Source: Chiridota heheva
Taxonomy: Eukaryota > Echinodermata > Holothuroidea > Apodida > Chiridotidae
Assembly (NCBI GenBank): GCA_020152595.1
Contig: JAIGNY010000912.1
Coordinates: forward strand, 863,501 to 927,500
Direction of reading: 5' to 3'
Length of the DNA: 64,000 nt
The position numbers were made by a program, and so were the translations under genes. Within the stretch, counting starts at the first letter, position 1; the number at the start of each line of letters is the position of its first letter. The notes beneath the pieces were generated by a model. It saw nothing but the letters and a program-made list of their open reading frames with translations, did no database searches and had not been told where the DNA came from. Positions 1 to 64,000 of this stretch are shown in pieces.

Positions 1-870
1 CGGATCCAATCTTAACCGACGGATTAAAATCTGAACCGATGGATTATAAAAAATCTCCCCCCTCCCTCTTTCCATGCCACTGACTGTATGTACAGTACAG
101 CTTGGTTTTACAATTTTCTTCAAAATTGCAGACTATATCCCACTAAAACTGGTCTCAAATACAGTATGCTCCTACTGCAGCTACAGTATAGTTCCTGTTT
201 TAATTCTTCATGTACATTTTGGTCATGTCACAAAGAAAAACTCCTCAACAAATCCCTTTTAATAATATCATCTCTGGCATGTCTTTAATGGTAGTAATGA
301 ATTTGATTCAGACTACATTTGTTTTTATGCTGTAATACTATTGTCATTGGAAATTTTAAAGTACGAAAACAAAGATGCAAACTCTATTCTACAATAGCAC
401 TGTATTACTGTTTATACCAACTGTAGTTCACTCAGACTGTTATAAAATGTTGACTAAGTAATTTTTGGACTGTACAGACCTTGGAATTTTTTAAAGCTAA
501 TTTCACTTATTTTCCACATTCTTCAACAATATACAAATTATTTACATAACATAGAGTAAGTGGAAAAAGCCTGAAAAAGCAAGAGCTTATTCATGCAGGT
601 CACCTTTACAAATATAAAGAAAATAATAACAAAAACAATAACCTACTAAACAAGGTCAAAAACTGCCCTTTTACAGCTTATTGCCCTTTTTATATATGCT
701 ACAGCCTCTACAACAGTCCTCCCACCCACATAACATACCCCCAAACGCAGACCCTCCCACACCCTTACCTATCCAATATACAGCTGTACCCAGAATTAAT
801 ATTGGTAAATTAAGATTTTTTTTCCCTTCTTTTTTTTAAAGAGATTGAGATGATGTTCTAGCAGAGGATC
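1..870. other. No gene recognised
   Basis: AT-rich sequence with only short spurious frames, and a C-rich patch at about 718-770. It borders the 3' end of the minus-strand LINE. Nothing else can be supported. Confidence 0.6.
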
Positions 871-874
871 CAGG

Positions 875-2440
875 TTATTCCAGAGTTTCTATACCTGAAT
901 TAAGGAGCTGTGATTTTTTGTTGGCAATGGTATTAAAGCTGAATAAATGATAATTATCGGAGTGTCTGGTGAAGTGGCTATGAATACTTTTGCTTGGTTG
1001 AAATAAATTGCAGAACGTAGATGGTAACAACTTCAGATTTAATTTAAACATACAAATTCCCATTTGGTGCTTATGAATGTCATAAACGTTGAGGATATTC
1101 AAATCTTTAAAAATATTACCTATGTCAGTATTATAGTCAGATGATGTGGTAACAAACAGCCCTTTTCTGTAGTATAAGCAATTAAGATATGTAATTGCCC
1201 CATGCAATGTTGCAATAAGATAAATTAGAAAGAATAAGAGAATTATACAAAGTTAATAGAATACAACAGGGTACAAAATGCTTAATTCTAATTAGGACAC
1301 CATCTTAGAAATGTTATTACATGATAGGTCAATGTGGCATTTCCATGTCAAGTATAGATCATAATAAGCCCTTTTTAAAAATTCAGTACTGATTGCTTAA
1401 CAATGGTATCATCAATGCAAATATTCAACTGTGGATTGTTAAATTGTCTGTTTTGGAAAATCATGAACTTGATTTTGTTAACATTACAGAATAGTTGATT
1501 GGCCTTAAACCAATCAGAGACAAGAACAAGTTTATAATTAAGTATATGAATGCATGAGCGTGGATCGCTAGTTAAAAAAAAATCATCTGTGAATAAGACA
1601 AATTTTATTTGTTCAAACAATAGGGAAGATCATTTATATGTATAAAAAATAACAATGGCCCATGAATAGAACCCTGAGGTACACCTTAAAGAAAGAGGAA
1701 CAATTATTATTACAAACAAGACGATTAGATAAATAACTTGTGAACTAATCATGAGCAATGCCTCTGATACCATAATGCTCGAGTTTATAAAATAAGTGTG
1801 ATTTACGGTATCGAAAGCTTTAGATAAGTCTACAAAAATGCCTAATGTATCTTCTTTATCATCAAAACCTTTAGTTATGTAGTTGATTATGTCCAGCGTG
1901 GCCATATAAGTGGAACATTTTTTATGAAACCCGAAATGCTTAGCAGAGAGGAGATTGTGTTAGTTGAGGAATTATATTAATTTATTATACATTACCATTT
2001 TAAATATTATTGAGACAATGTACAAAACAGAAATATAGAGGGCGATAACTAGAAACAGACAGGAGATCTTCTGATTTAAATACAGGTGTAACTCTGGCAA
2101 GATTAAGGTGTTCAGGAAAGTTACAACTATACAGTAGTTAGAGACAAATTAACGATATGTGTGAGTGTAACGGCAATAGTGAGATTATTTTGTTGAAGAA
2201 TGCTTACAGGATTGTTATCAATACCACGGGCTGATTTTCTGAATAACTTGTTAATTATAGTAATTATTTCAGATGAATTAGTGGGTGAGAAAACCAGAAA
2301 ACCTAAATGTTTTTTGCATGTTGTATTAACCCTCTTTGGAAGGATTGGCCCATCAATCATTCATGGGCATTGCCAAGGACTAATCTGTTCCAATTCACTG
2401 CAAAGCAGGCATATGGTTTTAGCCCCTGATGAATGACCTA
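875..2440 (-). mobile_element. Decayed non-LTR retrotransposon (LINE): reverse transcriptase and C-terminus
   Basis: Minus-strand pieces read in order through a LINE reverse transcriptase. About 2127-2360 holds the pre-RT segment with SSEIITIINKL and SARGIDNNPVS; 2040-2130 holds the ARVTPVFK motif. 1790-1905 holds [15 protein letters not shown], and 1575-1600 has FTDD where YADD is expected. 875-1207 is the C-terminal tail with HSHFTRHSD. Several frameshifts and stops separate the pieces, so it is dead. The matching endonuclease segment is at 4130-4600, with non-LINE repeats in between. Confidence 0.82.
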
Positions 2441-2779
2441 TTGTGAACAGTGTTCAGTAGCTGGTTGCTGGCAAGAGAGCTCTATAGATGCTCTTGGGTT
2501 AGGTGCGGATTACCCCTGATTTTAAGAAAACCCGTAGCGTCGGGTTGGAGGCCCCTCAAGGAGAACAAATTCTTAATGGGTTCAGATGCATTCTTTCATT
2601 GTTGGTTGATTTTCAAGTTTTATACTAACTGGCATTGCATATGCCTATCACAAAATATGCTAAATAACATATATTCATAAGTCATTCCCACCATGCATAT
2701 AGATAAAAAGAACCTGTTGACAACACTTGTATGATGCAGAACATGCATACGGTAGTTCTACATTTATCACTTATCATTT

Positions 2780-3690
2780 TTTTTACATAAAGCCCACTAT
2801 ACTCATTGATGTGCATGACACCATCACCAAAAGCAATAGGGCACATGCAGGGACCATGGGCTATCTGTATACCACATAACGAATCCAGTTTATCGTTCTT
2901 TAAATATTGTGTTTACAAGCTCTTTTCAGCAAAATCCTATTAGCAAGCTCCTTTGCCCACTATGCATGTTAATGGAATTCAACGTTTTTATATTATATGG
3001 GTTTTATCTGTGTACCACATACTGAATGACCTGTATCAAGGTATTGTCCTGAGTTACAGTGCTTACTGTTTTTTGTCTTTCAGCAAAACCATACTTAGCC
3101 CCACCCACTATGTATATTAATAATATTCAACAATATTATACCATGAATATGTATATACCAGCTAAGAACATAAATATGCCAACTTGCCAAGTATGAATCA
3201 TAACAGACAAGTTTATTAAAATATGAACATTTGAAGATTTTTAGATTAAGCCCTGCCCACTCATTAATATGCATGACATCACCACCAAATATGGCACATG
3301 CACGGACCATGGACTATGTACCACATATGACATGAATCCAGTTTATCGTTTCTTCAATATCATGCTTACAAGCTCTTTTTAGCAAAATCATATTAAGCTC
3401 CGCCCACTATGCATGTTAATAAAATTAAATATTTGTATACTATGAGCACGTACATGTACACACCAGCTAACATTATATTAAACCAAATATATGAAACAAA
3501 CAGAAATGTGGCTGTTAAAATATGAGCATTTCAAGATTTGTACATTAAGCCCTGCCTACTCATTAATATGCATAACATCAACACCAAAAACAATAGGGCA
3601 CATCTACAGACCATGGGCTGTATGGGTACCAACTATAACACGAATGCAAGTTATCATTCTAGAGATATCTTGTTAACAAGCTTCCTGTTA
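2780..3690. repeat. Degenerate repeat array, three related units
   Basis: Related segments recur near 2790, 3245 and 3547. Each contains CATTAATATGCATGAC-like sequence, GGGCACATG, GACCATGGGCTAT, ATCCAGTTTATCG and TTACAAGCTCTTTT. Spacing is uneven (about 455 and 300 bp), with an extra partial unit near 3095. The block sits between the RT and endonuclease parts of the minus-strand LINE and probably inserted into it. Confidence 0.7.
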
Positions 3691-4129
3691 CAGACACACA
3701 CACATACACATGTCAGCATGACTGCATGTTCCTTATGCTATTAGCATCGAACCAAAAAAGGAATTTAAATTGGTTTACTCTGGAGGTAAATTCGCTAAAG
3801 AAGACAAACAATCAGGAAAGGTGCTAGCTCGATTTAACCCTATCGTAGTACGATAGATATTGAAGGCATCTGCAAATTTAAATACAATTTTTTCAATCTT
3901 TTAAATATATACTTTTTATTAAATAAGGTAGAAACCACATGAATGAAATTATTGTATGCACTGTTAGCGTCAGAGATACAATAAATAATATTCCATTCTT
4001 ACAGCACTGAGATCAGTGGCAAGATAATGTAATGAATCGGCAGAAGTGTCTCTTTTAAAACAAAATTTATAATCAGACTTAAGGTAACATTATACAGTAT
4101 ACTATAAACAGGTAAATGATCACTTACAT

Positions 4130-4600
4130 CACATACAATTATGCAGAACTGGATTTAAAATCATTGTCATTACAAAATATGTTGTCTATAAGAGTTGATG
4201 AGCTGCCTGTTATTCTTGTTGGTTTGAAAATACAGGTAGAAATAAAAACAAATAAAAAGGTCAAGAAACTCAGTTATATGGTTGTTTACACCATACTGGG
4301 TAAGGTCAGTATTGAAACCATCAAGAATATAACAAGTTTTGTCCTTGACATTGATAAGATTTAAAAGCTTTGACATATTCTCATTAAAAGACAAAATGGG
4401 GTTTACAGGTGAATGATATATGATGACTCCAATAATAGTGCTAAACTTAGGATATTTAATTTCGATAAACAAGGATTCAAAATGGCAAGAAGAATTACTA
4501 AGATCGTCACGGATGGAGTTAACTAAACAATCTTCCATATAAAAACCTATTCCCCCACCATGCTTATCTACTCAATCATTATGAATGAAGTTACAGTAGT
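4130..4600 (-). mobile_element. LINE endonuclease fragment
   Basis: Minus-strand frame with features of an AP-type endonuclease of non-LTR retrotransposons: KHGGGIGFY near 4530-4565, ESLFIEI, IIGVIIYHSP and CYILDGFNTDL (usual form GDFN). It lies upstream, in the element's own direction, of the RT at 875-2440 and is most simply the 5' part of the same copy. Stops and missing catalytic segments show it is inactive. Confidence 0.75.
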
Positions 4601-5200
4601 TATGAAACACAGAAATTCAAACATTTGATAACAAAGTTGCTAGTTTGGTTAGATTTAATGGCCCAACAACACCGATGGTCAAACTGTGCCAGAGAGAACT
4701 GTATTATGTCAGAGGTGAAAAGAGGTTGAGGAGATAGTGCTGAAGTAGGAAGCTACAGTAGTTATGAAACACAAAAATTCAAACAATTGATAACAAAGTC
4801 GCTAGTTTGGTGAGGTTTAATGGCCCCACAACACCGATGGCCAAACTGTGCCAGAGAGAACTGTATTATGTCAGAGGTGAAAAGAGGTTGAGGAGATAGT
4901 GCGGAAGTAGGAAGCTACAGTAGTTATGAAACACAAAAATTCAAACAATTGATAACAAAGTCGCTAGTTTGGTGAGGTTTAATGGCCCCACAACACCGAT
5001 GGTCAAACTGTGCCAGAGAGAACTAAATTATGTCAGAGGTGAAAAGAGGTTGAGGAGATAGTGCGGAAGTAGGAAGCTACAGTAGTTATGAAACACAAAA
5101 ATTCAAACCTTGATAACAAAGTCGCTAGTTTGGTGAGGTTTAATGGCCCCACAACACCTATGGTCAAACTGTGCCAGAGAAGTAGGAAGTAGGTGCGGAA
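4593..5200. repeat. 162-bp tandem repeat, about 3.7 copies
   Basis: The motif ACAGTAGTTATGAAACAC recurs at 4593, 4755, 4917 and 5079, exactly 162 bp apart, with few differences between units; the last unit breaks off near 5200. The first unit overlaps the upstream edge of the LINE endonuclease fragment, so the array may be an amplified piece of that element. Confidence 0.92.
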
Positions 5201-5209
5201 GAAGTTTTG

Positions 5210-5925
5210 ATATAGCTAACTAGGTTAAGTGCATGTCGGAAGGAACAGTTAATCCACAGAGCCCGTTACTTACGTCACGTGACTGGGTTCTCTTAGGAAA
5301 GAAATCGTGCTAGGTACGCAGATTCGATTTTTACAAAACACCAACCACCATGCAGCCCAAGGTATTTTGTGTAATATGGTCACGTGGGATGCATATTCCT
5401 TAAAGGTGGCAGGATGAGTGTTTGTCGAAAAGATTATTTTCAGTTTAATCTTTTTAATTTTCTGGATTTAAGCTTTAGTTTTTGAGAAATCTGGTGTAAA
5501 AGTTAGGTCCTAAGATTTCTAGGGTACAATAAGTAGTTCATATGTGCCGTGTTCTGACTCAGCCGACACAAATTATCACATTTCAAGACTAAGATTCATG
5601 TAGGTGACATTGCATGCATTCGATACATACCTAAACACGACAAAATCTTCTGACGAATTATTCACCAAATTTCTTCATCATTGTTGAGTTACGCGAAAAA
5701 TGAGGTCAAAGAGTAGAAATGAACATAAAAGTTACAATAAGCCATCCTTCCTTGTAAAGTCGGAACCAGGGTTTTTATGATTAGATCTGCTGCACAAGGT
5801 TAAGGCCCTGTGCATTCTATTCCTAACTTTACACTTTTATCATTTATATTGTAATCTTGTTATTATCATGGTGGACATTGGGCATTCTGGGTGAGACTTT
5901 TATCTTACTAGATCAAGCATTCCTA
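5210..5925. other. No gene recognised
   Basis: Unique-looking sequence with no supported coding frame between the 162-bp array and the plus-strand LINE 3' end. Confidence 0.5.
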
Positions 5926-5929
5926 ATTT

Positions 5930-6460
5930 TTTGAGGGGCTGTTGTTCCATTTCTATCATAAGGTACTTTTACTTGAACGTTGTTCTTCTCTAAGTTCTTC
6001 TAAACTGGTATTTTTAGTTTCATATAAGATATTTAAGGCAAATTGTTGTTTTCAAGCAAAATCAATTACGCTCAAAGGGTATGTAAATATTGTAATAGTA
6101 ACTGCATTGATGATGAGTTTCATTTCCTTTTAGTTTGTCCATATCACACAGACTTATGAGCTAAGTACATTCCGCACTATTATACTTCTCATCCTAATTT
6201 GCATAAATTGTGTTCTCTTGTAAATAGCAATTCCAAAAGAGTTTGTCAGTCGCTTTCTAATTTCATCAGGCATGCACTGAATTCCTGTTATCTTTGAAAA
6301 CTTTTGTTGTTACCATGATTATATATATTGTCTCTTTGTATTTGAGTTCTTGCTTCCTTAAGCCATTATGTTATTTTATATTTTTGTCATTGTATAGATT
6401 GTAATATGAGAAGGGGCCAATGGCCTGTAACGAAATAAATGTATGTAAAGAAAAGTTCTT
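5930..6460 (+). mobile_element. LINE 3' end (plus strand)
   Basis: Near 6110-6290 the plus strand reads as the C-terminal region of a LINE polyprotein with frameshifts: a CPYHTDL motif, YIPHYYTSHPNLHK and LSNFIRHALN. A 3' UTR follows, with GGGGCCAATGGCCTGTAACG and AATAAA near 6433. No upstream RT is present, so this is a 5'-truncated copy. Confidence 0.75.
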
Positions 6461-6535
6461 CTTAAAGTCCTTCTAAACGCGTATTTTTAGTTTTATATAA
6501 GATATTTAAGACAAATTGTTGTTTTCAAGTAAATT
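5970..6535. repeat. About 80-bp direct repeat flanking the LINE tail
   Basis: The segment with TATTTTTAGTTTCATATAAG and ATTGTTGTTTTCAAG at about 5975-6058 recurs at about 6455-6530, with few changes. It brackets most of the LINE 3' end and may reflect a duplication at insertion or unequal exchange. Confidence 0.75.
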
Positions 6536-6704
6536 ATTATTTAAATAATTTTCATCAAATTTTAGCTTTAGTATATTTTAAGTGGAAGGGTGGGTAAAAT
6601 GCACATGAATATATATAAATTATATGATTAAATGTAATAGTAATAGAAAAAAATATTTCAAACATTTCATTGATTACACATGTCAATTAGATTTTTAATA
6701 ATTA

Positions 6705-7010
6705 GAAATGGCTTTGCTTAAAACCCATGAACACTTCAACTGGCCCTGAACCAGAGCAAGGCCAGTCAAAATAAATGTTGATCTACTGTATTTCTTAAAC
6801 CGCAAAACTATGATCTGTTCAATTCTCCATACAAGCTAGTTCAATGAAGCGTGAGAAATGGCTTCACTTAAAATCATGAACACTCTTAACTGGCCCTGAA
6901 CCAGATTCTAACCGGCCCTAAACCAGAGCAAGGCCAGTCAAAATAAAAATAATTTATTTCTTTATTTCTCAAACTGCAGAACTGTGATCTGTTCATTGCT
7001 CCTTGTATGT
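6705..7010. repeat. About 147-bp imperfect tandem duplication
   Basis: GAAATGGCTT, CATGAACACT, AACTGGCCCTGAACCAG, GAGCAAGGCCAGTCAAAATA and TGTGATCTGTTCA-like blocks occur twice in the same order, with an internal extra copy of the CTGGCCCTGAACCAG segment in the second unit. Confidence 0.8.
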
Positions 7011-7130
7011 TCAATGATTTCCACCCAACACAAAAAAGTTTTTATCAAGGGAAACAGCATGTCCCAAGGATTATGTCCAAATCACCTTGTGGAATAATGT
7101 GTGTTAATTGTTTGGTTTGCTTGTAGTTTC

Positions 7131-7344
7131 AAAATTACAGAACAAGTTTTTTTTAAGCAGTGTTTGTACTAATGATGATTTTTGTTAACAGTAAGTTTCT
7201 TGTTGTAGGGCCTAATGTTTAGATGAATAAGGGAGTTAAAATTACAGAACAAGTTTTTTTAAGCAGTGTTTGTACTAATGATGATTTTTGTTAACAGTAA
7301 GTTTCTTGTTGTAGGGCCTAATGTTTAGATGAATAAGGGAGTTT
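7131..7344. repeat. 107-bp tandem duplication
   Basis: Two nearly identical units, starting at 7131 and 7238, each run from AAAATTACAGAACAAG to AATAAGGGAGTT. The only obvious difference is one base in a T-run. Confidence 0.95.
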
Positions 7345-8890
7345 GATTGCATAGCAATGTGCATGGCAATACAACCTCACTATAAAACACCATTGCCATA
7401 GTAACATGGTAGAAAGGAAAGTAAAGGATTTTTATCAGTACAAAATTTTGTTTATACATCGTCATCGAGATGTTAAAACTATGCTGAATTAACTTATTTG
7501 TTTATTCATTATAATAAATGTTTAATCCGAAATATTATGCTGATCACCTAAATTTTTAACATGGAATTTGAGTAAATAGCTAGAAACATTATAGAAGAAG
7601 ATGCACTTTTAATCACTTGTCGTTTCTCTATCTTTAATGTTCATTGTAAGTTGTATCACAAACTGTAGTGTACTGAAGATTTTTTTTATTACAAAGAATT
7701 TCGACCATTCTTTTGGTGAAGCATGTCTGTCCTGAAAGCCACTATAATTAGAACTTCAATAAAGATAGAGCAAGGGCATCTTGAAAATTATTAATAATGC
7801 CACTTAAGTGAGTCCCATTGGTATCAGAATACAAAGGGTGGTAATACCATACTATATAATGTGTTTTGTATTTCAGGAGGCATGGAAAATTGGATAATGC
7901 CACTTTGGTAGGGATGTCAGGTTTCCTCAAATTAACTTGGCCATTCTTGATGAAACCTTATGTTTTTGAAGCAGATTAGAGAAATGACAATTGTTTCTCA
8001 ATGGCCTACCTGGGGCCATTTCATCTATTACCCTCCCCCATTTACCTTACTGCTACCCATATCAACGCCACCCCTCCCATTTCCCCTTTACCTCTTGTAT
8101 CTCAACCCTTCGCCAGGTGGGAACAGGGAGTTATTTTCCTCCCTGACAAGATCACTTTGCTCCCCTCCCCCACTTTATCCCAGAAAACATTTTGTACCGG
8201 TGACATATGTCCGATGGATGGTCTCTTCCCCCACCCCCATACCCTGAGACAAAGCTTCCCACCTCAACCTTAGTCCCAAATCAATTTCCAAGTGCTGACC
8301 CTGCTCTGAATACAATTGGCTGAAAGCAGGGAATTCACTACTTCTAAAGTTACTAAGTGTAAAAGGAAAATCAATAATGGCAGATTTGTTCAAGGAATGT
8401 CAAACAAAGAAACAATGTGTGACGGCTAAAGGTTGGCTCCATACTTTGCAGAAGCTGTTCCAGCTATACAAATGGATTCATTATGATTTCTTCATACTAT
8501 ATTGACTTCACTTGGACATACATCCCGAAAAAGCAGGAAAAAAGAATGCGGAACACTTCTAATTAATGTATTATTAATGATGGAACCTGCAACATATATC
8601 TTCCCACAAAAATTCACAACAGAAATAATATTAAATGTAGTACATACATCTTTATATACTCCCCTCTTTCACAATTTAATGTAATTTTCATCACATAATT
8701 ACATGAGAATGTTTTTAGACATATCTACCAAATAAAACAAAATTATATAAAAATAAGGATTTTTTTTTTTCTTCCAGCAAATTCCTGATTTCCAGATCCG
8801 TAGATTCTTCCACACAAATCCAATGCATGTGAGTCAAAAATCCCAGAAAAAATTCACTGAAATATACAACAACTTTTAAGGAATGCGAGG
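7345..8890. other. No gene recognised; C-rich patch at 8020-8280
   Basis: AT-rich sequence except for a pyrimidine-rich low-complexity patch that makes spurious proline/leucine frames in several readings. No supported gene. Confidence 0.55.
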
Positions 8891-8892
8891 CC

Positions 8893-9737
8893 GACATGAA
8901 CACAGTGGTATCTACACACAGTGGTATCTACACACAGTGGTATCTACACACAGTGGTGTCTACACACAGTGGTGTCTACACACAGTGGTGTCTACACACA
9001 GTGGTGTCTACACACAGTGGTGTCTACACACAGTGGTGTCTACACACAGTGGTGTCTACACACAGTGGTGTCTACACACAGTGGTGTCTACACACAGTGG
9101 TGTCTACACAGTGGTGTCTACACAGTGGTGTCTACACAGTGGTATTTACACAGTGGTGTCTACACAGTGGTGTCTACACAGTGGTGTCTACACAGTGGTG
9201 TCTACACAGTGGTGTCTACACAGTGGTGTCTACACAGTGGTGTCTACACAGTGGTGTCTACACAGTGGTGTCTACACAGTGGTGTCTACACAGTGGTATC
9301 TACACAGTGGTATCTACACAGTGGTATCTACACAGTGGTATCTACACAGTGGTATCTACACAGTGGTATCTACACAGTGGTATCTACACAGTGGTATCTA
9401 CACAGTGGTATCTACACAGTGGTATCTACACAGTGGTATCTACACAGTGGTATCTACACAGTGGTATCTACACAGTGGTATCTACACAGTGGTATCTACA
9501 CAGTGGTATCTACACAGTGGTATCTACACAGTGGTATCTACACAGTGGTATCTACACAGTGGTATCTACACAGTGGTATCTACAGTGGTATCTACACAGT
9601 CGTATCTACACAGTCGTATCTACACAGTCGTATCTACACAGTCGTATCTACACAGTCGTATCTACACAGTCGTATCTACACAGTCGTATCTACACAGTCG
9701 TATCTACACAGTCGTATCTACACAGTCGTATCTACAC
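8893..9737. repeat. Minisatellite, 16-bp then 14-bp units (about 55-60 copies)
   Basis: The array opens with 16-bp units (TACACACAGTGGTGTC type) to about 9100, then shortens by one CA to 14-bp units (TACACAGTGGTGTC). Variants are sorted in blocks: GGTGTC to about 9295, GGTATC to about 9595, CGTATC to the end. All three plus frames are open for more than 280 codons because the repeat lacks stop codons; this is an artefact and not evidence of a protein. Confidence 0.97.
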
Positions 9738-9739
9738 AT

Positions 9740-10300
9740 ACATTTGATAGACCTTTAAACTTGTATAACAATATAGGTCTATACTGAATTGTTTCTGTTT
9801 CAGTTAATCAATTTTTTCATTTGAAATGGACATGCTTGACCTTTACTTACTTACATTCACTATTAGCAGTATCCTTTTAAAAAGAGATGGAGCATAGTAA
9901 TTTTAACTAACCTCATAAAGGAATACCTTACATGAATACAGAACACAGAATGATAGCATAGTAAGCAATTGTCCTGTTTGGCTCATGACTGTCCTTATTA
10001 ATCAGAGTAGTTTCATTCTGAAGTATGATTATGGCTAAAATCCCAAATCTTCTTCACCATGGGATTGAGCCGTAAGGGACTCCATGCCGAAAAGATGCAG
10101 CACTTTGCGCGCACATTAATGTGCCCCTCAACAAGTCTAGCACCCTGCCCCTTCTTAAATCAAGCAAGGGGTCTGAGGGAGGGGTTGGTCAATATCCATT
10201 ATCTCATGGCAAAAGAATGCTTTTGTCAGTATCATGCACCTCCCCTGGAACCCTTCAAATAATTGTGGTTTATACCACTACTTTATTTGGGCTTACCCGA
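9740..10300. other. No gene recognised
   Basis: AT-rich intergenic sequence between the minisatellite and a LINE fragment; only short overlapping frames, none with a recognisable motif. Confidence 0.5.
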
Positions 10301-10309
10301 GTGTGATTT

Positions 10310-10530
10310 AGCTTGTTTACAACGTGTTTAGAATCAGGGGCTGTTAAACTTGTACTTGGCTATGATAAATTTGATAGTTCTACAAATTCTCTTAAATCGT
10401 TACATTGGCTTCCTATTTGTTACGTATTAAATTCAAAATTGGTGTTCTTTATCAAATGTTTAATAATAGTTATACATGATTAAAAATCATAGGGTCAACC
10501 AGGGATCTAAAACTCAACGAAAAAAAATAT
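10310..10530 (+). mobile_element. LINE C-terminal fragment
   Basis: The plus strand reads SLKSLHWLPICYVL followed by a NSKLVFF-like segment, the HWLPxxxRxxFK motif seen after the reverse transcriptase in many LINE polyproteins. Frames are broken and flanks are not recognisable. Confidence 0.65.
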
Positions 10531-10534
10531 CAAA

Positions 10535-12360
10535 TTTCCCTTCATGCAGGAGTACAGTATGTGAATTTGTGTTTGTCTTGAAAGTACTATAAATAAGGTT
10601 GCAAGTGGAATTTTGGGTACATTATACTGTATATGCATTGCAAATTTTGCTGAAAACCAAGTTGTTCATCTGGGCAGGTCGTCATGGTTGCCCTGATAAG
10701 ATCTTTGGTTGTCCCATGAACCCAGACAATTGTGGATTCCTGGGGTCTGCATAAGAAAATTGACAGGTACATTATATCTGCTTATATAACACAAATTTGC
10801 AAAATATTTGCATAAAAGCTAAAGCTTCAAAACGCTGAAAAATGGTCAATACATTTGATCAATTTTGACAGAAATTTTTGCCCTCATTTATTTTGTGTTT
10901 TTTACTGAATATTAAAGCAATTTAAATAATGTTGATCTACCTGCCCAAAAAACTGAAAGTACACTGTTCTTGGGAACACCAACAGCTGTTGCTGTTTTGT
11001 CCTGGTAAAACTATAATGACACGAATAAAGTGCACAGTACAATTAAGCTTGCACAGTCTACCGGTTTTGTAACTAAAACTAGAACTGTTGGAAAGACAGT
11101 ATACTCGACTATTCAAAGCTAGTATAGAGAATGGGCTTGTAGAGGGAAGTATATACAGAAATAGGGTAGCAGGGGCAGATGATTTCAAATTACTTGATCT
11201 TTGAAAGACGCACTTACGTTTCCATTTGCACTACAAGCTTCAAATTATCTTTGAGTTTTCCTAGATATTTTAAGACAAAAAAGTTAAAGTAACTCAGAAA
11301 ACATGTAAAACCTAGCAGTCTTTATAACTACAACATTTCTTTTAGTTCTATAAATTGAATAACAAAGAAATAATGAAAGAATGCCATTCAAGGCCTTTTC
11401 AACCTGTACCCTGTCCCAGCCCCCAGGCCTACACATTCCCAGAACTACATCCTGGATTGTAATACAACTTTCAATTTAAGAAAATATGTGTGTCAAGCAG
11501 CATGAAAACTGTACAATAACATTAAAGCAAAAATATGTGAAACAATATTGCTTAACGTATGACAAACTAGATTGGAAACGATACGAATCCTATCACCGCT
11601 AATAATGCATATTCCAGACTGTCCCTGTCCCAAATGACATCCCACGTTTATACTCATACAATCACACCTGAAAACCAGATACAAGTTAATTCATTCCAGA
11701 GGTAGGAAGAAAAGAAAACAGGGGGAAATTGAGAAAAACACAGGAACTAAAAGCCAGAAAGCTGGGATCGAGAGAGGAAGTGAATGGGTGAAAAAAAACT
11801 AGAACATCAATGATGTAGTAGCTCAACATATATTTTGGGGCAATTACAAACCTGTTTTTATTGGTGGGTATTTAATTCGAATAGGAAAGAAATACATGTT
11901 TAATGTTTATTTTATTTTGGGGAAATGCAAGCGGGAGCTATAATATCATTGTCATCAATGGCGCTGTTACGAGAGGGGGAGGCGGGGGAGGGGGGCATGC
12001 CAATGTTTGAAATTTCAAAAATGGCTATTTTTGACATTTTTGAATGAGGGTGAGGGAGTGGGGGAGGGGGGGGTAAGTCTGTAATCCGACGGTAGTAGAA
12101 TATTACTCTACTATTACTCTACTATTCTTCAAATAGTCGAGCTAAAAACTGGTTTCAGAAAACATATTATATGAAAAACATATTTTATACAAAACTGAAA
12201 AACCAAAGTACCTACCATAACGTAAATTAATTCATTACAAAGAAAATATATAGAAAATTGAAATAGTAAAAAGAAGGAAAAGAGGAAAATAGCTATTTGA
12301 ATATTTTCTTTGCCATTCCCTACAAAGTAAATCATCTCTCTTGAAAAACACACACGACAA
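10535..12360. other. No gene recognised; purine-rich patch at 11960-12080
   Basis: AT-rich sequence with short minus and plus frames lacking motifs. G-rich low-complexity runs (GGGGGAGGCGGGGGAGGGGG) occur at about 11975-12000 and 12055-12075. Confidence 0.5.
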
Positions 12361-12364
12361 TTAT

Positions 12365-14436
12365 TTATATCTTTGTCGGGATAACTCTATTCCAAAGACC
12401 AGAAAGAGACACATCATTTTCTTGCAATTTGAGCAAGGTTGGCCTATCAATAGTAATAAAAGAATCAGAGAAATTGTTTTTCCCAGCATATAATTCAGCA
12501 TAAAATTAGAGCTGATCAGTAGAAGCACGTGGAAGAATAGGATGCTCATACAATTAAGAGTCATCCTTTTTGTCATCAGGGACATTATCGTCTAACACAA
12601 AGAACCTAGAAATATTGACATCATTCTACAGTAGGATATCATGGTCATTGTTACCCTTTGCACCCACAACATCATCAACAATATTTGAAACATCATGATT
12701 ATGGCTAGTTTCATCAGCCAAAGAATCAACACCTTCTACAGATTTTAAAATTTGAGTGTTGTCCACAGTGACACACCTCAAATTGTTGCTCAATTCAGAA
12801 TTTGAATCATCGATTAACTCCCTAATTTGGGCTTTTGATTGCGCCCTAGTCAAAACACATATTTCCCATGATAACATATTACCACAACTAGGATCCAAAT
12901 CGTGACCTACAGTAGCAAGCAATCATATTACAGTCCCTCTATTACTGCAACTTGGACAACGTCATTAACAAGCTGGCATGAAAGCTTAATACGTGCCAAA
13001 GGAACATGTACAGTACCACCTACACCTTTGCGTGAAACACTTTTTTCAGGAAGATAGCAATGAAGGGTCACCAAGTCTGCTCACACTGCAGCATGAGTGC
13101 AGGCCGAGTCCATGAGTGCAGGCCAAGTCCATGAGTGCAGGCCAAGTCCCTCACAATTTTGACAGACCTACCCTCAATTGAACCGTCTACTTTACACTTT
13201 TTCAACCTAGAATTGACCTCATCTGATGACACATCAGCAGACTGTGAACGTTTGAAAGCACTTTTTGGATTTGCTCCAGATTGTTGACTTTGCTTTTGTT
13301 TTTCGAAGCAGTGGCAACTAATGTGTCCAGTTTTCCGGCAGAAATAACATGTTTTTGATCCCTGTCCATGACTGAAAGTATTTTGTTTTCAGAATTGAAC
13401 TGAGCATCAGGTTTGTCATTCTTGTGGTTTTTTTTGTGTGGAGCAACATCAATTTGATTTTATTCTTGTTTTGATTGAACAGTTCTTAAATGTTTGGACA
13501 CTGCCCTTTTATTTCCAATAAGCCTGGCTACCTCTATTGGCAACAAACTCATCTGCCAGGTCAGCCAGCTCAGATGATCACTTGGGTTTTCTATCCCAGA
13601 GGAATAATTTAAAGTCGTAAGGCATTTTGTTGAGAGCCTGTTCCATTATAAACAAATCTTTGATGCCTTGTACATCATCATGTTCTATCCCAGAAGAATT
13701 AATCCAGCCCTCACATACATATTTCAAATCACTTACCCACTCACGAACAGTTTCATCCTGTTTGTGGGTTCTGCCCCTAAATTTAAATCAAAAAGTTTCA
13801 GGGTGAATTTCACATTTGGCCAAAATTGCCTTTTGCAAGATATCATAATCAGTGGTGTCCTGTACAGGAAGTGAAGCACATGTTTCCCTAGACTTTCCTG
13901 TGGGCTCAGGAACCAGGTAGGCAGGCCACACCTTTTTTCCACATTTGTTCGTTTGTGCTAAATTTTCAAACGCCCGTAAATATATATATCAATGTGATCA
14001 GAGTCCCTATAAAGGCAAGGAACTCGTGCCTCGTGGATAACTCGCGAGGTTGGTGAGTTGTTCACATGTACTGTTTGTAGCTCCAGTTTTCGGCTTCAAG
14101 TTCTATTTGCCTTGCCTTAATCTCAGCGTCAGCCTTAATTTGCTGTGTTTTGACTAAGAAATCAAGCCACATTTCTTTTGGGAGGCCCGGGGGGATTTTG
14201 TGTGGGGTAACTTCAACCGGAGGGAATGATGCAGACCTATAAAATATCCCGCTTACACCAGATTGGTAACACTTAAAGCCATTATCATCATTACCCGCAA
14301 CATTTTCAGAGTAGAATTCAGAAGCATTCCCACTTAAAACTGATGTACCATCCATCTCTTGTGACAGATCACCTACTTCTTTGCTTGATCGGAGTGTCTT
14401 AAACTCTAAACTGTGTGCCATTATCCAATGAAACAA
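12365..14436 (-). mobile_element. Broken LTR retrotransposon: gag, protease and spacer
   Basis: Minus-strand decay product of a Ty3/gypsy-type element. In order: gag N-terminus from an ATG at 14421 with a charged helix (KADAEIKARQIELEAEN); a SCAN-like helical region at about 13510-13790; a CCHC zinc knuckle (CYFCRKTGHISCHC) at about 13310-13355; a degenerate retropepsin region at about 12930-13190; and the segment containing VLTRAQSKA at about 12830-12850 that follows protease in gypsy elements. Frameshifts and stops interrupt every part. No RT, RNase H, integrase or LTR was recognised, so the copy is truncated and inactive. Confidence 0.82.
13094..13150. repeat. 19-bp triplication inside the protease region
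   Basis: Three consecutive copies of CATGAGTGCAGGCCAAGTC (first copy with one change). They fall where the retropepsin active-site motif would lie, and 19 is not a multiple of 3, so the expansion by itself breaks the frame. Confidence 0.9.
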
Positions 14437-14439
14437 TGG

Positions 14440-16495
14440 AAAACAATAACCTATAAAATTACTAGGCCAATATCAGATAATAATCACAGCTACGCCATGG
14501 CCCTAAAATACACAAAGAAAGACAAAAGAATTGTACCTTGACATTAGATGAAAAGTTCACTTGAGAAACATACGCAAATATTGTCAAACGATATCTGATT
14601 CAGCAAATACATGTAAATATGACATTCTGAATTAAGCGTCTAAAACTATTTTCTAGAGTTCAACACAGTCAAATAAATGTTCAACAAGTCTTGCAACTGA
14701 CTTTTGAGTCTCAAACTTGAAAGGAGAATTCATGTCAATCAAATGTTCTGTAAAATTTGAAATACTTCTTAGGTTGACATACCAGATCAAACTCACCTAC
14801 TGTATCAGTCTCCAGATGGAAAGTAAAAACTTCTGACCATCAGTTTTTTCCCAGATACCATCAGGCTATGGAATAACTTACCTCCTCATCTGGTACAAAG
14901 CTCATCACTTAAATGTTTCAAAAAGGTTGTACCAGACATCCAGCTTCGGCCTTAGGTAGCCTTCTTTTACTTGCACCATGTATACACAATTATACACAAT
15001 TTTACCTCACACAGGGAACACATTTAGTTCACAGTACATTTATACTCCAATTGGAGGATGGTACTTTAAGGGAAGAAGTATGGACACAGCTTAAACAGGA
15101 ACTTCTGTTTCTATTATTTTCACTACACACATAGCATATGTAGTAGAAGATCCAACACAGGAAAGAGAAGTTCTCATAGTAAATGCACACAGATATAGTG
15201 ACTCAGAAACAGCTGATCGAGGTCACCAGAACAAGCAACACATCACTGCACATGCATTAGCAGCTTACAATACAAGGTTGATTCATCCTCTTCTTAAAGT
15301 AAGTCATTCCTTTGCAGGACAATGCCGATGAGTGCAGAACAAAGTTTTACAAACTTTTTATTTTTGTATAGGGTTACAGTTTGTTGACATCTACAGGGAT
15401 TGTACAAGATTCACAGTATCTCAAGTGCAAACAGGTATCAATGTTGCTGTCCAAATATCAGCAAAATATTTCTGATTCCAAGACAGCAAGTTTTTGCATC
15501 TGAATAATGTCACAAAAAGTAGAACTAACTGTTCAGGGATTGCACAGGTCTCATGGTGTCCCAGATTCAAACAAGTAGCAAGTGTTTGCATCAAAATATT
15601 AGCAATTTCACAAAGATGTAATTCTTCAGGGATTGCACTGGTCTCACAGTATCCCAGAGTTTATCCAGGTAGCATGGAGGGATAAACAATTTGAAGAGTA
15701 TAAAGAAAACTTACAAATTCTGCAGGCCGAATTTGTCTAAGAAAATTTTGATAAACTTTATCACAAGTCCAACACAAGTCCTTTAAACAATCGCCGCCAC
15801 CATATTACGTTGTAGGTGGTACTCTAAATGGCAACTCCCTGCTTTAAATCACATAAAGTCCCACAACATAGAAGTAAAACACGAACACAGATGATTAACA
15901 GTATCTACAATAGCTTCTCTCTCAGACTTCTCGCCGTCAAGCAGAGTTCACAACAATATACATACAAATTAGTTATCAATCAAATAAAACATTAAGAGCC
16001 AGAGGACAGTAAGTCTTGACAGAACAAAGATCATGCTGGAACTGAATATTCTAGTCAAATGATATATTTTGGGTAGTTTGTGACATCATTACACACCCTC
16101 ACTCTTACACCAATCAAAAGTTACTTTCACTCATCCCTATAAGCCACAACATACCAGCACCAATTATCATCTTACACCCACTCTCCCATCAGTACATAAG
16201 TACATGTACTCCCATCAGCAAATAAGTACATGTAAAGTTGACCACTTGCCTTCTTTGTCTGCAGGTACCCTTTCCACTTAGTACTACATTAGAATATTTC
16301 TTTGAAATAGTGCATATTTATGTAACTAATGTCCAGTTGATATATACCATTAAGCAAGAAATAGATTTGTATACAAGCTCATTTAATGATTAGCAGCCTT
16401 AAAGACTTAAAGCAATATGGAGTGTGTCATGAAGTGACTATTTAAGTAATGTTATAGGGACACAATACATCACAGCATCAACACATTTGATTTTG
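14440..16495. other. No gene recognised; degenerate repeats at 15390-15675
   Basis: Three related segments start with CAGGGATTG(C/T)AC near 15394, 15534 and 15630, followed by CTCA(C/T)(A/G)GT(A/G)TC; spacing is irregular. Otherwise no motif-bearing frame. Part of 14440-14950 could be 5' untranslated sequence or LTR of the minus-strand retrotransposon, but no LTR pair is visible. Confidence 0.45.
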
Positions 16496-16499
16496 GAAT

Positions 16500-17360
16500 T
16501 ATTAATCGATATATCAATATTATTCATATTCTTATGATGGAGATGAAAAGCCATGAAATAGGTTTTGCTAAAATTTTAAGATAGCTTATTAAGGATGTAA
16601 TCCTTGTTGGTTTTGATATCAATGGTGAATAAGAATACATTAGATCAAGAAAATGTGAAATATGAGGCAAATGGTCATGCTTCAAAAGATCAATATTGAA
16701 ATCACTGATATGATAGCAAGTTTTCTTACCATTTTGTATGTTATGCAAAATACCAGATGATTTATCATTTAAAGTGCATTATATATTCGGACATCGGGAG
16801 GTTTATAAATGACTCCTAAAATACAGAGTTTTATCATTGAGTTTAACATCAACAAACATGTGATTTAAATAAGAGAGGGTTTGATAAAAGATCTTTTCTA
16901 ATTACAAATGGTACTAATTTATCAATATAAAATCCAACTTCCCACCTCATTTGACACCCCCGTACCTGTGAATAGAGGTATAATTTGGAATTTGAATTGA
17001 GCAAAGATTTGAATCAGTATGAAGCCAGGTTTCTGTAATAGGGCAGTAAAATTACATGAAGAAGAAATCAAAAATTCATTTATGGCATCAAAATTTCTTA
17101 ACAAACTACGAGTATTCATATGGATCATAGAAAAAGTACTTAGGGCTAGTGAATTATTAAATAAATTATTCAAATCACTTACGTCTGAATATGAAGTTGA
17201 GTTAAGATTAATGGGTGAACTATTATTATCATCATGTGAAAGGTTTTGGTCCTGGTCCCAAAATATTATTTTATAAGAAGGGTTAACCAAAACCCTTGAA
17301 AAAGCAAAATCCTTTAAGTTTGCAAATGGCAAAGAGTTCACTAAGTCCAAGTTTAACCAA
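16500..17360 (-). mobile_element. LINE endonuclease fragment
   Basis: Minus-strand frame 16922-17350 contains FSMIHMNTRSLLRNFDAINEF, typical of the start of an AP-type endonuclease in non-LTR retrotransposons. 16524-16748 continues with CYHISDFNIDLLKH (usual GDFNxDL) and ISKPTRIT. The two parts are out of frame, and no RT follows, so this is a fragment of a second LINE copy. Confidence 0.78.
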
Positions 17361-17361
17361 A

Positions 17362-18525
17362 AGTTTAGAGTTTTAAAGTAAAAATTAAAATTAAAAAAAG
17401 CAAAAATCTAACCTATAACGTTAAAAATGTACTACTATTGTATAATTTTTATCTTAGCGATTTACCAAAGGTTGTGTTCAAATGGTAGGCTAACATAATT
17501 CTACACAACCATCATGAGCACTAACGGAGTAACGCTAGGCTCTGTTGGAACTTGTACACAATATAATAGGCGTAACGTTAGGCCTTGTGCCTACTCTACT
17601 GCAAATTTCCAAAAACTTCAGTTCAACATACTCTCAATGACTTTGACAATAATGACAATGACAACTCTCTTCCCAAGTTAAACGTACAGTTATACCCCTA
17701 AAACTGAAAGTAACTCACTCTTAATGGTTCTCCAAGTTCCTTGCCTCTATCTAGACTAAGATACAGTTCCAGATGAAAGTATTTTCAACCCGGTGGTCTT
17801 ATTTCCAAGTTATAGATGTATCGAAAGTGACAAAAGATTGTAGAGATCTGCTGTCTGAAGCGTATTGACAGGCTATTGTTCGCGCATATGCATTATACAA
17901 ATGGTTTTGCGCATTGTGTTGTGTTGGTAGCATGGAACTAATTGAAACCTACATGTAGGCTATGATGAAAGAGTCAAGTTCAGGGCTCTTTTTGTACCAG
18001 AACGCGAATGAGTCGGGATGTTTCGAGATACTTTCAAAAAGGACTATCTTATATCTCTTGAATGAGGATAGTCTCAATACCCGGTTTCAATCGGGGTCAT
18101 CGGGGGTTTTAGGCTTTTTTTCAATTTTATTTTTTTAAACGAAGTGAAAAGGTGTTGTACACCCTCACCAAATCACTCAAATTTTGGTGTGGGTCCATGG
18201 TAAAATAGTTCCCCATGAAACTGTTTTTGAAGCAGATCTCGTCAAGTTTGGATATGCATACTTAAGAACCCGCAGAGAAAAGACAAATAAAAATATTTTC
18301 AAGAGGTACTATTTCATGGGACAGGAAGCTGAGAGATTGCAAATTTCAGGAATGGTAGAGAATAGATACGACTGTGCTACCTGCTTGTGAAAATTACATC
18401 ATGTGACACTGGCAGAATTTGAAGTTAGCAAAATAATTCTCATTTCAGTTAAGCGCGGGTTGTCGGGATGGACAAAACTGTTGAGACACTTTGCATGTTA
18501 TCATGTACAGCTATTTTCAGGTCAC
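17362..18525. other. Mostly unassigned; dispersed repeat at 17965-18125
   Basis: 17965-18125 matches the reverse complement of about 45235-45372: shared GAGTCAAGTTC, GG(G/C)TC(C/T)TTTTTGTACCAGAA, TACTTT and a TC(A/G)GGGGTCA-like stretch. A 68-codon plus frame at 18184-18390 has no recognisable domain and is not called. Confidence 0.55.
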
Positions 18526-18645
18526 GCCTCCCTTCCCCCTCCCTTCCCCTCCCTTCCCCCCTTCCCTTCCCCTCCCTTCCCCCTCCTTCCCCTCCCCCTC
18601 CCTTCCCCTCCCTTCCCCTCCCTTCCCCCCCTCACCTCACCCCCC
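18525..18645. repeat. CCCTTCCCCT pyrimidine-rich microsatellite
   Basis: About 120 bp of nearly pure C/T on the plus strand, built of CCCTCCCTTCCCCT-like units. It creates proline-rich spurious frames and may form triplex DNA. Confidence 0.9.
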
Positions 18646-18649
18646 ACAA

Positions 18650-20400
18650 ACACACACACCTTTCAATATTCAACGAGTTCAGTTTGTCCGAGATTGTAGC
18701 TGAGGACCGGTTAAATGCCTGGAAAATCTGCTTCAGAACTTAAAGAAGTAGTCTATTCTCAAAGCTAAAACTGGAACCTCATGTTACTAAACTTTATGGA
18801 CACCAGCTTCTGAAGAAATTCGTAGTGGTGCGGGGTGGCAGGAGGATAGGGAGAGGGAAGGGGAGTAAACAGAGACTATAAGCTGGCTTCACTTTCATTT
18901 TCTCAGACTACGTGGTTTAATCAAACGAAATGATAATATTTTAAAGTTTGTATCACAAAATGTATTCAAGTGCAAAATGAAAATGAATAAACTCTTACGA
19001 AATTTGGCACCTGCATAAACTTAAAGTATACTTTAGTAAGTCTTAAACAATTAATTCAGTGGTCAAGGAAGTCCAGTACAACTTTAGAATAAATAAAATG
19101 GTCAGTTTAAGAAAGCACTGATTCCAGAACCTTAATTAGGAGATTTTTAAGCTTAAGTTTGCTTGCTGAACTTTCATTCTCAAACTAAGTAGTAAAAGGA
19201 TGTAAAAGATTGAAAGTATAACCCATGAACAGGGCCATACATAATGTAAAGCAAATCAGTGGGCTATACAGCATGGTATAGGGGTAATTCAGAATTGTAA
19301 GTTCGTAATTTACACTGTAGTTATAATAATCATATAAACAATGCGCATCGAACTCACAGCCTGTTAGTGCTGGCGTTTTTAAAACTGATGATGGCTCCCA
19401 CAGCCCTAAGGTTATAAGAAGTGGGCACATCGCTTTATTTTCCATTAAACGTTGCTGCTAATCAAAATATCGTGCGCACTTTTCGGGAAACTTTTCGATT
19501 TTTTCATTCAATGTTATCAACTTTATTCTAGATATTCTAAAATTGACTTCTTAACTGCTCAATCGGGAAGAAAGCATGCAACCGATAAGAAATCCTCTCA
19601 ATCGCAGGTATCAGTTCGTCCTGGGAAATTTCCTTTTTTTTTTTTTTTCTTTGATTATCGGAAATTTTTGGTACCTTAGATTTCCTGCATTTTCGAGATA
19701 TGTTGCAAATATTTTCTAATAATTCTAACAATTCATTTTCAATTTTATATCAAATTTGACCAGCCTCCCATCCCGAAAATTTCTTTGTCAATTTTCTTTA
19801 ATTCTTCAAAAGAAATTCCAATATTTTTAATATTCTTTGCCTTCAGTTTACCAATTCTTTTCAATTGATGGAAAAGTGAATTGAATTACAGAATAAAACT
19901 AAAAAGTTTCCTTGTTCATTATGGCCTATTTAATTAATTTATTGATAAGATTCCTAGTTTATGCATGCATAGTGCAGGGCCGTATAATCCGGGGTCAGGG
20001 GCCACAGCCTCCCCTTTCCCAATAATTTGCATAACCTTATAAAAAATGTGTATTTTTTGTGTCCTCTTTATGTGTCTACTCCCCCCTCCTTTCTTCTCTA
20101 TGAAATAGAATTGGCCCTCTCTTGCCCCGGTCCCATGACCAAATAATATAAAGCCGGAAAAACGCTTCACTTCACCCCTTTATTTCTAGTATCCTACAAT
20201 ACCAAAGCTATAAAATCTGAGCAGGTCAGCGGTTTTGAATTTTGATGGAAAAAAAATTGATTTAGTCTTTTAATTTCTTTTCTAAACCTCAGTGACACTG
20301 AAAAATGAGGAGAAGGGAGGAGGGTGGGGGGGGGAGGGGAGGGGAGTTCATTGCTGCTAGAATTGGGGGCATGGCCCTATCATAAATACGCAAAATGTTT
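18650..20400. other. No gene recognised
   Basis: AT-rich sequence. 19620-19870 contains scattered GGAAATTT/AAATTTCC motifs like those near 25.7-26.3, 32.1 and 41.8 kb. A G-rich patch lies at about 20305-20345. Confidence 0.5.
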
Positions 20401-20434
20401 TGGACAGAATTTGCTGTGTCAGTGTGTTCCAGGC

Positions 20435-20580
20435 CCTGAAAATCGTGGTATCTGGGAGACGCTGCTCCTGCACAAAACAAGGACTCTAGAAAGATTGCAA
20501 TTATTTAGGCACTATTTAATATGGTTTGACACTAAAATTTGCGGTATCTGAGAGATCAAAAAACGCCACACTGTGGGGGA
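20435..20580 (-). repeat. Inverted satellite monomer(s) at array edge
   Basis: The reverse complement of about 20467-20580 matches the 174-bp satellite: GTGTGGCG, TTGATCTCTCAGATACCGC, TTTTAGTGTCAAACCATATT and CTTGTTTTGTGCAGG. A second, shorter inverted piece lies at about 20435-20465. These face away from the main array. Confidence 0.85.
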
Positions 20581-20589
20581 GTAGTAAGA

Positions 20590-23500
20590 GGACACAGACC
20601 CCGACCAATGTGTAGGGGAGTGTCCCCCGCCGTGTGGTGTTTCATGATCTCTTAGATATCGCCATTTTTAGTGTCAAATCATCTTACATAGTACCTCCGA
20701 AAGAATGAGCTTAGTAAAACAGGTTTTCATGACTATTTTTTGCACAGTTTAAATTGCAATCTTTCTAATTCTTGTTTTGCGCAGAGGGCAGTGTCCCGCA
20801 AGGCAGTGTCCCGCACCGTGCGGCGTGCTTGATCTCTCAGATATCGTGACTTATAGTTTCAAACCATGTCAAATAGTACCTCAGTCTGTAAGAATGAGTA
20901 TAGTGAGACACTGGGGTTTTCATTACTATTTTTTGCAGTTTAAATTGCAATCTTTTTCATTCCTTTTTTGTGCAGCGGGAGTGTCCCCCGTCGTGTGGTG
21001 TTTCATGATCTCTCAGATATCGCCATTTTTAGTGTCAAATCACGTTAAATAGTACCTCCGAAAGAATGAGGTTAGTGAAACAGGTTTTCATGACTATTTT
21101 TTGCACAGTTTAAATTGCAATCTTTCTAATTCTTGTTTTGTGCAGAGGGCAGTGTCCCGCAAGGCAGTGTCCCGCACCGTGCGGCGTTCTTGATCTCTCA
21201 GATATCGTGACTTTTAGTTTCAAACCATGTTAAAAAGTACCTCTGTAAGAATGAGTATAGTGAAACAGGTTTTCATGACTATTTTTTGCACAGTTTAAAT
21301 TGCAATTTTTCTAATCCTTGTTTTGTGCAGAGGGCAGTGTCCCCCACCATGTGGTGTTTCTTGATCTCTCAGATACCGCGATTTTTAGTGTCAAACCATA
21401 TTAAATAATATCTCTGAAAGAATGAGTATAGTAAAACAATTTTTCATGACTACATTTTGCAAAGTTTTAAATTGCAATCTTTCTAATCCTTGTTTTGTTC
21501 AGGGGGAAGTGTCCCCCACCGTGTGGTGTTTCTTGATCTCTGAGATAACGTTTGTTAGTGTCAAGCCATGTTAAATAGTACCTACGAACAGACGAAAGAA
21601 TGAGTATAGTGAAACAGGTTTTCATACCTATATTTTGCACAATTTAAATTGTATTGTTTCTAATCCTTGTTTTGTGCAGGGGTGAAGTGTCCCCACCATG
21701 TAGTGTTTCTTGATCTATAATATACCGCGATTGTTAGTGTCAAGCCATGATAAATCGTACCTCCAAAAGAATGAGTATAGTGAAACAGTTTTGTATGACT
21801 ATTTTCTGCACAGTTTAAATTGCTATCTTTATCATTCTTGTTTTGTGCAAGGAGAGTATCCCCCGCCGTGAGGTGTTTAATGATCTCTCAGATATCGCCA
21901 TTTTTAGTATAAAATCATGTTAAATAGTACCCCGAAAGAATGAGTATAGTGAAACAGGTTTTCATGACTATTTTTTGCAGTTTAAATTGCAATCTTTCTA
22001 ATTCTTGTTTTGCGCAGAGGGCAGTGTCCCGCACCGTGCGGCGTTCTTGATCTCTCAGATATTGTGACTTTTAGTTTCAAACCATGTTAAATAATACCTC
22101 TGTAAGAATGAGTATAGTGAAACAGGGTTTCATGGTTATTTCTTGTTTAGCTTAAATTGTAATTTGTCTAATCTTTGTTTTGTGCAAAGGGAAGTGTCCC
22201 CCACCGTTTCTTGATCTCTCAGATACCACGATTTTTAGTGTCAAACCATGTTAAATTTTACCTTCAAAATAATGAATATTTTGAAACAGGTTTTCATGAC
22301 TAATTTTTCCACAGGTTGAATTGCAATCTTTCTAATCGTTGTTTTGTGCAGTGGGAAGTGTCCCTCATCGTGTGGTGTTTTATGATCTCTCAGATCATTT
22401 TTAGTGTCAAACCATGTTAAATAGTACCTCCGAAAGAATGAGCTTAGTGAAACAGGTTTTTATGACTATTTTTTGCACAGTTTAAATTGCAATCTTTCTA
22501 ATTTTTGTTTTGCGCAGAGGGCAGTGTCCCGCAAGGCAGTGTCCCGCACCGTGCGGCGTGCTTGATCTCTCAGATATCGTGACTTATAGTTTCAAACCAT
22601 GTTAAATAGTACTTCTGTAAGAATGAGTATAGTGAGACAATGGGGTTTTCATTACTGTTTTTTGCAATTTAAATTGCAATTTTTTCCTTCCTTTTTTGTG
22701 CAGCGGGAGTGTCCCCCGTCGTGTGGTGTTTCATGATCTCTCAGATATTGCCATTTTTAGTGTCAAATCATGTTAAATAGTACCTCCGAAAGAATGAGTA
22801 TAGTGAAACAGGTTTAATGACTATTTTTTGCACAGTTTAAATTGCAATCTTTCTAATTCTTGGTTTGTGCAGAAGGCAGTGTCCCGCCCCGTGCGGCGTT
22901 CTTAATCTCTCAGATATCGTGACTTTTAGTTTTAAACCATGTTAAATAGTACTTCTGTAAGAATGAGTATAGTGAGACAGGCTTTCATGATTATTTTTTG
23001 CACAGTTTAAATTGTATTGTTTGTAATCTTTGTTTTGTGCAGGGGTGAAGTGTCCCCACCATGTAGTGTTTCTTGATCTATAATATACCGCGATTGTTAG
23101 TGTCAAGCCATGATAAATCGTACCTCCAAAAGAATGAGTATAGTAAAATAGTTTTTCATGACTATTTTCTGCACAGTTTAAATTGCTATCTTTATCATTC
23201 TTGTTTTGTGCAAGGAGAGTATCTCCCGCCGTGAGGTGTTTTATGATCTCTCATATACCGCGATTTTTAGTATAAAATCATGTTAAATAGTACATCTGAA
23301 GGAATAAGTATAGTAAAACAATTTTTCATGACTAGTTTTTTTCACAGTTTAAATTGTAACCTTTAATCCTCGTTTTGTGTAAGCGCAGTGTCCCGCATCG
23401 TGTGGTTTTTTTTCATCTCTCAGATATCGCCATTTTTAGTGTCAAACCATGTTAAATAGTACCTCCGAAAGAATGAGTATAGTGAGACAGGTTTTCATGA

Positions 23501-24905
23501 GTTTTTTCTGCACACTTTAAATTGCATTCTTTATCATTCTTGTTTTTGCAGAGGGAGTGTCCACCACCGTTTGGTGTTTCATGATTACTCAGATACCGCG
23601 ATATTTAGAGTCAAGCCATGGTAAATAGTACCCTTGAAAGAATGAGTATAGTGAAACACGTTTTCGTGACTATTTTTTGTACAGTTTAAATTGCAATCTT
23701 TCTAATCCTTGTTTTGGGCTAAGGGCAGTGTCCCCACCGTGTGGCATTTCTTGATCTCTCATATACCGCGAATTTCAGAGTCAAACCATATTGAATAGTA
23801 CCTCTGAAAGAATGATTACAGTGAAACAGGGTTTCATGGCTATTTCTTGCCCAGTTTAAATTGTAATTTTTCTAATCCTTGTTTTGTGCAAAAAGAAGTG
23901 TCTCCCACCGTTTCTTGGTCTCGCAGATATCACTGCAATTTTTAGTGTCAAACCATCTTAAATTTTGCTTCCAAAATAATGAATATTCTAAAACAGGTTT
24001 TCATGACTATTTTTTGCACAGTTTAAATTGCAATCTTTCTAATTCTTGTTTTGCGCAGAGGGCAGTGTCCCGCACGGTGCGGCGCTCTTGAACTCTCAGA
24101 TATCGCGACTTTTAGTGTCAAGCCATGTTAAATAGTACCTCTGTGAGAATAAGTAGAGTGAGACAGATTTTCATGACTGTTTTTTGCACAGTTTAAATTG
24201 TAATCTTTCTTTACCTTGTTTTGTGAACGGGGCAGTGTTCCCACCGTGCAGGAGGAAGTGTCCCCTACCGTGTGTCGATTCTTGATTTCTAGCTCTCAGA
24301 TCCCGCGATTTTTAGTGTCAAGCCATGTTAAATAATACCTCCGAAAGAACGAGCATAGTGAAACAGGTTTTCATGTCTATTTCTTCCACAGTTTAAATTG
24401 CAATCTTTCTAATCCTTGTTTTGTGCAGGGATCAGTGTCCGCCACCAGTGTGGTGTTTTTTGATCTCTCAGATTCCGTGATTTATAGTGTCAAGCCATAT
24501 TAAAGAGTACCTCCAAAAGAATGAGTATAGTTGAAACACGTTTTCATGACTATTTTTTGCAATTAAATTGCAATCTTTCTAATCCTTGTTTTAACTGAGG
24601 GCAGTGTTCCCACCGTGTGGCGTTTCTTCGTCTCTCAGATATCGCGATGTTTAGTGTCAAACCATGAGCTAGTACCTCTGAAAGAATGATTACAGTGAAA
24701 CAGTGTTTCATGACTATTTCTTGCCCAGTTTAAATTGTTATCTTTCTAATCCTTGTTTTGTGCATGGGGCAGTGTCCCCCACCGTGCACAGCGAAGTGTC
24801 CCCCACCGTGTGGCGTTTCTTGATCTCTAGCTCTCAGATACCGCGATTTTTAGTGTCAAATCATGCTAAATAGTACCTCCAAAAGAATGAGTATTGCAAA
24901 AATTT
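20590..24905 (+). repeat. Satellite array, about 25 monomers of about 174 bp
   Basis: Each monomer runs AGTGTCCC(C/G)CACCGTG(T/C)GG, TTGATCTCTCAGATA, TTTTTAGTGTCAAACCATG, TTAAATAGTACCTC, GAAAGAATGAGTATAGTGAAACAG, TTTTCATGACTATTTTTTGC, ACAGTTTAAATTGCAATCTTTCTAAT and CTTGTTTTGTGCAG. The GATCTCTCAGAT-type block recurs about 25 times from 20645 to 24825, averaging 174 bp. Monomers fall into distinguishable subtypes that alternate or recur as larger blocks. No conserved coding frame exists through the array. Confidence 0.97.
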
Positions 24906-24909
24906 ACCG

Positions 24910-27599
24910 ACTCGCTGTTCACCTGTAGTACTCCGTGACCATGGGGAACACCCCTTATGAGACTGCGGGCACCACTTATAACGGTGGGCATTTAACGAGT
25001 TTTACATTACGACGAGTAGAGCTGTAGAGACGAATGTACAAGTTTTCGCATCGAAACATCCGACAAAACAACTGGCCAATAACCGGGAGGAAGGGGAGTT
25101 GCACCCCCAACAAGAAAAGTAAAATACAAGCATTTACAGGTAAAAAGAAAAAGGTGGGTACTTTATGAAGTGTAATGAGAGAGAGAGAGTACAGGGGGAG
25201 GCTCCAGTAGCATAAGGGAAGAGATGAAAAAATAAATGTGTGTGTGTTTGGCGTAGTGAGGCGCAGTAAGTGTGGCGGGGAGGGGCTGTTGTTGTTAGGC
25301 ATTGTATGTAGCTCTTTCTAAAACTTGATTTTATGGCTTTGTTGAGCCTTGCTGGGCTAAAAAAAGGACTTATTTTGCTGCCAAAAGGTCTTATTTGGTT
25401 TACCTTTTGTCTTTTCTCAAAATGTGTGATGGAGAATAACAAAAAGTTAAATATTAATTTTCCTTTAACATTTTCTATTCCTGCATGATATTTTTCGTAA
25501 AATACATCGTATTTTATCTATTCAAGTTTAAATTTCTGTAGGCCTATTATATAATTCTTATAGACGTTTTTAGATTGGAGCCAGGCGCGGTAGTCTATTG
25601 ACTGGGGTGTAATAAATAAAAGATTTGACAGCCTAACATTAACACATATCCCATTTGAAAAAAGAAAGAAAAAAAAACTGCCTCCCTGAGAGAATTTTAC
25701 CTTTCCGGCTGTTTGCCTATACCCATTTCGGAGGTATATAAATTGAAAGTAATTAGTAAAAATGAAGGACAAACTGTTAAAATCAGTGAAATTTTTTGAA
25801 GAATTGAAGGAAAATTTCCGAAAAGTTACCCCAAAATCCAAAACTTGAATAAATTTTTTCCAAAAAGCCAAGAAAATTGCTCGGAAAGGAAGGAAATCTC
25901 CCGAACTGCCGAAAATGAATAAAAATATCCGAGGAAAACTGATATTTGACAGGATTTCACCTCAGTTGTATGTCTTCTTTCTAGGTGTTAGGTCAAATTT
26001 TGACATTTTTAACATACAATTTACAATTGAGTAAAATTGGAAGTTTTTAAGAATTTGGCAAAGTTTCCTGAAAATTGATAAAGAATTCCACAAAATCAAG
26101 GAATTTTCCCGTAAATTAAAACAACAAAAAACAAAAGAAAATTTCCGAAAGTGAAGGAAATTTCCCGAAAATGAAAATAATTTCCTGGGAAAACTGATAT
26201 GTACCTGTATGCGCTCCTTCAAGTTGGGAGGTCAAATTAGGAAATTTTTAGAAAAAAAAGTCAATAATATTAAAGAGAAATTTAAAATCATAGAAAATTT
26301 GGTAATATTTAACAACATTTCCCAGAAATTGCAGTAAATGTTTCGATTACAGCAACATTTAATGGGATATGACGCGGTTTGTGCGCTTCTTAGCCTTAGC
26401 ATACATGTATAGGACTGTAGGAACCATTTCGGTTTTAGGAACGCCATCACGCAGTGCCACGTTTATGTGTGCGATGCGCATTGTAAATGAACTACAATTT
26501 TGAAGCAAAAAAACCTTGAAATATCCTTGTGAACGGTATATCGCATACACTTAAGTAAAAAAGTTCAACTAGTGGTCAAAATCGGTATATTAAATGACAA
26601 CTTGGCTTCAAACTCTTATTTCTTGTTTCGTATAATTCTAAACCTTAAGTTTTACCGACCTCAGTGATACCAGATTAACGGATTAACTGACAAATCTTAA
26701 TTTTTACCAATGTGTCCCAAAAATTTGGAATGTGAGACACCCCCCCCCTCCTACTTCTCTCCCCCTCCCAACCACCACACACACACCCAGTATTTATGCT
26801 CCTGATTGGAGCTACAATCAATGTTCCACGTAAAGGAGCAAAATCCTGGTCCGATGAAATTGTTGCCTGTTGCAACAGATTTGTTTTCAGAAATTGGTAT
26901 AGCTTCCCAATGGTCAGGGCCGAATATTGTCTGAAAGACTGGGTAACCAACAGTCCAATGCACACCTAATTTGGCACCTGCATGTCATCCGCGTAAAATA
27001 AGAAAAGTTTGGCTTTGTGGGGCAAGAATCACAGGCGTCATAAACAACCGTAAGAAGCCTTATTTAATTTGCCATTGGTCTGTTGGTTAAGGGTTTTGGA
27101 ACTAAAGTTGAATGGAAACAAGCAAACATTCGCAAGGGTATAAAAAGATAGAACTTGACGTATTTTATATGCGCATATCAAAAAGAAAAAAAAGGAAAAA
27201 AAAAAATCAAACTTGTGAGAGTTTCCTCCATTTTATATACTTTCTTGACTAAAATAATGCATCAATTTGTTAAGAGGTTTCTTTTCAATATACATGAAAC
27301 ACGTAAGGCATTTTACCAGACATCTTAATATAAAATAATATATCTTTCAATTACGTCGAATTATATAAAGGAAACCAGCATATTGGTATATAAATATAAT
27401 TCTCTTATTTTTCAAGGAATACAGAGAAAATTTACACAAAATAAAGAATTATATACCTTATTAATAAATAACACACTCGATTTTGCACTGACACAGTATC
27501 ATGGAAAACAACATCAATAAGATATCATAATTTGGGTATAAGTTCTGATTTGAACAACGGGACAATACAACGCCATATCAACATTTAATCAATAGAATT

Positions 27600-27600
<1 letters not shown>
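24910..27600. other. Mostly unassigned; TTTCCGAAAAT-type repeats at 25780-26330
   Basis: After the satellite there is an unassigned stretch. 25780-26330 is dense in GGAAATTTCCGAAAATGAAG-like words shared with 32130-32220 and 41760-42400. A candidate exon at 26783-26966 is listed separately. 27000-27600 holds nothing recognisable. Confidence 0.5.
26783..26966 (-). CDS. Candidate orphan exon, function unknown
   Basis: A minus-strand frame of about 60 codons with protein-like composition (VHWTVGYPVFQTIFG, then DHWEAIPI, IGPGFCSFTWNID and EHKYW) follows an acceptor-like AAATTAG. It ends before a GTGTGT stretch that could serve as donor but is also a simple repeat. I do not recognise the family, and no neighbouring exon was found. 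It could be an exon of an unrelated gene downstream of Trk, a pseudogene piece or chance. Confidence 0.25.
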
Positions 27601-28260
<660 letters not shown>

Positions 28261-28852
28261 GATGATGATGTGGATCAATAATTGCAAATAACTTGAGCAC
28301 ATTTTGATATACTAATTTTGCCTGGGAAGATACCGTCTACAGCCCACAGGGATAATAGTGTGGTACTCCCTGTTTAAGGTATGAGCGGGACGCGTCTTTT
28401 TTTTCTGCAGTCAAGAATTGCCATTACAGACCTTTTCAGCCAATCATATACAAGAATGACAATGACGTAATTAAATATGAATATTTATATACAACATGAG
28501 TCCTATAACATATGACTGTATACTATAGCCTGTATACAGTATAGTATGTTACGTATGCATGGAGTACTCACAACGACTACGCACTCCGTCCAAAAGGAAA
28601 ATCGTGACTTGGAGAAAAATGTTCAAAAAGGATAAAACTCACCTACAACTTAAACAAAAGTCTATTTGGGCATGAACTCGTATTAGGCATACCTACAACG
28701 AGTGCGAATTATCTCACGCATATACAGCAGCTTGAAGATCTACGTATACAACGTGAGAAGTATCGCTATACAACTTTGATTTTTTGAAGTGATTATTCGC
28801 AGGGCAGCCCTGCGAATATCCACACAGTATCTCAAGCCAGCACTGCGAATAA

Positions 28853-28888
28853 GGTTAGGGTTGGGGTTAGGTTTTAGGTTAGGGTATA
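28853..28888 (+). repeat. Short TTAGGG-like interstitial telomeric sequence
   Basis: About 35 bp of GGTTAGGGTTGGGGTTAGG-type sequence, degenerate copies of the metazoan telomere repeat TTAGGG, inside the inverted-repeat element. Confidence 0.7.
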
Positions 28889-28948
28889 TGTCATCACTGC
28901 CCTGCGAATAAGCCCCACCTTGATTTTACACACTAACCAAAAACTCCG

Positions 28949-29336
28949 ACGACGACGAGTGTACACACAATTACAATGACGGGGTCGTCGCCTGCGTAAT
29001 CGGTTATGATAGTAACAATGCTATCACGAAACGCTTAATACGACCCGGACGAGAACACAGGTACGACGTACGGACAGACATAACATCGACAACCAAGTCA
29101 ATGTCCACGGCATTTGATTACCAGTTGTGGTGCACTGGCGTGTCTACCCAACCCAGGCTTGAACCTAGGGCCTCGTGGTCTGTAGACATGTATGATAACC
29201 GCTACACCACAGTCGGTAGACAACTTACTGCGTTAAGTGACATTGTAATAGATTGTTATGTAACTTTTGCGCAGAGGGCAGTGTCCCGCACCGTGCGGCG
29301 TTCTTGATCTCTCAGATATCGTGACTTTTAGTGTCA
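28949..29336 (-). mobile_element. tRNA-derived SINE (second family) with 5' satellite extension
   Basis: 388-bp insertion between 14-bp direct repeats AACCAAAAACTCCG (28935-28948 and 29337-29350). On the minus strand the SINE starts near 29220 with a tRNA-like head: GTGGTGTAGCGGTTATCA resembles the A-box half of tRNA-Val and GGTTCAAGCCTGG is a B box. A body follows that is shared with 43993-44155, then a CGTCGTCG tail. Between the SINE head and the outer target duplication are 116 further bases, of which 29263-29340 is a piece of the 174-bp satellite. Confidence 0.82.
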
Positions 29337-29759
29337 AACCAAAAACTCCGTACCTACAACACGTGTCAAGGGAAAGTGTTAATGCAAAGGAAAGTCGCTT
29401 AACTACTACTTTATAAATTATGTCTCAATTTTCATACAAGGAGCGAGTGTTAGAACTTCACTCAGAACACCACTTACCGATATATTGTTAACTACTTCCT
29501 CGATATTCAAAGGAGGATTCGCTTCGTAGCACATTTTAAATTGTGCCATATCTGTAGTGTCAGGTTTTTTCCATTGTTTTCCGGCAAAGTAATGTTATTC
29601 ACTCGCAGTCATGGAACTACTAAGTCCCAAATTATTTTGTCAGACGATATGTCAAAAGTTGTATATGAATATTCATATCTTATTACGTCATCGTCATTCT
29701 TGTATATGATTGGCTGAAAAAAAGCGCGAGTGGGAATATGCGTCTTGCCAGTCTTTGTA

Positions 29760-30690
29760 ACCAGTATTCTATATGCCAGAATGCATTACCTTGTTCTCAA
29801 GTTTGGGCTTGCGAAATTGGCTACGGAAAGGGGCGAGTCAAGTTGGTGAAATAGAAGCTGACTAAAAATCGCGATTTTCTTCGTTTTTTATAGAGTGTTG
29901 GGAAACATTGTTAGATTTGACTGTTTGATGAGAATTGGTTGAGTGTCAATCATCAGACCATTACTATGTTTGTTTTAAGCTGAGGCTGAGCACGTCCCTG
30001 TGAAACTTTCAGTAGCCCCATCCTTGCATGTTGATTTAAGATAAATGTATGCACATTTGACGTCCAGAGTTAACAACCTTATATATTATAGAGACTTTTC
30101 AGTTTTGGAACAGTCTTTGAATCAAAATATATAGCTCTTTTTTCTGAGATAAGATGCGTTGGGCAGACTTGGAAAACGTTCAAAGTTATATATATTTTGT
30201 TTATCTCTACCAATGAAAATGAAATTGTATTCCTGCTATAGAAATTTGATATAGCGGTAGATCCATAAACTGGCATACTTAAGTCACAAACTGTCAAAGA
30301 ATTATGGTACACAATTGGAAAAGTGCAAAGGATTTTCACAACAAAATAGTATGGTCGCCCAGCCAAGGCCTTCATCATAAATCATTAGCATGATAAAATT
30401 TGCATGACAATGCCTGAAAAAAAAAGAAAAAAAACTTGCAATTGTTTAACCTGCACTGGTTTGTAATAGCTTCTAGGCAACCTTACTAATGTGTGACTGT
30501 ACACATTCATATAGACTTTTAACTTTAAGGAATATATCGGCGTAACATGCAAGTTCCCAAAAACATTAGGTGCTTTTGTTTTGCAGTTTTGATGAAGCAT
30601 CATTTAACAAATGCGTTAGTGGAAAGTAAAAAGTCGTTAACAGCGTTATTTACAGACCGTACTGTACAATGTCTAGCGTTTATGTATGTA
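29760..30690. other. No gene recognised
   Basis: AT-rich sequence with short minus-strand frames lacking motifs. Nothing further supported. Confidence 0.5.
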
Positions 30691-30694
30691 GACG

Positions 30695-32510
<1,816 letters not shown>

Positions 32511-32511
32511 T

Positions 32512-33081
32512 TCAGTCCGGTTCAAACTCCCGATCAGGAGATCTCCCAATCGGTAGATCTCCCAATCAGAAGATCCCCCAATCGAAAAATCTCCCAATGG
32601 GAGATCTCCCAATCGGAAGATTTCTTGTCAATATAACCCACGATTGCACGATGTATCTTTTCAAATTCAAATTTCTCTAAAGAAATACATAACAGTAAAT
32701 TAGGTTTAATCCAATGGTAGGTAAAATGCATGCGAAATATTTTGATTTTATTGGTGCAACAGAAAGATAAATTATTTTCTCCATTTTGATTAGCGCAAAT
32801 TAGACTTTCACCAAAGAATATGAAAGTAATCTCTAAACATTCATTTCTGAAGAGCAGATTTGAACATTTAAGTTGCCAGCAAAAGCCCAAATTGTACAAA
32901 AAAGTTAAAGAAATATCAATTTCAATATCATTTTCAAAGTATACAACTTAAGATTAACAGAACTTAAAAAGAAAAAGAAATATTCACGGCTAAAATTTTG
33001 AAGTTTAAAAAATGGTCACTGCGCAGGTCTCGATCTCCCAATCAAGATATTTCCCGATCGAGAGTGGACCGGACTGATAAT
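32512..33081. mobile_element. MITE-like element with TCAGTCCGG inverted ends
   Basis: About 570 bp. The left end TTCAGTCCGGTTCAAACTCC and the reverse complement of the right end TCAGTCCGGTCCACTCTCG are inverted repeats, continuing into GATC..CCCAATC motifs on both sides. TA dinucleotides flank both ends, possibly a TA target duplication. The left part (32530-32620) is a short tandem of AATCGGAAGATCTCCC-like units about 16-17 bp long. No coding frame. A related right end occurs at about 46697-46770. Confidence 0.72.
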
Positions 33082-33084
33082 GGC

Positions 33085-34425
33085 GGTCTCTTAATTACGA
33101 TCTAGCTCGAGGTTTGGATAATTTCTTTGGTCCTAATTTGTGTCATTATGAATATTAAAATCTATCAAAAATAATGATTAAACACTCAATTCTCGTATTA
33201 ATAGATTAAAATAAATGGAAAGATATTACGACATTTCTCTTTTATGAAGAATTACCAAAATAGTAACGAAGCAATACTATTGAAATGCATCTTTAGCTAG
33301 ATTGTCTACAAACTTATTGAGAAAAAAAATGCACCAAAATCCTGTAAAATCAGACCATTTTAGTCTTCTGACTTAATTTCTCCAAACATTATTATGATGT
33401 TATCAGCTTAAAATGTCTCCATTTTCTTATATATATATCCATGTCTGATATTTTACAATGAATTTCATCATCTCCTGCAATTGATGAAAGATACATTACA
33501 AAGTAATTAGTAACTTGAAAAATCAAAGAATTACGTAACGATCTTGTTTATATCTTCAACTTTGATGGTCATAAATTGAGAAAGAAATATTAGAAGTACA
33601 GATTGAATTTGAGATACAAAATTTGTACATTTATGCATGGATGTATAGTACCTCCCTGGTATCTCAATGGTTAAAAATTAGAAGGAAACAAGTATACATT
33701 GATAATTATCATTGTAAAACACTTGAAGAGACAAATATATAAAATCGACAGTCTTCTTTTTTATTTAAAGACATGAAACGAGCTGTGTTTTGCTTAAAAC
33801 CAGTTTAGTTCTTTAGATTAAACTTGCGGTCAACAGAAATTAAAAGTACAGTGTAACTAATGACATATTATCATATATATTAATATAAATGAAATAGAAT
33901 AATATATGATGATATATATTTCAATTTTTTCGAATGTACGGTGTGTAATCTTGAGAAGTAACGGTTATCATGTGAGATTTATCACAGATCAGTAAACAAA
34001 TACGTATCCAAGCTTTTCTATAAAATTGGAAGTTTTAGAATAAAGTTTCTGTTCAATATAATTGTTTATGCTAGGTAGTTCAAATGATACTTTCTTCATT
34101 TCTTTTTTCTACCTTGTGTGAATGACAGACACAGATTCCCTAGCAGTGCAGATGAATTAATTTTACACACAATACACTGATTAAAACGAAACTGGCTTAA
34201 AATCTTGATAGATATTAAAGAATCTGTACAGTTTACAAAGACTTTTTCTTACTCTGCCACGTCATTCTCCTCTGATTAAAACAATGGTCTATGTTTTCTT
34301 AAATGTTTTTTTTTTAATTAGACAAACTCAAAATCAAATTGCTAGAATTAACATTTCTCTTTCAATAAAGGAGTTCCATGATTAAAATACATAATACATG
34401 ACAAACTAAAGGTAAGCAGGCATTG
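33085..34425. other. No gene recognised
   Basis: Very AT-rich unique-looking sequence; no coding frame or repeat identified. Confidence 0.5.
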
Positions 34426-34428
34426 TTT

Positions 34429-34911
<483 letters not shown>

Positions 34912-35071
34912 ATTGTGTGTTATACCAATTGCATTCTCATCTATTGTTTCTTACAAACTGGTATAAAAAATGGTTCTAAGCAGAGATAACACATAGGTGT
35001 ACACAAAAGACACGGATGAAAGATTGATTTATCAGTAGATATTTGAATACTTGCGTGGTACCTTTCTAACT

Positions 35072-35077
35072 TTTATT
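35072..35077 (-). promoter_or_regulatory. Candidate polyadenylation signal AATAAA of Trk
   Basis: AATAAA on the minus strand about 340 bp after the stop codon, just past the 3' end of the SINE inserted in the same orientation. It is a canonical AATAAA in the expected place, but use as the Trk poly(A) site is inferred. Confidence 0.45.
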
Positions 35078-35089
35078 GGAATACAAAAA

Positions 35090-35365
35090 TTAAATCCATC
35101 CTAGAGCCATGACGGCCCATCGCCGGTGCTTATCTCCGTTTTCCTTGGCATAAGTAGATGAGAGCACATGACTTCCCCTGGACGGGATGCCAGTACATCG
35201 CAGGTCAACTCACAGCAGTGTTGGTACTCTCCTTACAACTGAGTGAACTGGAGCAAGCTGAGTGATGTAATTTGTTCAAGGACATAATGTCAGACTCGCG
35301 GCAGGAATCGATACCTTTCGCATACGAGCAAGACTCCTTAACTACTGAGCCACTGCACCTCATAT
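35090..35365 (-). mobile_element. tRNA-derived SINE copy 1, in Trk 3' UTR (sense)
   Basis: Minus-strand copy homologous to 60667-60955. The 5' head is tRNA-like: A-box region TGGCTCAGTAGTTAAGG, then CTTGCTCGTATGCGAAAGG and a B-box-like ATCGATTCC. The body contains the segment around TGCGATGTACTGGCATCCCG, similar to 3' tails of L2/CR1-type LINEs, which would suggest how it was mobilised. It starts about 50 bp after the Trk stop codon in sense orientation and so probably forms most of the 3' UTR. Confidence 0.82.
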
Positions 35366-35417
35366 AGTAAACAAGTAATTTGAAGTATCTTGTTCGATAT
35401 ATACATAAATGACACAG

Positions 35418-35600
35418 TTATTGAACAATTATGTTTGGTGGATTTTCCTCCGAAAGTCTTGAAATAAGTTCGTGGACATCCTTAATTGAGGTTCTGTGTG
35501 TTGGTTGTTTTTTCCAGCAGCCTAACATAATTTTGTAGATTTCCTTGGGACATTGTTGAGGGCAATCCAGTAACACTCCATTGTAGATATATTCTATCAC
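35418..35600 (-). CDS. Trk: Trk terminal coding exon with short C-tail
   Basis: 183-bp exon starting in phase 0 after GTGCAG and ending at a TAA stop (35418-35420). Residues 580-639 complete the kinase C-lobe: [21 protein letters not shown] and the [15 protein letters not shown] helix. The tail after the helix is only about ten residues ([10 protein letters not shown]) and has no tyrosine. Vertebrate Trks end with a YLDxLG PLC-gamma docking motif here, and it is absent. An alternative 3' exon could restore a tail, but none was recognised. Confidence 0.93.
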   Translation of the reverse strand: MIEYIYNGVLLDCPQQCPKEIYKIMLGCWKKQPTHRTSIKDVHELISRLSEENPPNIIVQ

Positions 35601-38600
35601 CTGCACATGGGGGAAAATATCATTCAGTAAATCTGCATAGATAATTTTCAAGACCTTAGCCAGGTTAGCTCTCCCATTATTAAATGTAGGCCGTCCAGAA
35701 GGGCGGGGTTAATGTAACAGGAGATTTTGTCTGGTAGGACCAAATTGCCATAGGATATTCTGTACCCGGACAAAAACTCGGACAAATTCTTTTTGTTACA
35801 AGGGACAACACCTCATACAGAACTAATCTCCTATAAAACAAAAATTGTCCGGAAGACAGAATATCATAGGGATATGAGAAAATAGATAAGTGGTATGAAG
35901 TATGAACTAATGAAGTAACATGTGTAAACATCATCTGTAAAATGAAGGTAATATGTGTAAATATCATCTGTAAAATGTAGGTACATGTGTAAACATCATC
36001 TGTAAAATGTGGGTAACATGTGTAAACATCATCTGTAAAATGTAGGTAACATGTGTAAACATCATCTGTAAAATGTGGGTAACATGTGTAAACATCATCT
36101 GTAAAATGTAGGTACAGTAACTTGTGTAAACATCATCTGTAAAAGGTAGGTAACATGTGTAAACATCATCTGTAAAATGTAGGTACAGTAACTTGTGTAA
36201 ACATCATTGTAATGATGATGAAGTACAGTATTATAAGTTGCATGAAATATGCATATAAGTAACTTCAAATCAAAATTCAAAATATATGAGATTTTTCTTA
36301 AGATAGGACGCACCATGTCTTATCTTAAATGCTTTATAATCATCTAAAGCCAAGTTTTTAAAAGAATGCAGTCATGGAAATATTGTACCGTAAATTAATA
36401 TGAAACTAGAAACGGGTGTATCAAATTATCAAAATGAATGGAAATTTAGGTTGCATTCTTTCACCTTTGCAACTCTGTACTCTTGCATCCGATAATTTGC
36501 ATTCATTGGAAAATTCAGAAATACTTAGAATATTGTGTAGAGCATGCACATAGTAGTAGGTAGTAACCTACGCGTTTACTGAGATCTAACCACAGATTGC
36601 GCTGCAGACGTCACATGTACGTAAAACATTACCACTTTCAGGCGTAACATTAGATTTAAAGCAAGCACCCACAAGTATAACCAACGTTACTTTTTCCAGA
36701 CCAATTTTCTCAACTACGCATGGTGGTTTAACATGCAGGCACAATTTTTATTGCTACAGTTTTTATGCAAAAATTGTTCTGAATGTAACAGGGATACTAG
36801 TATACATCTGCTTGAGGTTCAAAAATCAATGAAATATCACACAGATTTCATAAGTAATCAAATTCATAACTCATCTTCTATTTGTAACTATCTGTGTTAT
36901 CGGATCACAATGACATAAACGTTCCTTATACAGCCTTTGAGCCATATATTATTAGAATTTGTTTGAATACATACCTCACTATTTGAAAGCCCATACCATG
37001 GTTGCTTGCCAAATTCAAAAGTCTCCCACAGCACAATACCATAGCTCCACACGTCGCTTTCAAGGCTGTATGTGCGGTATATAATGCTTTCAGGCGGCAT
37101 CCACCTCACAGGCAGCATTGTATGACCTCCGACCTATAAACAATAAAGAGATCAACTTTTCTTGTAAACAAAGGTCATCAAAGTAAACGGTTTCCAATAT
37201 TCTTAAAGAATTAGTTCAGTGGTGAAGCAAGTTCATCTTACATACAAGAGGACTTCAAAAGATACAAAATAGTGAAGGAAAAATTAAAAAGTCGTTAAGA
37301 ATATATTTAAGTTGATGAAAGTTATGTATCATTTGTGTAAAAACGTCTGAAATCGGACTAGTTGTGACATCACAGCCTCCAATTTCTCAAAGTTTTTATC
37401 TATTCGATGACATTTTCTCCAGAGATTTTGTGGCTTAGAAAATTGGACAAATCAAGAAAGTAGTAAAACAGAATCTAGTATGGGTAATTATACTTTACCA
37501 TCTAAAGAAACTTTAAGAAAAAATAATTCATACAAAAAAACTTGAATCAATTTTCAATTTTGACACAAGTGGACATATAATACCAGTCATATTAACACAG
37601 ATAAGACAGAAGTTTATTTAAACTTGAATATCTCCGAAATAATATATTGAAGTCATTACTCCACCAATTTGTTTCACTGCAAGTATTCTTTCATATAAGA
37701 TAAACTTGCTTAATCACTGAGCTAACCCTTGACCACTGGGCTAATCCTTGATCACTGAGCTAATCCTTGACACTGAGCTAATCCTTGATCACTGAGCTAA
37801 TCCTTGATCACTGAGCCAATCCTTGATCACTGAGCTAATTCTTGATAACTGAGCTAAGCCTTGATCACTGAGCTAATTCTTGATAACTGAGCTAATCCTT
37901 GATCATTGAGCCAATCCTTGATCACTGAGCTAATCCTTAATCACTGAGCTAATCCTTGATCACTGAGCTAATCCTTGATTACTAAGCTAACCCTGACTTT
38001 CTCTTCCTTTGAGGCTACTTCTTTTGATGGTTGACATTTTGCGTGTTCTTTTGAATATTTGATGATATTTAAGTCGTGCAGCTAGGGTGCAGCAAATACG
38101 TTTAATTTCTTCAAAATTATTTTGAAATAGCTCTCAACAACGAAAAGCCCATCAGCATTATTTTACAATACAAGCTTCTATGAAATCAACACTTCGATTT
38201 TATAAAACACAAACTTTTAATTAATTTGACGTGGCCGTCTCGAGCAGTATCAATCAATCTATATCAAAACAACTTCAATTTCTCATAACTAAAATGCTAC
38301 TGTTTTGTCCGATTAACCGTGCTCCTATATATGACTTTGAAATTGTCTTTATATTTTATAAACAGCTGTCTATTAGTGTCATTTTCTCTCTGATCCATGA
38401 CAAAAAAAACCTTGTATGATACTTGCTTAACTTATCTACGCAATATGCACATATCATGTACTTTAGCGCTTAATTTGATGAAAACATTTTTACACTTCAT
38501 TGAAAGTCATTCCTTATTACATTTTAATTACTTATTTATCTTTGGACCATTTCCATGCGAACAGAATATCATTTAGAAGATTAAATCCACCATCCATGTT

Positions 38601-41600
38601 TTGCCCATTTTTCCAATTTTCTTCAAAGATGAACTGGCGTACACAGTAACATGACGAACATGGTATTCTTTTACCGAAAGATCATTCTTAAAGCTTTCCT
38701 ACGTGACATAAACTTAGCTTAAAATAATTATCTAAAACGTATCAACACATAATAATACCACGTATATACATGACCAACTTCCCGACTGTAAAGCTATATT
38801 GCAACACAATAAAGGAATCCATTGTTTCGAGAAAAATACCTCCTGCTCTTGTTAATATTCCTTACAACTTACATGATTATTTATATAACAAATCTCTGGT
38901 CTCAAATGCGGAAGTGTATATTATTTTGTCATAATTATCCAAAACCAAAACTTGGTTTGGCAGCTATATGGTATTGTTTAACTTATCATTCATAAGAATT
39001 GTAGATTTATCCAAATGAAGTGTGGCTTTTTTTGTTATATATAACGAGTGGATCTATCCATTTGAAACCTATTCATTGTATTGTTAGGTGCTCTATGTAG
39101 ACAAGCAAATAAGAACAGCGTTTGAGAGTTAACTAAATAGTTTACAGGAAAATTAAGAACAATTTAGAAGTCGTAACATTTTTTTTTTTTAGAGTAACTT
39201 GGACATCTTAAAGGAGCACTAGATCGAAAAGTGAGGGTGATTGTTATTTGCAAATTTCACAAATATATCATCTACAAAGATCAGTCAACTTCATGCCTCC
39301 ATAGCCCACAGATGACGTGAGGGCAAAGGTTACTTGAATATTCAAATCAACCACAAATTTGCAATACTGTTGCGTTTTAGATAAGCATTTGATTTTTGGG
39401 ACCCTCTAAAATGCGCCCTCATTTTTCGATTTAGTGCTCTTTTAAATTTTAGTAAGTATAAGTAAAAAAAGAAGTAAAATGTCATTGTTATAATAAGCCA
39501 CATATCAACATGTATGCAATTACTGTCACAACTAATGGACAGTATTCTTTCAAAATCTATCAAGACGTTATGGTACATGAACCCTTACTCTGTAATAATC
39601 TGTACTATACACGTCACGTGACATCCCAAAGTCTGCAATTTTGACAACAAGTCTGTCACCGACTAGGCAATTTCTGGTGGCGAGATCACGATGGACGAAA
39701 TGTTGGGACGCCATGTATACCATCCCCGCTGATATCTGCTTGGCGATGACTAGAAGTTCATTTTCTGTTAGCTGCGTAACGTTTGGATTAGGTACCCTAT
39801 GGAAACAATCCGCATCAGGTCCACGCGCTCTGTTTAATAGACGGAAGTAATGACATAAATACACAGTTACAGTGTTAGAGATTTCATTGTTTTAAAACTA
39901 TCAGTTTATGTTTTAAAATAAACATGAGAAAGAATGGAAAAAGAACATACAAAATGTTCGAAGGATAAAAAGTACAATATACCTAATTGTTAGGTTACTC
40001 TGGCATATCAAAGTAATCCCACTTTACCATCTTTTTCTGAATTGTATTTTTTTGTTTTTATTCATACTTTGTATCGTAATCTGGGTTAACCTTCTCGCCT
40101 TTTCTTTTATCTGCATACGTTATAAACGGCTGTTTTCTACTCTTTTAAAATATAAACGCCAAAAAACGGAAAGAAATATTTGAAAACAGTGTCTACCCTA
40201 AATCTATCATGTCCCGCTTCAATCCACTTAAAAGTTAATAATTGTTCATGAAAATTGATTCTTGCTTTTTAAGTGTGTAATTGATTTAGAGAAGTTAAAC
40301 ACGAAGGGAATATTTCCCATGTATGCTGTATATATTATATCCCATTTTTAGTATGAGCTTATTTATTCAACTTCAAATGCATCATACGTTCGTTGGACGT
40401 GTACACGTTAACGGTGACAACACTATCGTGAACCCACATGACGACAGTAAAATTGGAGTACGTAATCTTCCTTTCGAAATCAATCCATTCAACTGCGCTT
40501 TAGTGATATAAGAAATAAATCGCTTTTATCTTGGCGTACAATTCAATTTTAGATTAGACCTAAACCTTTAATTGATTTTAATGCGAAAGATTGTCTGGTT
40601 TGGGTAGCAAAGCATTGTATGATAATGTCGCAAATGTCGTTTTTAAAACCAATATTGACGCTCTATTTAGGACGCTCCAAACGGGAATTTCAATTTGAGT
40701 GATATTCTGGACTGAAATACACACCTAATGCCTACGGTACCATACAATTGTTTCACTTACTTTAGATAATTATTTAAGTCTCCATTTTCCATGTACTCGA
40801 ACACCATAAGGAATGGCTCTTTGTCAACACACACTCCATAGAAAGTCACAATATTCTCATGTTGAAGATTAGTAAGAAGCTCTGCCTCTCTTTCAAAATC
40901 TTTCCTTGCATCTCCAACAGAGGCATCTTTTAAAGTTTTGATGGCAACCATGGTCGATTCACCCTCACTTGGGAGATTCTCACATATTCCGAGACAAACG
41001 ACTCCAAACGCTCCCTCGCCTAACTCGCTGATAAAACGAATTCTGTCCCGTAGAATGTGTTGTATTACTGCAAGAATATGGATGGATTATAAACTTACAA
41101 GTACAAAAAATGGCATAATTTGTTTTCTTGTTTTAATATTTTGATTAAATCAGTGGCCAGACATGTTTACCGTATATGGCAGACAACGAAAAGACAAACA
41201 AAAGTGTTAAGAAGCTGTTGCTGTATCTGGTTCCATTCAGGGAATATTCAATTATAAAGTTATAACGAATTTGTATAGAAACGACTGGTGTAGGAAATCT
41301 ACTATAGAAACGTGACGCCACCCATCTCTTTTTTAGCGATTGTTAATGCAATTTATTTCATGAACATAAACTTAAAGAATACAATACCCTTCGTTGCAAA
41401 CCTCGATGGTTGTAAGTCTCAGAAAATGTTTTAACGTAATCTAATATTTTTTGTCACTACTAATTATGAGTTTAGTTATTTAGTATTTCTGCCCAAATTT
41501 GAATCATTTCATCTGAGAAAAGTTATGTGTGTAAGGAACAGGAGATAATCGAAAGCAGAATCGTAGATTTCCAGAAAACTAATTTAGATAATGTCACAGA

Positions 41601-44600
41601 GTAGAAATTCGCGTGTCGATTATTGGACCAGTTGTATACTGGAGGATTCTTGACGGTGTGCACAATGCACGCAAAGGATGAGAAAAAGCGTATGACTTTC
41701 AAAAGCTAATCATACGTACGTTATACAAGAGGGCAATGGTGTAGGAACAGCAGGGGAGCATGGGAGGAAATGAAGGAAATCCTCCGAAATTTGAAGCAAA
41801 TTTCGTGAAAACTGAAAAGAAATTTCCGAAAATGCAGAAAACTTTTCAAATATGAAAGAAACTTCCCGAAAATTAAGGTAAATTTCGTGAAAACTGAGAA
41901 TTGTTTTAATGAAAATGATTTTTTTTTGAAAATTGAAGCAAATTTCACGAATACTAAAGGAAATTTCTCGAAAATTGAAGATTTCCGGCAGAAAAGATGC
42001 CATGATAAAATCATAATCATGGCATCTTTTCTGCCGGAAATTTTCAGTTTTCGAGAAATCTCCTTCACTTTTCGTGAAATTTGCTCCAATTTTCGAGAGA
42101 GAAAATATCATTTTCATAAAAAAAATTCTCAGTTTTCACGAAATTTACTTCAATTTTTGGGAAATTTCCTTCATATTTGAAAAGTTTTCTGCATTTTCAG
42201 AAATTTCTTTTCAGTTTTCACGAAATTTGCTTCAAATTTTGGAAGATTTCCTTCATTTTTCGGATATCTTCTTCATTTCCGAGAAGTTTACATCAATTCT
42301 CGTGATATTTTCTTTAATTTCGTGAAATTGTTTTCATTTTTGGAAAATTTTCATTCATTTTTGTGAAATTTTCTTCATTTTCGGGAATTTTGCGTCATCA
42401 CTGTCACTTCTCTTACCATTTCCGTTTTTCATGTCAATCTTCAATGTATAATTTGGATTTGGTATCATCGGCACAAATTCTTTTCTGTCCTTGTTTCGCA
42501 TTGGATCTACACATGCCACTGCCGTAAAAGGTATACTACTACCATCTCCTACGTCACGATATCGTAGTGCTCGTTCGTCTTGCTTCTGTCGCTTCTTCAT
42601 GTATGCAAAGCAGATGAGGACCGAGATGAGAGCAAATAATCCAACAAATGAAACAACCACGTAAAGCTAAAATAGAAACATACAGAATTGAACATAAACA
42701 CATCGCGCACTTCAGAATCTAGCAACATAAATTTATGCTGACATGAAACTATCAACAAACAAAAGAAGCCTTTTATCAGTTTGCAGTAAGCTTATCAGGT
42801 TAACAAATTATGACTGATCATAGTTCTAAGATTCTTTGATAAATTCCTACAGAGATGTAAAATATAGTAAATTTAAGTCATGGCATCCTTCTATGGAATT
42901 CTGTAAATAATAGATCTTTCCCTCAATTGTTGAATTGGTCTAGGATGTGCAATTTTAGTTCTTCACGCGTGACATCTAGTAGGTGGGTTTAAGGGTTTCT
43001 ACTTGAAAGAAAATGATAAAAATAAGGAAATGACATTCTAATTAGGAAAAAAATAACGTAAAGCTAAAACAGAAACACAGGAATGAGAATAAACTTATCG
43101 CATAACACACACTTCAAAATCTAGCAAAGTAAATTTATGCTGATATGAAATGATCAAATTTCGAAAAGTACCCTTTGGTAAGTTTACAGCAGGTTTACCT
43201 GGTTTGCGAAATTATGACTGATCAAAGTTCCAAGATTCTTTGATAAATGCAATTACGATATTTATAATATAGTTATTTATTTATAAAACAGCTTAAGGCA
43301 TGCCATGCTTCTATGGAATTCTGTGAATAATAGATCTTTCCCACGTAATTGGTGACTTGGTCAAGGATGTACAATTTTAGTCATCTGTTCATATGTGCCG
43401 ACTGGGATAACTGCCAGTTTTTCCAAAACTTTGATGGAGGCACTAGACCGAGAAGTGAGGACGCAATTTTCTAGAGACTCTAAAATATGCAAAAAAGCTT
43501 TTTGGTCGACGTGTAGAGCTACAAAACTGTTTTACTACCAATATTTATACCAAGTAGTTACCTAAGATTCATCAAACAATAACATATCATTTCTTTAGGA
43601 GGCAAATGCTTGAATGAATAATTGATAAATTCATCAATAAGAAAGCCCCTTACTTATGGCTCTAAACTGTTCTTTTAAGAAGATGGTAAAAAGGGGAAAT
43701 AAATGGTGTGAGCAAGTTTAACAAAATATATGCTCTTGTAAATTTCGGATACAGAGGCCTAAATAACATGGATTTACATACAAAATTGATAGATTTCCAT
43801 ACAAAAATGGAGAATAAGTCTATCAACTTGTAATAGGTCATAGTGCAAGCCAATCTTCAACCGGGTGTCTTTTTATGACGTCAATACAACGTCATTTCTC
43901 GTTATGGCTTTTTGACGTCATTTCTTGTTACGGCAACTTACCTAAAGTGATGTCTTATTGAAGTCGCAATTATCTACCTACTGTGGTGTAGCAGGCCGTG
44001 GACATTGACTTGGTTGTCGATGTTACGTCTGTCCGTACGTCGCACCTGTGTTCTCGTCCGGGTCGTATTAAGCGTTTCGTGATAGCATTGTTACTATCAT
44101 AACCGAATACGCAGGCCACGACCCCGTCATTGTAATTGTGTGTTCACTCGTCGTCGAAGTCGCAATTTATAACGCCACTATGATGCTGCGTACACTATCT
44201 TGTGATACATCACCTGATTAAAGTTTTTGTAAATTTCCCGCGGAATATCATGAAACTTTTTACTTTATTAATACCTGAATGTTTGTTTCCCGGGTCCCAC
44301 GCACGTTAGCAGCAGTAGCACTAACTTTGGTCAGTTAGTTGTATCCATAGGCAGCAAGCTTACTATACAACTATGACTGATAGCTAATTCTAAATAGCGT
44401 TTGTTATGGAGTCCGAGGTACTATTAAATGGATAGTGTGTAATTTATTTTGCATGACAGCACTGAGGATTTCATCAGGTGTCATACAAGTGCTTGGAACT
44501 TCCAAGTTGTTGAATGGAAGTAGATTGGTCTAGACTATCTGGGGTCTAAATCAGGCTATACTTATCCCCCACCCCCGGGGTGGGGGATAATGGGGTGAAT

Positions 44601-47600
44601 GGGGGTCAGTGATGTATGGTTTTAGTATTTAGGGTAGTTCGTGATTTGGGTTTCGGGGGTTCGTGATTTTGGTGAGGGGGGGGGGACTAATTTGGGATTC
44701 GGATGGGGGGGGTGATAGGATTTGGGAGTCAGGAGGGGGTCCGTGATAGGATTTAGGTGGGGTGGGGGGTCTGTGATAGGATTTGGGTGGGGGTTCTGTA
44801 TAATGCCAAAACTTCCCTACCTACCGTTAACAGGGTTAATTTAGCATTTGTGACTGCAGTTTAAATTCTTACAGATCATCATAACTTGAAGGAAATATTA
44901 TGGGATATATTTTTTATTGGGAGTAGGCCTAGGCCTACAATCTTGGACAAAATTGCTTGAACACTTCAGCTTTTTGAGAACTTCATATGTTATAGTTTTA
45001 TGTTTCTTTAATATTTTTTCGAGAATTGTAACCCCCTATTCCCCCTTTCAATGTTGAATTTATTCCTTTCTTAACGTCATTTCCAGGAAAAACAGTAACA
45101 ATAGCCAATATTGAATGGGGAGGGGGAGTGGAGCGGAGGGCAATTATTATAGTGAGTTAGGGGAGGGGAACACTGGCAGCGTCAATGAAATTATTAAAAT
45201 GTCCTTATGTACAGCACTTCTTCACATCGGCCTAAAAAGACCAAAAAAACGCTGGTGACCCCTATCGAAAGTACCCTCATCCGAGAGATATTAGATGGTA
45301 CTTTTTGGAAAACATCACAAAATCTATAACATTCTGGTACAAAAAGGACCCCGAACTTGACTCTTTTATCATCGCTTTCAATATTGAGAATAATTAGTTC
45401 CGTTTTACACTAATTCACCTCCCGTAGTCGTCTCGCAATTGACCACAGACCCACGCGTGTTTACAAGCCGCGCGAGTGTTCATTCTGTCATTGTTTAATA
45501 TTACGAGAATATTAAAAAAATTACGTCATTGTTCTAAAAGCGGCTACTCTGCTATGACGTCGTAAAAAGACACCCGGTTGAAGAGTCTGTCGATTACGTA
45601 CCAAGCCGAGTGTTAGGTTACAGTCACATTGGCTTTACCATTGAAGCTTAGGTTTCATCCAAAGTTGCTTGCACTTACCAGTTCTCCCGATGCTGATCGC
45701 AACTCGACCTGATGTCATGTATATAAGTGTCAGTTTTATTGATTTGATATGTTTTTAGTGCCGTTTTGCATCATATTTGTACAGTGGTTTTAGTTAAAGT
45801 TTTCTAACGTAGCTGCAGGGATCGTCCGTCAGTCAGTGTAGGCCTAAGTGTATTTACTGCCAGTGTATGTAAGGTTAAAATGTACATAGTGTATGTTGCT
45901 GTCAGGGCGTCATATTCGAAATGATGTCATGTAATGATAATTCATTACGCCGTAGCGTAAGTTTTAAATTGAAAATATAATGTTTTGGGCGTAATAACAA
46001 AAACGTTAATGGCAATAATAAAATAATAAACTGTTTAAGGAGTTGTGTATGTTTGAAAAAGAGAAGCTTCTGGACTGTGGTGGGATGAGGATGTGTGTTG
46101 CAGGTTGTAAATAATTGTAAGTTAAACATTTCTTATTGGCCAATAAGTTTAGTTAGTTTATAGCAAGGAATAGTTATTGTATTTGTTGATTGATATTAAT
46201 AAGTCAAGGATTATTTTTACGCTTGTGATCTATTTAATTTAATATCCTGTTGGTGATATTTTCCAGCCTGATTGAATTTGAATTACGAATTGATTATCTT
46301 GATATGAGGAACTATGTTAGCATCTTTGTGTTTTATATTCTTACCTATGAAATTGGCAATTAATCAACCTATTTGGGATCATCATATTTACAATAAGGTG
46401 GGTCTCATTTTTATTCCTGTTACCCAACATTTTATAGTATCCCCGATATAATCCCGAGGTTTACAAACTGACCAATACCTACAACAAATTTGTCTTGGAA
46501 AAATAAGCCTGAAAATCAACAACCGGCTATAATTTTTGCTGACGATCAAGTGGATAATATTATGAATGACAGTAAATATTCAATCTTGATCAATGATTGA
46601 TCGATATCAATTTTCATTAGTCTGGGAGAAACCTTGATCAGTAGATAATCAATTCTTTCATTATGACTATCATCTAAGTACTGACAACAGTTTTTAGTCT
46701 GCTCCACTCTCCTGATCAGAAAATTGCCTGATTAGGAGATCGACGCATGCGCATTAAACGGAATTTAAACTGCTTAAAAATATGCAGCCGTTAAATAATA
46801 ACCTAATGAAATTTTTGTATTTTGTTTTAAGTGCATGCATGATGAATGTGTAGATCATAACTCTAAGGAATGAGGTTTCTGATGCATATCATGCAATTAT
46901 ATTTTCTATTTAAAGTTATGAGGCTTTGTTGTGGACAATGAATTTACAAATCTTCTAAGCGGAATATGTTTTCTTATAATTTTTAAAAAAAAACCCGTAT
47001 CGGACGAGAAGTTTGCGTTGGTTAAATTGGAGACAGTCTCTTTAGTTTCACATAACAGCAACAAAATTTAAAACATTTGCTTTAGCTTCCTATATACCTG
47101 AAAGGATCAATAAAATTATCATTCACACCTATACAAAAATAAACTCGCTCACTTAGATCCAATGCCGCAATTCTCTTAAAACCCCATCAATTAGGACCAA
47201 AACTTATGGTGAAAGATCTTTTAAAATTGCAGTCCGAAACTCTGGAACAATCCCCTTACTCACAACAGGAATGCCCCTTCAACTAATAACTTGAAAAATG
47301 TTCTAAAAACTCACCTTTTTTCTAGTTATTTGATTAATTTATGTTATTTTAGGTACGGTACTATATCTATGTTTTGTATCCTTGTATTTTAATATGCTTT
47401 ATTTTAGGAATAGTATTTTTTTAGGACCAGTAGTTTTCTCAATTTTGCAATTTGATTTGTAAAGCGCGTTGAGACCGCTGGTATAATGCGCTATATATAG
47501 AAGATATTCATCATCATCATCATCATCATCATTATTATTATTATCATCAGTCATCATCAGTAGTAGTAGTAGTGGTGGTGGTGGTGGTGGTGGTGGTAGT

Positions 47601-47709
47601 AGTAGTAGTAGTGGTGGTGGTGGTGGTGGTGGTGGTGGTGGTGTAGTAGTGGTAGTAGTGGTGGTGGTGGTGGTGGTGGTGGTGGTGGTGGTGGTGGTGG
47701 TGGTAGTGC

Positions 47710-47753
<44 letters not shown>

Positions 47754-47819
47754 TAGTAGTGGTGGTGGTAGTAGTGTAGTGCAGTAGTAGCAGTAGTAGC
47801 AGTAGTAGTAGTACGGTGC

Positions 47820-47857
<38 letters not shown>

Positions 47858-47858
47858 C

Positions 47859-47895
<37 letters not shown>

Positions 47896-50800
47896 ATAAC
47901 ATTATTACTACTTGTATTTCCTATTTTGGGTAAGTGAAACCAGTGCTCACTGTTTATGTTGATATACTCAAATATCGAAAGCTGCATTATGGTTATGAAA
48001 ATACGCCTACGTTTTTGATTTCCAATGTATATCTGCACTTATCTATAAGTATATACGACGCATGGTACAGGGGACGGCCTGCAATATTGAAGAAATATGT
48101 CATTTTAAGGAGGAATGATCCATAAAATTAATTTCTCCTCGACTTCCCATTTACGGATGGGACATATCACTCATTATCGAACATCCTACAAAAAAACGTT
48201 GAATACTGAGATAAGGGAATATCGAATGATCTTTTAAGATTTTTGAATTTCCTTTTTTGAATTTTGTTTTTATTTGCAAAAGGCATAGATTATACAAATC
48301 TTACACCACTTCACATAATTTACCATTGTCACTCATGTTTTTTTTTTTTTTTTAAATTTATTTTGCTTCGAGCATATTCCTACATGTTCTATTACTATAA
48401 CCGAGTCTTCTTTGATTTTTACTGAGATTGTGAAACGTATTGTGAAACGTAATATGTTTGCCGATACAAGAAGGGTACTATGATGAAATGATCAGACACA
48501 AAACTGCAAAACTCAAACAAAAGTGTATTTCACTGTTCCAGAGAGCAGTCACTTATTTTGCTTTCATTTCATTTCCTTGTACTTGTTGTTGTTTGTTGTA
48601 CTTCTTTGTTGTTTTATCGTAATGTATTGCATGGTAGTTTCCACAAATGAATAAAACGTTTTTAATACAGAACCCATCGATGTACAAATATTACCGTTAT
48701 GTTTACTGCGTAGCCACCAATGTTTAGTTTCAATACAAATATCTTTCCCCAAAACTTTTCCAAATTATACCTAACAGCGAAATGAAACACTAAACCTTCT
48801 CTACCTATACACTATGCAATTCCCTTGAGTTGGAAGACACATGGCTTTTAATATGTATAATTTTCTTGCATATATTTCTTCTGTTTCATGGAGATTGAAA
48901 TGTTTGATCTTATTATTAATGCAAATCATACGCTTTATTAATTTTTAGACAAACAACTGTCGTTATGCATACACCGTTTCAGTTTTTAAATGACCCTAAC
49001 ACAAACCCCCACGAGCCCCCAAAGCCTGAAGATGAAATCAATTTTCTCTTGCTAACTTCACCGCACCATTTTGTTAGACATCCACTGTTTAATAGAGAAT
49101 GTGCAGTCACACTCATATGAAATGGGAACCCCAGGAAATATATGTTTACAAATTGTTTATCCAAAATTTAAAAATGAGGGCAATTGACAAGAGTGTAGTC
49201 TCAAAAACTCACAAGGGGTCCTAGAATATATTGGAAATTTAAATAACAACAATAAAATATAGATACAAATATTTTGAAATATCGCTAGCCTGACCCTATT
49301 TTCCTTGTTTGGCCGATGGATGCCTAAAAAAGATACATTGACCATATAGCTACTCGCTATTTCAGGCTTTGTCGAACAACGAGCGACAAGCAAAACTTTT
49401 CAAATGTATTTTGGCCGAATGTGTAACAATATTGCAAAAACAAAGAGGAGACAAATTTCCCCCTCCCACCCCCTCAAATATATTTTATTAGAGCGCAAGC
49501 AAAAATAGACCCACCGCCACTGATGATAAGTGCAGTGGGTGACCGATTTGGAGTCCAGGTTATATATTTGAATATATGTTGTAATGCATTGGTTTTAGAA
49601 CAAGCTGTCAATTTCCATTTTCTTTTAAAGGCAAAATTTCAAAGAGATTTTAAATTTTGGTTTCCCTTTGAGCCCCCATAACTTTCTGAAAATTTCAACA
49701 CGGGACCCCCGAGTCAGCCCCAAGCAAAGGATGTATGAAACCGACACATTTTCTGAATCCCATAAGATATATACTTCCAGACAGTTTTGGTTTCTATTAA
49801 AATTTCTAGTAGTTTTTACTTTTTTTTATATTTTTAATTCATTCTTTTTTACCTTCAAATGCCATAAAACGAGAGCGATGGAAAACTTGCTATTCGTTTG
49901 ATATGACAGTATGTGTTCAAAATCCTGATATATCATGTGCAGAAGCAGTCAGGGCATTTGAATTTAGATTAGAAGAACGTTTCAGTAACGTTATAAAAAC
50001 GTAAAACTTTGTTATAACGTTGCGATTTAGCGAATAACGTCCATTGTCAACAATAAAAGTTGTATTAAGTGTCATTAAATTCTGAAATATTAGCATACAT
50101 AATATAATACTTACGTGAGCAAAGCCGTCGTCTAGCGCTAGGTCTGGGTACCCTGAAATGTCTATTTTACTCCCTTGTATACGAGGAAGGAAAAATAGAT
50201 ACAGAATTACACAAAACAACTATAACAACTATCTACAATTATTAACTTTCTTATGACGGCGTGTTACTTGCAATCCCGTCGAGCAGGTTTCACATACCTA
50301 TGTGTAAAATACACTACCACTAAGCTTTCGACATATTGGAATTTTAATGAGGCATAATCTAGGACGCCACCCGAGGGGCAATGGGACGCTTACCGTTGTC
50401 CTTCAACAAACAGAGCATGCGTACCGAATTGTTTTCCCCATGTTATGATTGAAATCATAGGCAGTTCTTTCTTCTTGAGTTTTACCCCTGCTCTTTTCTT
50501 GCGCTGGTGTCTTTCGGCATAATGTAAACTAAAGAGCCACGTGGCTGATAATTGGTGGATCGCTTACGCTGCTTCATAACATTAATTTGAAATTGTAATG
50601 TCAAGAGAATACTTTTAATTTAAAAGGTGATATATGTGGTTAATACTACTTCCACTTGATGAATGGAAGTCAATTGGGTACTAACTATTTAAGACCAAAG
50701 AAAAACATATTCCATATGTATTAAGGTATTTAACATTCTGGGATTATATCATGTGATATGCAACCTGCTTGACGAGTGTGCAAATAAAACCTCTTTATAA

Positions 50801-53800
50801 TAGCCAAGCATTGCAATTTTCACAAAAACAAAATGACTTCTATGCATGCATGAGGTTCACAAAAATGAAGAAAAAGGAAACATACACATAGGTTTTTCCT
50901 ACTGCAACTTCAGCTACGTCATGTTTTGCGCTGAGAAAGTATTTGAAAATATTCTCATCAACAAAATTTGTACCGTTCTGTTTTGGTATGTAAACGCGAA
51001 ACATGACGGAAAGAGCTACATTTCTACAGCGTGCAGGTTTACATTCACGATGACTTCAAAGTCAATGTTACTATTCCAAATAAATTTGAATATTTAGCAA
51101 AACAAAATGAAAACTATAGCGCATGCGTGTTAGATTAAACGAAGCAAAACGACCAGGACACATTACGGGGAAACACGGCACGGCACGGCACGGTATGGAT
51201 TGGTGTGCAGTAACTTACACTGGATGGTGTGTAAGTCTCTTCTGGGACTACTTTCCGTTCAGTCTTGTTCGGTGCTGTAGTGTATTGACTAATCACTACT
51301 ACGCCATCAATCCAAGGACCTGCATTTAGTGGGATTAGTACACATTTGTTTTTACATCAAAGTATTAATCAAATAACATGCATCATTATGGTTAATTAGT
51401 TCAGGCACTGTGTTAGTAAAAAAGCGCACACAACATCTAGGTTAAATTTGTTAGTTAAAAAAAAAAACAGAGTGAAATAAGGTTTATCGTGTGCTACATG
51501 AAGGCGTCTATGTTAGTAGCTTAAAGCCGACTGGTTAGTATGCCAACATGAAAAGCGCTTAGATGCATGATGTATACAAGATTCATAAAACATGTTATTC
51601 AGAATTCCCTCAATACACTTTTTTTTTCTTAGAGTCATTTTTTCTTCTGCATGCGACTGAATTAAAAATGAAAACGGAAAAAAGAATGTAATGACTCTTC
51701 GAACTGGTAAAGATTTCTGGTGGTGTTATCTTAATGTGTGTATAGTGTTTGTTTCGAAAAATAATTCTCCGATAAACAACTGGGGTCTGTTCATTCATAC
51801 ATTACAAAAAGTTCCATAATAACAACTGGAAATGAAAAGCTGTAAAATGGCCTATCAATGAGCGATTTTGATGGAAAGCTTAGCTATATGATAATTTCAG
51901 ATAAAGTTAAAAGCAATTTAGCTACTATTGTCACAACCGTCATGTACATACACATTTTAAATAGAATTTCCGAATAGTCGTACTTGATCTAGCTTTACCC
52001 AGCATAGGAATTCAACAATTTAAATTGACCGTTATACCACATGCAAGTCTAAATTACATAATAATTTGTTACCACTTTGGCATATATACAAGAATAATCC
52101 AATATTTGAGAGCAACACGGCTCAAGGCCGATATGTATCACTATCCATGTGTTGTTTCTAAACACATTTAGATTCATTTTCACCTCCATGTCCTTCAACT
52201 TGCGAAACGGGAAAAACGTTGATCAACTATTTAACGGATTGTACTAATCAGGTAAAGATTTGTTGTTAACACTGAAAAGACAGCAGGGTTATAAATGGTT
52301 CTTGCAGGAACGCAGAAAGGTTCTTGCAGGAACGTAGGAAGGTTCTTGATTTCTTTCCACCAAATGTTGCTCTCATTGACGAATATGATATCTTGTTAAC
52401 ACAGTAGTACTTTAGATTGATTATTTGCTGAGTAAGTTTCCATTAACTTTACAAAATGTTTTCAATCTTATTTTCCCCATATATGACCACCCAACCGTTA
52501 AGAAAGTACACTCCCGGGAAGTGAACTGTTTCTCTACCTGCTACACCTCTGGATTCTTCCTTATATCATATCGGGGTACCAATCGATCGCTATCATCAGT
52601 GTTATGACAAATTATTAGTTATTAATATTAGTTATTAGTCCTAGAAAAAAAGGTACGGACTTGACCAATAACAACCAACTAGTTGATCATATAAATGACA
52701 ATTAAAAAAGAATCGACCTCTTGTCACCAATGTGGATGTGGAATATGACGTGGGCTGCACAACAATTTTTGGGAAGCATATCTGGGCAACGCTGAAATAA
52801 GATGTTATGCTAAATAACGTATTAAAGGCTCCTTTTGATAGTATATGACGCAATTACAAAATCACGCAGAATTGAAATGAAATCACGCAGAATGAAAATC
52901 TAGCCACGCACGCATCGCGTAATTATATACATTTTTAGCATGGTAAAATCAAGTGCAATTCATATTTTATTGTCAGAGGTGGCACCATTATCACATTCGT
53001 TAATCATCCTCTTGTGCACCGTGAAGTATAAAAAAGAAGTGAAAAAAGATAATTGTTTTCCCAAACCGTCGACGTTAACTCAGTAGTCAAGGCATTCTGC
53101 AGAGCGCACGAGCGCCAAGTTTGAATAAAAGTCCCATCCTATTTCACAGATTTGGGTAGAATCATCTTAAATCCAGCGTAGTAGAAGATAAGTTTATAAG
53201 ATCCTCCTTTTCATTTGAAAAAGGTGGTTGTAGGACGAAGGTTTATCAATTCTTGCGATATTCGCTACGAACCTTCCTTAGTATTTGCACTGGTTTGTCT
53301 ACCAGATTATTTCACCAGAATTTCAATGGGAATGCTTACTTTTGGGGGCCCTACGTTGTTAACGATTATTTCTATCATTTCTATCTGTACTTATCAATAA
53401 AGCTCATGAACACGAAGAGGTAACCCTATGACGATTCTTACTGAATGTTGCGCAGATGTGTACATGTTGTTCTCAATCATCGTATCTCTATCGTGATACG
53501 AAGATACTCTGGCCTGACCTAAGCGGGATCATCTCGGTCGGCTTTGCAGAAACTACGGGCAGCAACGATGGCATGTCCCATTATTGCTTCGTAGTAATTG
53601 TCTACTTAAAAAAAAAAATTAAAACAAATATTCCATACAAAGAAATTGAATATGCACTCAAAAAGATAATTTCACTAACAGAAAATGTAAGAGATATATA
53701 CCTGGATCAGGCATGAAATGCGCATACTGGGTATCATTACATTTGCCAATCGAGGTTGTTACTACCAGCGTGTAATATCCATTGGATTTATGGGTTGGAG

Positions 53801-56800
53801 ACTGCAACGTTACCATGCCCAGCGTTAACCAGGCGGGATAACCATCATCCTCGGCTACAGCTATCTCCGTAAAAGAGTGGTTAACCAGTCGATCGTACTC
53901 GAAATAGAGTTTGATGCCAGTGTCTTTATGCGGTGGTGGGTAGGCAAGAATTTCGAAGAACATGCAGTGGTTGAAACACTCGAGAGGCTCAGTGAAATTT
54001 AAAATCTGCGGAGTAACTACATAAAACAAAATTACCAAATTAGAAAGCAATGTCATAAATTGACTACTATTCCTATTGCTATTAATATGTTATAATGCTT
54101 CTAAAACTTAGAAATATGCATTTTATTGTACGGTAACATTAGTTGCAGCTCTCTTTGCACAGCTTTCCTTTCTCTTTTTATTAGCTAAGGAGCAACGTTC
54201 CTCGCTTTGATTCCTCATTTCTTGTCTGCCTGAACATTTTTGCTTACTTATTTAATTACTTAATCTAAATGTGTTTTGGGTGTTATGTGCTCAATTTAGT
54301 GCTTCTGTCAGGTGATGTACATTATCTCGGATTATAAGGGGGATTGGCTTATATTTTGCATTTCTATATAATCTCTATACAAAATTGTGTTCAAAGCACA
54401 TCGTGAAATGATAAAATCAGCATTACATTTTATAAAAAAGCCACATCATCTTCCTGAAGTTCAGAACTTTAAAAAAATTCAAAGTTTAGTAAGTTTAAAT
54501 GGGAATAATATTAATAAAACACATCAAACAACGATTGCCATACGAACAAATTTGCGTGTATATTATGTTGGTGGACAAAATTTCCAATGGATGGCTGTAT
54601 ATTTGCATTTTGGTCTGAAGAAAATTGAAATAGTAATACAAGAAAGATTAAAAAAATCGGAAATGGGGAAAATGCACAAATAAGCACTTGTATAAGAGTG
54701 AATACAATATCTTTGACAGCTAAAGGTAAATCATTTCTCCATTAGAGGTAATTAATACATAATTTGTCGAAACTTAAATGACTATTCAATTCAACGTAAC
54801 TTTTTTCAACCTTCTTAAAAACAAAGATCATACTTATGATCACTACATGACAATATATACAAGATAAACATTTAAAAGCTAACAAAAAAAAACAATATGA
54901 TAACCAACACTGAAATATATAAAGACGCTTGGAGGTTGAGGGAATTCCAGGAAGCTTGTAAAAGAGCCATACCTCCAGATATAATATTAGGTGAAAGTTA
55001 ATGTAACAATAGTAAGAAATAAAGAAAAAGAAAAAACAATGACAAAAGAGAAGTATTAAAGTAGAGAAAAAGAAAAAGAAAAATTTAAAAGAAAGTGACA
55101 GAAATATACAAAGAGGCAAACTACGCATAAAGTGATGCAAATAGATACAAGGAAAATGCAATAGATGATTAACTACACATAAGATAATTCTTTAATTTTC
55201 TTTTAAATGTGACAAGACTTTTAATACATTTGAAATAGGATGGTGGCTTATTCCAGATATTTACACCACGATACATGATACTGTGTTGACAGATAGTAAG
55301 TCTGAATAAAGGGGTGAGGATATTTGAGGAATTTCTAGTTCTGTAGCTATAAAAATATCAATTCAAGCAAAAAAGGCCTCATTAAGGTAATTGGGAGTAA
55401 GGTATTTGAAAATTGAAAGTGGACGTATAGTAATCAATGAGTTGAAAAATAGTCATGGAGTTACTTATTTTAAATAAAGGCTCGGACTGGAGAACTAATA
55501 ATAACACTCATTGCTTTTTTGTGCAAGACAAATATTCTAATGATGATACACAGAGGCAAACTACGTATAAAGTGATATGCAAATATGATACAAGGCAAAT
55601 GCAATAGATGATTAACTAGACATGAGATAATTCTTTAATTTTGTTTTAAATGTGACAAGACCTAATACATTTTGATGTTTGCAAAAGTAAAACACCATAC
55701 TACAACAATATGAAAGATAAGGCCAAATCAAAACATTATAAAGAGTTAGAAGAATAGAGTTTGGCCAGGAATTTTTAATATGCATATTATACCAATACCT
55801 TTAGAAACTTTACCCAATATATTATCAATGTTTGGAACCCATGTTAAGTGCTCATCAATTTCAACCCTAAGGAAATTGGTAGAGTGTGTAAACAGAATAA
55901 AAGCTCTGTTGATAACAAGATTATTACTGAGAAGATCAACATTTTTAATTTGGGGGTAAAAAAGTCTTAAAACGGATTTTTTAGCATTAAGATGCAAGTT
56001 ATTTGACTTAAGCCATAAAACAATGTTATCAATCTCAGTGTTCATTTTATTTATCATATCTGAGAGGTTATTTCCACTATATAAAATATTAGTATCATCA
56101 GCATAAAGAATGAAATTAAACTTAGAGCTTACAGAGAGGTGGTCATTAACGTAAATAAGAAATAGTAATGGTCCTAGTGTTGAGCCTTGCGGAACTCATT
56201 ATCTGATTTTAAGCTTAGAGGAATTATGATCATTAATAGAAACATACTAATACCTGTCAGAAAGATAACTAGCAAACCAAACATTTGAAATACCATGAAT
56301 TCCGTACGAATCCAGTTTTAAAACAAAGTGATCTAATGTATCAAAAGCTTTGGACAGGTCCAAAAATGGACCTGTTGCAAGATGTTTATTTCAAAACAAT
56401 GTATTACAAAGTCAACAAGGTTTAAAATGGCATGTGATGTATTACGTTGGTGTCTAAAACCAAATTGTCCTTCAAATAAGATTGAATGCCTGGGTAAAAT
56501 GGAGTACAACCTATTTAAAACAAGCCTTTCCAATACTTTAGAGAAGCAGGATAAAACTGAAATAGGTCTTTAATAGCTGCTCGTCTTTTTCACTGCTTTG
56601 GAAAACGGGGACTACTCAGGCGACTTTAAGATTTGAGAGAACAATACCTTTACTAAAAGAACAATTACAAAGTGTGTGTGAGTGGTTGGAGATGAAACAA
56701 GAAACACTCTTAACTATTTTGGAAGAAATTTTATGAAGCCCGGACTTGAATTGTTAAGTTTAGAAAGGCAACACAAAACCTCTTCTTCATTGGTGGAATT

Positions 56801-58356
56801 ACAAAAGAATGAAGAAATTACAGAATTAGTCAAATAATTTAAGGGATCACAGAGATAATTAATAATTAATTATTATTAATGGTGTCACTAAGTTGAGGTT
56901 CAATATTATGAAATAACTATTAAATGTATTGCAGATATCTATAGGGTTCGTAATATTATCATTTCATTGCTTAATACAGTAGGTATAGAAGCGGATGTTT
57001 TGTTATGCAGTTGTCACAAATAATATGATAGACATCACAGAGTACAAACGTTTGGATACAGGCTAAATTTGACATTTCTTTTTCTTAAATTTGACATCTC
57101 TTTCTCCGTGCACTCTATTAAAAGATTATCATTTTTAAAACACAAACTATTGCCATGGATAATGAATGCTCAAGTTAATAAATGTTATATCCAATCTCAA
57201 TAATTATTAACAAATTCAATGATTGAGTAATTAATTTTAATAGACATAAACAAAAATTGTGATGGAAGTGCTTATAAGATTTTACTCTATAGAGAATTAG
57301 ACTTACTACACCAGTCACTTTTAAACACTTTGAAAAGTCGATAACTGAAAATTAAGCCTTAGTTTTCCCAGTATGCTTCTTTAATTGATTTATTTCACCA
57401 CAGAAATAAGTCTATATTTAAACTTCGAAATATGAACATGTTTGTGTTTTGAAAACAAGCAAGAAGTATAATGTATGCATTATTAACAAATCAATAATGA
57501 TTGAAAACGTTTCATTTCGATCAAAGATGATTTTACCTTCAACTTCAAGGGATACAAATTGCTTTGTAAATGACCCATCACGCGTGCTTACTATATAGCA
57601 GGAGATGTTACCCGTGTCCTGGTATGACAATTCTTGAAATGACAAAATCTTCTTGGAAGGACTGGATTCTTGAACACTGAACAAGGATTTTAATAAATCG
57701 GTGTACCAAATAACGGTTGTATCAACATTGGAATCCGCGTGGCATGCAATTGCCACACCAGTGCCGTTCCTCCGTACAATGTCCTTTGTGTTATTCAGGC
57801 TGCCAGTTGGAACATCTGTTGGATGTGGAAGCAAATAAGAAACAATCTTCGAGCAAACATAATCAATGGAATCACAACAACTCATTCGTTGTAAATCATC
57901 TAGGAAGGACGAACATTACATTACAACAAGCATTCTATACGCGCTTTTTCCTAGGAAGACTCAAAGCACCTACAATTTTCAAAAAGTAACAAACGTAAAA
58001 TAAAAATTGTAAATAGAGCAATAAAAAAGCAGATTCATTCATTCCATTCCAATTTCATACCTAAATTGTTTTTAAGCTTTACTCCAAGGTGAGTCTGCTG
58101 CCCCCTAAATGAGACTGTCTCCCAAACATCGTGATGTTTGCCAGGATCATGGGTGTGTACCTGGCTGCTTATTAAGAGGCTTGACTTAATTACAGTATCA
58201 TACTTACGGCAATTGAACAATTTCTTGGTTATAGTTTCCTTTGTGAAATTTCCGCCAACGCACTCTCTAAGTGAGATGTGTTTTGCCACGTCTGTCAACA
58301 GCCAATAGTTGCTGCAGTTCCCGCATTTTACCGGGTTGCCACCAACATTCAGAGTT
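35418..58356 (-). CDS. Trk: Trk-family neurotrophin receptor tyrosine kinase, partial gene (9 exons)
   Basis: Single-pass receptor tyrosine kinase; in vertebrates the family binds neurotrophins and signals through Shc/Ras, PI3K and PLC-gamma. Nine minus-strand exons (58208-58356, 57537-57815, 53702-54016, 50115-50152, 42417-42666, 40761-41067, 39589-39829, 36975-37133, 35418-35600) each have AG acceptor and GT donor. Their phases join into one open frame of 639 residues. Domain order is LRRCT (1-49), Ig1 (50-143), Ig2 (143-248), stalk (248-260), membrane segment (about 261-282), NPxY (330-333), kinase (about 350-625). This order, Ig2 containing [11 protein letters not shown] and AHFM, and kinase containing HRDLATRN and [10 protein letters not shown] identify Trk rather than ROR or MuSK. 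The leucine-rich repeats and signal peptide are missing from the window, so the gene is 5'-partial. Introns range from 392 bp to 7.4 kb and are packed with repeats. Confidence 0.95.
35745..35878. repeat. Small foldback element in or downstream of Trk intron
   Basis: GCCATAGGATATTCTG followed by CCGGACAAA at about 35747-35780 is repeated in reverse complement at about 35836-35877 (CAAAAATTGTCCGG, CAGAATATCATAGG). The hairpin-forming element of about 130 bp lies in the last Trk intron. Confidence 0.75.
35935..36210. repeat. About 33-bp minisatellite in last Trk intron
   Basis: Eight to nine units of the type AACATGTGTAAACATCATCTG plus TAAAATGTAGGT, some with an extra ACAGT insert. Confidence 0.95.
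36975..37133 (-). CDS. Trk: Trk exon: kinase C-lobe
   Basis: 159-bp exon in phase 0 at both ends, residues 527-579. It encodes the P+1 loop [16 protein letters not shown], the conserved [12 protein letters not shown] helix-F region and [12 protein letters not shown], typical of Trk kinases. Acceptor TTTATAG, donor GTATGT. Confidence 0.96.
37693..37990. repeat. About 19-bp minisatellite in Trk intron
   Basis: About 14-15 units of CTTGATCACTGAGCTAATC with point changes and single-base indels, in the intron between the C-lobe exon and the activation-loop exon. Confidence 0.95.
37995..39588. other. Trk intron sequence, nothing further recognised
   Basis: AT-rich intron remainder. No exon, RNA gene or clear element found. 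Confidence 0.5.
39589..39829 (-). CDS. Trk: Trk exon: catalytic loop and activation loop
   Basis: 241-bp exon, phase 2 in and phase 0 out, residues 447-526. It holds the catalytic loop HRDLATRN (492-499), the DFG motif (512-514) and the activation loop YSTDYYR with tyrosines 520, 524 and 525, the autophosphorylation triplet characteristic of Trk and insulin-receptor-like kinases. KIADFG replaces the usual KIGDFG. The insert between the hinge and alpha-E is slightly divergent ([13 protein letters not shown]). Acceptor TTAAACAG, donor GTAAGG. Confidence 0.97.
40761..41067 (-). CDS. Trk: Trk exon: kinase N-lobe
   Basis: 307-bp exon, phase 1 in and phase 2 out, residues 344-446. It encodes the glycine-rich loop GEGAFG (360-365), the beta-3 lysine in VAIKTLKDA (387), the alpha-C segment [15 protein letters not shown] with the salt-bridge glutamate near 404-406, and the hinge [16 protein letters not shown]. 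All residues needed for ATP binding are present. Acceptor is CTTGCAG and donor GTAAGT. Confidence 0.96.
41765..42258. repeat. Long inverted repeat (hairpin, arms about 242 bp) in Trk intron
   Basis: Left arm 41765-42006 and right arm 42016-42258 are reverse complements with roughly 10 percent differences by eye, separated by a 9-bp loop (AAAATCATA). The innermost 28 or so bases pair perfectly around CGGCAGAAAAGATGCCATGA. Arms consist of GAAATTTCGTGAAAACTGA-type words. It starts about 155 bp after the transmembrane exon in the direction of transcription. Similar words continue to about 42400, up to the splice donor. Confidence 0.93.
42417..42666 (-). CDS. Trk: Trk exon: transmembrane and juxtamembrane region with NPxY
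   Basis: 250-bp exon entering in phase 0 after CTATTTTAG and leaving in phase 1 at GTAAGA. It encodes residues 261-344. A hydrophobic helix (about 261-282, rich in V, L, I, F) is followed by a basic stop-transfer MKKRQKQ. Residues 330-333 are NPNY with isoleucine at -5 relative to the tyrosine, fitting the Shc/FRS2 PTB-binding consensus of the vertebrate NPQY site. The tyrosine is residue 333, about 16 residues before the kinase domain. The donor joins to VIQHI, matching FVQHI in vertebrate Trk. A large inverted repeat lies about 155 bp downstream in the next intron. Confidence 0.92.
42667..43850. other. Trk intron with a degenerate duplication of about 370 bp
   Basis: 42661-42960 and 43057-43380 resemble each other in order: GTAAAGCTAAAA, AACAGAAACA, CTTCA(G/A)AATCTAGCAA, ATTTATGCTGA, TTATGACTGATCA, TTCTATGGAATTCTGT and AATAATAGATCTTTCCC. 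The first begins at the splice acceptor of the membrane exon, so an ancient tandem duplication reached that boundary. Confidence 0.75.
43972..44155 (+). mobile_element. SINE copy (second family) with deleted tRNA head
   Basis: 184-bp insertion between 12-bp direct repeats GAAGTCGCAATT (43960-43971 and 44156-44167). It matches the reverse complement of the SINE at 28949-29220: CTACTGTGGTGTAGC, then GGCCGTGGACATTGACTTGG through to CACTCGTCGTC. About 89 bp including the B box are missing relative to that copy, so this copy cannot drive its own Pol III transcription. Confidence 0.88.
44570..44805 (+). repeat. G-rich minisatellite with quadruplex potential
   Basis: Repeats of GGGG(G)TCCGTGATAGGATTTGGG type, units of about 35-40 bp, with many runs of four to nine G. 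It lies inside the inverted-repeat element. Confidence 0.85.
45585..46690. other. Trk intron sequence, nothing recognised
   Basis: AT-rich intron sequence without a recognisable element or exon. A minus frame of 75 codons at 45902-46129 has no domain. Confidence 0.5.
46696..46790. mobile_element. Fragment related to the 32.5-33.1 kb MITE
   Basis: Matches the reverse complement of the MITE right end: GTC(T/C)G(C/G)TCCACTCTC, GATTAGGAGATCGA(C/G) and TGCGCA followed by TTTAAAC. The other end was not found. Confidence 0.55.
46990..47520 (+). mobile_element. LINE 3' end leading into trinucleotide array
   Basis: The plus strand encodes a degraded LINE C-terminus ([17 protein letters not shown], cf. 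the TYGxRxFxxAAPxLWN motif of many LINEs). The 3' UTR contains TTGTAAAGCGCGTTGAGAC and GCGCTATATATA, the conserved tail of several invertebrate and fish LINEs and SINEs, and ends in ATC/ATT repeats that seed the following microsatellite. Confidence 0.75.
47505..47895. repeat. Trinucleotide microsatellite (ATC)n (GTG)n (GTA)n
   Basis: About 390 bp: (ATC/ATT)n first, then alternating blocks of GTG and GTA on the plus strand. Long poly-Leu, poly-Thr and poly-Tyr frames on the minus strand are artefacts. It continues directly from the LINE tail. Confidence 0.97.
47900..50114. other. Trk intron sequence, nothing recognised
   Basis: Remainder of the intron between the stalk microexon and the membrane exon. 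T-run at 48339-48352; no supported exon or element. Confidence 0.5.
50115..50152 (-). CDS. Trk: Trk microexon: extracellular stalk
   Basis: 38-bp exon bounded by TTTCAG and GTAAGT. It enters in phase 1 and leaves in phase 0, exactly what is needed to link the Ig2 exon to the membrane exon. It adds 12 full residues ([12 protein letters not shown]), mostly acidic and polar, between Ig2 and the membrane. Vertebrate TrkB has a longer acidic linker here. Because 38 is not a multiple of 3, skipping it would shift the frame before the membrane segment and could yield a truncated secreted product; this is inference only. Confidence 0.78.
50153..53701. other. Trk intron sequence, nothing recognised
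   Basis: Intron between Ig2 and the stalk microexon. Short plus frames (for example 50846-51097 and 53215-53400) lack motifs and splice context. A tiny duplication of GGTTCTTGCAGGAACG lies at about 52298-52335. Confidence 0.5.
53702..54016 (-). CDS. Trk: Trk exon: second Ig-like domain (ligand-binding d5 equivalent)
   Basis: 315-bp exon, phase 1 at both ends, residues 143-248. In vertebrate Trks this membrane-proximal Ig domain is the main neurotrophin-binding surface. It carries the family hallmark [16 protein letters not shown] followed by AHFMPDPG, directly comparable with PTHMNNGDYTL and AHFM in vertebrate TrkB. Cysteines lie at residues 156, 160 and 235. The N-terminal half is less conserved than the C-terminal half. 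Acceptor follows TTTATGTAG; donor is GTATAT. Confidence 0.9.
54017..54890. other. Trk intron sequence, nothing recognised
   Basis: AT-rich intron sequence. A 98-codon plus frame at 54387-54683 has no recognisable domain and opposes the gene; not called. Confidence 0.5.
54900..57000 (-). mobile_element. Decayed LINE with intact YADD motif, in Trk intron (sense)
   Basis: Minus-strand reverse transcriptase blocks in order: [14 protein letters not shown] and [16 protein letters not shown] (56333-56540), [13 protein letters not shown] (about 56330-56370), [14 protein letters not shown] (about 56150-56200) and LYADDTN with YADD at 56094-56105. The thumb region [14 protein letters not shown] follows (55970-56020). 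Frameshifts and stops between blocks show it is dead. The strand is the same as Trk, so it is transcribed in sense within the Ig1-Ig2 intron. Confidence 0.88.
55112..55675. repeat. About 115-bp duplication in the LINE 3' part
   Basis: GAGGCAAACTACG, AAATGCAATAGATGATTAAC, GAGATAATTCTTTAATTTT and AAATGTGACAAGAC occur in order at about 55113-55230 and again at about 55553-55670. Confidence 0.88.
57537..57815 (-). CDS. Trk: Trk exon: first Ig-like domain
   Basis: 279-bp exon, phase 1 at both ends, encoding residues 50-143 as a single-exon Ig-like C2 domain. The Ig signature is visible: cysteine 74, tryptophan 86 (VIWYTD) and the DTGNISC motif ending in cysteine 122. The splice to the LRRCT exon gives NCHVP, matching the NCGLP junction of vertebrate Trk, which supports the acceptor at 57815 among several possible AGs upstream. 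Donor is GTAAAA. Phase 1-1 Ig exons are typical and can be skipped without a frameshift. Confidence 0.88.
58208..58356 (-). CDS. Trk: Trk exon: leucine-rich repeat C-terminal cap
   Basis: First exon that can be placed, 149 bp, starting with one base of a split codon and ending in phase 1. It encodes residues 1-49: the end of the last leucine-rich repeat ([11 protein letters not shown]) and an LRRCT cap with cysteines at 11, 14, 32 and 49 and tryptophan 18. The cap closes the hydrophobic edge of the LRR stack in the extracellular region. Acceptor is a pyrimidine-rich tract ending in ACAG; donor is GTAAGT. The first cysteine pair is spaced CxxC rather than the common CxC, a small departure from vertebrate Trk. 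Preceding LRR exons, normally about 70-75 bp each, were not recognised upstream. Confidence 0.85.
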
Positions 58357-58642
58357 CTGTAAAACAAGCGAGATATGTTTTGATATGCAATCGCACTAAT
58401 TTTTGTTTGTTTATTTACACCATTACAACAAGTCAATTCAACATTCATTAAAGCAGAAACAAACTTCTGCACGTTCTGAAAATCTCACGAAGTCAAAAAC
58501 ACATCTAGGAAATATAATTTCTCGAAGAATGATGTTAACGCGCCATGAAATTAAATTCATATACTTAATCACGGCATATTTCTAAAGAAATCTTATGATT
58601 TAGGTCTTGACAATTGTAAAGACCTAAACCAGAGGAATGTCT

Positions 58643-58785
58643 ACAATCTTGGACAAAATAGTTGTCGCACTCTTGTACCCCATTCAATGTTGGTTTAAAC
58701 GAAAACGTCCCAGGATGGCCCTCTTCAACTACAACATTGAGGCGGAGTAGAAGGGCCTAAAACAACTAATTTTGTCCATGATTGT
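58643..58785. mobile_element. MITE copy 1 (ACAATCTTGGACAAAAT ends)
   Basis: About 143 bp. The left end ACAATCTTGGACAAAAT pairs with the right end ATTTTGTCCATGATTGT. Interior also partly palindromic (CAATGTTG and CAACATTG). Homologous along its length to 59730-59880. Confidence 0.85.
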
Positions 58786-58789
58786 CTGA

Positions 58790-60660
58790 ATGTCTGAGTG
58801 TATATTTTCGACTGCAGAAATAATAATTATAGGATGTCAAACTGAATGGAATTATATTTCTTACTGGAGAAAAGAACATATTTTTTCTTTCTGATTGTAT
58901 AGCAGAATAATTAAAAAAAGTTATGACGAACTAAATTGCAGGTATTCTTCTTGTGCGGGAGATGGGAGAGGGTAATATTAAATGTTGAATTAATACCCCA
59001 ATTTACAAGCCGAAATAGAAAGTGAACTTAACAAGCACAAATAAAAAAAAAAAAAAAATAAACTTACAAGAAAAATTTGAAACTAATTTAATGCACTTAA
59101 TTTTGCATGCAATGGTTCTTGTGCTGGATGTGTGTGTGGGAGGAGGAGAGGGGGTGGAGGAGGAGAGGCGGGGGCAGTATTGAAGTTTTTATGACGTTCA
59201 TTCATTTGGCACGGCTAAAATATGTACATTATTATATAACGACTAAACAAACGTTCGAAGCAAAATCTGGTTCTGTTCATGGTGAAAAACAAAAACAGTT
59301 TAAAGACTAAGTGATATTAACTTTTATTTAATATTTGTGGTTCCTCGATCATGGGTGCAGAGAATACACGTTATATCTGTGGTTCCTTTTGTGGTGCGTC
59401 GCAAATGATATTTACAATGTTTATGTTTGAGGACAAGAAGATGGCATTCCAAACATTTCAAGAGCGCTGGCAATGTCTATGTTTTGAATTTGAATACTTC
59501 TTCAGCGAAGGACATGCACCAGACCAGACACACAATATATATTTTTTTCTATTTATATTAAAATTAATTATGAAATTAAGAGAAATAATATAAACAAGCA
59601 CAAATACAAAAACATGCATTTCTAGAATATAACATTTGTAATTATATTTCCACGAAAATAATTTAAAACATCTTTTCTGCGTTATTTTTACCATTTACAG
59701 ATATACCTGTGATAAACCCGTGGACTCAGACAAGCTTGGACAAAATAGTTGTCGCACTCTTGTACCCCATTCCAATGTTGTTTGAAACGAAAACGTCCCG
59801 GGATGGTCCTTTTCAACTCCAACATTGAGGCAGGGTAGAAGGGGTTTAAAAACGCGACAACTAATTTGTTCTCAGATTGTACTTTTTAGTTTTGAGGAGC
59901 TTATGGCCTCTTTAGGCTTTAGGCATGCCACTGAACTAAACATATACTTTCTGCAGAGTAAGTAGGAGATAAAGCCATGGTTAACTCTTAACAGGATATA
60001 AGATAAACAAAAAGGTTAAAGCAGTATGGGGTTACGTATCACGCGTTTTGAATTTTGCAGCGGGGTTTCAGCATTTTCGCATTGCAGCGCCCTACTTTTA
60101 AAGGTGTCCTTTATGAGCACGATGATCGAAGGGATGGGGAAAAGAAAAGTATGATGACACACGGGATATCTAACATCGTTGTCGATCCCTCGCTTTGATG
60201 CTGACTTTGATTCGATATATTTTGCCTCAAACGTTGTCTCTCCAAAATTTTGTCGACTTTGTTATAGCTAAAGTCATTAATAAATAGGTTAATCAATAAC
60301 ATGCTAAAGTGAAGACTAACAGGACCAAAGGTAGGCTCATATCGCGGGGTGAGTTTTCCTTTTTGAGTGATTATGGATCGTCTACAATGGAGCACGAAAA
60401 TTATAATACCTTCAGGCAAAGTCTACCAAGAAGTTACTTTTTCACCTTTTAAAGTGAAGTGTTCTGCTTCACAAATGGGAGAGTGAGCTCCAGGAGTCAG
60501 AAACAATTCAATAAAATCGAGCCGAAAATTGATTTCTGTACCTCCAGTGGACAGGAAGCTGATTTTTCTAAAAGAGCAGCTCACTCACTGCAGTGCCTGA
60601 ATAGCCCTTACTTCTTCGTTAAAAGTATTGTCTTTCATTCAAAATATCTCGTCCACACAA
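58790..60660. other. Upstream region of recognised Trk exons, no LRR exon found
   Basis: I read this stretch on the minus strand for LxxLxLxxN leucine-rich repeat exons of about 70 bp and found none that convince. Apart from MITE copy 2 the sequence is unassigned. A purine-rich patch (GGAGGAGAGGGGGTGGAGG) lies at about 59140-59175. Confidence 0.45.
59730..59880. mobile_element. MITE copy 2
   Basis: About 151 bp. The left end CTTGGACAAAATAGTTGTCGC pairs with the right GCGACAACTAATTTGTTCTC, a stem that copy 1 keeps only in part. Body shares GTTGTCGCACTCTTGTACCC, CGAAAACGTCCC and GGTAGAAGGG-like blocks with copy 1. Confidence 0.85.
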
Positions 60661-60666
60661 CAACAA

Positions 60667-60955
60667 ATGCATATGTGGCTCAGTGGTTAAGGAATCTTGC
60701 TCGTATGCGAAAGGTATCGGGTTCGATTCCAGTTGCGAGCGCTGCATTATGTCCTTGAGCAAGACGCTTTACTCTACTTTCTCCAGTCCACCCAGCTGTA
60801 AAATGAGTAACAGCATTGATGGGGAGTTAACCTGCGATGGACTGGGGTCCCGTCCAGTGGGAACCTTGTGCTCTCTCATCCTCTTGCGCCGTGGAAATCG
60901 GGGATAAGCACCGGCTCTATGGGCCTAATGGCTCGGTTAAATTCAACTTAAATAA
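60667..60955 (+). mobile_element. tRNA-derived SINE copy 2
   Basis: Plus-strand copy of the same family as 35090-35365, lying upstream of the recognised Trk exons and antisense to the gene. Both Pol III boxes are clearer here: TGGCTCAGTGG and GGTTCGATTCC. The body shares ATTATGTCCTTGA, TGCGATGGACTGG and GGGGATAAGCACCGGC with copy 1. It is not a functional tRNA gene because the acceptor stem does not pair and the homology runs some 200 bp past the tRNA region. Confidence 0.85.
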
Positions 60956-61314
60956 CTAATATAAGCCATTTTAAACGGCATTAAATGTAACAGATGACGA
61001 ATACGTTATCAGTTGTATTTTCAGTTCCTATGTACAATATATTTTAGTGGACTACTATCAGTTGCATTTATCAAATGACTTCTTATGAACACCTCATTGC
61101 ATTCCTCATTAACGTTCCTATTTTTACTCACAATGTTACACTACAGATGAACACTATATGACCTAGGCCTAATCACATCCAACTGGGCACGTTTTTTATT
61201 ATTTTTTAATTTTTTATTGGACATGGTGTTTTTGTGTTAGTACATTGCTGTTGGCATGGTAGGTGATTATATATCTTCAAAATCTATGAGTAAGCAGGTG
61301 AAATGTAGTCAAAT

Positions 61315-61505
61315 TTTACTGGTGATATTTCACCAGGAATTTAACAAATTTTCCTTGGTCGTTTTCACCAGGAAGTATGTTGATTACTATTTTACCAGGA
61401 TTTCTTGGTGAAAACAACCAGAAAAGAGTTGGTTCTGAAGATGCACTGCACCTGGTGAAAATTTAACCATTTCCTGGTAAAATTTACCAGACATTTTTTA
61501 GAGTG
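61315..61505. repeat. CCTGGTGAAA-type palindromic repeat
   Basis: Words TTTACCAGGA, TTCACCAGGAA and their reverse complements (CCTGGTGAAAATT, TTCCTGGTAAAATTTACC) occur about eight times in both orientations in 190 bp, allowing many alternative hairpins. It looks like a small foldback element. Confidence 0.75.
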
Positions 61506-61509
61506 TATA

Positions 61510-64000
61510 GATGCGTATATATGTTTTGTGTGTTTTAAAATTTGTCGTTGGGAAAAAGGGATAGCGGTATATCGTTGTCAAAATTTTGAATTTTGTGATT
61601 TGTTTGTGGTTCATTAAATAGTGTTTGTTCTACTGCATCATCTGTGATTCCAAGGTGTTCTAATATTCTAAAGTAAATATGGACGGGCTGTTCGAAAGGC
61701 GTTTGTCACTTAGACAAGACTGGTGCTGGAAAAGTTTTCTTCAATTCCGCCACTCTCACGTAAAAATGGTATGTTATAATAGGTAATGTTACAATGTTTC
61801 TCTTTTCTTAATTTGCGCTTTTTCTTATCATGTTGATGAATGGAAATGAATGGATAAAAATGTCAATGTTTAATCAAAGATGAGGTTTTTCTCCATAGCA
61901 TAAGATACGTTTGACTTACATGAACAAATACAAATTAATGGTTAACCTACTCGAGCAGTCAATGACTTCTCAATATGTTCGAAATTCTTTGGAAAATTAA
62001 GGGGTAATAGACGATCTTTAATTTGCTCGACATTTCTCTTCCAGTGTTATATCAGAGTAAACCCAGGTGATTTCGTTAGTGTGAATCGTACCTAAGCTAT
62101 ATTTCGTGCGGTGAAAGTGCTGGAACGTTGGGTCTAAGCGCCACTTTTAATCTTCAAACAGCATTATACTAACAGTGGCTCAACGTTAATTACAACGATG
62201 TGCCACCTTTGTCCGAATTGTAATTGTGCTACCAGGATATTGATAAGGAAGTAAGCGCAATTTCCTTTTTTTTAAATTTGTTTTACGTAAAATATAAGCC
62301 TCTCTTTGGCCAGTTGGATATGCAATTCTGAAACTCGCCAAATATAAAATATTTCATTTTGGTGTTTTCATGAAAGCCTTTCATATTTTGTAAACATATC
62401 AGTTCAATATATTAGTGCACAGCGTTATCTTTAGTCTCTTGCATATGAACAGCTCAAATTTCATTCTGTTTTTCACTTTGCATATATCGTGATGAAACTG
62501 AAAATGAAAATGTCAGTTTGTGGTTGACGTCATCAACATTAACAGAAAGGCATGAAACATACCTCTCCTATATAAACTATTAGTAATTAGTAGTCTAAAT
62601 ACAATATAATTCCCTCCCAAATCTTTCAGTAATCTAAATCATCACGAATCCGGAGAAACTTGCTCCTCTTAAGTCTTAAGAAATGTTTTTTTTTTGTTTT
62701 TTTTTTGAAGGAATTGAGGCCAGTGTCTGTGTCTTAGTAACAACAAGTCCAGTTACTTTGACAACTTGTCATTTCTTCTTCAATTGGTTTGGCGTAATTG
62801 CAATTACTATAATGGCACATCTCTGCTCTCTGTGGGGATTAAAAAGGGGTAAACATAATCTAATCCGCATATGTAACATGACACATGACACAGTCCGTTA
62901 GTGGTGTCAATTCTATGGATAGTCCCCATGCATATATTATCTTGAAGACAGAGATCAATGCAGAATATTACACGCTATTCATCAACAAATTGTATTTGCG
63001 AAAACTTGTAAGTTTGCAGGTTGTGTTCCCTCAATCAAATTGATGGCGGGTTCACTTAATTTGTTTTTTCCCGCACGAATTGTAAACTACGTATATCCCA
63101 GAATATTCAAAAGGTATTCAAAAGTACCAGAGCCGTCCATGTACTGAAGAATTGTGTAAATCACTCTCTATTGATATCATGCATGCCATTACGTTTCGTG
63201 ATGTGTAAGGTATGTTCGACACCTATTTCTGTTATCCTTTATGAGACCTCGATTCTCTTCTTATTTTATTTATCTTCTTTACATTTTGTACATTCTTGTG
63301 ACAAATGCTAATGTTCTATTGCACCATTTAAAAAATGAAATGAAGGAATTAAATCAATTTTAAGTCTATCAGTGATGTATCCAAAGATGAACTCTTGACG
63401 TTTTAGACAATCACAGTCTTTCTGCAAAAACTCCCCTCAATGATTTTACGAAGTTTGTACAGATAAATGAACCATATAGTTCGGGAGCTTTCACAATTCA
63501 TTCTAATAAAAGCTTCAGTTCGCAAATTAAAAGGATTGTATCCATACAGTCAATATGATCAGAAAACCCATAATAATGAAGATATCAATACAAAAGAAGT
63601 TCCATAAATATGTTAATGTAAAATATATATTTTCGACAGTCAATATGAAAATATGAAAATATTGAAAATTTTGTTATCTCATCACCCACATATACATATA
63701 TGTGGGGATGAGATATTGTAGTCACTTTGCTGTATAGGCAAATAACTGCCTATACCTCCTACACTACATGGCCACCCCTTTCATATTATAGGGGAGGGGG
63801 GAAGGTGGAGCCCACCAGGGGGTCTCATATGATGAGCTCATATTAGCGGTTAGGTGGTCATAAGTTTTTGAAACGGGACAAACTTTGGTGAAGCTTTGCG
63901 TTGGTGGGGGTGTGCGTGTGTGCGTATGCAACAATTAATTTTGTATCGCTAATTACTCAAAAACTGTAACACACGCATGAACCAAAATTGGTGGACGGGT
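61510..64000. other. Mostly unassigned right end of window
   Basis: No confirmed gene. A short plus frame beginning at 61679 ends at a GTATGT-like donor (see findings). A hairpin is at 63676-63714, and G-rich low complexity at about 63790-63830. If Trk has its LRR exons in this region, I did not see them. Confidence 0.4.
63676..63714. repeat. Perfect short hairpin
   Basis: ATCTCATCACCCACATATA pairs with TATATGTGGGGATGAGAT across a small loop, with one unpaired position. No U-tract terminator context applies in an animal genome. Confidence 0.85.

Follow-up and report, generated by a model that had tools for sequence, protein, structure and literature searches.

Pieces of other origin found 5' of retroposons are usually taken for copies of RNA, and recombination between a nascent cDNA and an L1 already resident in the genome is known to give rise to chimeric L1 elements. 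The insertion studied here (L001) resembles chimeric L1s in the route that we propose for it, in which the cDNA is extended on a homologous genomic element. It differs from them in that the element is a SINE and in that copying would leave the resident element into its flank and then proceed to a second local source.

Tripartite chimeras have been described in Magnaporthe (WEIRD, Mg-SINE and MGL) and in mouse (B2, U6 and L1), and template switching of the reverse transcriptase was proposed for their origin (PMC2104539). As they are presented there, these chimeras share with L001 the union of three pieces within one insertion flanked by direct repeats, which are 14 bp long in the fungal case; their pieces are copies of transcripts, whereas those of L001 include two that match, respectively, a genomic flank present in single copy and a single local satellite variant. 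LINE-1 chimeras and 5' transductions carry small RNA, mRNA or lncRNA sequences, and 6 of 17 transduced sequences were reported to end at splice donors (PMC13174262). L001 resembles those insertions in that foreign sequence lies within the TSD and is joined to the 5' end of a retroelement; in contrast to the cases described in that report, L001 has neither a donor site nor a colinear source. Furthermore, the dispersal of satellites with mobile elements has been discussed for molluscs (PMC5139131) and in a review (PMC6947457). The short satellite pieces beside or inside mobile elements that these sources describe are similar to what is seen in L001, whereas L001 represents a single event whose sources are identified. 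In our search of the literature on chimeras, junction mechanisms and the SINEs and satellites of molluscs, we found no SINE whose patch derives from two nearby sources, although this does not prove that none exists.

Structure of the insertion

The window is the whole stretch of DNA that was analysed (64,000 nucleotides; C907:863501–927500), and the genome searched comprised 1.1 Gb in 3744 contigs. L001 occupies positions 28935–29350 of the window and consists of a minus-strand tRNA-like SINE (28949–29223) with a 5' extension of 113 bp, both enclosed by perfect 14-bp repeats. These repeats (AACCAAAAACTCCG) are exact at 28935–28948, on the 3' side of the SINE, and at 29337–29350, on the 5' side of the insertion. 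In a chance control within the same sequence, an exact word of at least 14 nt (an 18-mer) was shared by 1 of 1929 pairs of random 70-bp windows, and a chance origin of the repeats was therefore ruled out. The enclosure of both the SINE and its extension by 14-bp duplications, as stated in a preliminary description of this locus, is accordingly confirmed.

Read in the sense of the SINE (minus strand), the order of the pieces is TSD (CGGAGTTTTTGGTT), satellite piece, flank of L002, TSD of L002, linker AAG, SINE, (TCG)n tail and TSD, where L002 is another SINE copy on contig C907, at a distance of 81 kb. The SINE body has its (TCG)n tail at the 28949 side and is characterized by A57, A105, T112 and C234. 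The extension, which measures 113 bp from the usual family start TTGTCTACC (116 bp by an earlier count), has two parts, one similar to L002 (29224–29266) and the other satellite (29265–29341), both on the minus strand. The first part comprises the linker AAG with a copied L002 TSD (29224–29239; CACTTAACGCAGT, compared with CACTTACGCAGT in L002 itself) and 27 bp of the 5' genomic flank of L002 (29240–29266), the last two positions of which (29265–29266) are common to the satellite part. The satellite piece is identical at 75 of 77 positions to 22008–22084, in agreement with the roughly 75 bp of satellite that had been recognized before. Adjoining pieces overlap by bases present in both sources: AACCA (29337–29341) where the TSD meets the satellite, and TT where the satellite meets the flank. 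The whole extension was present once in a genome-wide search. The second family copy in the window (43960–44167, plus strand) is internally deleted. It lacks an extension, as had been noted, and its SINE begins right behind a 12-bp repeat (GAAGTCGCAATT; 43960–43971 and 44156–44167).

Pieces of separate sources are fused inside one TSD, which is the mark of a template-switch chimera, and this anatomy supports the earlier view that satellite and SINE arrived in a single event. The preliminary description overlooked the identity of about 43 bp of the extension, which correspond to the TSD and 5' flank of the distant copy L002. Judging from these alignments, three sources were probably joined within one TSD, both sources of the extension being local.

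Sources of the 5' extension

L002 is located at C907:973888–974210, outside the window. The 43 bp of L001 that adjoin the SINE match the 5' side of L002, including its TSD. The SINE of L002 is bordered on either side by a 12-bp TSD of its own (CACTTACGCAGT). In L001 this sequence, lengthened by an additional A, is present only 5' of the SINE, accompanied by the linker AAG and 27 bp of farther flank. Because the TSD is two-sided in L002 and one-sided in L001, the flank of L002 represents the older state. A 32-bp core of this flank, searched with up to 3 mismatches across the 1.1 Gb, was found only in L001 and at C907:974176–974207, without mismatch at either place. Satellite was also sought around L002 and none was found, the flank running on into satellite-free DNA.

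The likely donor of the satellite piece is the local satellite array (20614–24863, plus strand), whose consensus has a period of 170. A search of the genome with 58 bp of the satellite piece, allowing up to 3 mismatches, returned only L001 and three monomers of the local array, which lie 6–8 kb from the insertion. Among the 40 of 88 candidates that were scored, all satellite matches of at least 94% identity besides L001 lay in the local array (C907:884–888 kb), those on 15 other contigs were at most 89% identical, and a further match on C907, at 769 kb, was 82% identical. No monomer of the local array was identical to the satellite piece, and no satellite-carrying unit that spreads was found. 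An inverted partial monomer is present at 20522–20580, just beyond the left end of the array.

The target and the two sources of the extension share one contig, and neither source is more than 82 kb from the target. The chance that a random place in the genome lies within 81.5 kb is 1.5e-4, a measure that was picked after the result had been seen. That the local array, and not one of the many other satellite places, was the source adds to the argument for locality. Within C907:823901–1024400 (200 kb), we found six SINE-matching stretches including L001, one of them at just 74%, and the near-complete 5' ends besides that of L001 were those of L002 and of a copy (L047) 35 kb to the left. A SINE beside satellite was looked for in the same interval, and the sole array seen there has no SINE nearer than L001. 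Among 30 loci, many of them overlapping, L063 was the only one apart from L001 with both satellite and SINE, and its SINE piece is cut by the locus edge and lies approximately 1 kb from the satellite; no source locus with a SINE beside satellite was found among these loci except this piece. The earlier suggestion of a 5' transduction from a SINE adjoining satellite is consequently not supported: no such source was found, and the flank captured is that of the satellite-free L002.

SINE family and sub-lineage of the inserted copy

The tRNA-like stretch of L001 (29147–29216) matched the Rfam tRNA model over positions 1–71 of 71 with 20.4 bits (E = 0.11), a score below the gathering score of 29, and ARAGORN detected no tRNA gene in the window. 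Genome-wide, the family has 4913 exact 5'-end matches. The first family search yielded 2544 candidates, of which 40 were scored; the 41 copies inspected came mostly from the scored list and were hence picked by their likeness to L001, so that old copies are under-represented. Most inspected copies begin with a form of TTGTCTACC and finish in (TCG)n. A direct repeat of at least 7 nt near the SINE start was present in 27 of 38 copies (L001, L009, L038 and L045 excluded), a few of these cases being doubtful (L003 and L030 lie inside tandem repeats, and L044 has an unmatched gap). Since no TSD was recognized in the remaining 11 copies, other kinds of extension are possible there. Many dispersed copies have TSDs, as is characteristic of a tRNA-derived SINE.

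Satellite sequence was sought beside other SINE copies at 54 loci and was found only at L001. Because no other copy at these loci carries it and most of the inspected copies start at forms of TTGTCTACC, the possibility that satellite is part of the family consensus, which the preliminary description had considered, is excluded. Among the same 54 loci, the non-satellite rest of the extension occurs only at L002 (L009 is the same place).

Several other arrangements were observed in the family. Head-to-tail tandem SINE copies, some of them linked by (CT)n, are present at L023 (C3288:436500–438700), L038 (C25:1764000–1766200) and L045 (C1197:1305800–1307400). SINEs on different contigs (C2:2237315, C10:160230 and C11:44513) have a near-identical upstream flank, as if a larger SINE-carrying unit had been copied. 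At L042 (C2123:303194–304471), a 13-bp repeat is located 93 bp upstream of the SINE start, and the stretch between the repeats resembles downstream sequence (94% over 69 bp); this locus was considered as a second case of extension, but it is ambiguous and may instead represent a long duplication or a target that was repeated.

In an alignment of 39 copies, L001 has A57, A105, T112 and C234, and L002 has G57, T105, G112 and T234. T112 occurs in 6 of the 39 copies (L001, L004, L005, L039, L041 and L044), all of which also have A57, T225 and C234. Over columns 57–274, L001 and L002 differ at 9 positions, which exceeds the distance of L001 to 32 of the 37 other copies, although changes private to L002 at columns 121, 184 and 222 inflate this value. 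The copies nearest to L001 over these columns (5 differences) include L003, L015 and L030, which lack T112, and overall distance alone therefore cannot place L001. No difference between L001 and L002 was found in columns 10–56, and the same was true of L001 and 10 other copies. Position 9 of the SINE, which is G in L001 and A in L002 and L005, is uninformative, and the first switch is therefore bounded only to before column 57. These data suggest that the body of L001 probably, but not certainly, had a template other than L002; the argument rests on four sites, and a mismatch of this kind could also result from gene conversion of one or the other SINE.

Origin of the extension

We propose that L001 arose by target-primed reverse transcription in which the end of the cDNA was extended on neighbouring chromosomal DNA, a multi-step account to which we give as much credence as doubt. 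As the anatomy indicates, a SINE RNA of the T112 sub-lineage would have been inserted by target-primed reverse transcription, and the normal 3' end and the 14-bp TSD would result from that insertion. Before attachment of the 5' side, the 3' end of the nascent cDNA, corresponding to the SINE 5' region, would have switched onto the homologous start of L002, copied the linker, the TSD and 27 bp of flank, and then been released. It would next have switched, with a 2-nt overlap, onto the satellite array 6–8 kb away, copied approximately 72 bp, and been joined to the target overhang through the five shared nucleotides AACCA. At a random junction, at least 5 shared nt, as at the TSD/satellite junction, would be expected with a chance of 0.008, and at least 2 shared nt, as at the satellite/flank junction, with a chance of 0.18. 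A review describes a jump of the cDNA to the top strand of the target, as well as some evidence for microhomology in second-strand cleavage (PMC2881922).

Extension of the cDNA on neighbouring DNA is favoured because the sources are local, because the order of the pieces and splicing do not fit the alternatives, and because the 3' end of the SINE is normal. The composition of the insertion, the rarity of both extension sources, their position on the same contig and the four disagreeing sites can be read directly from the sequences. The use of chromosomal DNA, and not of nascent RNA, as template is an inference, as is the order in which the switches took place. The overlap of only 2 nt between flank and satellite, the lack of an identical monomer, and the fact that there is one clear case count against the account. 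In its general form, that the cDNA end of a retroposon can be extended on neighbouring chromosomal loci before attachment, by homology on a resident SINE and then on satellite, we advance the interpretation tentatively and with slightly more doubt than credence. If it is true, the 5' end of a retroposon records loci near its target, and fragments of satellite could spread without satellite transcription. In the present case, both sources of the extension are identified, each is nearly unique genome-wide, and both are local, which points to nearby chromosomal DNA or to RNA tethered there. A quantity that can be measured is the genomic distance from the target of a chimeric retroposon to the sources of its 5' patch.

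The main rival is a double template switch at the RNA level, in which the reverse transcriptase would have left the SINE RNA for a read-through transcript of L002 and continued on a satellite RNA. We know of no reason for RNA templates to be local unless they are still tethered. With sources within 82 kb, despite satellite on 15 other contigs and 4913 SINE 5' ends, a double switch between RNAs would need molecules still tethered to nearby loci, and we consider it unlikely. It would nevertheless account for the TSD and the normal 3' end of the SINE, and the SINE, the L002 flank and the satellite piece all match one strand of C907; moreover, the resulting DNA would be no different if the switches had occurred between nascent RNAs of nearby loci. 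The tripartite fungal chimera with 14-bp direct repeats, as described, provides a precedent (PMC2104539). The template switching between SINE and satellite RNA proposed in the preliminary description is supported in a general sense, but the sources are the local array and a SINE copy at a distance of 81 kb, and DNA templates therefore account for the pattern no less well than RNA templates would. Transcription and retroposition of the satellite do not follow as a conclusion; the event has the appearance of local copying during insertion and is no proof of either.

Classical 5' transduction, with L002 as the parent of a transcript from upstream, later gene conversion of one of the two SINE bodies and a separate switch for the satellite, appears improbable to us. 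In its favour, the SINE is adjoined without interruption by the linker, the TSD copy and the flank of L002, and L001 and L002 do not differ in columns 10–56. However, this identity is common to 10 other copies, the four sub-lineage sites mismatch L002, and L002 is not adjoined by satellite; the extension is not contiguous with the flank of one parent, only 29224–29266 matching L002. We regard as very improbable a break repair without retrotransposition, in which a staggered break was patched from SINE, L002 and satellite: the nearby origin of the pieces and the bases that adjoining pieces have in common would fit such a repair, but the SINE ends at its normal 3' tail by the TSD, as in the rest of the family, where random patches would rarely end. 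A spliced read-through transcript initiating in satellite is scarcely credible and was rejected, since, although an AG is available at the L002 junction (CATAAGTTACATAAC), the monomer inspected has no GT past the junction (GCGCAAAACAAG), and the minus-strand order on C907 is L002, target and satellite, opposite to that of the inserted pieces, so that with satellite downstream of L002 on the transcribed strand no linear read-through can yield what is observed.

TATAWA motifs upstream of SINE insertions

The TRE5 elements of Dictyostelium target tRNA genes, and their ORF1 protein interacts with TFIIIB (PMC5911963). In 19 of 38 copies of the SINE examined here (L001, L009, L038 and L045 were excluded beforehand), the motif TATAWA was present at –45 to –15 before the SINE start. 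In thirteen 30-bp intervals from –450 to –60, it was present in 0–3 of the 38 copies each (14 in total), and the corresponding controls gave 0–3 copies per interval on the opposite strand and 0–5 downstream of the SINE. In a second set, obtained with a query from another sub-lineage (20 of 39 sites), 7 of 20 had TATAWA in this position, including one within an AT repeat (L090), and an eighth copy had it at –10/–8. These sites are not all independent, as some flanks recur and L007, L016, L017, L026 and L044 share repeats.

On the reverse strand, TATAWA started at –43 to –18 of 744 of 2415 SINE 5' ends, compared with 87 of 2415 at –83 to –58, with one match per SINE end among the rows listed. 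For the 2498 ends on the forward strand, the respective counts were 953 and 198, both inflated by overlapping matches. Examples with the motif approximately 30 bp upstream and outside the TSD are L005, L006, L008, L017, L021, L027 and L043; it is absent at L001 and L002. Because TATAWA lies upstream of the TSD in most of the listed cases, it belongs to the target and was not copied with the SINE. In our search of the literature on TATA and promoter targeting, no SINE with a TATA preference was found, which does not prove absence. The positions of the motif suggest that the SINE inserts near the start positions of putative TATA promoters and in the same direction. TRE5, as described in the cited report (PMC5911963), offers a comparison for such promoter targeting, with tRNA genes as its targets, whereas the SINE is found near TATAWA.
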